From positions 27,400,069 to 27,464,068 of the forward strand of contig NC_133104.1 of NCBI RefSeq assembly GCF_022965805.1: a stretch of DNA of 64,000 nucleotides, in the 5' to 3' direction. The stretch is from Primulina eburnea (lineage: Eukaryota > Streptophyta > Magnoliopsida > Lamiales > Gesneriaceae). A program made the translations under genes and the position numbers. The notes under the pieces are model-generated. The model searched no databases. It was not told the origin of the DNA and saw only the letters and a list, made by a program, of their open reading frames with translations. Positions 1 to 64,000 of the stretch are shown in pieces. The first letter of the stretch is position 1. The number at the start of each line of letters is the position of its first letter.

Positions 1-983
1 CTTTGAGCTCCACTACCTGCCTGGGCTGATTTCCCCGTCTTACTAGGACAGACTCTAGCAAAATGGCCCGGCCGACCACAAACATTGCAAACCCCTTGCA
101 CTCCAACACACTGATTATTGGAATGCTTTCCTCCACAGTGATCACAGTAAGGTCCACTATAGCGATATCCCCCACGGTTCCCTGAACTCCCTGAACTCGA
201 AGAACTAGAACTAGGCTTCTTAAATTGCTTCCCACGTGGACGAAGAGATGCAGAACCAGATGAACTGAATTGTTGCCTCCCCGACTGATGATGTTGGGTA
301 GGCACTCGATTGCCACTCCTCTTAAGACTAGCTTCAGCCCTTTTTGCTATTTCCACTGCTTCAAGATAATTCAGTGGCTTACCGGTAGAAACAAAAGGGT
401 GCAGATGATCGTTCAATCCTTCAATAAAACTCTCAACAACAGCAATCTGACTCGCAGCCACATGAGGAGCATATCTCAACATAGCATAAAAAGAATCTGC
501 ATACTCCGCAACTGACATAACGCCTTGTTTCAGGTTATGAAACTCAGAAGCCTTAGAACTATAGAATGATGGAGGACAATAACTTTCCTTAAACTTCAGC
601 TTGAATATATCCCAAGATGGAATGATCCTCTGAGCATCCAAAGTCATCAATGTAGTAGACCACCACATTTTAGCACGATCTTTCAACTGATGCACAGCTA
701 ATCTCAACCGACACTCTGGAGGATACTCAATCAAATCGAACAATTCCTCAATCTCAGAAATCCATAACTCAGCTTTCTCAGCTCCCTCCGAACCACTGAA
801 TCGAGGAGGATGCATAGAATGGAAACGCGCAACTAACTCATCCATCCTAAGCTGCTCTAGATGATCAGCAGCTTGCTCAACAAAAGTATCACCAACAACA
901 CGGACACGAGGTATACCACGTCCACGACCTCGACCTCGAGCTACAGGAATCTCATCAATAGGAATTTCTCCACCTCTCTCCAT
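1..983 (-). CDS. Gag of Ty3/gypsy element G0 (3' end outside window)
   Basis: The frame is open from the ATG at 983 down to base 1 (327 codons) without a stop and continues past the window. It encodes the capsid/nucleocapsid precursor that packages element RNA. Residues 17-23 are an Arg-Gly run. About 60-200 form the retrotransposon gag core, with AKMWWST at 104-110. The Ser/Gly-rich linker is at 238-270. Two zinc knuckles follow: C280-x2-C-x3-H-x4-C292 and C299-x2-C-x4-H-x4-C312. This pair fits chromovirus-type gypsy Gag. The start lies just downstream (on the minus strand) of a tRNA-Met type PBS and LTR, which supports the ATG choice. No break is visible, unlike G1 and G3, so G0 may be younger or better preserved. 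Confidence 0.9.
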   Translation of the reverse strand, partial: MERGGEIPIDEIPVARGRGRGRGIPRVRVVGDTFVEQAADHLEQLRMDELVARFHSMHPPRFSGSEGAEKAELWISEIEELFDLIEYPPECRLRLAVHQLKDRAKMWWSTTLMTLDAQRIIPSWDIFKLKFKESYCPPSFYSSKASEFHNLKQGVMSVAEYADSFYAMLRYAPHVAASQIAVVESFIEGLNDHLHPFVSTGKPLNYLEAVEIAKRAEASLKRSGNRVPTQHHQSGRQQFSSSGSASLRPRGKQFKKPSSSSSSSGSSGNRGGYRYSGPYCDHCGGKHSNNQCVGVQGVCNVCGRPGHFARVCPSKTGKSAQAGSGAQ

Positions 984-1136
984 TCTATATATAAAACACC
1001 AAAACAATTAGAATGGAAGTAGACAAATCATATATTTACATAAACATGCTGTCAAGTAGCATACACATGCGCAACAACCATTTTAGTGCCAAGACTCGAG
1101 TGTCCTAGACTATAGTTCGAGCGTATCCCAGTTTAC

Positions 1137-1148
1137 GCTCTGATACCA
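1137..1148 (-). other. tRNA-Met primer binding site of G0
   Basis: Read on the minus strand this is TGGTATCAGAGC, complementary to the 3' end of initiator tRNA-Met. It lies three bases inside the LTR end, the usual spacing for plant gypsy elements. Confidence 0.9.
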
Positions 1149-1151
1149 AGA

Positions 1152-3491
1152 TGTGAGGCCCATTTACTCTAATGACAATTAATGATCAAACAATAATGGT
1201 TTGATTTAAAACTGCAGCGGAAAAAGGTTTAAAATACTTTAAAACGGACCTCAGGGCCTAGAAAAATTTCGGCATGACCTCCCCATAAATAGGACATCCC
1301 GAAAACACAAACAACAGTTTATATCAAAATATACTCCAACTAGAGTCAACAACCTATAGCCACACTGGCCAGGACTAAACAGAATTTAAAACTTACCAAA
1401 TACCCACCAGATCAAGAATATCACAGAGTCGCCTCAGAACATAACCAGAACAACCAAATATCAATACAGATACACGGGGCATCTCCCCGGCAAATAAACT
1501 ACAATACGATACTGAAACAAACTCAATACATACATATATACTAACTGGGAGACTCCACTGAACTAAACCAAGCAATCCAACCTCAATCCTGAGCTCCACT
1601 GGCGGAACCCCGGTCTGATGCTACAAAACGACTCGGGAGATCTACCATGGTGCCCAAAAGCAACCACAGCAGCCCCCCCAGTAAACAACTGAGGTTAGGA
1701 TTCTGGTATGAAACAGTTCAACAATAACAACAATAAACATAAATCATGCATAATCATATAATAAAATGTAATATGCAATGCATGAAAGGCTCGATGAATA
1801 ACCGGGTAACAGGAGCCAACAAACGGTACGATAACAACTGGAATAATGCTCGAGCAACAACACAGGGGAGCTACATCGTCATGCAGCTAAACCGCCCTGC
1901 CAAGTATGCGAGGTATGCCAAGCTGTGCTGAATAACACCCCTGACTCGGCCTCCATACAGCTGATACGCTAAAACAGGATGGCACAACAGAACGAACTAG
2001 ATGACACAATCCCAGCGCTCACCTCAAAAGGCTGCACTAACCACGGGATTGTTCAATCACATCTACGGTCTCATGTGCATAGGCCTATCAGCCACACAAT
2101 GATCCCGAGATAAACAACAGTGCCAGATAACAACGGATATCAACAATGGCTAACAAGAACGATAGGGCTCAACATGAATGTCATAACAGTATGCCCGATG
2201 CTAAATGCCAATAATATGTTAAAAACATAAACATATATCACAACGAAGGCATTTAACAATTTACAACATTCAACAAGTCATAAACACGATCCATGTAACA
2301 CAGAATGACAATTAAACATAATTTATGTTTTACCGTCGTATGTTACCGAGCTGTAACATACCTGAACCGACTTTAAAATCACAACAAGCTCAACTTTAAT
2401 CTCCTCGACCTAACAATGATAAAAATAGGTCGAATAATTCACAATTCGCCAATAACACTAAATTAATCCAACTTATTGATTTTTAATTATCAAAACTTAA
2501 TTCCTAACTCCAAACAATTCTGAAATTTCAACTAAATAACCGTAATTCTCCAAAATAATCAAACGATTAACTCGATACTAATTCACAAACTCTTCGATTT
2601 ATACCTCAAAGTTCTCCAACGATCGAACCTACAATATAAACCCAATATATACGTCAATGTAATGCATTAACATCGACAAAACGGAATTAAATCGAAGCGA
2701 GTAAAATTACACTTCGGGGCAGCCTACTTATGCACCGAAAAATCTGGAATTGGATCCAAAAATTACCAAGATCGAAGTATAAACTAGTCGCTAGCGGTCC
2801 AATGTTGCTACTCGCCGGAAAAGACGCCGGAAAACACTATTCACGACCAAAAACCGAACTGAAAACTAGCTGGAAAATGCAGGAACAACAAGGTAAGATT
2901 TAAGCTTCAAATCCTTGCTCAATATACTCCAAAGAACCAAGAAAAACCAAGGAATAGCTCACCTAAACTCGAACAACAAACTCGAAAAAGAGCAGTCCCG
3001 AAACAGGGCTCGATTGGGGCTGAAACGAGCATCAAAAGTGGCGATTCATAGTTCAAAACGAAGCTATGGATGTGAGGAAGAAAACCCCTCAAACCGTTCG
3101 TGATTTGGACGCCGGACGGAGGAGATATCGCGATTTTCCCACGGCTGCTACAAGTGTGACGGGAATTGGGTTGGGGAAATGGGTTTCCTTTCTTCTCTCC
3201 TTCTTTTATCCTTCTCTCACTTCTAAGACAAGTTGTGTGTATGTATATGTATATTAGTTACTAAAAAAAATAGTAACACATGCCCAATAATCTCGGTTTA
3301 TATTTATTTTGCTCTTGTGTGTTATTTAAACTCTATATGTATTTTATATCGTTAAATTCTCCGATATTCTAAAATACATATTTTTAACACACTACCTGAA
3401 TTTATTTGGCATAAATAATTATTTTAATTTACAACTCAATAATTATTCTAATTATGCCAAATTACCGGATAATTAATTACAGGGCCTTACA
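1152..3491 (-). repeat. 5' LTR of G0, 2340 bp
   Basis: On the minus strand it starts TGTAAGGCCCTG and ends GGGCCTCACA, so it has TG...CA termini. The short ORFs inside it (for example near 1393-1599 and 1746-1931) have no recognisable product and are treated as chance. Nothing else is visible in this stretch. Confidence 0.85.
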
Positions 3492-3521
3492 TCCCCTGCC
3501 ACCTCTTCCTCGGGAATACAT
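3492..3521 (-). pseudogene. First ten codons of pararetrovirus ORF3 (copy A)
   Basis: After the RNase H stop near 3539 a new ATG at 3521 opens a frame beginning MYSRGRGGRG. After exactly ten codons it is cut by the TG end of the G0 LTR. By position it should be the N-terminus of the ORF whose C-terminal part appears at 11666-12033, 26178-27029 and 63046-64000. An Arg-Gly N-terminus suggests nucleic-acid binding; this is inference only. Confidence 0.55.
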
Positions 3522-3538
3522 ATCTGTAAATGAAAACA

Positions 3539-5632
3539 TTAGGATAAATATTCTCGAGTTAAAAAATCAGGTAGATGATTATCTTCACCTTTTTTATAAA
3601 TAATTTCAAAATCAAAAGGAGCTAAATGAGCCTGCCATCTAGCAAACATTTGCTTAGACACATCATGTTTAAAATCTTTATTAAACATAAATTTTGCAGA
3701 TTTGTAGTCAGTTTTTATAATAAACTTTTGATTGTATAAATCATCTTGAAATTTTAAGATACATCTAACAATAGCTAAAATTTCTTTTGCTACTGTGGAG
3801 TAATTTTTCTGGGCATTATTCCATTTCCCAGAATAAAATCTTATAAGATATTCTTGTTTTGTTTGGGGATTTTTTTGTTTCAAAATTCCACCAAAACCTA
3901 TATTCGAGGCATCTGTTTCTACAATTTTATCCCAGAAAGGATTTGCCAGCATAAGACAAGGAAGATTCTTAACTTTATCTTTAATAATCTGAACAGCTTT
4001 AGTATGCTTATCTGTCCAAGGTAAAGGATTTTTCTTAAGTCTATCATATAAGATAGCAGAATCTTTAGTAAGATTTTGAATATAAGGAGAAATATAATTT
4101 AAACTCCCTAAAAATCTTTGCAACTGAGTTTTATCAGTTATTATATCAGGAAATTTTGATCCAAACTCAATAATTCTTTGAATAGGAATTATTTCCCTTT
4201 TTCAATCATATGACCAAGAAAACGAATATTAGTTTGAAATAAAATCATTTTAGATTTTGAAATAACTAATCCATTTTGAATAACAATATTTTTAAACATT
4301 TCTAAATGTTTAAAATGTATTTCAATATCATTTGAAAACACTAAGATATCATCAATGTAAACAATTATAAAATTGCTATAATTATAAAAAATATCATTCA
4401 TAATTTGTTGAAATTCTGAAGGGGCATTTTTAAGTCCAAATGGCATTACTGTCCATTCATAATGTCCTATTGGAACATTAAAAGCAGTTTTATATCTATC
4501 AGATTCTTTTATTTGAATCTGCCAAAATCCTGATTTTAAATCAAATTTTGAAAATATGATTGCATGAACTAATCTGTCTAATAAATCTTTTTTATTAGGA
4601 ATAGGATGCCTAATCCATTTTAAAACCTTATTAAGGGGTTTATAGTTTATGACTAATCTCGGAACACCTCTTTCCTGCTCTGAATGTTTATTAACATAAA
4701 AAGCAGTACAAGACCAAAGAGATTGAGAAGGTTTTATTAAACCTTTATCTAACAAAGAATGAATTTCATTCTTGCATAATTCTAAATATTCAGAATTCAT
4801 TTGACAAGGACGAGCCTTAGTAGGAATATTTCTTTCCTGGAAATCATCTTCATAAGGAAGAGATATAATATGTTTTTTTCTATCCCAAAAAGCATTAGGA
4901 AGATCATTACATATTTCTAATGAAAATTTATTATAAATAATTTTTATTTTTTCCTGTAATTTAGGATTCTGTAATTTTTCATCTATTGTAAGAAATTTTA
5001 TTTCTTCTTTTAAAGAATTTATTTGAAAGGTTTTTCTTTCAATCTGTTCTTCTAATTCATTTAAAATTCTATGAACAGGTTTAGTTATAAACTTAAAGGA
5101 AATAGAATTACCTTGAAAAGTTCCTATAATACCTGTTTCATCAACATAGGTTAAAGGATATATTTGATAAATAAAAGGAAGACCAAGTATAAGTTGGCTA
5201 GAAATATCTTTCGCTAGTAAAAAAACTGGTTTGAATACAGTTTTTATCTTTGCAAATATAAGCTTTAGGTAATTTATAGTTTATTTCTAAAGGTTCTCCT
5301 CCTGCATGAGAAAGAGAATGTGTAGTTTTATGAAAATATTTTGTAGGAATTAATCCTTCCTGTATAACATTTAAATCTGCACCACTATCTATCATAGCAA
5401 TGAAATTCTTTTTATAAGAATTATCAATTAATAAAGTAATTTTAGTATACCATTTTTGAGATATTATCATACTCAAAACAGATAAATGTTTCTGATTATT
5501 ATCAGGAAATGAAATATCTTGAATATTTTCAAAACATTCAGAAATTGAATTATTATTATTTTCAATGACTGTAATACGATAATTTAAACTATTATTGTTA
5601 TTATGTAAAATTTTTACTTGTTCTTTTAGATT
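3539..5632 (-). pseudogene. Pararetrovirus protease-RT-RNase H region, copy A, frameshifted
   Basis: This is the downstream part of the viral polyprotein, which matures capsid proteins and reverse-transcribes the pregenomic RNA. Visible in order on the minus strand: aspartic protease with DSGADLNVI (near 5390-5370), the RT core with KFDLKSGFWQI and catalytic YIDD (4189-4800), and an RNase H-like stretch with ETDASNIGFGG, ending at the stop near 3539. Breaks: a frameshift near 5216 after the protease in a T-rich run, and another near 4190 between RT and RNase H. The link to the capsid frame is interrupted by the solo LTR. The frame from about 5216 to 4189 seems otherwise open. It cannot make a full polyprotein. 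Confidence 0.9.
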
Positions 5633-6969
5633 ATTAATGTGGGGACCCGGACGCTAATCATGTTCTTAATATCATTGGGACTAAATCAATTATAATAAAC
5701 AGGGTCTAATTTTTTTTTTTAAAATACGGAAGGTAATTGAATCAAACTCCTATACATATCAGTATAAAAGTATAAATCTGATAAAATATACAATCATACA
5801 TACTCAGGTTCAACAACTACTATCAAGTGTTTAAACCCTAGCTCTAGTCCAAGTCCGGTATCACCACTCTAATCTCGGTCTGTCTTCACCTCTGTGACCC
5901 TGTACCTGTCCCACCTGTTGCCATAGACACATACAAACAAGACAACAGCCGGATAACTCATGTGAGATATAAATATCCCAGTATAAACAATGTATTAAAT
6001 GCAATCATATAAAACATATATAAAAGCATAAACAAACATCAAAACATGTATCTAGTCTGACTACATGAATCAATGACTCGTGATCTAATCTTATCTTATC
6101 TCAAATCTAGGGATCCCAATCTAATTTAGACTTTGGTATGCTGTATCGAGTATGTGAGATAGACGTCGATCTACATCTAAGGCTCTTCGATACACCGTAA
6201 GTCTAGAGTCTTATCGGTTCTGAGAAAGACTCGGCGGTTCTGCCCTAGCTAGGCTGATCTGCTCTAGACTCGGACTCTGACTCTGTTCTAAGTCAATACA
6301 TGCACATATCAATCTGATAATCTGCAAATATCAATGCAATAAAGTAAAGTATGTGATTTAGAGAAACTCAAGTCAAACCTAACTCGAGTTGTGCAATCCC
6401 GAATCAACATTTATTTATACCTTTCGTGCTGTCGCTCTGATACAATCGAAGTCTCGATTCAAAATCTGTCACTGTTCAATCTGGCAATGAGAATATCAAT
6501 ATTCTGAATCCATATTCTAATCAATTCAAAACATCTCTGTTTTATCAAATTCTGACAGTATAATGGTACAATCTTGCGATACTGATAATACTATATCAGT
6601 CTATATCAATTCCAACCATTTACAATCAACCACCGTACAAAATCTGATATCACTTCTCAGTCAATTTCCTTCTGAAATTCATAACAATTCCATATTCAGT
6701 CCGTTTCTTAATCTGACTTCGATTCTACGCTGTCTAACATGTCAAGAACATCATATATGACGTGTATTCAATTCTGATAACATCATAATTTCAAAACATG
6801 TCAAAACGTAATAAAACTTACGTCCTGTAGTAGCCTGCGTTGCTATGAACACAGTAACGAAGTCGGATTTAAAATCTAACGGCGTAAGGATTTTTCACAA
6901 CTCTCCGAATCCTTCTTCCAGAAATTCTCTCGTCTCTTTCCTTTGCCAATTTCTGAAGAATTTCGTTTG

Positions 6970-6972
<3 letters not shown>

Positions 6973-7042
<70 letters not shown>
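6973..7042. repeat. (TA)n microsatellite, about 35 units
   Basis: Uninterrupted TA dinucleotides in the solo LTR. In the inferred LTR orientation they lie about 50 bp downstream of the palindrome array, where a TATA box would be expected. Open frames across it are artefacts. Confidence 0.95.
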
Positions 7043-7044
<2 letters not shown>

Positions 7045-7092
7045 CAACGTTGCATAATACACCACCTGTCGATTTTCCATTTTGCATGTCTC

Positions 7093-7271
7093 GCGCTCGG
7101 GCGGTGGTAGATTACCGCTCGAGCGCGGCCTTCTCTGTCCAAAGCATTTTCGAATGCACCCTTGGCGCTCGGGCGGTCAAAAACTACCGCCCGGGCGCCA
7201 AATCTTCTGCCCGCAACGTAAATTTGATGAACATTGGCGCTCGGGCGGTCAAAAACTACCGCTCGGGCGCC
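7093..7271. repeat. Three-unit palindrome array, 72 bp period (solo LTR)
   Basis: Units at 7093-7126, 7164-7199 and 7236-7271. Each is an inverted repeat with arms like GGCGCTCGGGCGGT and ACCGCCCGGGCGCC around a 7-8 nt loop. The same hairpin module occurs in the Athila-like element at 48302-48552 and 55203-55380. On the minus strand the array precedes the (TA)n tract. Confidence 0.92.
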
Positions 7272-7407
7272 AGACTCTCTGTCCCCAAGTTATGCCATTC
7301 GTATACTTGGCTCAATTTGGTCTCGTAATAGCCCATCTATAATTATATCAATTTAACCTCAAAAATCTTTGATTAACATGATATAAGATCTAGGGCATTA
7401 CAATTAA

Positions 7408-9613
7408 TCTCTTTAACTAAATCCTGTATAGTAACTGGATTTTGTTGACTATATTTTTTCTGTAAAAAATTTTTAACTTCTTTCACGGAATAAGCTTGTT
7501 CTTGTTTAACAAGAATGTTATTATCATTGTTACTTGTTGAAGCAATATTCTCCATTTGATCTATAATAGTAGATTTTAAGATTGGGTCCTTAATCATTTT
7601 AAGGAATTCTAAAATATTATTGTTAGTTAAAACATTAATATTTAAATCTTGAAATTGAGACATAAGTTTATAAAACTCATCATTTTTATTATTATCCTCT
7701 ATAGGATTAACACAAGATTTTCCTAGAATACAATTATTGCATTCTTCTAAATCTGAAATATCAGATTCATTATCTATAATTTCTTCTGAATTATAAGATT
7801 CTGAAGAATTTTCAGTTTCACTGTCAGAATTATTATTTGAATCCATTATTATTTTAAATAATTTTTCTTTTAGATTATCATCTATATCTAAATTATTAAT
7901 TTTGTTTTTAGCCCAACATTGATTAGCATAATGTCCTGGCTTTTTACATTTTCTACAAGTTATTAATTTATTTTTAGCTTTATTAGCTTTTCTTTCAGCT
8001 TTCCATGATTCACGGATTTCTTTTCTTTTCTTCTTTCTATATTTTTGTCTATCAGACAAATGTCTTTTCTTATAAATCTTATCATCCTTATCTTTAATTT
8101 TCTTCTTACCTTTATTAGGTAAGTCCATACCAAATTGATCACAAAATTTACCTAGTTGTTTTTTCTCTAGTAAATTCTGTCTTTTAATTTGATTATTTAA
8201 TTTTAATTCATTACAAAGAGCTAAACCCTCTTTATTACCATAAGTATAATTATCATAAGAGATATTTATATCATCTTTTCTTAATACTTTTCTTACCCTT
8301 TCAGCAAATAAGAAAGGTAGACCATCTATAAATTTAGCTTTCCAAAGACTATTATTACAGTCTGGAATCTCATAAATACGAGATAAGAAAGTATCTTTAT
8401 ACCATCTAAAATCAGTAAGTGTTTTACATTTTAGATTACTTAATAAAGTTCTAATTTGTTCACTATTATCAGTGAATTTTCCAGTAAAATGTTCAATCAT
8501 AGTCAATATTAATGTATAAACTACATTTTCTGATTGAATATTATTTTTCATTTTTATAGAATTAAATATTTCATCTTTTTGAGAATAATGTAAATAATTA
8601 TCCCACCAACCTTTAAGTTGGCCAGTGAATCCTGCTGTTATCATTTTAGCAATATTTTTATCAGTATTACCTGATGATTTACACACAGTACTATACATAA
8701 GCATTCTGTGAGCAGTATTATAAATTTGCCTATCACTAAAACCCTCAATATTCCATTCATAAATATTTTTTCCATTATAACTATTAGCGAAAATATATTC
8801 ATTTTCTTCAATAAGGACATCCATGGGAGTAGGTTTATTATAATAATATTTGGATGTAGTAGGTCTATCAGCCCATTTAATTTTATTAATCTCTTCATCA
8901 GAATTATTAATCTTTTCTAATTCTTCAAACTCTTCATTAAGAGTATTTAAATTAAGATTTCTAAATTTTTCTTCTATTAACTTTTCTATATCAGAAATAG
9001 AGGATTTAAATTTAAAATCCTTGATATCAGGAGGGGATTGTATAGATGAAGTAGCAACAGAAACAATATTATTTTCTGGTTCTTCTATATGAACATTTGG
9101 TTTGATTTTATTAATAGCTAAAATAATTTTATCAATACGATCTTTAAGAGAATTAATCTCTTCTCCTATAATCGTAAGATATAAATTTGTATAATTCTGT
9201 TTTTCAATTATCTGATTTATATGTTTTACAGTAATTTGTAACATATCATTCTCAAATAATTTTGAAAAGGCAGTAAAATTTAAAATTTTATTATTCTTTT
9301 CTATAATAAAAGATTTTTGAGGAGGATAAACAGATTTTTGAATCTGTCCTGAAGAAAGTTTATAATTTCTTTCAAGAATAGAAATATAATCTATAATAAA
9401 TGTTTTGAAAAACCAAGGAACAAAATGTATTAATTTATTCTGATTTTCACAATATTTATAAAATGTTGAAACAATATATTCAAACTCTTCTTCAGAGAAA
9501 CTTTTAAAGTACCAATCTCTGAAAGATTCCCATTTGGATAAATAAAATTCTGCATTAATCTTTGCTCTAGCAGAAGATCCTTTAGTAAAATCAATTTTTG
9601 ATTTACTATCCAT
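7408..9613 (-). CDS. Pararetrovirus capsid part of polyprotein, copy A
   Basis: The frame opens at the ATG at 9613, whose A overlaps the movement protein stop (TAATG), an arrangement used for coupled re-initiation. It is open for over 730 codons until the solo LTR (the chance read-through stop is at 7373). Visible features: a Lys-rich basic tract, a CRKCKKPGHYANQC zinc knuckle (CX2CX4HX4C) typical of caulimovirid coat proteins, and acidic Ser/Glu/Asp runs after it. A 24 nt in-frame loss relative to copy B lies before the Lys-rich tract. The product would package viral nucleic acid. The protease and RT that should follow lie beyond the solo LTR at 5632-3539. Confidence 0.88.
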
Positions 9614-10666
9614 TAAATACTAAAATTCATTTCTGAAACTGTATCAGTTTCTCTAACTTTTTGAAAGTTACTTTTATGAACAATATTATTTTGATTTATA
9701 ATTAAATCATCTACTGTATTAGTAGATTCTAAATCTTCTCTAACTTGAGAAGTAGATGCTCTAGAAGTTTGTGGTATATCTACCATGTAATCTAGAGGAG
9801 AAATAAAAGAATGACTAGATCTTGATCTAGCATATATAGAAGATGGTAATAATCTTATTTGTTCATTATTAAACTGTATTTGAACAGATCCTTCATTATT
9901 TTGAATAACTTGTTGTAAATCTCTATTTATTATAGGATTTCTAGGAACAGCTTGTTCAATTATCCAGTTTTCTGGAAATTCAATTTCTTCCCATTTTATA
10001 GATCTACGGGTTGTAATATTAGATCTATTAAAATTAGTTTCTATAAGAAAAGTTTCATTTAATTTTTTATCTATTCTTTTACACATAGGATTCAGTGTAA
10101 ATAATGGTTTATAATATATACGATAACAGATACATATAACTTCTGTTCCAGGAGTATAATTATAACCATGAGTTTTAACATTTAATGTTAAAGAATCTTA
10201 TATTAATATCAGATAAAGATAAAGATAAATTTGGATAAACATCAAAATATACTGGACCATGAGCCAGACTAGATTGAATTATTCCCATAAGGGATTGTTT
10301 CCAATTCAAATTTCTACCATCTCTTAAAGCTGCTATAAAGCTTTCTGGTAAACCTTCTAAAGTTAAAGGTCTAAAAGCAATTTGAATTAAACCTATATGA
10401 ATAAATTTATAATTTTTCATATAAGGCATAATATCTTTATTATTTAACAATCTAATAACCATTTCTTCATTATGAAGAGGTACTGATGATTCTGTAGTTT
10501 TAACTACTTGTATAAAACCAATTCTTTCAAAAGTTCCTAACTTATAGATCATTTAAGATTCTATCTTAGGAATATTCCATTTATTCAATAAATCTAAATT
10601 TTCAGGTAAATCATATTATTCATTTAAATTGTTATTAACAGTTTCTTTTAAACTGAAAATATTCAT
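9613..10666 (-). pseudogene. Pararetrovirus movement protein, copy A, broken
   Basis: The position just after the PBS and before the capsid ORF, and a core with IHIGLIQIAFRPL and FDVYPNLSLSLSD, fit the 30K-superfamily movement protein, which enlarges plasmodesmata for cell-to-cell spread. The presumed start is the ATG at 10666. Breaks against copy B: two in-frame stops near the N-terminus (a Glu and a Lys codon became TAA, near 10620 and 10552) and a 2 nt loss near 10196, after which the frame ends early. The C-terminal part (9613-10086) stays open. Copy B has a different break, so the two copies decayed independently. Confidence 0.82.
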
Positions 10667-10707
10667 TTGAATAAAAAGTGCTAAATTATTAACCAGACTA
10701 TTTCCAA

Positions 10708-10721
10708 GCCTCTGATACCCA
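10708..10721 (-). other. Degenerate tRNA-Met primer site, copy A
   Basis: The minus strand reads TGGGTATCAGAGGC where copy B has the canonical TGGTATCAGAGCC. An extra G and a base change would weaken priming. Confidence 0.75.
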
Positions 10722-11665
10722 TCTGAGGCTTGGAATCAAAGAAGAATGTGATACGTGGCATTGTTTTACCAAACTTTTCCTTAGTGGCTTTCGCACACAT
10801 GGAGATTATTGGTTTCCAGCCTATATACCATTTTCAACTCAAATTGAGCTAAGAAAAAGAGAAATTTAAACTCCAGAATAATAATGAATATAAGATTCTT
10901 GTTTGGAATTTTTACAAAACACAAAGGATTTACGAAAGATATACCAAAGAAATTAAACAACAGAGGATTTACCGAGGGCCCAAAGAATCATAAATTCATA
11001 AAAAATCACCCATGAACGCCTTAAACGCCATTTCTCGGCTAATCAGGCTGAAGGGCTACAACATGAATTTATTCTTCTCGGATAAACTCGAACCTTGTGT
11101 TCACCATTTCCTGGTTCATCTTCTTACCTTATGTTCTAACCAAAGACTCTTATATTACATTAGATTCCAGAAATTTAAATAAATCTTTTATTATATCAAT
11201 CTGATTCCAAGTTACAAATAAATATAGATCATGTCATAGTAAGGAAAATAATTTAGCACGAATGCTTTAGCCTGTCATTCAGGCTAATCTCTGAAATATA
11301 AAATTAAAAATAGTAAATAAAAACAGAAAATAAAAACAGTAAACTTACAAGGTTGTAAACAGAACTTCAAACTTTTATTGATTAACTTCAGAAGGGTTGT
11401 ATACAAGAGAGAGTAGAGAGGGGAGCAAACTCGACCGTGTCTTTCTAAGAACACAGAAGTAACCTATATATAGATAGAAGAGTCGGACATCAAACCCCGG
11501 ATTCCATCTTAAAATAAAAATAGTACATGCTTTATTAAAGCAAAAGCAACTTTTGTTACAAAATTCAAAAAGTAAATAGTGATATGCCACCCGCTTTTTG
11601 TCATGATATTCCATGATGTGGTATTCCACCAACTCTTGAATAGTGAGATTCCACTTTCAACGATT
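10722..11665 (-). promoter_or_regulatory. Pararetrovirus large intergenic region, copy A
   Basis: Non-coding stretch between ORF3 and the movement protein. On the minus strand TATATATA lies at 11472-11465, with a poly(A) signal AATAAA at 11379-11374 about 90 bp downstream, then a long leader up to the primer site. This is the layout of a 35S-type pregenomic RNA promoter with its terminator just after the start site. The short ORF at 11375-11632 spans the promoter and is treated as chance. Confidence 0.75.
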
Positions 11666-12033
11666 CTAATCATCTGTGATATTATTTTTCAAAGATTTTT
11701 TCAAATTTTCAAAGATATCATCAATTTGAGATAATTGAGGAATATCCTCATCTGGATCCTGTGCATCCTGCATCTTCATTAGATGTATGAATTGATTTTC
11801 ACTTGATTCGGAAGCCATTGATTTATCGGATTTTGAATCTGAACACCCAATGTTGGAGTATAAATCTTTTTTCATTTACTCAATATAAACTTCAATGATC
11901 TTCTCTTTGGAATAAATCTCAGAATATTTCTGAGTCAGGATCTTGAAAGGACTCATAGAATCTTTCTCTTTTTCCTGTTGAGTATGGAATTCTTTCTGAT
12001 ATAAAGAAATTTTTTCCTCCATATTTAGAAGAG
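11666..12033 (-). pseudogene. C-terminal part of pararetrovirus ORF3, copy A
   Basis: Matches the last third of the ORF at 26178-27029: a Glu/Lys-rich helical stretch starting LLNMEEKISLYQ, then an acidic tail ending in NITDD. One in-frame stop (GAG TAA ATG at about 11880) splits it; copy B has a Glu codon there. The N-terminal two thirds are missing and replaced by filler DNA and gypsy sequence. Function unknown. Confidence 0.8.
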
Positions 12034-12058
12034 TTTTATAAACTTCAATCATCTTCTC
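12034..12058 (-). other. 25 bp filler copied from nearby viral sequence
   Basis: At the breakpoint the minus strand reads AAAGAGAAGATGATTGAAG, which repeats almost exactly a segment of ORF3 that occurs about 130 bp further on (near 11905). Such templated filler is typical of end joining or replication template switching. Confidence 0.6.
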
Positions 12059-12276
12059 TTTGCACAATCTCGGAATCCCTCTCATTCCCGTGTGGTCGGT
12101 TCATTCATGTTCCCTCCACCTAGAAGCCTGCCAGGAGCCGCTCATTGTCCGTGCAACTGATGGCACCGGCGATCACCCCCCGCCCTCTTCGGCCCCGGGC
12201 CTCACATGCCCACCAGCTTCCGCTTGGTTCGTCCCCGAATCACACCGTACTAAGAGAGGTCGGCTCTGATACCAAC
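12059..12276 (-). other. Internal stub of gypsy element L4, with PBS
   Basis: A tRNA-Met type PBS (minus strand TGGTATCAGAGC, 12274-12263) is followed by about 200 bp of GC-rich leader and then stops at the pararetrovirus breakpoint. No gag similarity is seen. The plus-strand ORF across it is not convincing. Either the element is truncated or it is a non-coding derivative. Confidence 0.7.
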
Positions 12277-13390
12277 TGTAAAGGCCCGAAAATTCGTGCT
12301 TGAAAATTTGGGGAAAATTTAAAATTTTTCTTTTAAACTAAACGGAGAATCAAATTCATAAAACAAACTGTTAAATAATGTTTAATGTTTAAAAATAGCA
12401 GCGGAAGAATTTAATGTTTGCAAAGTAACAATTTAAAATAATTCAACAAGATATAAAAATATTTGAGCATAAAAATCGTAAGTGCTGAAAATGAGGTCCT
12501 CGGGTTCCACTACTGCGGACTCGAGCTGGCTCACTGGTCCCCGCCCTCGGTCCTGACATCATCAGTACCTACAACAATCAAGTCTAGTGAGTCTAAAGAC
12601 TCAGCATGCATATATCGTAAATAACAAGTAAATAATATAGTAAAATTTGCATGGGATAAGATGTCGTATCAGGAGTCATAAAGTGAAAATACTTCGCCAT
12701 AAACAATTATAATACGTGCATAACTAAACTGAACATCGTAGTAAAAATGGTTGCTCCATCGAGCCCTGTCATAAATATCAAGTAATAATTTTCTGGTGAG
12801 ATTATGGTATCCGCAAGTGGCCACTGCACTAATATAAACTGCAAAATGACCGGTGACTGGGGATCGGACCGATAACTGGCGATCGGATTTAAATATACTC
12901 GTCTGATCAGACAAAATGCCACAGTATACTAGGTGGTACAAACTGAAACTGACCGGTAACTGGCGACCGGATTTACAAAGTCTCCCATGATAGTGCTACG
13001 GCCACAAGCAATATCGCATAAATCTCAAAAATGAACACTTTAAATTTCTATGCACGTAATATAATTAAATGACATCATCAAATCTGAAAAATTTCAATCT
13101 CCTGTATTAAAATCATTTACTTGCGATAATTTAAAAAATATCTATATGACTTGATTGAAGAGTCAAAGGAGATATAAACATGCCTGGGTTTGTTTTGACA
13201 GAAAACAAACGAAATACTGACGCGGCGCGGTGGAGACGGAGTGCTCTTCCTTAATTCCTTTAAACCAAACATGCATGATAATTATTATAATAGTTTAAAA
13301 AAATCATAAACGTGATGCATGAACATTTAAAAATATTATGATTCGTGCTCAGGGCGCTGCTAGGACTAAAATCTCACCCCGGGTGCAAAA

Positions 13391-16346
13391 TGTGAAGGCC
13401 CGAAAATACTTGCTTGAAAATTTGCGGAAAATTAAAAATTTTCTTTTAAAAATAACTGAAATTGCCTCGTTCATAATTAAACTGATAAACAAAGTCAAAG
13501 TTTAAAATATCGCAGCGGAAGAAAATAAAGTTGCCAAAAATCACAATTTAAAAATATCCAACGACTGATAAAAATATTGTTTGAGAAATAAAATAGCAAC
13601 TGCTGCACTGAGGTCCTCGGGTGCCACTACTGCCGACCCAAGCTGGCTCACTGGTCCCCGACCTCGGCCCTGACCTCATCAGTACCTACAACAATCAAGT
13701 CTAGTGAGCCTAAAGACTCAGCATGCATATATCGCAGGTAACGAGTAAAATCTGAATAAAAATATGCAAGGGGTAAAATATCATGTCATGAGGCATACTG
13801 AAAATAATCTGTAATCATGCTGAAAATAAACTGATCTGAGCAATTATAATACGTGCATAACTGAACTGATAATCACAGTAAAAATATTTGCTCCTTGGAG
13901 CCTGTACTGAAATAACTGATAAAATTTTCTGTTGAGATTATGTTTTACGCCTGTGGCCACTGCACTAAGCTGAACTGATCGGTAACTGACTACCCGAGAG
14001 CCTGGAACTGAGCTGGCGGTCACTGAAGACCCGATGGTACCAACCTGAACTGAGCGGTCACTGGTGACCTGATGGTACCAACCTGAACTGAGCGGTCACT
14101 GGCGACCGTATAAATAATGCTCCCGCATAGTGAATGAACCACAAGCCATATCGCATAAATCTCAAAAATAATCATTTTCTGTTTAATGCACGTAATATAA
14201 TTAAATCGCATACTGAAATATCTTGTATTAAAATCATGTATTTGCGATATTTAAAAATATCTATATGGCTTGATTGAAGAGTGAAAGAAGATATAAACAT
14301 GCCTTGGTTTGTTTTGACTGAAAACAAACAAAATAATGACGCGGCGCGGCGGAGACGGAGTGCTCTTCACTACTTCACTTAATTCCTTTAAATTAAACAT
14401 GCGCCATAATTATTATAATAGCGAAAAAAATCGTAAACGTGATGCATGAACATTTAAAAATATTATGATTTGTGCTCGGGGCGCTGCTATGACTAAAATC
14501 TCATCCCGGTTGCAAAATGACCATTTTGCCCCTATAACCCAAAATTACCGTTTTACTTTTGGACCTCTAAAATTGATCCGAAGCTTACCAAAACCCTTAA
14601 AATGTCCCAAAACATAATTAAAATATTTCCTAGACGTAATTTCGAGCCTAAAACAAAATTTAATCGATTCATTTTAAAAACTTGGACCGAGGTCCCGATT
14701 TTAACCCGAATCAAACCGAAACTAAACAAAAATCCTCTCAAATTTTTGCCATCTTTTAAAAATACTATGAAGCTCATAACGCTCCCAGATTTGACCCAAA
14801 ATTCTCGGCTAAATAATTAATGACCCAAACCAACCATCGGCCCCTTTCTATTTACTCCACTTCATGCATTATTTTATCCCTTCTCCCACGCCACTACTCT
14901 CAACTCAATGCACCAATCACGAGTTCACACCAGGGACTTAGATCAGCGCTTAAGGCACTCTACCGACTCATCCCACCGCTCCCATGCAAGCTGGAAAAAT
15001 CGCAGCGCCACTATCATCCACCTCATGCGCCTATTCTCCTCAAACTCACGACTCAAGCTATCCCTCTCGTTCCAGCCATGAACCCACTTACCGTAGGCCT
15101 AGACCAGACACCGAGGAACACCTAACAACACCAAGTTCTCAGCCTCGCCACGCATCTAACAGTTAGCAGCCAAGAAACAGCCCAAACTTCCTACCGAGAC
15201 CCTTGCTTCTCTACAAGGTCCGATCGAGTTTCCACTCCAACACATCTACACTCGACCGATCTACACACCAGCATTTACATCTTATCAGTCACGATCTAGA
15301 CAGCCCCTTACCAATCTAATACGGCAGCCCCTTGCAACAAACAGAAAAACGTGAGTAGCAAATGTAAGAATACAAGGAACCCATGAAAATTCATTGATCT
15401 TCCCTACACATGCATGGACCGAGAGTTTTACATGCTTAAACACATATACATCAGTGCTATAACATGGATGATGCAGAAAATAAGAGATACAAGCGTGCCT
15501 GATGATGGGAGAACCAAACGATGCAAAAAAAGGAGGCCCGGGTGAAGTTTACTTTGCAAAAACAAACCAACAACCAAAGCTTTTGGCTGCTGGGTTCAGA
15601 AACCGAGAGAGGATGTTTGAGGGAGGTGGGTGTCGGCTGATGAACAATTAGGTTTAGGGTAATTAGTTGTTTAGGCAATATTTAAATAGCTAACAACTAA
15701 CTAATAGGCCTAATGTTGATAATTAAAAGTTTTAAAAGGATTTTAAGCCCGATAAGCTTAAACTTAGGCCCATTAAGTCCAAACGCGCTCTCGAAAAATA
15801 TTTCGAGTTGAAAAGATTTTGAAAATATTAGCCGAACCTTTAAAAAAAGTCTCCCGATTCGCTAAAATTTACGTACCGTTAAAAATAAAGTCTCGCAGGT
15901 AAAAATACCCAAAAAAAATCCTATTTTAGAAAAATACACTTAAAATGCTCTAAATTAATTTATAAAAAATTAATCGAGTAATTAAAATAATTTTCTGAAA
16001 ATTCCACGGTCTCTGATCCTCGTTCGAACGTGAAATGCAACTTAAAAATCTTAATGCTCGAACTTTTAAAAATGTAATGAAATAAACATGCTATATTACC
16101 ACTTCTTAAATAATTCTTTATTAATTTATCTCAATACTCTATCTCCAGTCCGGCCTCACTTATTTACTGAAAAGCTGAAAATCGAACTACTGGACTGAAA
16201 TGATAAAATCAAACTACTGCACTGAAATAATAAAATAATTAACCTCAAAGAAATGCATTTAAAATAATCATGCAATGAAGTCAATTAAATTTAAAAAATC
16301 TAGAATTATGCATGGCTTATACGTAGACTGATTTACGGGTTCTACA
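13391..16346 (-). repeat. 3' LTR of G3, 2956 bp
   Basis: On the minus strand TGTAGAACCCGTAAATCAG starts it at 16346 and GGGCCTTCACA ends it at 13391. It is near identical to 21300-24252. It contains a 38 bp tandem repeat at 14033-14108. The ORFs inside it (14553-14777, 14820-15125, 15457-15678) recur in the partner LTR only because the LTRs are duplicates. Confidence 0.95.
14033..14108. repeat. 38 bp tandem repeat with palindrome in G3 LTR
   Basis: Two units (14033-14070, 14071-14108), each running from GATGGTACCAACC to the GGTCACTGGTGACC or GGTCACTGGCGACC palindrome. Copies are at 21942-22017 in the other LTR, and reverse-complement counterparts at 33983-34058 and 62294-62369 in G1. Confidence 0.85.
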
Positions 16347-16360
16347 ATCCTTCCCCCCTT
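16347..16360 (-). other. Polypurine tract of G3
   Basis: The minus strand reads AAGGGGGGAAGGAT directly before the 3' LTR. It primes plus-strand DNA synthesis. Confidence 0.9.
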
Positions 16361-16382
16361 AAAAGAAATTTCGTCCTCGAAA

Positions 16383-19300
16383 TTAGAACTCACCGAATAA
16401 CTCGGGGTAACGCTCTCTCATCTCCGGCTCAGACTCCCACGTAGCTTCGTCCTCTGAATGGTTGAGCCATTTGACTTTGACTCGCTTAACCAACTTGTTC
16501 CGAAGCTTCTTCTCCTGTCTGTCTAGGATCTGCACGGGTCTCTCCTCATAAGATAAGTTCGGAGTAAGCTGCAACGGCTCAAAATTCAGCACATGCGAAG
16601 GGTTCGCCATGTACTTTCTCAGCATGGAGACGTGAAAGACATTGTGTACTCCGGCCAGATTCGGCGGAAGAGCCACACGATACGCTAGCGTCCCTACTCT
16701 GTCAAGGATCTCAAACGGTCCAATGAATCTCGGACTGAGCTTCCCTTTCTTCTCAAATCTCATGACACCCTTCATAGGTGCCACTTTCACGAAGACATGA
16801 TCGCCCACTGCAAACTGTAAGTCTCTCCTCCGCTGATCGGCATAAATCTTCTGCCGGCTCTGAGCAGTCCTCATCCTATCACGGATCTTGGCTACTACCT
16901 CTGCTGCCTGCTGAACAATCTCTGGACCCAACTCTGCTCTCTCTCCTACTTCATCCCAATGAACAGGAGATCGACACTTGCGTCCATACAGCGCTTCATA
17001 CGGAGCCATACCAATAGAAGACTGGAAGCTGTTGTTATAAGTGAACTCAACAAATGGTAAGTTCGTCTCCCAACTCCCTGTGAAATCGATGACGCAAGCA
17101 CGAAGAAGATCCTCCAAAATCTGAATAACTCGCTCCGACTGTCCATCTGTCTGCGGATGGAAAGCTGTGCTAAACAGCAACTTCGTACCCAAAGTCGAAA
17201 GCAAACTCTTCCAAAATGAGGAAGTGAATCTAGGATCTCTGTCGGATACGATCGAAACTGGAATACCATGAAGTCGGACTATCTCCCGGTTATACAACTC
17301 TGCATACTGAACCATGGTGAAAGTCGTCTTAATAGGCAAGAAGTGCGCTGATTTGGTAAGACGATCTACAATCACCCAAATGGCATTCGACCCTCTGGCT
17401 GACCTCGGCAATCCGGTCACAAAGTCCATGGTAATGTTCTCCCACTTCCACTCAGGAATAGGAAGAGGCTTGAGCAAACCTGCTGGTCTCTGATGCTCAG
17501 TCTTCACTAACTGACAGGTTAGACACTCGGATACAAAACGCCTGATGTCCTTCTTCATCCCTGGCCACCAATACAATAGCTGCAGATCTTTGTACATCTT
17601 TGTACTCCCAGGGTGAATGGAGTACGGGGACGTATGAGCCTCCGATAAGATGTCTGCTCGGATAGAATCACTGCTAGGAATCCACATCCTGTCTCGGTAT
17701 CGCACTATACCGTCGCTGACTGAATACAAGACACTGCCCTTGGCCTCATCTCTCTGCTTCCACTGAGTCAACTGCTCATCTGCTGCCTGACCACTGCGAA
17801 TACGGTCTAGAAGGGAGGACTGAATAGTCAAGGTAGATAGACGGGGAACTCTACCTCGAGGATAAGTCTCTAGACCAAACCTCTGCATCTCAGTCTGAAA
17901 AGGTCTCTGAATCGCAAAGTGAGCCATCACTGCGACTTTTCTGCTCAATGCATCCGCAACTACATTAGCTTTACCCGGGTGGTAGCTAATGTCACAGTCA
18001 TAATCTTTCACAAGCTCCAGCCAACGCCTCTAACGCATGTTCAGCTCCTTCTGCGTAAAGAAATACTTGAGGCTCTTGTGATCGGTAAAGATCTGGCACT
18101 TCTCTCCATACAGATAATGCCTCCAAATCTTCAAAGCAAAAACTACTGCTGCTAACTCCAGATCATGGGTAGGGTAGTTCTTCTCATGGATCTTTAGCTG
18201 TCGAGAAGCATACGCTATCACTCTCCCATGCTGCATCAGAACTGTACCTAAACCAAGCTTCGAAGCATCGGTATAAAGGACAAACTCACCAGATCCTGAC
18301 GGTACAGCCAAAACGGGTGCTGAGATAAGAGCTTGCTTCAAAGTATCGAAGCTCTTCTGACACTCCTTGCTCCACACAAATTTCTCATTCTTCTTGGTCA
18401 GTGCTGTGAGTGAAACGGCCATGGATGAGAATCCCTGGATGAACTTCCTGTAATATCCTGCCAGCCCAAGAAAACTGCGGATCTCGGATGCATTCTGAGG
18501 CACAACCTAATCTCTGACTGCTGCAACTTTTGCGGGGTCTACCTCAATACCACTACTGGAAACAATGTGGCCTAGGAACGCCACCTTCTCTAACCAGAAT
18601 TCGCACTTACTGAACTTTGCGAATAATTTGTGCTTCTGCAATGTCTGCAACACTGTGGTCAGATGCCTGCTGTGCTCCTCCCGACTCTTGGAGTAGACGA
18701 GTATGTCATCTATGAACACTATCACAAACTGGTCGAGGTACGGCTGAAATACGCGATTCATGAGATCCATGAAGATCGCTGGCGCATTCGTCAGACCAAA
18801 CGGCATCACAAGGAACTCGTAGTGGCCATAACGAGTCCTGAAAGCAGTCTTAGAAACATCAGCATCTCTCACCCTCAACTGATGATAACCAGAACGCAGA
18901 TCTATCTTGGAGAAAATCGAAGCTCCCTGCAACTGGTCAAACAGATCCTCAATCCTCGGCAATGGGTATTTGTTCTTTACTGTAACCCTGTTCAACTCCC
19001 GATAGTCAATGCAAAGCCTCATCGAGATATCCTTCTTCTTAACAAACAAGACTGGCGCGCCCCATGGTGAAAAGCTCGGGCGAATGAACTCCTTGTCGAG
19101 AAGTTCCTGAATCTGCTTCTTCAGCTCTACCATCTCTGTCGGTGCTAATCGGTACGGCGCTTTGGAGATCGGAGCTGTACCTGGCATAAGCTCGATGGAA
19201 AACTCCACCTCTCTCTCGGGTGGCATACCAGAGACGTCTTCGGGAAAAACGTCTAAGAAATCTCTGACAGTCGGAACATTAGAGGCTGACTGGCTGGGTT

Positions 19301-19762
19301 CCTCGGGGATCGATAAAAAGGTCGCTAGAAATGCCCGACACCCTCTATGCATGAGCTTCCTAGCCTGAATATATGGAATAATGCGCGGTAACGAAAAGTA
19401 CCTGTCCGGCTCAAATAAGAACTGCTCCATTCCAGGCGGTCGGACGAGAACAGATCTCCGCTGGAAGTCTATCAATACTCTGTTCTTCAGTAGCTAGTCC
19501 ATCCCTAGGATGATGTCAAATTCCGGCATCGGTAGCACAATCAGATCCGCCTATACAAGCTTACCGTGCAGCTCAAGGTCTATATCTCGGATAACATTGG
19601 TGGCTGCCATCTCCTCGCCTGAAGGCAACACTACTGAATAGGCTATGTCTAGCCCAATGGTCTTGACCTTGAGAAAATTAGCGAAGGTCTCTGAAATGAA
19701 GGAATGAGTAGCCCCTGAATCTATCAGGGCTTTCGTAGCTGACCCCGCTATAAAAATTCTCC
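16383..19762 (-). pseudogene. Protease-RT-RNase H-integrase of G3, four in-frame stops
   Basis: In order on the minus strand: aspartic protease with DSGATHSF (near 19710); RT with [16 protein letters not shown] and catalytic FIDD (18507-19475); RNase H with [10 protein letters not shown] and [10 protein letters not shown] (18030-18503); integrase with an HHCC zinc finger (HPGSTKMY...CLTCQ), catalytic MDF, SDRDPRF and a downstream Glu; then a C-terminal chromodomain-like segment (WLNHSEDEATWESEPEM), in 16383-18011. Aligned to G1 the reading frame is intact except for stops at about 19550 (TAT to TAG), 19490 (TGG to TAG), 18505 (TGG to TAG) and 18028 (CAG to TAG). It copies RNA to DNA and integrates it; the chromodomain probably directs insertion to heterochromatin. 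Confidence 0.93.
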
Positions 19763-19964
19763 CTGAAAGTTTGGAACATCCAGCTGAAACCAAAAATCTC
19801 AAGAACTATCCTATAGACATGCAGAGGCCAAAGTTTTTCTAACTTAAATTCCCAAAATAATACTGAGTAGAGCATGCAATCCTATAACAGTTTCTAAGTT
19901 CAGAATCTTAATTCCGGTTCCCAAAACGCTGAAATGTAAATATAAACTTAAAGCTTAAAGGTAT
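19763..19964 (-). other. Candidate gag-pro intron of G3, donor mutated
   Basis: The gag frame reaches ...ACAG at 19965. The minus strand then has ATACCTTTAAG where G1 has GTACCTTTAAG. The acceptor TTTCAG ends at 19763, followed by GGAGAATTTT, which joins the gag frame in phase 1 and leads into the protease. The exon 1 length (1099 nt from the ATG) equals that of G1. With AT in place of GT the donor is probably dead, so G3 would stop in the intron at 19948. Confidence 0.6.
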
Positions 19965-21063
19965 CTGTCATCAACATAGTCTCCAGGTTTGTTTCAGCAG
20001 CATGGAGAGCATAAACTCTGCCTTGGGTAGGCAGATTCCGCTGAGGGCACTGCAGCAGTACGTGGTCTGGACTACCACACTTGAAACACTTTCTTGAGCC
20101 AGCCATACACGCTCCAGGATGGCGGCGTGAGCACCTGGGACAGAGTGGGTGCTCAAAATTCCTCGGGGCCGGGCGCCCCTGCTGCTGATGCGGCTGCTGG
20201 CCTCTGATTCTAGGCGGTCCATGGAATGGCCTCTTATGCTGATGCTGATGTTGTTGAGGAGGAGGGCGGTGCGGTACTTGGGCTAGGCGCTTGCCCTGTC
20301 GGTCCCTCTCAATATCCTGCTGGTCCTGCTCGGCGGCAAGAGCTTTGGAGACCGCAATCTCATACGTAGTAGGGTCAGACACCCTAACATCACGGCGCAA
20401 GATCGGCCGTAAACCCACCAGAAAGTGCATCAACTTAGCTCTGGCATCATTCGCTATTAGGGGCACAAAGTGACAGCCCCTCTCGAACTTACGGATAAAC
20501 TCCGTAACCGTCATATCTCCTTGCCTCAGACTCATAAACTCGGTGGTCAGCCTGGTGCGAACCTCCTCAGCAAAATACTTGGAGTAGAAAACCTCCGTAA
20601 AGCGGGTCCAAGAAAGTGTAGCCAAAGTCAAGGCTACCGAAGCTCCTTCCCACCATAAGCGGGTATCACCACTGAACAGATAAGTGGCACACCGGACTCG
20701 GTCTGCGTCTCCTAGCTCCATAAACTCGAAAATGACCTCGAGAGATTTGATCCATCCCTCGGCAACCATGGGGTCAGAAGTCCCAGAAAACTCCTTTGGA
20801 CGCATATTCATAAATCGCTCGTAAACAGCCTCGGGCCCTGTCGGCCTAGTCACCACAGTATTGTTCCCCGCAAACTGTGCGAAGAACTGTGTCATCCCAG
20901 CTAGCATCTGGGCATTCACGTCCGGTGGAAGCGGTGGAGGAGGTGGAGGAGGAGGAGGTGGAGGAGGAGGAGGTGCCTGCCTCTCCTGTCTCTGATCAAA
21001 CTCGTTCACATGACGGTACCCACGGCCCCCTCGCGGGCGTCCTACCTGACGTCTAGGAGGCAT
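19948..21063 (-). CDS. Gag of Tekay-like element G3
   Basis: Open frame of 371 codons from the ATG at 21063, 235 bp after the PBS. Near the N-terminus is a basic MPPRRQVGRPRGG start, then a run of prolines at about 31-47. The gag core follows (residues about 80-250, with RLWWEGA), then a His/Gln/Pro-rich linker and one zinc knuckle, CFKCGSPDHVLLQC. The last residues (after METMLMT) fall inside the candidate intron, so the unspliced mRNA would make this free Gag and spliced mRNA would make Gag-Pol. This is the best preserved gag of the two Tekay-like elements. Confidence 0.92.
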   Translation of the reverse strand: MPPRRQVGRPRGGRGYRHVNEFDQRQERQAPPPPPPPPPPPPPPLPPDVNAQMLAGMTQFFAQFAGNNTVVTRPTGPEAVYERFMNMRPKEFSGTSDPMVAEGWIKSLEVIFEFMELGDADRVRCATYLFSGDTRLWWEGASVALTLATLSWTRFTEVFYSKYFAEEVRTRLTTEFMSLRQGDMTVTEFIRKFERGCHFVPLIANDARAKLMHFLVGLRPILRRDVRVSDPTTYEIAVSKALAAEQDQQDIERDRQGKRLAQVPHRPPPQQHQHQHKRPFHGPPRIRGQQPHQQQGRPAPRNFEHPLCPRCSRRHPGACMAGSRKCFKCGSPDHVLLQCPQRNLPTQGRVYALHAAETNLETMLMTDTFKL

Positions 21064-21285
21064 ACTGTTCCAAAAATAACCCGTACGTAACCAACATGCA
21101 TAATTCCATAATTTATTTTAAATAAATACTGAAATACTGAAAATCTGGAAGCATGCTGACAAAATAAATTCATGCTTTAAATAAACTGCTGAACAAAATG
21201 CTGAACTGTAAAACTTACAGACCGAAGACGTGACTTCGTGAGCTTCTCGTGGTCAGTAGTAGTGTAACCCTTTACAAGAACATAG

Positions 21286-21297
21286 GCTCTGATACCA
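21286..21297 (-). other. tRNA-Met primer binding site of G3
   Basis: The minus strand reads TGGTATCAGAGC, two bases from the 5' LTR end at 21300. Confidence 0.93.
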
Positions 21298-21299
21298 AC

Positions 21300-24252
21300 T
21301 GTGAAGGCCCGAAAATACTTGCTTGAAAATTTGTGGAAAATTAAAAATTTTCTTTTAAAAATAACTGAAATTGCCTCGTTCATAATTAAACTGATAAACA
21401 AAGTCAAAGTTTAAAATATCGCAGCGGAAGAAAATAAAGTTGCCAAAAATCACAATTTAAAAATATCCAACGACTGATAAAAATATTGTTTGAGAAATAA
21501 AATAGCAACTGCTGCACTGAGGTCCTCGGGTGCCACTACTGCCGACCCAAGCTGGCTCACTGGTCCCCGACCTCGGCCCTGACCTCATCAGTACCTACAA
21601 CAATCAAGTCTAGTGAGCCTAAAGACTCAGCATGCATATATCGCAGGTAACGAGTAAAATCTGAATAAAAATATGCATGAGGTAAAATATCATGTCATGA
21701 GGCATACTGAAAATAATCTGTAATCATGCTGAAAATAAACTGATCTGAGCAATTATAATACGTGCATAACTGAACTGATAATCACAGTAAAAATATTTGC
21801 TCCTTGGAGCCTGTACTGAAATAACTGATAAAATTTTCTGTTGAGATTATGTTTTACGCCTGTGGCCACTGCACTAAGCTGAACTGATCGGTAACTGACT
21901 ACCCGAGAGCCTGGAACTGAGCTGGCGGTCACTGAAGACCCGATGGTACCAACCTGAACTGAGCGGTCACTGGTGACCTGATGGTACCAACCTGAACTGA
22001 GCGGTCACTGGCGACCGTATAAATAATGCTCCCGCATAGTGAATGAACCACAAGCCATATCGCATAAATCTCAAAAATAATCATTTTCTGTTTAATGCAC
22101 GTAATATAATTAAATCGCATACTGAAATATCTTGTATTAAAATCATGTATTTGCGATATTTAAAAATATCTATATGGCTTGATTGAAGAGTGAAAGAAGA
22201 TATAAACATGCCTTGGTTTGTTTTGACTGAAAACAAACAAAATAATGACGCGGCGCGGCGGAGACGGAGTGCTCTTCACTACTTCACTTAATTCCTTTAA
22301 ATTAAACATGCGCCATAATTATTATAATAGCGAAAAAAATCATAAACGTGATGCATGAACATTTAAAAATATTATGATTTGTGCTCGGGGCGCTGCTATG
22401 ACTAAAATCTCATCCCGGTTGCAAAATGACCATTTTGCCCCTATAACCCAAAATTACCGTTTTACCTTTGGACCTCTAAAATTGATCCGAAGCTTACCAA
22501 AACCCTTAAAATGTCCCAAAACATAAATAAAATATTTCCTAGACGTAATTTCGAGCCTAAAACAAAATTTAATCGATTCATTTTAAAAACTTGGACCGAG
22601 GTCCCGATTTTAACCCGAATCAAACCGAAACTAAACCAAAATCCTCTCAAATTTTTGCCATCTTTTAAAAACACTATGAAGCTCATAACGCTCCCAGATT
22701 TGACCCAAAATTCTCGGCTAAATAATTAATGACCCAAACCAACCATCGGCCCTTTCTATTTACTCCACTTCATGCATTATTTTATCCCTTATCCCATGCC
22801 ACTACTCTCAACTCAATGCACCAATCACGAGTTCACACCAGGGACTTAAATCAGCGCTTAAGGCACTCTACCGACTCATCCCACCGCTCCCATGCAAGCT
22901 AGAAAAATCGCAGCGCCACTATCATCCACCTCATGCGCCTATTCTCCTCAAACTCACGACTCAAGCTATCCCTCTCGTTCCAGCCATGAACCCACTTACC
23001 GTAGGCCTAGACCAGACACAGAGGAACACCTAACAGCACCAAGTTCTCAGCCTCGCCACGCATCTAACAGTTAGCAGCCAAGAAACAGCCCAAACCTCCT
23101 ACCGAGACCCTTGCTTCTCTACAAGGTCCGATCGAGTTTCCACTCCAACACATCTACACTCGACCGATCTACACACCAGCATTTACATCTTATCAGTCAC
23201 GATCTAGACAGCCCCTTACCAATCTAATACGGCAGCCCCTTGCAACAAACAGAAAAACGTGAGTAGCAAATGTAAGAATACAAGGAACCCATGAAAATTC
23301 ACTGATCTTCCCTACACATGCATGGACCGAGAGTTTTACATGCTTAAACACATATACATCAGTGCTATAACATGGATGATGCAGAAAATAAGAGATACAA
23401 GCGTGCCAGATGATGGGAGAACCAAACGATGCAAAAAAAAGAGGCCCGGGTGAAGTTTACTTTGCAAAAACAAACCAACAACCAAAGCTTTTGGCTGCTG
23501 GGTTCAGAAACCGAGAGAGGATGTTTGAGGGAGGTGGGTGTCGGCTGATGCACAATTAGGTTTAGGGTAATTAGTTGTTTAGGCAATATTTAAATAGCTA
23601 ACAACTAACTAATGGGCCTAATGTTGATAATTAAAAGTTTTAAAAGGATTTTAAGCCCAACAAGCTTAAACCTAGGCCCATTAAGTCCAAACGCGCTCTC
23701 GAAAAATATTTCAAGTTGAAAAGATTTTGAAAATATTAGCCGAACCTTTAAAAAAAGTCTCCCGATTCGCTAAAATTTACGTACCGTTAAAAATAAAGTC
23801 TCGCAGGTAAAAATACCCAAAAAATCCTATTTTAGAAAAATACACTTAAAATGCTCTAAATTAATTTAAAAAAAATTAATCGAGTAATTAAAATAATTTT
23901 CTGAAAATTCCCCGGTCTCTGATCCTCGTTCGAACGTGAAATGCAACTTAAAAATCTTAATGCTCGAACTTTTAAAAATGTAATGAAATAAACATGCTAT
24001 ATTACCACTTCTTAAATAATTCTTTATTAATTTATCTCAATACTCCATCTCCAGTCCGGCCTCACTTATTTACTGAAAAGCTGAAAATCGAACTACTGGA
24101 CTGAAATGATAAAATCAAACTACTGCACTGAAATAATAAAATAATTAACCTCAAAGAAATGCATTTAAAATAATCATGCAATGAAGTCAATTAAATTTAA
24201 AAAATCTAGAATTATGCATGGCTTATACGTAGACTGATTTACGGGTTCTACA
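21300..24252 (-). repeat. 5' LTR of G3, 2953 bp
   Basis: Same termini as the 3' LTR and near identical by eye, with scattered single-base and small indel differences. It carries the 38 bp tandem repeat at 21942-22017. No independent gene is seen. Confidence 0.95.
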
Positions 24253-26177
24253 CAAAATGACCGTTTTGCCCCTTGAATCCAAAAATTACCATTTTACCCC
24301 TGGACCTCTAAAATTGACCCGAAGCTTACCAAACTTCTTAAAATGTTCCAAAACATTATTAAAAGCATTCCTAGATGTAAATTAGAGCCTAAAACCAAGC
24401 TTAACCGCCTCGTTTAAGAACTTAGACCGGAGTCCCGGTTTTAACCCGAATCGACTCGAAACTTAACCGAAATTTTCCCAACTCTTAACCACACCTTATA
24501 AACACTTAAATGACCCTAAAATTATCCAGACCAGACCTCTACCCCTCGGCCATAACCCATTTGTTGCTGGAAAATTTTCCATCTCTGGTTCGAACTCCTA
24601 TGCGTGATAACTCTCAGGTTCTCGCCTCTAGCTCAACACCAAGTGGACCAGCTACTGACACACCTTTCTTGGGTCATCCTAAGGCCCCTGTAAACCCAAG
24701 GAACCAATAGATACACCCCATGCAGAAGCACAACCCACTCACTCGGTAATCACCTCAACCGCAACTCCCTTGCACCCGATTCACTTGTGCTTCTCTAGGG
24801 TTCGACCAGCGGTGTTTAAGGTCCTTCCAGGTTATGGTTCGGTCCCATCAGAGACAGGTCCAAGGCCTGGAACCAACCTCTCACTGCTTACACCCCTCAT
24901 ACCGCCGATCTCCCAACCTCACGCGAGAACCCATGCTACAACCCCTCTTATTTTCCACCCACAGCAACAATGATCGATGTTGCTCCCAAAACCACTGCTT
25001 GATGCCACTAACAGTCCCTTAACAGCCCTCAACCGCAGCCCCTTGCACAAAATCTGAAAACGTGAGCAACGAATGCAATAATCACATGAAACCACAAAAT
25101 CTCACACACAAAAGTTTGGATCGAGAGTTTGGATGCATGAACACCTACATCAGTAAATATTACGTGTATGATGCGTCAAGGGTAATACAATGCGTGCCTG
25201 ATGATTCTTCGGTGAACAAATGCTAGAAGGGAACACGACCGAGGCATGAGGAAGGTTTGATCTCAAAGGAAAAGATGCAACCGACTTCTTGTGGATGCAG
25301 CTCACGGGGAGGCGTGTGAGTGGAGGGGTGGGCGGCTGAGTGGAGAGAATTTAGTTTAGGTTAAACGAGTTTTAGGGTTAATTAGTGCTTAGGAGCTTAA
25401 TAAATAATAAACAAATGGTTAATGGGTCCTCAATATTTAATTAAAAGTTTAAAAGAGTATTAAGCTCAATAGCTTAAAAGTGGGCCCATTAAAAACAAAC
25501 ACGCTCCCGAAAAATATTTCGAGTTGAAAAGATTTTGAAAATAATAGCCGAACCCTTAAAAAGTCCCCCGATTCGATAAAATTATTGTACCGCTAAAATT
25601 AAAATGATGCGGGTAAAAATATCTAAAACTCCCATTTTCGAAAAATATATATTTAAAAGTGATTTAAATTAATTTTAAAAATAAATCGTGTAATAAAATA
25701 ATTTTCTGAAAATTCCCCGGTCTCCGATCCTCGTTCGAATGTGAAATGCACCTAGAAATCCTAATGCGTGAACTTTTAAAATTTCATGAATTAAATTCTA
25801 CCATGCATGAATTATGCATAAAATGCATAAAAATAATTAAACATAAATTAATGAAATAACCATGCATTTAATGCTTCAAAAGAATTTAATAAAATACTGA
25901 AGAAATTTAATAACTTGCATGCATTCCAACTTTTTAATTTATAACTACTAACATGCTAAACTACCACTTCTTAAATAAGCCTTTATTAACTTATATCAAT
26001 ACTCCATCTCAAGTCCGGCCTCACTTATTTAACTGAAAAGATAACAATTAAACTACTGCGTAAAATAAATAAATTTAAAGAAAAGAATTTAAATACTCAT
26101 ACAATAAAACTCATTTTAAATTTTAAATTACTAGAATTATGCATGGCTTATACGCAGTCTAATTTATGAGTTCTACA

Positions 26178-27029
26178 TCTCCATTAGTTGAAAAAGAATT
26201 TTATTCTGAACCTCATAAAATGAGTTCCAAATTCAATTATTGGGATTACGTTGAAAGTTTTAATAAAACTTTATTTTATGAAAATGAAAAGAAGAAACAT
26301 ACTTGGTTTCTGAAGATATGTGACAATATTTTTCATCATACTATTCCAAATTGGTTTTATATATGGTGGAAAATATTTGGTCCATCTGCAAAGATTTTGC
26401 CAGAGGTTTTTATAAAGCCTATGAATACATGGTTAAATGTATCCCCATGCATAAAGAAATCCTTTTCTGAACATTGGATTGACGGCAAGACTCTATGTCT
26501 ATTCTTCATGGAATTTGGAATTCCATGGATCTGGAGATGGCAACCAGAATGTGATTATACTGATGAAGGAATTCCTTGTCTAAAAAGAGTCAGTTATACT
26601 AAATTTTGGGATAAAATGCTAAGAGAAGATCCAGCAACTGGAAAACTTCATGGTCATGAAACTCTTCTAAATATGGAGGAAAAAATTTCTTTATATCAGA
26701 AAGAATTCCATACTCAACAGGAAAAAAAGAAAGATTCTACGAGTCCTTTCAAGATCCTGACTCAGAAATATTCTGAGATTTATTCCAAAGAAAAGATGAT
26801 TGAAGTTTATATTGAGGAAATGAAAAAGGATTTATACTCCAACATTGGATGTTCAGATTCAAAATCCGATAAATCAATGGCTTCCGAATCAAGTGAAAAT
26901 CAATTCATACATCTAATGAAGATGCAGGATGCACAGGATCCAGATGAGGATATTCCTCAATTATCTCAAATTGATGATATCTTTGAAAATTTGAAAAAAT
27001 CTTTGAAAAATAATATCACAGATGATTAG
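26178..27029 (+). pseudogene. Pararetrovirus ORF3, C-terminal part, copy B
   Basis: The viral frame starts abruptly at the L4 LTR edge (26178); the upstream in-frame ATG at 26166 belongs to the LTR and is fortuitous. About 283 viral codons remain, ending NITDD and stop at 27029. The first half is rich in Trp, Phe and Tyr (NWFYIWWKIFG, IPWIWRWQPE), followed by a Glu/Lys-rich probable coiled coil (LLNMEEKISLYQKEFH) and an acidic tail. No zinc finger, catalytic motif or membrane segment is evident. It sits where caulimovirids often carry a transactivator, but I see no motif that proves this. It resembles uncharacterised 3' ORFs of endogenous plant caulimovirids; that comparison is from memory. 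Confidence 0.75.
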
Positions 27030-27972
27030 AATCGTTGAAAGTGGAATCTCACTATTCAAGAGGTGGTGGAATACCACATCATGGAATATCATGACAAAAA
27101 GTGGGTGGCATATCACTATTTACTTTTTGAATTTTGTAACAAAAGTTGCTTTTGCTTTAATAAAGCATGTACTATTTTTATTTTAAGATGGAATCCGGGG
27201 TTTGATGTCCGGCTCTTCTATCTATATATAGGTTACTTCTGTGTTCTTAGAAGGACACGGTCGAGTTTGCTCCCCTCTCTACTCTCTCTTGTATACAACC
27301 CTTCTGAAGTTATTCAATAAAAGTTTGAAGTTCTGTTTACAATCTTGTAAGTTTACTGTTTTTATTTTCTGTTTTTATTTACTATTTTTAATTTTATATT
27401 TCAGAGATTAGCCTGAATGACAGGCTAAAACATTCGTGCTAAATTATTTTCCTTACTATGACAAGATCTATATTTATTTGTAACTTGGAATCATATTGAT
27501 ATAATAAAAGATTTATTTAAATTTCTGGAATCTAATGTAATATAAGAGTCTTTGGTTAGAACATAAGGTAAGAAGATGAACCAGGAAATGGTGAACACAA
27601 GGTTCGAGTTTATCCGAGAAGAATAAATTCATGTTGTAGCTCTTCAGCCTGTTTAGCCGAGAAATGGCGTTTAAGGCGTTCATGGAGGATTTTTTATGAA
27701 TTTATAATTCTTTGGGCCCTCGGTAAATCCTCTGTTGTTTAATTTCTTTGGTATATCTTTCGTAAATCCTTGTGTTTTGTAAAAATTCCAAACAAGAATC
27801 TTATATTCATTATTATTCTGGAGTTTAAATTTCTCTTTTTCTTAGCTCAATTTGAGTTGAAAATGGTATATAGGCTGGAAACCAATAATCTCCATGTGTG
27901 CGAAAGCCACTAAGGAAAAGTTTGGTAAAACAATGCCACGTATCAGATTCCTCTTTGATTCCAAGCCTCAGA
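27030..27972 (+). promoter_or_regulatory. Pararetrovirus intergenic promoter and leader, copy B
   Basis: TATATATA at 27223-27230 with a CT-rich start region after it (CCCCTCTCTACTCTCTCTT near 27271). The poly(A) signal AATAAA is at 27316-27321. A leader of about 600 nt then runs to the PBS. Caulimovirid pregenomic RNA passes this poly(A) signal once, near its 5' end, and stops at it on the second pass. The region looks undamaged, so transcription into the downstream viral ORFs is plausible. The overlapping small ORF 27063-27320 is treated as chance. Confidence 0.8.
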
Positions 27973-27985
27973 TGGTATCAGAGCC
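27973..27985 (+). other. tRNA-Met primer binding site, pararetrovirus copy B
   Basis: TGGTATCAGAGCC, the canonical caulimovirid primer site, 41 bp before the presumed movement protein ATG. Confidence 0.9.
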
Positions 27986-28026
27986 ATGGAAATAGTCTGG
28001 TTAATAATTTAGCACTTTTTATTCAA

Positions 28027-29081
28027 ATGAATATTTTCAGTTTAAAAGAAACTGTTCATAACAGTTTAAATGAAGAATATGATTTATTTGAAAATTTAGA
28101 TTTATTGAATAAATGGACTATTCTTAAGATAGAATCTAAAATGATCTATAAGTTAGGAACTTTTGAAAGAATTGGTTTTAAACAAGTAGTTAAAACTACA
28201 GAATCATCAGTACCTCTTCATAATGAAGAAATGGTTATTAGATTGTTAATTAATAAAGATATTATGCCTTATATGAAAAATTATAAATTTATTCATATAG
28301 GTTTAATTCAAATTGCTTTTAGACCTTTAACTTTAGAAGGTTTACCAGAAAGCTTTATAGCAGCTTTAAGAGATGGAAGAAATTTGAATTGGAAACAATC
28401 CCTTATGGGAATAATTCAATCTAGTCTGACTCATGGTCCAGTATATTTTGATGTTTATCCATATTTATCTTTATCTTTATCTGATATTAATATATTAGAT
28501 TCTTTAACATTAAATGTTAAAACTCATGGTTATAATTATACTCCTGGAACAGAAGTTATATGTATCTGTTATGTATATATTATAAACCATTATTTACACT
28601 GAATCCTATGTGTAAAAGAATAGATAAAAAATTAAATGAAACTATTCTTATAGAAACTAATTTTAATAGATCTAATATTACAACCCGTAGATCTATAAAA
28701 TGGGAAGAAATTGAATTTCCAGAAAACTGGATAATTGAACAAGCTGTTCCTAGAAATCCTATAATAAATAGAGATTTACAACAAATTATTCAAAATAATG
28801 AAGGATCTGTTCAAATACAGTTTAATAATGAACAAAGAAGATTATTACCATCTTCTATATATGTTAGATCAAGATCTAGTCATTCTTTTATTTCTCCTCT
28901 AGATTCCATGGTAGATATACCACAAACTTCTAGAGCATCTACTTCTCAAGTTAGAGAAGATTTAGAATCTACTAATACAGTAGATGATTTAATTATAAAT
29001 CAAAATAATATTGTTCATAAAAGTAACTTTCAAAAAGTTAGAGAAACTGATACAGTTTCAGAAATGAATTTTAGTACTTAA
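28027..29081 (+). pseudogene. Pararetrovirus movement protein, copy B, one frameshift
   Basis: About 350 codons from the ATG at 28027 to the stop at 29079-29081. Same 30K-type core as copy A (IHIGLIQIAFRPL; FDVYPYLSLSLSD). A single-base loss relative to copy A near 28580, in the ICICY segment, moves the first part into another frame that ends at 28602. The remainder (to 29081) stays open. An upstream ATG at 27898 is in frame but lies before the PBS, so 28027 is preferred. The stop overlaps the next start as TAATG. The C-terminus is rich in Ser/Thr and Asn. Confidence 0.85.
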
Positions 29082-31631
29082 TGGATAGTAAATCAAAAAT
29101 TGATTTTACTAAAGGATCTTCTGCTAGAGCAAAGATTAATGCAGAATTTTATTTATCCAAATGGGAATCTTTCAGAGATTGGTACTTTAAAAGTTTCTCT
29201 GAAAAAGAGTTTGAATATATTGTTTCAACATTTTATAAATATTGTGAAAATCAGAATAAATTAATACATTTTGTTCCTTGGTTTTTCAAAACATTTATTA
29301 TAGATTATATTTCTATTCTTGAAAGAAATTATAAACTTTCTTCAGGACAGATTCAAAAATATGTTTATCCTCCTCAAAAATCTTTTATTATAGAAAAGAA
29401 TAATAAAATTTTAAATTTTACTGCCTTTTCAAAATTATTTGAGAATGATATGTTACAAATTACTGTAAAACATATAAATCAGATAATTGAAAAACAGAAT
29501 TATACAAATTTATATCTTACGATTATAGGAGAAGAGATTAATTCTCTTAAAGATCGTATTGATAAAATTATTTTAGCTATTAATAAAATCAAACCAGATG
29601 TTCATATAGAAGAACCGGAAAATAATATTGTTTCTGTTGCTACTTCATCTATACAATCCCCTCCTGATATCAAGGATTTTAAATTTAAATCCTCTATTTC
29701 TGATATAGAAAAGTTAATAGAAGAAAAATTTAGAAATCTTAATTTAAATACTCTTAATGAAGAGTTTGAAAAATTAGAAAAGATTAATAATTCTGATGAA
29801 GAGATTAATAAAATTAAATGGGCTGATAGACCTACTACATCCAAATATTATTATAATAAACCTACTCCCATGGATGTCCTTATTGAAGAAAATGAATATA
29901 TTTTCGCTAATAGTTATAATGGAAAAAATATTTATGAATGTAATATCGATGGTTTTAGTGATAGGCAAATTTATAATACTGCTCACAGAATACTTATGTA
30001 TAGTACGGTGTGTAAATCATCAGGTAATACTGATAAAAATATTGCTAAAATGATAACAGCAGGATTCACTGGCCAACTTAAAGGTTGGTGGGATAATTAT
30101 TTACATTATTCTCAAAAAGATGAAATCTTTAATTCTATAAAGATGGAAAATAATATTCAATCAGAAAATGTAGTTTATACATTAATATTGACTATGATTG
30201 AACATTTTACTGGAGAATTCACTGATATTAGTGAACAAATTAGAACTTTATTAAGTAATCTAAAATGTAAAACACTTACTGATTTTAGATGGTATAAAGA
30301 TACTTTCTTATCTCGTATTTATGAGATTCCAAACTGTAATAATAGTCTTTGGAAAGCTAAATTTATAGATGGTCTACCTTTCTTATTTGCTGAAAGGGTA
30401 AGAAAAGTATTAAGAAAAGATGATATAAATATTTCTTATGATAATTATATTTATGGTAATTTGATAAATACTTGTATTCAAGAGGGTTTAGCTCTTTGTA
30501 ATGAATTAAAATTAAATAATCAAATTAAAAGACAGAATTTACTAGAGAAAAAACAACTAGGTAAATTTTGTGATCAATTTGGTATGGACTTACCTAATAA
30601 AGGTAAGAAGAAAATTAAAGATAAGGATGATAAGATTTATAAGAAAAGACATTTGTCTGATAGACAAAAAGATAGAAAGAAGAAAAGAAAAGAAATCCGT
30701 GAATCATGGAAAGCTGAAAGAAAAGCTAATAAAGCTAAAAATAAATTAATAATTTGTAGAAAATGTAAAAAACCAGGACATTATGCTAATCAATGTTGGG
30801 CTAAAAACAAAATTAATAATTTAGATATAGATGATAATCTAAAAGAAAAATTATTTAAAATAATAATGGATTCTAATAATAATTGTGATAGTGAAACTGA
30901 GAATTCTTCAGAATCTTATAATTCAGAAGAAATTATAGATAATGAATCTGATATTTCAGATTTAGAAGAATGCAATAATTGTATTCTAGGAAAATCTTGT
31001 ATTAATCCTATAGAGGATAATAATAAAAATGATGAGTTTTATAAACTTATGTCTCAATTTCAAGATTTAAATATTAATGTTTTAACTAACAATAACATTT
31101 TAGAATTCCTTAAAATGATTAAGGACCCAATATTAAAATCTACTATTATAGATCAAATGGAGAATACTGCTTCAACAAGTAACAATGATAATAACATTCT
31201 TGTTAAACAAGAACAAGCTTATTCCATGAAAGAAGTTAAAAATCTTTTACAGAAAAAATATAGTCAACAAAATCCAGTTACTATACAGGATTTAGTTAAA
31301 GAAATTGATAATCTAAAAGAACAAGTAAAAATTTTACATAATAACAATAATAGTTTAAATTATCGTATTACAGTCATTGAAAATAATAATAATAATTCAA
31401 TTTCTGAAAGTTTTGAAAATATTCAAGATATTTCATTTCCTGATAATAATCAGAAACATTTATCTGTTTTGAGTATGATAATATCTCAAAAATGGTATAC
31501 TAATATTACTTTATTAATTGATAATTCTTATAAAAAGAATTTCATTGCTATGATAGATAGTGGTGCAGATTTAAATGTTATACAGGAAAGATTAATTCCT
31601 ACAAAATATTTTCATAAAACTACACATTCTC
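29081..31631 (+). CDS. Pararetrovirus capsid-protease polyprotein, copy B, cut by G1
   Basis: 850 open codons. Residues 1-250 are a helical N-terminal region. The gag/coat core is near 270-450 (GFTGQLKGWWDNY). A Lys/Arg-rich tract precedes the zinc knuckle CRKCKKPGHYANQC at about 559-572, and acidic Ser/Asn runs follow. A probable coiled coil lies near 740-770. The protease active site MIDSGADLNVI is near 823-833. RT and RNase H should follow but G1 inserts 20 codons after the protease motif. Relative to copy A it keeps eight extra residues before the basic tract. No stop or frameshift is seen, so a truncated product could still be made if transcribed. Confidence 0.9.
31627..31631. repeat. 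Target duplication TTCTC of G1 (partner 62994-62998)
   Basis: TTCTC immediately precedes TGTAGAACCC and recurs directly after the 3' LTR. Joining the flanks restores the viral protease frame seen in copy A. Confidence 0.95.
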
Positions 31632-34600
31632 TGTAGAACCCGTAAAATCAGTAGACGTATAAGCCATGCATAATTCTAGATTTTTAAATTTAATTAACTT
31701 CATTGCATGATTATTTTTTTTATGCATTTATTTGAAGTTAATTATTTATTTATTCAGTTCAGTAGTTGATTTTCAGCATTTCAGTTATTTCAGTGAGACC
31801 GGACCGGAGTTGGAGTTTAGAGATAAATTTAAGATTTCAGAAAATATTTCCATGATTTAATTTAGCTAGCAACTAAGTTCAATTTAAGTTAAAAGAAGGT
31901 TGGAGGATTTATTTTAATAATTTGAGGTGATTAAGAAATGAACTCATTTAAGTTGTTTATTTAAGTGGTTAGTTCACTAAATTATTTAAGGGGATAGTGA
32001 GGTTCCTAAGGGTTAGTAATTATCAACTAGATGTCAATATTATCCTTCCATTTTAGTAGTTAATATCGGCCACCCCTTGGAGATGCAATAATTCAATTGC
32101 CAACTCATCCTTTGACCCCTTCTTGATTTGTTTAAGATATTAAGCTTTTTAATTATTTTGTTCCACCTTAATTAATTAATGTAGAGCATTATCCAACCCT
32201 ATTCTAGTAGTAGAATCGGCCACCACCACCTAGCAAACACCAACAACTCATTTGATTCAAAATTCAAAATTTAAATGAGAGTGGACTTAGTCATGTTGTG
32301 GCCTTATATCTTGCACCCTCTCCTCACCTTCCTAACCATTTCTCCCCCCTCTCATTTTCGAAAATTCAGAGTGTTTTCAGAGCTGATAACCGTGAGAATC
32401 CAGTAGGAGATAGGAGAGAAAAAAAAATCGAGTGCAAGAAAGATAGAAAAGAAGCACTCCACTCCTTCGTGCCGCGTCGTCGTCGTTTCGTTCGTTTTCT
32501 TTCGAAACGAATTCCAGGCATGTCTATATTCTTTTCTAAACCTCAATCAAGTCCTATATTATTTTATAGCATCAAATGGTCTCGATTTTTCAGCAGGAAA
32601 CCGATTTTTTGACAGCAACATCACTTAAAAAAATTCTGCACAGTTTTATTCCTTGTGCTCTTCACGGTTTGGCTTGTTTTTGTGCATTCAGGTGGTTGGC
32701 TCGACTCCAGGCTCACCAGGCTACATCTAGACACATACTAGGGTGTGTCAAGACCGTGATGGTCCATTAAAACCAGCCCCATACATGTCAGAATTCGGAA
32801 ATGACAGCAACCCTCCCCCTTGCATCTTATGAGTTTCGAAAATTTCAGTTTTGCTGTCATGGGAAGAGATCTGATCTTGGCTGCCCCAGGGGCTTATAGC
32901 CATGGTTAGATCACTTCCCTAGCACGTCTAAGACGTGACTAAGTCGCCCTTTTGGTGGCTTGGTCCATGGCTCCGCGGTTTGTAAATAAAACGTCACAAC
33001 AGCCCCTCCCCTTTCTCGGCTCTTGAGTTTTGACAGCAGGTTTGCATTTCGTTTTTGTGGCTTGGTGTGGATCTGGTTCGGCCTTGTGCCCTTAGCCACG
33101 GTCCATACCACACCCCAAGATGTCTAGGTCGTGCCACGGTAAATTAATGGCCACTGGAACGACGCAAGATAACCCACAAAACAAGAACAGCCCACACTCC
33201 CCTTCTCGGCCCTTCATTGTACAGCACATGCATTTCGGTTTTGGGTTGCTTGGTGTGAATCTTGGTTGGCCTATGGCCCATAGCCACGGTTCATACCATG
33301 CCCCTACATGTCTAGATCGTGCCATGGTCAACCAAATGGCCACCGGAACGACGCAAGACATCGATCAAAGCAAGACACTACACTTGCACAGCTGCTGGAA
33401 ATTACAGCAACTTGCTGTGTCGATTAGGAGGCTCGTTTGAGTTCTTGGTTGGCTTTTAGCCTATGGCCTTGGACTGGACAGTGCCCCATTGAGTTAGGAA
33501 GGTCATGTTTTCGACCGTTCGTGATTCGGATCATTTTTGAGGTCGTTCGAGAATTTACGGTGCGATGTGCCAAATTGACTCTCAAAAGAGCGTTTCATGT
33601 TTTGGCCTCCATTTCACCTAGATTTCGACCCTCATAATTTTAGGAGCATAAATTCATAATTTAAACGTATTTTAATCATGACGTCACGTTGGTTCAGTGT
33701 TGGTTCGGGTTGGTTTAAAGTCATGATTAAATACGAGGTCGTTAGAAGTAGTTGTCGCATTTTAGAAATTTAATTGCATAAATTTGCCTAAGAAAAATCC
33801 ATTGCATATTTTCATGGCATTTTTAGGTTGCAGCGAGCCTGGGGACGATCCATTCCAGTTGGTAAAATTTCAGGATATTTTCATTATCGTCAATTAATTA
33901 TTTTACGTGCATGAAAACAGAAAAATGATTATTTTTGAGATTTATGCGATATTTTTGAGCATTATTATTATTTATACGGTCGCCAGTGACCGCTCAGTTC
34001 AGGTTGGTACCATCGGGTCTTCAGTGACCGCTCAGTTCAGGTTGGTACCATCGGGTCTTCAGTGACCGCCAGCTCAGTTCCAGGCTCCCCGGTAGTCAGT
34101 TAACGATCAGTTTAGCTTAGTGCAGTGGCCACAGGCGTAAAACATAATCTCAACAGAAAATTTTATCAGTTATTTCAGTGCAGGCTCCAAGGAGCAATTA
34201 TTTTCACTGTGATTATCAGTTCAGCATGCACGTATTATAATTGCTCAGTACAGATTATTTTCAGCATGTCACATGGCATGATATTTTATCCCATGCATAT
34301 TTTACTCCAGATTTTTACTCGTTACCTGCGATATATGCATGCTGAGTCTTTAGACTCACTAGACTTGATTGTTGTAGGTACTGATGAGGTCAGGGCCGAG
34401 GGCGGGGACCAGTGAGCCAGCTTGGGTCGGCAGTAGTGGCACCCGAGGACCTCAGTGCAGCAGTGTTTATTTTATTCCGCAAACAAATTTTTATCAGTCA
34501 TTGGATATTTTTTTTAAAATTGTTATTGTTGGCAAACAATTATTTTCTTCCGCTGCAACCTTTTTGAAACATTGAACTTGATTCACCAGTTGATTTTATG

Positions 34601-34682
34601 AAAGAGGCCATTTAAGTTCTTTTAAAAAGAAAATTTTTAATTTTCCGCAAATTTTAAAGCAAGAAGTTTTAGGGCCTTTACA
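31632..34682 (+). repeat. 5' LTR of G1, 3051 bp
   Basis: Starts TGTAGAACCCGTAAAATCAG and ends AGGGCCTTTACA. It contains the 38 bp repeats with a GGTCGCCAGTGACC-type palindrome at 33983-34058. Several ORFs (32298-32612, 33120-33440, 34125-34415) are duplicated in the 3' LTR and have no recognisable product. Shares blocks with the G3 and L4 LTRs but is a different subfamily. Confidence 0.95.
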
Positions 34683-34684
34683 AT

Positions 34685-34696
34685 TGGTATCAGAGC
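34685..34696 (+). other. tRNA-Met primer binding site of G1
   Basis: TGGTATCAGAGC two bases after the LTR end. Confidence 0.95.
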
Positions 34697-34915
34697 GGTG
34701 GTTCTGTATAGGGTTTCACTACTACTGACTGCGAGAAGCTCACGAAGCCACGTCTTCGGTCTGTAAGTTTTCAGTTCAGCATTTTGTTCAGCAATTATTT
34801 AAAGCATGAATTTATTTTGTCAGCATGCTTCCAGACATTCAGTATTTCAGTATTCAGTTATAATAAATTATGGAATTATGCATGTTAGTTACGTACGGGT
34901 TATGTATGGAACAGT

Positions 34916-36014
34916 ATGCCCCCTAGACGCCAAGTTGGACGCCCGAGAGGTGGTGGCGAGCACCGTCGCGAGGACGATGATCAGAGACAAGAGAGGCAGA
35001 CACCTCCTCCTCCTCCTACACCTCCTCCACCGCCCCCACCGGACATGAATGCCCAGATGTTAGCTGGGATGACTCAGTTCTTCGCACAGTTTGCGGGGAA
35101 CAATGCTGTGGTGACTAGGCCGACAGGGCCCGAGGCCGTCTATGAGCGATTTATGAAGATGCGCCCAAAGGAATTCTCCGGGACATCTGACCCCATGGTT
35201 GTCGAGGGATGGATCAAGTCCCTCGAGGTTATCTTTGATTTCATGGAGCTGGGAGACGCCGACCGAGTTCGATGTGCGACCTATTTATTTACTGGAGACG
35301 CCCGCTTATGGTGGGAAGGAGCGTCAGTAGCCTTGACTTTGGCTACACTTTCTTGGGCCCGATTCACGGAGGTTTTCTACTCCAAGTATTTTGGTGAGGA
35401 GGTTCGCACCAGACTGACCACAGAGTTCATGAGTCTGAGGCAAGGGGATATGTCAGTTACGGAGTTTATCCGTAAGTTCGAGAGGGGCTGTCACTTTGTG
35501 TCCCTGATCGAGAATGATGCCAGAGCGAAGTTGATGCACTTTCTGGTGGGACTCCGGCCGATCTTGCGCCGGGACGTTAGGGTATCTGACCCTGCCACTT
35601 ATGAGATCGCAGTCTCCAAAGCCTTAGCCGCTGAGCAGGATCAGCGGGACATCGAGAGAGACCGCCAGGGTAAGCGCCCAATCCAGGCACCCCACCGCCC
35701 TCCTCCTCATCAGCATCAGCAGCAGCATAAGAGGCCATTCCATGGGCCGCCTAGAAACAGAGGTCACCAGCCGCACCACCAGCAGCAGCAGCAGCAGCGG
35801 GGACGTCCAGCCCCGAGAGCTTTTGAGCACCCAGTCTGCCCCAGATGCTCACGCCGCCATCCTGGAGCTTGTATGGCTGGCTCATGAAAGTGTTTTAAGT
35901 GTGGCAGTCCAGACCACATGTTGCCACATTGCCCTCAGAGGAATTTGCCTACTCAGGGCTGAGTTTTCGCTCTACATGCCGCGGAAACCAACCCTGAGAC
36001 CATGTTATTGACAG
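34916..36014 (+). pseudogene. Gag of Tekay-like element G1, two in-frame stops
   Basis: Starts MPPRRQVGRPRGG at 34916 and follows the G3 Gag closely: a proline run, core with RLWWEGA, then a His/Gln-rich linker. A TGA at 35885-35887 just before the zinc knuckle (KCFKCGSPDHM) and a second TGA near 35960 replace Arg codons seen in G3. A 323-codon product without the zinc knuckle would be made. Exon 1 ends at 36014 in ACAG, one base into a codon, exactly as in G3. Confidence 0.9.
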
Positions 36015-36214
36015 GTACCTTTAAGTTTAGAATTATTATTGAATTTCAGTGTTTTGGGAATCGGGATTTAGAATTTGAACTTAGAACCGCAATAGGATTG
36101 CATGCTCTACTTAGTATTATGTTCGGGACTTAGTTAGAAGAACTTTGACCTTTGCATGCCTATAAGCTTAGCTCCTATGATCTTTGGGTTCTGCTTAGTG
36201 TTCCGAACTTTCAG
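36015..36214 (+). other. Candidate gag-pro intron of G1, GT-AG intact
   Basis: Begins GTACCTTTAAG, ends AACTTTCAG. Removing it joins the gag frame in phase 1 to GGAGAATTTTCATAGCC, giving Thr-Gly-Arg-Ile-Phe and then the DSGATHSF protease in frame. The 200 bp contain stops in the gag frame and are less conserved with G3 than the flanks by eye. No transcript evidence is available here. Confidence 0.6.
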
Positions 36215-38986
36215 GGAGAATTTTCATAGCCGGCAAAGCTACCAAGGCCTTAATAGATTCAGGGGCCACTCACTCGTTTATATCGGAGTCTTTGCAAACT
36301 TTCTGAAGATCAAGACCATTGGGCTACACATAGCCTTTTCAGTAGTGTTGCCGTCAGGCGAGGAGATGGCAACCACCAATGTTATCCGAGATATAGACCT
36401 TGAGCTGCACGGTAAGCTCGTATATGCGGATCTGATTGTGCTACCGATGCCGGAATTCGACATCATCCTAGGGATGGATTGGCTACTGAAGAACAGAGTG
36501 TTGATAGACTTCCAGCGGAGATCTGTTCTTGTCCGACCGCCTGGAATGGAGCAGTTCTTATTTGAGCCGGACAGGTACTTTTCGTTACCGCGAATTATTC
36601 CATATGTTCAGGCTAGGAAACTCATGCATAGAGGGTGTCGACATTTCTAGCGACCTTTTTAGCTGTCCCCGAGGAACCCAGCCAGTTAGCCTCAGATGTT
36701 CCGATCGTCAGAGATTTCTTAGACGTTTTTCCCGAGGACGTCTCTGGTATGCCACCTGAGAGAGAGGTGGAGTTTTCCATTGAGCTTATGCCAGGTACGG
36801 CTCCGATATCCAAAGCGCCGTACCGATTAGCGCCGACAGAGATGGCAGAGCTTAAGAAGCAGATTCAGGAACTTCTGGACAAGGAGTTCATTCGCCCGAG
36901 CTTTTCTCCATGGGGCGCGCCGGTCTTGTTTGTTAAGAAGAAGGATGGCTCGATGAGGCTTTGCATTGACTATCGGGAGTTGAACAGGGTTACAGTTAAG
37001 AACAAGTACCCACTGCCGAGGATTGAGGATCTGTTTGACCAGTTGCAGGGAGCTTCGATTTTCTCCAAGATTGATCTGCGTTCTGGTTATCATCAGTTGA
37101 GAGTGAGAGATGCTGATGTCTCGAAGACAGCGTTCAGGACTCGTTATGGTCACTACGAGTTCCTTGTGATGCCGTTCGGTCTTACGAATGCGCCAGCGAT
37201 CTTCATGGATCTCATGAATCACGTATTTCAGCCGTACCTCGACCAGTTTGTGATAGTGTTCATAGACGACATACTCGTCTACTCCAAGAGTCAGGAGGAG
37301 CATAGCAGGCATCTGACTACAGTGTTGCAGACCTTGCAGAAGCACAAACTATTCGCAAAGTTCAGTAAATGCGAATTCTGGTTGGAGAAGGTAGCGTTCT
37401 TAGGCCATATCGTTTCTAGCAGTGGCATCGAGGTAGACCCCGCAAAAGTTGCGGCAGTCAGAGATTGGGTTGTACCTCAGAATGCATCCGAGATCCGCAG
37501 TTTTCTTGGGCTGGCAGGATATTACAGGAAGTTCATTCAGGGATTCTCCTCCATTGCCGTTCCACTCACATCACTGACAAAGAAGAATGCTAAATTCGCG
37601 TGGAGCGAGGAATGTCAGAAGAGCTTCGATACTTTGAATCAAGCTCTTATCTCAGCACCCGTTTTGGCCGTACCGTCAGGATCTGGTGAGTTCGTCCTTT
37701 ATACCGATGCTTCGAAGCTTGGTTTAGGAGCAGTTCTGATGCAGCATGGGAGAGTGATAGCGTATGCTTCTCGTCAGCTAAAGATCCACGAGAAGAACTA
37801 CCCTACCCATGATCTGGAGTTAGCAGCAGTAGTCTTTGCTTTGAAGATTTGGAGGCACTATCTGTATGGAGAGAAATGCCAGATCTTTACCGACCACAAG
37901 AGCCTCAAGTATTTCTTTACGCAGAAGGAGCTGAACATGCGTCAGAGGCGTTGGTTGGAGCTTGTGAAAGACTACGACTGTGACATTAGCTACCACCCAG
38001 GTAAAGCTAATGTAGTTGCGGATGCTTTGAGCAGGAAAGTCGCAGTGATGGCTCATTTGACGATGCAGAAACCTCTTCAGATTGAGATGCAGAGGTTTGA
38101 TCTGGAGACTTATCCTCGAGGTAGAGTTCCTCGTCTATCTACCTTGACCATTCAGTCTTCCCTTTTGGATCGTATTCGCAGTGGTCAGGCCGCAGATGAG
38201 CAGTTGGCACAGTGGAAGAAGAGAGATGAAGCCAAGGGCAGTGTCTTGTACACAGTCAGCGACGGTATTGTGAGATACCGAGATAGGATATGGGTTCCTA
38301 ACAGTGATTCTATCCGAGCAGACATCTTATCAGAGGCCTATATGTCCCCGTACTCCATTCACCCTGGGAGTACGAAGATGTACAAAGATCTGCAGCTATT
38401 GTATTGGTTGCCAGGTATGAAGAAGGACATCGGACGTTTTGTATCCGAGTGCCTGACTTGCCAGTTAGTGAAGGCCGAGCATCAGAGACCAGCAGGTTTG
38501 CTCAAGCCTCTTCCTATTCCCGAGTGGAAGTGGGAGAACATTACCATGGACTTTGTGACCGGATTGTCGAGGTCAGCCAGAGGATCGAATGCCATTTGGG
38601 TGATTGTAGATCGTCTTACCAAATCAGCGCACTTTTTGCCTATTAAGACGACTTTCACCATGGTTCAGTATGCAGAGTTGTATAACCGGGAGATAGTCCA
38701 ACTCCATGGCATTCCAGTTTCTATCGTATCCGACAGAGATCCCAGATTCACTTCCTCATTTTGGAAGAGTTTGCATTCGACTTTGGGTACGAAGTTGCTG
38801 TTTAGCACAGCTTTCCATCCGCAGACAGATGGGCAGTCGGAGCGAGTTATTCAGATTTTGGAGGATCTTCTTCGCACTTGCGTCATTGATTTCTCTGGGA
38901 GTTGGGAGTCGAACTTACCATTGGTAGAGTTCACCTATAACAACAGCTTCTAGTCTTCCATTGGTATGGCACCGTATGAAGCTTTG
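36215..38986 (+). pseudogene. Protease-RT-RNase H-integrase of G1, part before C1
   Basis: Protease DSGATHSF near 36249. A frameshift near 36290 follows it and a 1 nt loss near 36645 shifts the start of RT. From 36635 a 772-codon frame is open and holds RT ([16 protein letters not shown], catalytic FIDD), RNase H ([20 protein letters not shown]) and most of integrase ([38 protein letters not shown]). A stop TAG at 38951-38953 replaces a Gln codon of G3. Copia element C1 then inserts at CTTTG (38982-38986). The C-terminal part resumes at 59292. Confidence 0.93.
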
Positions 38987-39479
38987 TGAAGAACCTAAAG
39001 GGGGGGTGAATAGGTTCTTTTAGGCCCTTTAGCGTTTTTAAAACGAGTTTGCAAAAATTGCAAGCGGAAGACTTGAGGGACAATCACAAATAAAATGAAT
39101 GCGTAAAGTAAGTGCGTAAAATAAATGCGTAGTAAAGTAAATGCGTAAAGTAAAGAGGGATAGAGATGTTTATGGAAGTTCGACGAAGAATCGTCTACGT
39201 CTCCCCTTCTCGATGAGGATCGAGGTATCACTATATCGACTTGGCTTTAGGAGCTCCAAACTAGCTTTTACAACCACGCCTCGATGCGTCTACTTGGCCT
39301 TGAGGGCTCCAAGGATAGCCACGAACTTTACAACCCACTCGAGAGTATTACTTTCACTCTTTTTCTACAACTCTTTTGATATTACAACTCTTTTAATCAA
39401 CGCACACAAGAGATAGTAGAAAGCTTTGTAAGAGACAAGAGAGTGGAGTGGGATGATTGAAAATGCATCCTCAAAGGCC

Positions 39480-39487
39480 TATTTATA
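39480..39487 (-). promoter_or_regulatory. TATA box of copia LTR
   Basis: Minus strand TATAAATAGGCC. Same box at 47394-47387 and 58641-58634 in the other LTRs. It lies 18 bp after the palindrome array in the direction of transcription. Confidence 0.75.
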
Positions 39488-39505
39488 CTAGTCTTGGACG
39501 CCAAG

Positions 39506-39981
39506 GTTCGGATCTTCTGTTTATGCTTCGGAACGTCCGATGTGATTGAAATCAATTTCCGTAATTTTGGGATGACTTCGGATCGTCCGTTCTTGACTTC
39601 GTAGGGTCCGAACATGCGCTTCGGAGGGACCGATCAAACTTCGTATCTTCCGAACAGTTCTTTCAGACAGTGTGTGAACAGCTTCGGAAGGTCCGAACTC
39701 AAGTTCGTACCGTCCGAACATTCCCGCGTTTCCAGAGATTTGAAATCTTCAACACTTCGTAGCGTCCGATCATGTCCTTCGTAGCGTCCGAAATCTTACT
39801 CGATCAATCAGTCATATCAATTTGTCTCCGCATTGAAGTGATTTGATTGCTTGTGTTCGGAACGTCCGATCACGTCTTCGGAACGTCCGAACGCTCTCCT
39901 CGCAGCTTCCGAACAGCTTCTATTTTGCTTCTGAATTGCACAATTTCGGACCGTCCGAACCGAATGTCGGATCTTCCGAAC
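39506..39981. repeat. Palindrome array in copia LTR U3
   Basis: About fifteen imperfect copies of TTCGGAACGTCCGAAC-type motifs, each nearly self-complementary, spaced about 20-40 bp. Matching arrays at 47413-47886 and 58660-59135, and an internal one at 41811-42126. Confidence 0.85.
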
Positions 39982-40137
39982 GTAACCTGTTCTTAATTTC
40001 CTGCATGCCTCAATATAAAACATTAGTACATTTTTAATCCAAGTTTTGGTATCATCAAAACAAAAACTTTGGGATATGTTACAGCATTAAAAACATTAAT
40101 CTCATCCTCGAGATTTGTATGCGTTTAAGGCGTAACA

Positions 40138-40151
40138 ATCTCCCCCTTTTT
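40138..40151 (-). other. Polypurine tract of copia C1
   Basis: The minus strand reads AAAAAGGGGGAGAT just before TGTTACGCC of the 3' LTR, the usual copia form. Confidence 0.85.
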
Positions 40152-40488
40152 GATGATCACAAAACTTGGTTAAAAAATGAGATAACAATAATCAACATAA
40201 TCGAAATGGTTATTAAATAACTCCCCCTTAATCAAATAACAAGTCTAAGAGGTTGAATTAAGGCGAATTTATTTAATAACCAATTAACAGCAATTTTAAC
40301 CAAATAAATTCTTCCCCTTTTTGTGATAAGCAAAAAGACATAAGCATAAAGAGAGACAAATAAACAGGTAAAATATCCACTAATAAATGCAAGTCTTTTA
40401 TACAATGATGCATAAAGATAAAATAAACAAAAATAACAAAAACATAATCTAAGAATCCGCATCCCGCGACTCTCTATGTCTCCTCATC
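40152..40488 (-). other. Untranslated 3' region of copia C1
   Basis: AT-rich stretch between the additional ORF stop and the PPT. A second AAGGGGGAG run occurs near 40222-40230. No gene seen. Confidence 0.6.
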
Positions 40489-41721
40489 TCAGCCTCGATG
40501 GAATCCAGACGCGAAGAAGTCTCGGTATGATGGCGCTCTAAGGTAGACTCTAAAAGAGAAAAAACGAGTGTCGAAACGAGTCTCCAATCGCTCGAGATAC
40601 TCGAAAATCCGATCGTAGGGTCCAGAGGGAGCAGGCGGAGTGAAGCCATGAGGAAGGTCATCCATGGTCATCAAAGGAGTGCTAATAGGGTCGGGAACAC
40701 GCTGATGGGATGAAGAGGGAATATCAACCGAAGGGGTAGGAGTGGTACCCGTAGTAGGGGGACCAGCGGGAAATCCTCTCGTCTGAACGTGAGGAGGAAG
40801 GAGACCGAAGGGAACATGAAAGTGTTCGGTCGGACGATAGGACGCAAAGATGCGATCCTTGTCGATGACCCAAGAGGATAAGACGGGATTCCAAGAGAGT
40901 CCCATCTTAACAACAGTATCATGGTCGATAGTCTCGCGAGGAGAAATAGATAAGGATTCTTCATCTGTAAAGTCAATGCCCAGATGGGCTAGAATCCGGT
41001 TAATGAACCGGCCAAATGGAAAAGAGACGCGAGTAGAAGAAGCCGCGTACTCCATGGCGTACATAAGAAAACGGGGAAGGTTAAAAGGACGCTGGGAGAC
41101 TAAATAATAGAGAATGTACAGATCGAGATATTTGCAAGTGGAGAGGTCTCCACTGCGAGGAACAATAGAAGAAGTGATGAGCTTCAGAACAAGCTGAAGC
41201 TGAGGAGAAAGGTCCTTCGCATGAGGACGGTCATCGGCAGGAGTAGGCGGACGACCGAAGATGGTGGTCAAGGCAGTGACTCGATCAAAAGTGGGGTCAT
41301 TCTCAGTCCAAGACTGAGAAAAGAACTCACTCGGTCCGTCTCGAGGAAGATCGAACCAAGTGGAGAGGTCGGCGGTAGAAAAAGAAATGAACCGACCCTG
41401 AACAATGGTAACAACACGAGTGTCATCACCACCAAGAACTAAGGAAAAGTTCGCATAGAACTGATGTATGAGAGAGGGGTAGATGATATCGGGTACGGAA
41501 GGTAGAAAGAAGTTTCCCCAACGTTGAGACTCAATAAGAGTAATCAACGTAAAGAAATTTGCACGAAGATAATCGGTGTGAAGGGTACGACCAGGCAGAA
41601 TGTTACGGGTTTCGAATTCAGGTGGGATAGGACGAGGGTTGGGTGGTTGAGTAAGATCATGGTGAAAGGCACCGTGACGAGGGCGAACATTTCGGCCAGC
41701 TACGTTACGGCGCGGAGGCAT
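40489..41721 (-). CDS. Additional ORF of copia C1 (plant retroelement extra-gene family)
   Basis: Open frame of 410 codons in the sense direction after pol. It begins MPPRRNVAGRNVRPRHG (basic). A central domain contains HQFYANFSLV and later VQGRFISFSTADLSTWFDLP. A Pro/Ser/Thr-rich C-terminal part follows. The FYAN...V-x-G-R pattern also occurs in the additional ORF of the Athila-like element at 55590-56451, so I place both in the plant retrotransposon extra-ORF family sometimes labelled putative plant transposon protein. No signal peptide or clear membrane segment is seen, so an envelope role is not supported. The function is unknown. The ATG lies about 75 bp downstream of an internal TATA box. 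Confidence 0.8.
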   Translation of the reverse strand: MPPRRNVAGRNVRPRHGAFHHDLTQPPNPRPIPPEFETRNILPGRTLHTDYLRANFFTLITLIESQRWGNFFLPSVPDIIYPSLIHQFYANFSLVLGGDDTRVVTIVQGRFISFSTADLSTWFDLPRDGPSEFFSQSWTENDPTFDRVTALTTIFGRPPTPADDRPHAKDLSPQLQLVLKLITSSIVPRSGDLSTCKYLDLYILYYLVSQRPFNLPRFLMYAMEYAASSTRVSFPFGRFINRILAHLGIDFTDEESLSISPRETIDHDTVVKMGLSWNPVLSSWVIDKDRIFASYRPTEHFHVPFGLLPPHVQTRGFPAGPPTTGTTPTPSVDIPSSSHQRVPDPISTPLMTMDDLPHGFTPPAPSGPYDRIFEYLERLETRFDTRFFSFRVYLRAPSYRDFFASGFHRG

Positions 41722-41796
41722 AGTGAGTAGTGAGTGTTTTGTGTGGGGAAAGAAAGAAGGAGTGAATGAGCAAATAAATCAGAGGATCCGAACGCC

Positions 41797-41804
41797 TATT
41801 TATA
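41797..41804 (-). promoter_or_regulatory. Internal TATA box before copia additional ORF
   Basis: The minus strand reads GGCCTATAAATAGGC, sharing TATAAATAGGC with the LTR promoter. It lies 7 bp after an array of the same TTCGGA...TCCGAA palindromes and 76 bp before the ATG at 41721. It would give a 5' leader of about 45-50 nt. Confidence 0.6.
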
Positions 41805-41810
41805 GGCCAT

Positions 41811-42126
41811 GTTCGGACGGTCCGAACATGAGTTCGGAAGGTCCGGAATTTGAACGGAACGGTTATCTGGCAGTCAGTTCGGACGATCCGATTCACAATC
41901 GGACAATCCGATCATAGAACGGAGGCTACGAAGCGTAAACGGAGAGTCCGAAGTCTGACAATCAGGCATGGGAAGGCGCGAACATTTAATGACATCGGAA
42001 GGGGGTTCGGACGATCCGATGTGTGTTCGGATGGTCCGAAGAGTGAATCGGAGGTTCTGGAACCTATGGTCAGGTTCGGACGATCCGAACAGGTTCTTTG
42101 GATCCGAGGTGAAACGGAGCATCCGA
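41811..42126. repeat. Internal palindrome array between copia pol and additional ORF
   Basis: About eight motifs such as GTTCGGACGGTCCGAAC and GTTCGGACGATCCGAAC, of the same type as in the LTR U3 but with different centre bases. The pol stop is at 42317 and the 42127-42316 stretch is otherwise AT-rich and featureless. Confidence 0.85.
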
Positions 42127-42316
42127 ATAGGAGCGGTGATTCCGAAGTAGCCAAGATGAGGAACACCTAAAATTTAAAATATTTAGCACATAAATGAATG
42201 TTGAGCCATAATTATGGATAAATACAATTAATTTGTATTATCCGACATTATAATGCTCACATTAATAATACTCCCCCTCAATTTAACAAATATGTACGAG
42301 AGTATTCGACTAGTGT

Positions 42317-45300
42317 TTACAACTCAATCATGCCAAGTTCACCACGCAAACGAATAAAAGTAGATTCATCTAGTGGTTTTGTAAAAATATCAGCAATTTG
42401 ATTCTTGGTGTCAACATAGTGAAGTTCAACATCATTTTGCTCAATGTGATCACGAATGAAATGATGTCGAATGTCAATATGTTTAGTACGAGAATGTTGA
42501 ACTGGATTCTTTGTTAGACATATGGTGCTTGTATTATCACAAAAGATTGGAATTTTTGAAAAAGTAACACCATAGTCGAGTAATTGATACTTCATCCAAA
42601 GAATTTGTGCACAACAACTACCGGCAGCCATATACTCGGCCTCGGTCGTTGAAAGTGCAACACAGTTTTGCTTTTTAGAAAACCATGACACCAAGCAATT
42701 TCCCAAAAAGAAACAAGTTCCACTAGTGCTCTTTCTATCCACCTTATATCCTCCAAAGTCGGCATCACAGTAAGCTTTTAAATCGAAAAATGAGTTCTTA
42801 GAATACCATAATCCGAGATTTGGAGTATTTGAAAGATATTTGAAAATGCGTTTTAAGGCGAATAAGTGTGATTCCTTTGGACATGATTGAAATCGTGCAC
42901 ACAAGCAAACACTAAACATAATGTCAGGTCTACTAGCAGTCGCATAGAGTAGGGAGCCAATCATGCTACGAAATAACTTTTGGTCAACAGGTTTACCTCC
43001 CTCATCTTTGTCGAGTCTGACTGTCGTGCTCATAGGTGTGGATGAGGCTTTGGAAGACTCCATCCCAAACTTTTTTAGCATCTCCTTGATGTACTTTCCT
43101 TGGTTGACAAAGAAACCATCCTTGCATTGCTTGATTTGGAGACCAAGGAAGTAGTTGAGTTCGCCCATCATGCTCATCTCAAAGTGATCCTGCATAAGCT
43201 TAGAAAAATCTCTACACAAGTGTTCATTAGTAGCACCAAAAATAATATCATCTACATATATTTGTACTATCAGCAAATCATTATTTTTAGTCAAGGTAAA
43301 TAAGGTAATATCAACTTTACCCCTACAAAAACCATTAGACAGCAAAAAGGTAGATAATTTCTCATACCAAGCTCTAGGAGCTTGTTTCAAACCATACAAA
43401 GCCTTATCAAGTTTATACACATAATCAGATAAGTGCACATCTTCAAAACCAATAGGTTGCTCAACATACACTTCTTCTTTCAAATCACCATTAAGAAAAG
43501 CACTTTTAACATCCATTTGAAACAATTTAAAGTCTCTAGAGCAAGCAAAAGCAAGTAGCATGCGAATGGATTCTAGTCTAGCAACAGGGGCATAAGTCTC
43601 ATCATAATCAATTCCCTCTTCTTGACTATATCCTTTAGCTACTAGCCTAGCTTTATTTCTAGTGATTGTACCATGCTCATCTAACTTGTTCCTAAATACC
43701 CATTTAGTTCCTATGACAGGTCTATCAGTGGGTCTAGGTACAAGATTCCAAACTTTATTCCTTCTAAATTCATTTAGTTCATCTTGCATAGCAATAATCC
43801 AAGAATCATCAAGTAAAGCTTCTTCTATGTTCTTAGGCTCTATGTGAGAAAGAAAAGCAAGATAATTGCACATATTAGAAGAGCGAGTAGATACTCCCTT
43901 CGATGGGCTACCAATGATGAGGTCCATGGGATGATCCTTGTGTGTAGTCCACTCCTTCGGAAGAGGTGCGTCCTCTTGATCTTTAGGAACATCATCTAGG
44001 CTTGTGGACTCCAACTTTTCGCCAAGGATATCTATATCATCATCATCAGAAACAACAGTTCTAGGCAAGCAAGGGTTAGTTTCATCAAATATGACATGAA
44101 TAGATTCTTCAACTAGTAAAGTACGTTTATTAAAGACTCTATATGCTTTGCTAGAAGTAGAGTAACCAAGAAAGATACATTTGTCCGATTTAGCATCGAA
44201 CTTACCCAGGTTGTCCTTACCATTGTTGTGGATGAAGCATTTTGATCCAAAAGCGCGGAAGTAAGAAATGTTAGGCTTTCTCCCTCTCCATAGTTCGTAT
44301 GGAGTTTTCTTGAGAATTGGCCTTATTGATACGCGATTGATGATGTAACAAGCAGAACTCATTGCTTCAGCCCAAAAATATTTTGGTAGAGAATGCTCAC
44401 ATAGCATGGTCCTTGCAATCTCTACTAGGGTCCTATTCTTCCTCTCAACGACACCGTTTTGTTGAGGAGTTCTAGGACAAGAAAAATTGTGACCAATGCC
44501 TTTGCTTTGACAAAAAATTGAAAAATTTTCATTTTGAAATTCCGTTCCGTGGTCACTACGGATTTGTTTGATCAAAAGATTTTTCTCATTTTCAACCTTT
44601 TTGACAAAAATTTTGAAATGATCAAAGGCATCATTTTTGTGGGCTAAAAACAATGTCCAAGTAAAACGTGAAAAATCATCTACAATGACAAAAGCATAAG
44701 ATTTTCCTCCTAGACTAGTTGTCCTCGAGGGACCACATAAATCTAGGTGAAGTAATTCAAGGGGCATAGAAGTGGATACAAAATTTTTATTTTTAAAAGA
44801 TTCCTTTGTGTGTTTACCAAGTTGACAAGCATCACAAAAAGAATCTAATTTTAAATTCAGCTTTGGCATTCCGGAAACTAGGTCAAGTTTTAAAAGTTTT
44901 TCTATGGTGCTCATCCCAACATGACCAAGTCGTCTATGCCAAAGAATGTTGTCATCAACATTTAATGTTACAAGGCTTTTTATTTTTGAAAAAGATGAAA
45001 TCTTTAAATCGACCTTGTAAACATTTTCACTTCTATAACCTTTGAAACTAATGGTTTTGTCAGTTGTGAGTGATACAGTGCAATCGTGTGGTGTGAATTT
45101 GACTTCATAACCCCTATCGCACAATTGACTAATGCTTAGGAGGTTATGTTTAAGCCCTTTCACAAGAAGTACATCATCAATAATAGTAGAGTTAGATATA
45201 CCTATTGAGCCGATGCCTTCTATGATCCCTTTGCTGTTGTCTCCGAAGGTCACCGATCCTTTTTCTTTTGGTCGAATGGATTGTAGCAGCTTCTTTTCTC

Positions 45301-45345
45301 CCGTCATGTGTCGAGAGCATCCACTGTCAAGATACCAATTGCTCG
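42317..45345 (-). CDS. Copia Pol: protease active site, integrase, RT, RNase H (C1)
   Basis: Open from the protease DSGCSRHM (about 45330) to the stop at 42317; 996 codons follow the internal Met at 45307. Counted from that Met: integrase zinc finger H-H-C-C at about 124-161 (LWHRRLGHV...CDACQ), catalytic D189, D252 (RSDHGTEF) and E288; RT with YVDD near 685; RNase H with CDADFGG near 846 and the STTEAEYMA motif. The domain order IN-RT-RH is diagnostic of Ty1/copia, and the extra downstream ORF and coiled-coil Gag fit the SIRE lineage. No stop or frameshift inside pol. Gag upstream is broken, so expression as Gag-Pol would fail. Confidence 0.95.
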
Positions 45346-46854
45346 ATGACTTGTCTCCCCTTTGTCCCTACAAGGTTGAGATACAGTTTGATAGTTGGTA
45401 CCCGTTTCTTTGGGTCCTTTGGGGTTAGTAGTAGTTGGGGATTTGGGGATCCATTTCCAATAACTATTCTTGTTGTGTTGGTGTCTAAGTTTCTTGCATT
45501 TAGGTCTTATGTGGCCTATCTTACAACAGTAAGTACATGTTGGTGGTGTTCTTGGTTTTGCCTTTGCGATAAGACTAGCGAAGTTGACTGATTTCTTTTC
45601 ATATCCTAGACCTCCTTTGTCGAAGTTACACCTTTGCATGCTCAAGAGGTTTTCTAGTTTACCGCTACTCACATTGAACTTGTTGAAGGCTTTCTCTAAG
45701 TCTCTTAGGTTTGTCTTGAGCTTAGTGTTGTCATGCATCCTAGCTTCTAGTTCAGTTTTAAGTTGCTTATTCTCATTTCTAAGTGACTTAGCCTTATTGT
45801 ACATACTAGTGTAAGCGGAGAGTAATTCATCGTAAGAGGGTACCTCGTCGTCATCCGAGTCGGTCAGATGATCTTCCTTCGCCATGAAGCATAGGGTAGA
45901 CTCCTCTTCGTTGTCGCTGTCGCTCCACGTGGCTAGAAGGGCCTTTTTCTTGTTTTTGCCGGCCTTCTTCTTGGAGGGACACTCGTTTGAATAGTGACCC
46001 TTTTGTTGACAGTTGTAGCAGGTCACTTCCTTCTCAAACTTTTTGTCTTTCTTGTTGAAGTTGGAACTCCGCATGAATCTTTTGAACTTTCTAGTGAGGA
46101 GTGCCATTTCTTCATCGTCGCTATCTTCAAGTTGACTGGTCAAGGCGATCCCTTTCGCCTTTACTTTGTCGTCATCTTTCTTTGTCTCCTTCCGGGTAGA
46201 TACTTCAAGTTCATGGGTTTTTAGGGTCCCATGAAGTTGATCAAGGTCGTAGGATGCCGCATCTCCCTTGTTGGATTCAATGATAGCCGTGCACTTTGCA
46301 TCCCATTCCGCCGGTAGTGCTCGAAGGGCTCTCCTCCACACTTGTTTAGTTGGGTAGTTCTCGCCAAGTTGGGCAAGCTCATTGATGATTTGGGTGAGCC
46401 GCCGGAACATGGTGTCGATATCCTCCTTGGGTTCCATCTCAAAGGTCTCGTACTTGAGTTGGAGAAGATCTATCTTCGTTTCTTTGACTTGATTGGTTCC
46501 CTCGTGTCAAATCTCCAATTTGTCCCAAATCTCTTTGGCGGAGGTGCAAGCCGAGATTCGGTTGTATTCATTCATATCTAGGGAACAATGAAGAATATTC
46601 ATAGCTTTAGCATTTTGAGAGATAAGTTTCATATCGTCCTTGGTGAGGTCATCCATTCCCTTAGGAATTTCCTTATCATCCACCGTTTTCATGGGGATAT
46701 AGGGACCTTTCATCGTTATTTTCCAAAGGTCGTAATCGACGGATTGGATGTATAGAGATATTCTATTCTTCCAATATCCGTAATTGGTACTATTGAAAAG
46801 AGGGGGACGATTTGTGGATTGTCCTTGGGCATACTCGCTTGCTAGATTGGCCAT
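45304..46854 (-). pseudogene. Copia Gag of C1, one stop and one frameshift
   Basis: Starts MANLASEYAQGQ at 46854. The first 115 codons (to 46507) end at an in-frame TGA, then the frame continues to 45304. Features: LTR-copia gag core, a zinc knuckle CYNCQQKGHYSNEC near 46010, acidic Asp/Glu clusters, a coiled-coil stretch (KAKSLRNENKQLKTELEAR), and a second C/H cluster CTYCCKIGHIRPKC near 45530. A frameshift near 45360 separates it from the protease, which is read in the pol frame. SIRE-type long Gag. Confidence 0.9.
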
Positions 46855-46875
46855 TTTAAAAGATTTTGAAAACCT

Positions 46876-46888
46876 GGCTCTGATACCA
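46876..46888 (-). other. tRNA-Met primer binding site, middle copia LTR
   Basis: Minus strand TGGTATCAGAGCC, two bases from the LTR end at 46891. Confidence 0.92.
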
Positions 46889-46890
46889 CT

Positions 46891-48043
46891 TGAAGAACCT
46901 AAAGGGGGGGTGAATAGGTTCTTTAAGGCCCTTTAGCGTTTTTAAAACGAGTTTGCAAAAATTGCAAGCGGAAGACTTGAGGGACAATCACAAATAAAAA
47001 TAAATGCGTAAAGTAAGTGCGTAAAATAAATGCGTAGTAAAGTAAATGCGTAAAGTAAAGAGGGATAGAGATGTTTATGGAAGTTCGACGAAGAATCGTC
47101 TACGTCTCCCCTTCTCGATGAGGATCGAGGTATCACTATGACGAATTGGCTTTAGGAGCTCCAAGCTAGCTTTTACAACCACGCCTCGATGCGTCTACTT
47201 GGCCTTGAGGGCTCCAAGGATAGCCACGAACTTTACAACCCACTCGAGAGTATTACTTTCACTCTTTTTCTACAACTCTTTTGATATTACAACTCTTTTA
47301 ATCAACGCACACAAGAGATAGTAGAAAGCTTTGTAAGAGACAAGAGAGAATGGAGTGGGATGATTGAGAATGCATCCTCAAAGGCCTATTTATACTAGTC
47401 TTGGACGCCAAGGTTCGGATCTTCTGTTTATACTTCGGAACGTCCGATGTGATTGAAATCAATTTGCGTAATTCTGGAATGACTTCGGATCTTCCGTTCT
47501 TGACTTCGTAGGGTCCGAACATATGCTTCGGAGGGACCGATCAAACTTCGTTTCTTCTGAACAGTTCTTTTAGACAGTGTATGAACAACTTCGGAAGGTC
47601 CGAACTCTAGTTCGTACCGTCCGATCATTCCCGCGTTTCCGGAGATTTGAAATCTTCAACACTTCGTAGCTTCCGATCATGTCCATCGTAGCGTCCGAAA
47701 TCTACTCAATCAACAGTCAGATCAATTTGTCTCCGGATTGAAGTGATTTGATTGCTTGTGTTCGGAACGTCCGATCCAGTCTTCGGAACGTCCGAACTTG
47801 CTCCTCGCAGCTTCTGAACAGCTTCTATTTTGCTTCTGATTGGCACAATTTCGGAACGTCTGAACCAAATTTCGGATCTTCCGAACGTAACCTTGTTCTT
47901 AATTTCCTGCATGCCTCAATATAAAACATTAGTACATTTTTAATCCAAGTTTTGGTATCATCAAAACAAAAAATTTGGGATATGTTACAGCATTAAAAAC
48001 ATTAATCTCATCCTCGAGATTTGTATGCGTTTAAGGCGTAACA
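46891..48043 (-). repeat. Middle copia LTR (C2-type), 1153 bp
   Basis: Same family as the outer C1 LTRs but with many more differences by eye, so it comes from a different copy. Contains a TATA box at 47394-47387 and a palindrome array at 47413-47886. Its outer end is followed by gypsy integrase codons, not by CTTTG. Confidence 0.92.
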
Positions 48044-48089
48044 GGCATGGCACCCTATGAAGCTTTGTATGGGAGAAAGTGTCGTTCAC
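48044..48089 (+). pseudogene. 46 bp scrap of Tekay-like integrase (element G2)
   Basis: Encodes GMAPYEALYGRKCRS, the same segment as the G1 and G3 integrases but with different codons from G1, so it is a separate gypsy copy. It is bounded by the copia LTR end on the left and the Athila-like LTR start on the right. Confidence 0.8.
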
Positions 48090-49594
48090 TGATAGGTGTG
48101 GTTTTTACGCACTTTATTGCATTAGTTTTAGTTGTGTTTGCTTTGTGAATGCATGCATTTCATTTACTTTTTGTTCATTTTAGAGTAATCATTTGCATAT
48201 CATCATGTCTCACTGTTCGGTGATGAATTTGCAGGAAAAATGATCGGAAAACAAAAACTGGAGCAAAGTGTACAAAATAGAAGGCAATGGACAGAATGAG
48301 CGGCGCTCGAGCGGTAATTTTCTACCGCCCGGGCGCGAAAGATGAACAGCTGCATAAATTGACAGAAAGGTCGGCGCTCGGGCGGTACTTTTCTACCGCC
48401 CGGGCGCGAGAGATGTCTTACGAAGGCCAAATTACAGAAGAGTCGGCGCTCGAGCGGTAGTTTTCTACCATCCGAGCGCGAATGCCGCACATCCCAAGCA
48501 AGTTTACATAAGGTGTGGCGCTCGAGCGGTACTTTTCTACCGCCCGAGCGCCATCTATTTATGAAAAAATATCATGCGCGATTCCTTGCCTTATTGGAGG
48601 GAGATGGCTGATATGGAAGGGGGATTGAACGACTTTTGGACAGGATTTGAGAGATATTCTTCATCACTATTCAGCCACCACAAGACTTGGAGAGCACTTC
48701 GCGCTTGGATTGAAGATTTGAAGTTTTCCGGGCATCGTTCTTCGCGTTCTTCGTCACTTCTAGTATTTCTTATTTAGTTTTGGCATTTGAACTTTGTTTT
48801 GTTTATTTTCAATCATGAATTCTAGTAGCTAAACGTTAATATTTGTTGGGATTTAAGAGGAGCCTACCCCAAACTTTGAATTGAATTAATTTATGTTCGA
48901 TTGTTGCGTTATTCTTGATTATACTATTGTGTAATTGTGTGTTAGAGCGTAGCTAACTTTAACAACGTTTTTATATTGCGAGTGAGTTCGATAGAATAAC
49001 TTGTGATAGGAACGAGTAGTATAATCCGCGGATCTACAATTTACATAGATATATGAAATTGGATACACGCCGATAGTCATAGTCCTTAGGGTCGAAAACT
49101 AGGGGATTTCACAAATCGAAATGCGATTCACTCTTGATAAATAATTAAAGACATTTATTTACTTCATTGAGTCGAATTAGTTTGGCATAGCTCGAGAGAG
49201 TGTGTTCAGTAGAATAGGAAATCCTGTCGGAAGCCTATAATCACTATCGAACGAATTAATTAATTAACGAGGGGTAGGTGAACCGATATTCCCAACAAAG
49301 TCATTTCTCTTTGAATTTTACTCAACATTTTAGATATTAATTCTCATTCGTTATTCATTGAATTGTTTTATTTGCACATTTATTTGAGCATAGTAGTGTT
49401 AAAACAATCAAATCCATTTTCGTCGCTAAATGTTCAATAACTGAAAATAACAATTGTTAAATACAGTCTTCAGTGGAACGATACTCGTACTCACGTACAC
49501 TATATTATAACTCGACATCGTGCACTTGCGATTATTTTGAGCATATAAAACATATTTTTATTGAGAATTCCACAGTGCAAGTTTTGTTCGATCA
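48090..49594 (+). repeat. 5' LTR of Athila-like A1, about 1505 bp
   Basis: Begins TGATAGGTGTGG and ends TTCGATCA, six bases before the PBS. It includes a four-unit palindrome array (48302-48552) followed four bases later by TATTTATG. The remainder (48564-49594) has no convincing gene. Confidence 0.82.
48302..48552. repeat. Four-unit palindrome array in A1 LTR, 71-72 bp period
   Basis: Units at 48302-48336, 48373-48407, 48445-48479 and 48517-48552. Arms like GGCGCTCGAGCGGTA and TACCGCCCGAGCGCC surround a loop of about 6 nt. Unit three has a mismatch in its right arm. TATTTATG at 48556-48563 is a TATA-like box. Confidence 0.92.
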
Positions 49595-49600
49595 AGTTTT

Positions 49601-49618
49601 TGGCACCGTTTCCGGGGA
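49601..49618 (+). other. Primer binding site of A1
   Basis: TGGCACCGTTTCCGGGGA matches the Athila/Tat primer site with a few changes from the usual TGGCGCCGTTGCCGGGGA. Confidence 0.85.
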
Positions 49619-49718
49619 CTGTTAATCTACAATTTAATTTTTAGTCTTTTTCTTTAGCGTTATTTTATTTTTCTTTAGCTAACAATCCGTATTTTATTCC
49701 AGATATCTTGTCTAGTGC

Positions 49719-51163
49719 ATGCCAAAGTCACTTGACGTGGAGCTTGAGTTTGATCCTGAAATCGAAAAAACTTTCCGCAGGAGAAGACAGCAGCAGAGAC
49801 TAAAAGAACTGATGGAGAGGCAGATGAATGATCAAGAGGAGGAACGTCGTGAAGATAGACATGTGGAGATACCGCGCCGCATACCAATGTTGGAGTATGC
49901 CCAACCTTCTTTGGAGGGTGCACGCCCTAGCATTGTGAGGCCTATCGTGCGGGCAAATCACTTTGAAATCAAGCCAGCCATAATCCAGATGATTCAGAAC
50001 ACAGTCCAATTTGGAGGAACTGCAATAGATGACCCAAACACGCACATCGCTGATTTTCTTGAAATTTGCGATACTTTTAAATTCAATGGAGTTTCTGATG
50101 TTGCTGTTAGGTTGCGTTTATTTCCTTTCTCCTTACGTGATAAAGCTAAAGCGTGGTTAAATTGTTTGCCCATAGGTTCGATCGCTACATGGGAGGACAT
50201 GGCGAAAGCATTTCTCATCAAATACTTCCCTCCCTCCAAGACCATGAAGCTGCGGGCAGACATTACAACATTGCTCAATTCGATCAGGAATATCTATATG
50301 AGGCATGGGAACGCTTCAAGGATCTACTACGAAGATGCCCACATCACGAGTTACCACTTGGGTTAGTCGTTCAAACATTTTATTATGGTTTGCTTACTCC
50401 TAACCGTACTATGATAGATGCTGCCGCTTGTGGAAATCTGTTGAGAAAAACCGCGGAGGAAGGATATGAATTGTTAGAGGAAATGGCTACTAGCAGCTAT
50501 AATCCTCAATCTGAAAGAAACAACCAGCGGAAGAGTGCAGGAGTTCACCAGGTAACTGATTTTTCTGCTATTACTGCACAACTTGATGTTTTAAACAGGA
50601 AACTAGACAGCTTGAATGTGGGTGGCACGGCGATGCGTCTTCAAGAGATATTGTATGAAAATTGTGGAGGGAAACACTATGCGAAGGACTGTCAAGATGA
50701 CAATCCATTCTATGTGCAAAATGAGCCACCAGTGAATCAAGTGGGAGTACAAAACTGCCCAAGGAATGACCCTTATTCGAACACATACAATCCTGGGTGG
50801 AGGCAACATCCCAACTTCTCATGGGGCGGTCAAAACAGTCAGAATAGACCGCAAGGAGGACAACAATATGGGAAACAACCGATGTACAGATCTGATCCTC
50901 CTAGAGAAGAAAAGTCCAACATGGAGCAAATGATGTCTAAGTTTATTTCATCCACTGAAACTAGACTTCAAAACCAAGATGCATCGATAAAAGGGCTCGA
51001 GAATCAAATTGGACAGTTGGCAAAGATGATAGCAAGAGAGCCGGGCACCTTGCCAAGTAATACCGAGACTAATCAAAAAGAGCAAGTGAAGGCCATTGAG
51101 TTGAAGAGTGGGAAATTTTGGAGTCAAAGGGAAAAGAAAAAATTCAAATACCGGATGAACTGA
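49719..51163 (+). pseudogene. Gag of Athila-like A1, frameshifted
   Basis: Starts at the ATG at 49719 (MPKSLDVELEFDPE). The gag core (FKFNGVSDVAVRLRLFPF, AKAWLNCLP, AFLIKYFPPSKTMKLRADI) runs to about 50270, where a frameshift moves it into the frame of 50153-51163 (YEAWERFKDLLRRCPHHELP). A degenerate zinc knuckle, CGGKHYAKDC, is near 50660. A coiled-coil stretch with METRLQNQ-like pattern (ETRLQNQDASIKGLENQIG) lies near 50960. Another frameshift near 51120 leads into the protease frame. Confidence 0.88.
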
Positions 51164-52290
51164 CTGAGACATCTAAAGGTAAGTCTTCTAACTCTACACC
51201 AGCACCCACTGCACAACCTAAAATTGTTATACCTCCTCCTTTTCCTGCAGCATTGAAAAAAGCAGAACTAGATGCACAATTCGGTAAGTTTCTTGAGGTA
51301 TTTAAAAAATTGCATATCAATATTCCCTTCGCCGATGCTTTAATGAAAATTCCTAGTTATGCTAAATTTTCGAAGGACATTTTAGCTAATAAGAGGAAGT
51401 TGGAGGATCACATGACAGTGAACTTAACTGAAAATTGCTCCGCTTTGGTGCAAAACAAAATCCTACTGAAACTAAAAGACCCAGGGAGTTTCTCTATTCC
51501 TTGCATGATTGGTGATGTTGTTTTTCATGAAGCGTTATGTGATCTTGGTGCAAGTATTAATCTTATGCCATTGCATGTGTTTAGGAAACTTGGGTTGGGA
51601 GAGCCTAAGCCGACGAGGATGTCCTTGCAACTGGCTGACAGATCTGTCAAGTACCCCCGTGGAGTGATTGAGGATGTGCTAGTAAAAGTGGACAAGTTCA
51701 TTTTTCCTGCGGATTTCGTGGTTCTCGACATGGAGGAGGATACAGAGATGTCTCTAATTTTGGGGAGACCGTTCCTTGCAACTGGCAATGCACTGATTGA
51801 TGTGCAAGAAGGGAAGTTGAGATTGATAGTGGGCGAGGAAGAGATTAATTTTGATGTTTTTAATGCACTTAAGCACACACTGCACTCTGATAGTTGTTTT
51901 AGAATTGATGCCTTTGACTCTCTTGTGTCTCACTATGTGCAGGATGCTCTTAGGGACCCTTTGGAAGCCACTATCACTACTGAATTGGGAGAAGAGGAAT
52001 TGGATGAAGAAAAAGTTGAAATAGTGGCACACTTTAATGCCAACCATCCAGGGAGAAAGCCAATGAGGATGCGACTGGAGGATCTTGGAGAACGAAGAGA
52101 TTTGACCCCTCAAAGGTCAAGCATCGAGAAGCCACCAACACTTGAGCTAAATCCGTTGCCTCCACACCTCAAGTACGTTTACTTAGGTGAGAATAACACT
52201 TTACCTGTCATTATTTCTGCTGTTTTGACATATGTGATGGAAGACAAACTGTTGGAGGTTCTGAAAGCGCACAAGGGTGCATTTGCATGA
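51118..52290 (+). pseudogene. Protease region of Athila-like A1
   Basis: 390-codon frame with CDLGASINLMP, the modified aspartic protease active site typical of Athila elements, and LILGRPFLAT downstream. It ends at a TGA at 52288-52290, where related elements normally have Trp, so the frame continues in register into RT. Confidence 0.88.
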
Positions 52291-54967
52291 AAGGTGGCGG
52301 ATATCAAATGGATCAATCCATCAGTCTGCATGCACAAGATCTTGATGGAAGACAAGTACTCACCTCTTGTGCAACCTCAGAGAAGATTGAATCCAAAGAT
52401 GCAAGAGGTAGCAAAGGCAGAAACGATTAAACTTCTCGATGCAGGTATTATCTATCCTATATCTGATAGTGCATGAGTAAGTCCGATTCAGTGTGTGCCA
52501 AAAAATGGTGGGATTACTGTGATTACAAATGATAATAATGAACTAATACCCACCAGGACTGTTACGGTATGGCGTGTGTGCATTGATTATAGGAAATTGA
52601 ATGATGCCACCCGAAAAGACAACTTTCCCATTCCCTTTATTGATCAAATGCTTGAGTGGTTAGCGGGTCATGAGTTTTATTGTTTTCTAGATGGGTATTC
52701 GGGGTATAATCAAATCACCATTGCACCTGAGGACCAAGAGAAAACCACTTTCACTTGTCCTTATGGAACTTTCGCTTTTCGCCGCATGCCGTTTGGTCTT
52801 TGTAATGCCCCTGCCACATTTCAACGATGCATGACCGCTATATTCCATGATATGATAGAAACTTTTCTTGAAATTTTTATGGATGACTTCTCTATTCTCG
52901 GCCCTTCTTTTGATGACTGTTTGCAGAACTTGAAGGTGGTGTTGTTGAGATGTGAGGAGACGAATTTGATGCTAAATTGGGAAAAGTGTCATTTTAATGG
53001 TACAAGAGGGAATTGACCTAGGGCACAAGATTTCGAAGCACGGAATAGAGGTGGATATGGCGAAAGTTGAAGTTATCAAGAAGTTACCACCTCCGGCATC
53101 CATAAAGGGAGTTAGAAGTTTTCTAGGCCACGCCGGTTTTTATCGGCGTTTTATAAAAGATTTTTCAAAAATTGACAAATCTCTATCTTCCTTACTTATG
53201 AAAGATGTGCCATTTGATTTCAATTCTGACTGTTTACAGGCATATGAGAATTTGAAGGAGCGCTTGGTGACGGCTCCTGTCTTGGTAGCACCGGATTGGG
53301 ATCTACCTTTCGAGATCATGTGCGACGCCAGTGACACTGCAGTGGGGGCCGTACTTGACCAGCGGCAAAACAAGGTATTTCATACAATTTACTATGCAAG
53401 TAAGACCTTAGATGAGGCTCAATTGAATTATGCAACAACTGAGAAGGAATTATTTGCAGTAGTATTTGCACTTGACAAATTTCATTCATACCTTGTTTTG
53501 TCCAAAGTAATTGTATTCACTGATCATTCTGCCCTTAAATACTTACTTGCTAAAAAGATGCAAAGCCACGCTTACTTCGGTGGATTTTATTATTGCAAGA
53601 GTTTGACTTAGAAATCAAAGACAAGAAAGGTGTTGAGAATGTGGTAGCAGATCACTTGTCTAGATTAGAATTTATTTGTGATGATTCTGTCGATCATGCT
53701 ATCAATGATTGGTTCCCTGATGAGCAACTATTTGAGATGAGAAATTGTCCTTGGTATGCAAATTTCGCTAACTTTCTTGTCACAGGCACACCTCCACCAA
53801 ACCTATCGTTTCACCAACGAAAAAAATTCTTTTCTGACGTGAAATACTATTTTTGGGAGGAACCATTTTTGTTCAAAATCTGTGCAGATGCCGTGATAAG
53901 AAGGTGTGTTGCAGAGGAAGAGTTCGATCAAATTCTCAACCATTGCCATGACCGTGAGGTAGGTGGTCATTTCGAACCAACAAGGACGGAATCCAAGGTA
54001 CTTGAATGTGGCTTTTATTGGCCAACCCTCTTTAAAGATGCTCGTTTTTATGTGCTACATTGTGATAAATGCTAGCGGTCAGGTAACATCTCTAACCGTC
54101 ATGAAATGCCTTTAAAGAATATCATTGAGTGTGAGGTTTTTTATGTGTGGGGGATAGACTTCATGGGACCGTCCCAATTCTTTCACGAAAAAATACATCT
54201 TGGTTGTGGTGGATTATATTTCTAAGTGGGTAGAGGCGGAAGCATACGCCACTAATGATGCTCAAGTGGTCCTAAAATTTTTAAAGAAAAACATTTTTAA
54301 CCGATTTGGAACACCACGAGCAATCATTAGTGATGGTGACACGCATTTTTGTAACAAACTATTTGAAAAACTTTTGAGCAAATATGGTGTCACGCATAAG
54401 ATCTCTACCCCCTATCACCCCCAGACGAGTGGACAAGTGGAAGTGTCGAACCGAGAGATAAAGCGAATTTTGGAGAAAGTAGTAGGTGTCAGTAGGAAAG
54501 ATTGGTCGGTAAGGTTAGATGATGCTCTTTGGGCATATAGGACTGCTTTTAAAACACCTATAGGCACTACATCGTATAGGCTTTTGTTTGGTAAAGCATG
54601 TCATCTACCCGTAGAGTTGGAGCATCGCGCATACTGGGCCACAAAAGCACTGAACTTAAATTTTACTGATGCAGGTGAACATCGTTTGCTTCAATTGGAT
54701 CAGTTAGAAGAGTTCCGAAATCTGGCCTATGATCTAGCCATGTCATACAAAGAAAAGACGAAGAAAGCTCATGATAAGCGAATCATTGAAAGAGAATTCA
54801 AAGAAGGACAAAATGTTCTGCTCTACAACGCCCGGTTGCGAATGTTTCTCGGAAAATTGAAGTCACGATGGTCCGGTCCATTCGTGATGTCGAAAGTTTA
54901 CCCATCAGGAGCTGTAGAATTGAAAGATGAAAGGATGGGACATTTACGGTCTATGCCCAGCGCCTGA
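52291..54967 (+). pseudogene. RT-RNase H-integrase of Athila-like A1, multiply broken
   Basis: RT with RVCIDYRKLNDATRKDNFP and catalytic FMDDF (52495-53016), RNase H with CDASDTAVGAVL and FTDHSALKYLL (52997-53611, then 53593), integrase zinc finger region ([11 protein letters not shown]...CDKC), catalytic core with [10 protein letters not shown] and [16 protein letters not shown] (54200-54967). Breaks: TGA at about 52474, frameshifts near 53000, 53590 and 54185, and TAG at 54073-54075 after the zinc finger. No chromodomain, as expected for Athila. Confidence 0.92.
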
Positions 54968-55589
54968 AGCACTACATGGGTGGCACAGTTGAGCCACAAC
55001 TTGGAATCACCCAGTTCCAAGACAATTCAAACTGAGACCGGCCGACAGTCTAGCTCTCGACTATAAATTGAGAACTTACTTTTCTTTCCCTTCTCTTGCA
55101 TTTTAATTTGATTTTTCTTTCTTGTCATTATCTTTTATTTTCTTTTATTGTTGTTTTGTTTTTTTATTCAAAAAAAAAAACAACGAAATTTCCAGAGAGC
55201 TTGGCGCTCGGGCGGTAATTTTGTACCGCTCGAGCGCGACAACTTGTTTTCAAACGCAAAATGTCCAGAGAGCTCGGCGCTCGGGCGGTATTATTTTACC
55301 GCTCGAGCGCGAACATTTGCCCCAAGAGTTTTTTCCAGAGAGGCTGGCGCTCGAGCGGTAGTTTTTTACCGCTCGAGCGCGCCTGCTTTAAAAACGCGAG
55401 AACCCCTTTTTCCCTTCACATTCTGCGAAAATCCTTCCCCAAATCCCTAACTCCTCTCACCCCCTTTTTCGATTTTGTGGTGTAGGATGTTCAATCCGGA
55501 CTCGAATTCTCGGCAAAGTGGAACAATCGGCTTAGGAAAACAAGAACCTTCCTCTCTCCGATCACCCACCATCTCCATCTTCACACACC
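54968..55589 (+). promoter_or_regulatory. A1 spacer between integrase and additional ORF
   Basis: Contains T-rich DNA, an A-tract and the three-unit palindrome array at 55203-55380, then TTTAAAAA at 55387-55394, six bases after the array. It lies about 200 bp before the additional ORF ATG. I infer a possible internal promoter. The three overlapping ORFs translated from the array are artefacts of its tandem structure. Confidence 0.45.
55203..55380. repeat. Three-unit internal palindrome array of A1, 70-73 bp period
   Basis: Units at 55203-55237, 55276-55310 and 55346-55380, arms like GGCGCTCGAGCGGTA and TACCGCTCGAGCGC around a short loop. The third unit is almost perfectly self-complementary. 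Same module as in the A1 LTR. Confidence 0.92.
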
Positions 55590-56451
55590 ATGGCTCCCAA
55601 GAAACAAAGAGGTAACCCCGGCTCCTCTACTTCATATTCCGCCTTTGATAGACATCGTTTTGTTAGTATGGAGGCTAGGGCTAGATACGTGCATGCCAAA
55701 ATTCACCGAAACCTGATAGCCGAGAGGGGAGTCCGGAGACAGTTTGAGGATAGACACTTGGGTATTCTTGTCGATTTGGAACGGCGTGAATGGGAACAAT
55801 TCGGTAATCAACCTAAGGCGGCGGTAGTCTCAGTGGTTCGCGAATTCTATGCCAATGCGGCAGGGGAGAGATGGTATGGTTTTTGTTAGGGGTAGACATG
55901 TACCGTATGACTCGGTTACGATCAATGCACTGTTAGAGACAGCGGAAGTTGACGATTCTCACTTCCACACATTAGTCGCCAACCCAAATTATGATACTAT
56001 TCTCGCAACATTGTGCCATCCGGGCGCGATGTGGAAACCATTGGGCGGCTCACCAAGCTGTTTTGACGAGAAATTTTTGAAACCTGGAGTTGCCCTTTGG
56101 TATTTATTTGTGGCTCGGAGGATGATGCCGGTCTCGCATAAAAGCGAGGTACAGAAAGAGCGGGCGGTGCTACTTTATGCTTTGACCGAGGGATACGACA
56201 TCAATGTGGGAAAACTTATAAATTCGCAAATCACACTGAGCGCCCACAACAGTCATGTCGGCTTGTTCTTTCCCACCATCATCTCTGAGTTTTGTGCTAG
56301 AGCGGGAGTTGTATTTCGCGATGATGAGGAGTGGTTGCAGCCTATGAAGCCTATTTTTGTGGACGACCTCCAGCGGAAACCTGCTAAACGAATCAGTGAA
56401 TTCCCCCCTCAGGAGGAGGAAGCCGGCGGTTCAAGCACTGCCGTCCCATGA
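55590..56451 (+). pseudogene. Additional ORF of Athila-like A1, frameshifted
   Basis: Starts MAPKKQRGNPGSS (basic) at 55590. The first frame runs to 55889 and contains VREFYANAAGERW. A one-base shift near 55870-55885 moves it into the 55849-56451 frame, with VRGRHVPYDSVTINALLETAEV and then about 170 further codons. This matches the FYAN...V-R-G-R-x-V-P pattern of the plant retroelement extra-ORF family, also seen in the copia ORF at 40489-41721. No signal peptide or transmembrane segment, so I do not call it Env. Function unknown. A further open stretch at 56515-56730 with a Pro-rich tail may be its C-terminus after a second break. Confidence 0.75.
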
Positions 56452-56730
56452 CGTCTGCCACAACAACCCCGGAGGCGACCCCAAAATGAAAAAATCGATG
56501 AAACCCTCGCCTTCATGACGCATCAAAATCAGATCAACTCGTACCTCATTGACCATGCAGCTCAAATGGATTCCATGATGCGCGCTTTGCTCATACACGG
56601 GGGCATTGACCCAGGCACCTTCCCATCGACTATGCCACCCCCTCCCCCGTTCCATTTTCAGTACGACTACCAGCAGAAGGGGGATGCTGCCGGAGTGCCA
56701 CCACCTGAGCACGACGACGACGAGTCTTGA

Positions 56731-57896
56731 CCAGGGGAGTTTACTTTTTTCCCTTCTTTGCACTTTTATTTCTTGACCGCTTTCTGTTTTCTTTCTTATC
56801 GTTGTTTCAGTCTAGCATGTTTTTAGCTTTCATGTTTATTAGTCTGCATTTGTGTTTGCATTTCTGTGTTCTGAGTCTTTTGTGCAATGGGGACATTGCA
56901 CGCGTCTAGTATGAGGGGGTCGTCGTACGTCTTCTTATTTGTTTGCGTTCGTATTTGTCTTGCATGAGTGTCAGTGATGGTGAAACTAGTAAATTGGTAG
57001 CCGATGATGATTGTGGGATGAATGAACTGCATGTTATTTAGTCTGATAACTCGTTGTGAATCCCCAAGTTTATTGAATTTTGGTTATGCACACATAGTGG
57101 ATTTTAATAGTGGTGTCGATGACAGTGAAGTTCAAAACTATCTGTGAGGGGAGCCGGAGAAACATTAGATGCGAGTTGAACTTGAATGAATGTCTGTTGA
57201 CATGAGGGACTAACCAATAGCATGAATTCGAGTAGCAAATCAAGAGTACATATCAAACATCCTCCTTCCAATCGTGCATAGGACCTGAAAATTCATCCTT
57301 AGGCCAGATAAATAAAACATATACCAAAGCCTAGGGAGTACGTATGAGAAAACTATGCACCAAAAAAAAAATTTGGAATAATAAAGGGGATGTAAGGTGT
57401 GGGGGAGCCGAAAAGGGATGAAATCCTATCCAAAAGGCTAAAAAGAAGGAGATGTAAGGCGTTGAGGAATGTCAGAGAAAATTCTCGACAAGGGCATAGT
57501 GAAAATGATCTACGTACTCCCAATCTCCCTAAGCCAGTTGAGCAGTTATAACTATTGACCCCATGCCTTTTGATGTTTTTACCATGAAATTCTACCACTT
57601 TATGTGTTTACTGGTCGGTCCCAAATAGAAACAGAGCTCATGAGAGCGAGATTTGCGTTGACTTGTCTATTTGGCAACCCACATGATTTGCGAATAAAAC
57701 TGTCTGAAACACAAGCTAGAAAAATCCACGGTACACACAACCACACTCTGTTGGAAAAGAACAAATGCTGTGCAATGTTTTGAAGGGGGCAATAATTTAT
57801 GTTGTGATTTGACTAAGTGGATGTGGTTCAAACACCCGCTGAGGCAGGAGATACCGGTTCGCTACTTCACCATCATTTTAGTTGTTTCAGTATCCT
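56731..57896 (+). other. 3' untranslated region of A1, ending at recombination breakpoint
   Basis: Holds a hairpin GTGCAATG-GGGA-CATTGCAC at 56882-56901 followed by a G-rich run (GAGGGGGT near 56912), a layout commonly found between the last ORF and 3' LTR of Athila/Tat elements. The rest has no convincing gene. It ends at 57896/57897 where copia gag begins. Confidence 0.7.
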
Positions 57897-58102
57897 TCAT
57901 CCATTCCCTTAGGAATTTCCTTATTATCCACCGTTTTCATGGGGATATAGGGACCTTTCACCGTTATTTTCCAAAGGTCGTAATCGACGGATTGGATGTA
58001 TAGAGATATTCTATTTTTCCAATATCCGTAATTTGTACCATTGAAAAGAGGGGGACGATTTGTGGATTGTCCTTGGGCATACTCGCTTGCTAGATTGGCC
58101 AT
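57897..58102 (-). pseudogene. First 68 codons of copia Gag, outer C1 copy
   Basis: Starts MANLASEYAQGQ at 58102 and follows the 46854 copy with a few residue differences, then breaks off after IPKGMDE. PBS at 58138-58127 and the 5' LTR lie directly upstream. Confidence 0.88.
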
Positions 58103-58126
58103 TTTAAAAGATTTTGAAAAGCCTAC

Positions 58127-58138
58127 GCTCTGATACCA
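58127..58138 (-). other. tRNA-Met primer binding site of outer C1
   Basis: The minus strand reads TGGTATCAGAGC, two bases from the 5' LTR end. Confidence 0.92.
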
Positions 58139-58140
58139 CT

Positions 58141-59291
58141 TGAAGAACCTAAAGGGGGGGTGAATAGGTTCTTTTAGGCCCTTTAGCGTTTTTAAAACGA
58201 GTTTGCAAAAATTGCAAGCGGAAGACTTGAGGGACAATCACAAATAAAATGAATGCGTAAAGTAAGTGCGTAAAATAAATGCGTAGTAAAGTAAATGCGT
58301 AAAGTAAAGAGGGATAGAGATGTTTATGGAAGTTCGACGAAGAATCGTCTACGTCTCCCCTTCTCGATGAGGATCGAGGTATCACTATATCGACTTGGCT
58401 TTAGGAGCTCCAAGCTAGCTTTTACAACCACGCCTCGATGCGTCTACTTGGCCTTGAGGGCTCCAAGGATAGCCACGAACTTTACAACCCACTCGAGAGT
58501 ATTACTTTCACTCTTTTTCTACAACTCTTTTGATATTACAACTCTTTTAATCAACGCACACAAGAGATAGTAGAAAGCTTTGTAAGAGACAAGAGAGTGG
58601 AGTGGGATGATTGAAAATGCATCCTCAAAGGCCTATTTATACTAGTCTTGGACGCCAAGGTTCGGATCTTCTGTTTATGCTTCGGAACGTCCGATGTGAT
58701 TGAAATCAATTTCCGTAATTTTGGGATGACTTCGGATCGTCCGTTCTTGACTTCGTAGGGTCCGAACATGCGCTTCGGAGGGACCGATCAAACTTCGTAT
58801 CTTCCGAACAGTTCTTTCAGACAGTGTGTGAACAGCTTCGGAAGGTCCGAACTCAAGTTCGTACCGTCCGAACATTCCCGCGTTTCCAGAGATTTGAAAT
58901 CTTCAACACTTCGTAGCGTCCGATCATGTCCTTCGTAGCGTCCGAAATCTTACTCGATCAATCAGTCATATCAATTTGTCTCCGCATTGAAGTGATTTGA
59001 TTGCTTGTGTTCGGAACGTCCGATCACGTCTTCGGAACGTCCGAACGCTCTCCTCGCAGCTTCCGAACAGCTTCTATTTTGCTCCTGAATTGCACAATTT
59101 CGGACCGTCCGAACCGAATGTCGGATCTTCCGAACGTAACCTGTTCTTAATTTCCTGCATGCCTCAATATAAAACATTAGTACATTTTTAATCCAAGTTT
59201 TGGTATCATCAAAACAAAAACTTTGGGATATGTTACAGCATTAAAAACATTAATCTCATCCTCGAGATTTGTATGCGTTTAAGGCGTAACA
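58141..59291 (-). repeat. 5' LTR of copia C1, 1151 bp
   Basis: Near-identical partner of 38987-40137, followed by the CTTTG target duplication at 59292-59296. TATA box at 58641-58634, palindrome array 58660-59135. Confidence 0.95.
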
Positions 59292-59902
59292 CTTTGTATG
59301 GCCGTAAGTGTCGATCTCCTGTTCATTGGGATGAAGTAGGAGAGAGAGCAGAGTTGGGTCCAGAGATTGTTCAGCAGGCAGCAGAGGTAGTAGCCAAGAT
59401 CCGTGATAGGATGAGGACTGCTCAGAGCCGGCAGAAGAGCTATGCCGATCAGCGGAGGAGAGACTTACAGTTTGCAGTGGGCGATCATGTCTTCGTGAAA
59501 GTGGCACCTATGAAGGGTGTCATGAGATTTGGGAAGAAAGGGAAGCTCAGTCCGAGATTCATTGGACCGTTTGAGATCCTCGACAGAGTTGGGACGCTAG
59601 CGTATCGTGTGGCTCTTCCGCCGAATCTGGCCGGAGTACACAATGTCTTTCACGTCTCCATGCTGAGAAAGTACATGGCGAACCCTTCGCATGTGCTGAA
59701 TTTTGAGCCGTTGCAGCTTACTCCGAACCTATCTTATGAGGAGAGACCCGTGCAGATCCTAGACAGACAGGAGAAGAAGCTTCGGAACAAGCTTGTTAAG
59801 CGAGTCAAAGCCCAATGGCTCAACCATTCAGAGGAGGAAGCTACATGGGAATCTGAGTCAGAGATGAGGGAGCGTTACCCCGAGTTGTTCGGTGAGTTCT
59901 AA
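59292..59902 (+). pseudogene. Integrase C-terminus with chromodomain, element G1
   Basis: Resumes G1 at the target duplication, in register with 36635-38986. It holds LYGRKCRSPVHWDEVG, the GPY/F-type region (KLSPRFIGPFEIL, NVFHVSMLRKY) and the chromodomain-like end (WLNHSEEEATWESESEM), stopping at 59902. The ATG at 59273 lies in the copia LTR and is not a real start. Such chromodomains bind heterochromatic histone marks and steer integration; this is family knowledge. Confidence 0.93.
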
Positions 59903-59924
59903 TTTCGAGGACGAAATTTCTTTT

Positions 59925-59938
59925 AAGGGGAGAAGGAT
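59925..59938 (+). other. Polypurine tract of G1
   Basis: AAGGGGAGAAGGAT directly before the 3' LTR. Confidence 0.92.
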
Positions 59939-62900
59939 TGTAGAACCCGTAAAATCAGTAGACGTATAAGCCATGCATAATTCTAGATTTTTAAATTTAA
60001 TTAACTTCATTGCATGATTATTTTTTTTATGCATTTATTTGAAGTTAATTATTTATTTATTCAGTTCAGTAGTTGATTTTCAGCATTTCAGTTATTTCAG
60101 TGAGGCCGGACCGGAGTTGGAGTTTAGAGATAAATTTAAGATTTCAGAAAATATTTCCATGATTTAATTTAGCTAGCAACTAAGTTCAATTTAAGTTAAA
60201 AAGAAGGTTGGAGGATTTATTTTAATAATTTGAGGTGATTAAGAAATGAACTCATTTAAGTTGTTTATTTAAGTGGTTAGTTCACTAAATTATTTAAGGG
60301 GATAGTGAGGTTCCTAAGGGTTAGTAATTATCAACTAGATGTCAATATTATCCTTCCATTTTAGTAGTTAATATCGGCCACCCCTTGGAGATGCAATAAT
60401 TCAATTGCCAACTCATCCTTTGACCCCTTCTTGATTTGTTTAAGATATTAAGCTTTTTAATTATTTTGTTCCACCTTAATTAATTAATGTAGAGCATTAT
60501 CCAACCCTATTCTAGTAGTAGAATCGGCCACCACCACCTAGCAAACACCAACAACTCATTTGATTCAAAATTCAAAATTTAAATGAGAGTGGACTTAGTC
60601 ATGTTGTGGCCTTATATCTTGCACCCTCTCCTCACCTTCCTAACCATTTCTCCCCCCTCTCATTTTCGAAAATTCAGAGTGTTTTCAGAGCTGATAACCG
60701 TGAGAATCCAGTAGGAGATAGGAGAGAAAAAAAAAATCGAGTGCAAGAAAGATAGAAAAGAAGCACTCCACTCCTTCGTGCCGCGTCGTCGTCGTTTCGT
60801 TCGTTTTCTTTCGAAACGAATTCCAGGCATGTCTATATTCTTTTCTAAACCTCAATCAAGTCCTATATTATTTTATAGCATCAAATGGTCTCGATTTTTC
60901 AGCAGGAAACCGATTTTTTGACAGCAACATCACTTAAAAAAATTCTGCACAGTTTTATTCCTTGTGCTCTTCACGGTTTGGCTTGTTTTTGTGCATTCAG
61001 GTGGTTGGCTCGACTCCAGGCTCACCAGGCTACATCTAGACACATACTAGGGTGTGCCAAGACCGTGATGGTCCATTAAAACCAGCCCCATACATGTCAG
61101 AATTCAGAAATGACAGCAACCCTCCCCCTTGCATCTTATGAGTTTCGAAAATTTCAGTTTTGCTGTCATGGGAAGAGATCTGATCTTGGCTGCCCCAGGG
61201 GCTTATAGCCATGGTTAGATCACTTCCCTAGCACGTCTAAGACGTGACTAAGTCGCCCTTTTGGTGGCTTGGTCCATGGCTCCGCGGTTTGTAAATAAAA
61301 CGTCACAACAGCCCCTCTCCCTTTCTCGGCTCTTGAGTTTTGACAGCAGGTTTGCATTTCCTTTTTGTGGCTTGGTGTGGATCTGGTTCGGCCTTGTGCC
61401 CTTAGCCACGGTCCATACCACACCCCAAGATGTCTAGGTCGTGCCACGGTAAATTAATGGCCACTGGAACGACGCAAGATAACCCACGAAACAAGAACAG
61501 CCCACACTCCCCTTCTCGGCCCTTCATTGTACAGCACATGCATTTCGGTTTTGGGTTGCTTGGTGTGAATCTTGGTTGGCCTATGGCCCATAGCCACGGT
61601 TCATACCATGCCCCTACATGTCTAGATCGTGCCATGGTCAACCAAATGGCCACCGGAACGACGTAAGACATCGATCAAAGCAAGACACTACACTTGCACA
61701 GCTGCTGGAAATTACAGCAACTTGCTGTGTCGATTAGGAGGCTCGTTTGAGTTCTTGGTTGGCTTTTAGCCTATGGCCTTGGACTGGACAGTGCCCCATT
61801 GAGTTAGGAAGGTCATGTTTTCGACCGTTCATGATTCGCATCATTTTTGAGGTCGTTCGAGAATTTACGGTGCGATGTGCCAAATTGACTCTCAAAAGAG
61901 CGTTTCATGTTTTGGCCTCCATTTCACCTAGATTTCGACCCTCATAATTTTAGGAGCATAAATTCATAATTTTAAAATTATTTTAATCATGACGTCACGT
62001 TGGTTCAGTGTTGGTTCGGGTTGGTGTAAAGTCATGATTAAATACGAGGTCGTTAGAAGTAGTTGTCGCATTTTAGAAATTTAATTGCATAAATTTGCCT
62101 AAGAAAAATCCATTGCATATTTTCATGGCATTTTTAGGTTGCAGCGAGCCTGGGGACGATCCATTCCAGTTGGTAAAATTTCAGGATATTTTCATTATCG
62201 TCAATTAATTATTTTACGTGCATGAAAACAGAAAAATGATTATTTTTGAGATTTATGCGATATTTTTGAGCATTATTATTATTTATACGGTCGCCAGTGA
62301 CCGCTCAGTTCAGGTTGGTACCATCGGGTCTTCAGTGACCGCTCAGTTCAGGTTGGTACCATCGGATCTTCAGTGACCGCCAGCTCAGTTCCAGGCTCCC
62401 CGGTAGTCAGTTAACGATCAGTTTAGCTTAGTGCAGTGGCCACAGGCGTAAAACATAATCTCAACAGAAAATTTTATCAGTTATTTCAGTGCAGGCTCCA
62501 AGGAGCAATTATTTTCACTGTGATTATCAGTTCAGCATGCACGTATTATAATTGCTCAGTACAGATTATTTTCAGCATGTCACATGGCATGATATTTTAT
62601 CCCATGCATATTTTACTCCAGATTTTTACTCGTTACCTGCGATATATGCATGCTGAGTCTTTAGACTCACTAGACTTGATTGTTGTAGGTACTGATGAGG
62701 TCAGGGCCGAGGGCGGGGACCAGTGAGCCAGCTTGGGTCGGCAGTAGTGGCACCCGAGGACCTCAGTGCAGCAGTGTTTATTTTATTCCGCAAACAAATT
62801 TTTATCAGTCATTGGATATTTTTTTTAAAATTGTTATTGTTGGCAAACAATTATTTTCTTCCGCTGCAACCTTTTTGAAACATTGAACTTGATTCACCAG

Positions 62901-62993
62901 TTGATTTTATGAAAGAGGCCATTTAAGTTCTTTTAAAAAGAAAATTTTTAATTTTCCGCAAATTTTAAAGCAAGAAGTTTTAGGGCCTTTACA
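59939..62993 (+). repeat. 3' LTR of G1, 3055 bp
   Basis: Partner of 31632-34682, followed by TTCTC. Includes the 38 bp repeats at 62294-62369. ORFs inside repeat those of the 5' LTR and have no recognisable product. Confidence 0.95.
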
Positions 62994-63045
62994 TTCTCTT
63001 TCTCATGCAGGAGGAGAACATTTAGAAATAAACTATAAATTACCT
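62994..63045 (+). pseudogene. Pararetrovirus protease fragment, copy B beyond G1
   Basis: Begins with the TTCTC duplication and continues the polyprotein frame of copy B (LSHAGGE...INYKL). It breaks off at 63045. Confidence 0.85.
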
Positions 63046-64000
63046 TGATATTATTTTTCAAAGATTTTTTCAAATTTTCAAAGATATCATCAATTTGAGA
63101 TAATTGAGGAATATCCTCATCTGGATCCTGTGCATCATGCATCTTCATTAGATGTATGAATTGATTTTCACTTGATTCTGAAGCCATTGATTTATCGGAT
63201 TTTGAATCTGAACATCCAATGTTGGAGTATAAATCCTTTTTCATTTCCTCAATATAATCTTCAATCATCTTCTCTTTGGAATAAATCTCAGAATATTTCT
63301 GAGTCAGGATCTTGAAAGGACTCACAGAATCTTTCTCTTTTTCCTGTTGAGTATGGAATTCTTTCTGATATAAAGAAATTTTTTCCTCCATATTTAGAAG
63401 AGTTTCATGACCATGAAGTTTTCCAGTTGATGGATCTTCTCTTAGCATTTTATCCCAAAATTTAGTATAACTGACTCTTTTTAGACAAGGAATTCCTTCA
63501 TCAGTATAATCACATTCTGGTTGCCATCTCCAGATCCATGGAATTCCAAATTCCATGAAGAATAGACATAGAGTCTTGCCGTCAATCCAATGTTCAGAAA
63601 AGTATTTCTTTATGCATGGGGATACATTTAACCATGTATTCATAGGCTTTATAAAAATCTCTTGCAAAATCTTTGCAGATGGACCAAATATTTTCCACCA
63701 TATATAAAACCAATTTGGAATAGTATGATGAAAAATATTTTCACATATCTTCAGAAACCAAGTATGTTTCTTCTTTTCATTTTCATAAAATAAAGTTTTA
63801 TTAAAACTTTCAACGTAATCCCAATAATTGAATTTGAAACTCATTTTATGAGGTTCAGAATAAAATTCTTTTTCAACTAATGGAGATATACCCCATTTTT
63901 CAATAGATATAATCTTTTTGATAATGAATTTTGAGAAGTTATAACTTCCTTTTTGTTGAGTATTACTAAAAAAGTGAGTTATATCAACACTTTTTGTAGA
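63046..64000 (-). pseudogene. Pararetrovirus ORF3, copy C, running off window
   Basis: The frame is open from base 64000 down to the junction at 63046 (over 310 viral codons). It extends the copy B ORF3 by about 42 codons upstream (SVDITHFFSN, YNFSKFIIKK, EKWGISPLVEK), so the ATG at 63844 is internal and not the true start. Same Trp-rich segment (NWFYIWWKIFG, IPWIWRWQPE), helical stretch and acidic tail. The last viral codons are replaced at the junction, and the frame reads through antisense protease and LTR sequence to a chance stop at 62948. Function unknown. Confidence 0.82.

Follow-up and report, generated by a model that had tools for sequence, protein, structure and literature searches.

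A candidate internal promoter ahead of the extra gene in a Sirevirus-type retrotransposon of Primulina eburnea

The element and its genes

The window examined here is a 64,000-bp stretch of Primulina eburnea contig NC_133104.1. Its minus strand carries an LTR retrotransposon with gag (46437-45304), pol (45307-42317), a 595-bp spacer (42316-41722), an extra ORF (41721-40489) and the 3' LTR (40137-38987) in that order. The pol ORF contains the Pfam domains RVT_2, rve and SH3_retrovirus, among others, and ends with TAA at 42319-42317. The extra ORF opens with an ATG at 41721, encodes 410 aa in the window copy and matches Pfam Transposase_32 (PF20167). The 3' LTR was delimited by sequence comparison between LTRs and by its junction with the terminal polypurine tract (PPT), where the octamer AGGGGGAG (40147-40140) is followed by AT and then by the TG of the LTR start (letters 40147-40136, AGGGGGAGATTG). 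Two other LTRs are present, one adjoining gag (46891-48043) and a third at 58141-59291. Motif matching placed the primer binding site (PBS) at 46888-46877 of the minus strand on the letters TGGTATCAGAGC, which we take to be those of the PBS motif.

Several features of the element are hallmarks of Sireviruses. Besides the copia-type pol with RVT_2 and the AGGGGGAG-AT-TG junction at the start of the 3' LTR, they include multiple PPTs, with three octamers starting at 42278, 40228 and 40147, an array of CGG-CCG palindromes followed by a TATA box in the LTR, and a polyC run near the LTR 3' end (CCCCCC at 39006-39001 and 46910-46905). The first of the PPT octamers (42278-42271) is an exact match and lies 38 bp past pol. 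On these sequence hallmarks and the Pfam domains the element is classed as a Sirevirus-type (Ty1/copia) LTR retrotransposon.

The 3' LTR and the third LTR are 99.83% identical and have the flanking 5-mer CAAAG in common. The gag-adjoining LTR is 96% identical to the 3' LTR, no target-site duplication was found between these two, and its upstream flank resembles the downstream flank of the 3' LTR. The element (38987-59291) appears to combine sequence from two or more copies. Elsewhere in the window, ORFs with DUF7746, DUF7588 and Caulimovirus coat domains form two stretches of endogenous pararetrovirus-like sequence, at 7373-9613 (minus strand) and 29081-31636 (plus strand).

Boxes and TATA sequences of the spacer and the LTR

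A 15-bp palindromic box, TTCGGA-NNN-TCCGAA with the consensus TTCGGANNNTCCGAA, recurs in the spacer. Within 41722-42316 there are 10 boxes with no more than two mismatches from TTCGGANNNTCCGAA, while 300 dinucleotide shuffles of the spacer gave a mean of 0.06 and a maximum of 1. They form an array at 42146-41812 in which box starts are mostly 19-22 bp apart, with three wider gaps. The initial annotation had reported both a palindrome array between the pol stop (42317) and the ATG (41721) and a TATA string 7 bp behind it, and both were recovered: the last upstream box ends at 41812 and TATAAATAGGC, the putative TATA box of an internal promoter, occupies 41804-41794. A weak box with two mismatches lies just downstream (41792-41778). 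A transcription start region was predicted at 41771-41767, 33-37 nt from the first T of the TATA box, using the general plant TATA-to-start distance; TG stands at 41772/41771 and CA at 41768/41767. The predicted 50-nt leader (41771-41722) has 1 G, 37 pyrimidines and no ATG. Such a context is rare, as only 6/2413 ATGs on the two strands of the window are preceded by 50 nt with at most one G. On the two strands of the 64 kb together, the shorter string TATAAATAG is present four times, with one occurrence in the spacer and one per LTR, always after a box array. CpG reaches an observed/expected ratio of 1.50 in the array of the spacer and 1.71 in that of the LTR, compared with 0.51 in pol.

In the U3 of the 3' LTR, box scanning and shuffling defined an array at 39980-39507 on the minus strand. 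The 3' LTR contains 14 boxes (shuffle mean 0.13, maximum 2) and LTR 46891-48043 contains 12 (mean 0.08, maximum 1). The remaining window holds 14 more, every one within the third LTR. The TATA box of the 3' LTR, again TATAAATAGGC, is at 39487-39477. The spacer had been said to share the arrangement of the LTR; this is true of the boxes and the TATA box, but the LTR has 19 bp between its last box (end 39507) and the TATA box rather than 7. The idea that the spacer is a duplicated U3 was rejected, as no sequence similarity to the LTR was found beyond the boxes and TATA. Alignments scored against shuffles were unremarkable for the box-masked spacer and LTR arrays (p 0.27), for the leaders (p 0.61) and for the regions preceding the arrays (p 0.26). 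What spacer and LTR have in common is the box, the box pitch and the TATA box. Since nothing else alike was found between them, the two promoters probably either arose by separate assembly around the same box or came to share it when it spread from one into the other.

The arrays of LTRs 46891-48043 and 38987-40137 (47885-47414 and 39980-39507) differ in 34/486 columns, and the other approximately 665 LTR columns in 12. CpG transitions make up 7/40 of the substitutions between the two whole LTRs. LTR box arrays thus change faster than their flanks.

Conservation among genomic copies

The 812-Mb genome was searched for copies of the spacer (532 first-look candidates, 40 scored) and of the extra ORF (2703 candidates, 102 scored). 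Fifty-three distinct copies, window copy included, were obtained, comprising 40 picked by spacer similarity and 13 new ones among 29 picked by ORF. The initial annotation had offered conservation of the spacer among family members as a check on the promoter, and the check came out in its favor. TATAAATAG and the ATG are kept in 53/53 copies (40/40 spacer-picked, 29/29 ORF-picked), all of which are young and come from one genome, within this family and its diverged subfamily. Among the first 30 copies, 29 carry the longer TATAAATAGGC unaltered. Genome-wide, the pattern TATAWATA-N60-90-ATGCCNCCNMG was matched 325 times, including 16 matches that form a single simple-repeat ladder; the reversed control was matched 19 times. 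It was found at 63/66 distinct extra-ORF loci on contigs C1-C5, with spans of 94, 95, 93 and 91 bp, and is absent from the other three, at C4:30672540, C1:51741612 and C3:37202982. In this count the ladder of 16 overlapping matches at C5:27651073 was taken as one and a single C6 match was left out. By query, the pattern accompanies 35/36 matches of P0001 and 39/41 of P0002, which are overlapping sets.

Variation across the spacer was examined at non-CpG columns of 40 copies, using 13 boxes as defined on the window copy. The box arms are variable in 5/108 columns and the sequence between boxes in 24/143 (Fisher p 0.0026). Variable columns number 7/31 in the box centers, 0/9 in TATAAATAG, 5/56 in the leader, 11/160 in the spacer before the array and 45/972 in the pol tail; the box arms vary as little as pol. 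Non-CpG columns flanking the spacer TATA are few, and 2/8 are variable. CpG columns of the box arms do mutate (9/48 variable). Low variation of the arms could also stem from recombination among boxes. The single copy L091, from a diverged subfamily with a longer open frame, gave the same picture over all columns, with 1/66 differing in the arms and 10/47 between boxes (p 0.0006), 0/9 in TATAAATAG and 7/57 in the leader. Another candidate for a diverged subfamily, L006, was dropped when comparison by eye against the LTR showed the end of its ORF to be LTR sequence. In the LTR arrays, where promoter function is expected, the difference is in the same direction and not significant (arms 8/122, between boxes 24/229, p 0.25), and TATAAATAG has 0/9 variable columns over 20 LTRs. 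Twenty LTRs had been fetched for this comparison; L045, which held no LTR, was dropped and the window LTR 46891-48043 was added.

The extra ORF scores 65.2 bits against PF20167, for which the curated cut-off is 45. It is 423 aa long in 35/40 spacer-picked copies. The variant C-terminal frame of the window copy (40489-40560) is common to L062-L064 at 99-100% identity, so it has probably propagated and is not private to this copy. After removal of 6/41 rows (the window copy, L001, L006, L012, L021 and L036), pN/pS over all pairs of the 35 remaining copies was 0.25 in the extra ORF against 0.28 in the pol tail, and 96/102 scored ORF matches lack an internal stop. Judged by these ratios, the extra ORF is under purifying selection. 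A hydropathy scan of its product gave no clear transmembrane segment (top 19-residue mean 1.06), and 'envelope' is therefore an unfitting name for it. The predicted model, with a helix at 368-421 as a possible coiled coil, has a mean pLDDT of 33.8 and is too poor to use.

Protein searches outside the genome returned as relatives only P0002 (source 'lgn', a 1581-bp contig) and one Henckelia pumila protein, and a scan of viral contigs for relatives returned none. In P0002 the frame is open upstream of the start as well, and this stretch aligns with several genomic copies across a TGA and a TAG. The P0002 alignment hints that leader DNA may be conserved between species. PF20167 domains are abundant in the genome (3949 first-look candidates), and the 150 that were scored reach 150-167 bits, compared with 65 for the extra ORF. 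The same domain is reported in the extra ORF of an Athila element in a sunflower study (PMC11728184).

Routes of expression for the extra gene

The mode of expression of the gene behind pol in Sireviruses is a long-standing question (PMC2829016). Neumann et al. (2019, PMC6317226) report that 74% of SIRE elements carry a 3' extra ORF and that these fall into 19 groups which barely resemble one another, if at all. Bousios et al. (2010, PMC2829016) described clusters of the box, called RM, in 13 Sireviruses, upstream of ENV in nine, with 77/79 linker copies of RM lying upstream of ENV, and related the clusters both to CpG islands and to the TATA box of the LTR. The same paper credits the internal-promoter hypothesis to Peterson-Burch and Voytas (2002), who failed to find such a promoter; Bousios et al. 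likewise could not conclusively identify a promoter upstream of ENV. The array described here resembles the RM clusters in its CGG-CCG palindromes, its CpG richness and the presence of the same motif in the LTR and before the extra gene, which places it with the RM clusters upstream of ENV. Whereas PMC2829016 reports TATA in LTRs, here a TATA box and a leader also follow the internal array. The initial annotation knew of no such promoter described for SIRE-like elements. RM clusters and the internal-promoter hypothesis were in fact in print, and the statement holds to the extent that the available text of PMC2829016 gives no conclusive promoter; nor did the open-licence literature, as far as its text was available, yield a report of a mapped Sirevirus internal promoter. 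Box arrays being already known, the addition is a core promoter, that is a well-placed TATA box and leader, beside the array and with evidence of constraint.

Because the extra protein is conserved, a route for its expression is needed. The spacer probably acts as a second Pol II promoter, internal and U3-like, whose layout follows that of the LTR promoter and from which a separate short mRNA for the extra gene would start. Promoter anatomy and conservation across copies support this interpretation; an own, U3-like promoter as first suggested is kept, but its origin as a U3 duplicate is not. It is unlikely that the array instead serves structure or silencing, as palindromes that form hairpins, CpG-rich DNA or a small-RNA target, and spread inside the element next to an incidental TATA-like string. 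The fast evolution of the LTR arrays and the high CpG density of the arrays would suit such a feature, but copies of the family, the diverged subfamily included, retain the TATA box at its place together with the leader, and within the window TATAAATAG is seen solely after box arrays. The spacer might also be what remains of an old LTR that stood after the first PPT directly behind pol, the extra gene having been captured downstream of it. An old 3' end requires a PPT such as the octamer past pol, but PPT copies before ENV exist in some Sireviruses (7/63 upstream PPTs; PMC2829016) and similarity to the present LTR was detected in boxes and TATA only, making this origin very unlikely.

Two further routes would start from an LTR transcript. 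Splicing, as in BAGY2, is one way in which other plant elements are known to express env-like genes (PMC2829016, PMC7264820), and an acceptor at the AG inside TATAAATAG (41797-41796) would give an ATG-free leader. This AG lacks a preceding pyrimidine tract, however, and the absence of any AG between 41795 and the extra-ORF ATG disfavors an acceptor after the pyrimidine-rich leader. Splicing would also leave the array and TATA unexplained, and we consider it quite unlikely. Translation from genomic RNA by stop read-through or reinitiation has a precedent in SIRE1, also a Sirevirus with a gene downstream of pol, where the env-like gene is expressed by stop-codon suppression (cited in PMC2829016). 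In SIRE1 a single stop codon lies between pol and env (PMC2829016), whereas here the spacer of 595 bp intervenes. With a further stop after 12 codons in the pol frame and 11 ATGs in the spacer, neither read-through nor scanning from genomic RNA looks promising; the pol stop is TAA in 40/40 copies, and this route is highly improbable.

If the spacer acts as an internal promoter, transcription would start near 41771-41767, bypassing the 11 upstream ATGs, with the extra-gene mRNA running as far as the polyadenylation site in the 3' LTR. Without a 5' LTR and PBS, this short RNA would have a role in translation only. A host factor binding the boxes may act on both the LTR and the internal promoter, so that genomic RNA and extra-gene mRNA would be switched on together.

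Foamy virus has an internal promoter upstream of its 3' accessory genes, and the maize element Grande belongs to Ty3/gypsy. The former is likened to the present element by layout alone, as an unrelated virus group with a second promoter before a 3' accessory gene in a reverse-transcribing element. Grande gene23 has its own promoter (Gomez-Orte 2013, cited in PMC7264820) and, like the extra gene with its candidate promoter, is an accessory gene in the 3' internal region. Unlike the extra gene it is antisense, and an LTR-like box array is not mentioned for Grande in the available text of PMC7264820.

More broadly, and tentatively, Sireviruses may be two-promoter retroelements in which a second U3, rebuilt from the same box rather than copied from the LTR, stands before a fast-changing 3' gene and one host factor drives both RNAs. 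As the family is young, has matches at about 300 loci and combines a defined TATA box with a short leader, the question of expression is directly testable. If true, the two-promoter interpretation would supply the promoter that was proposed for Sireviruses but not found, and plant copia elements would control an accessory gene through a second promoter matched to the first.
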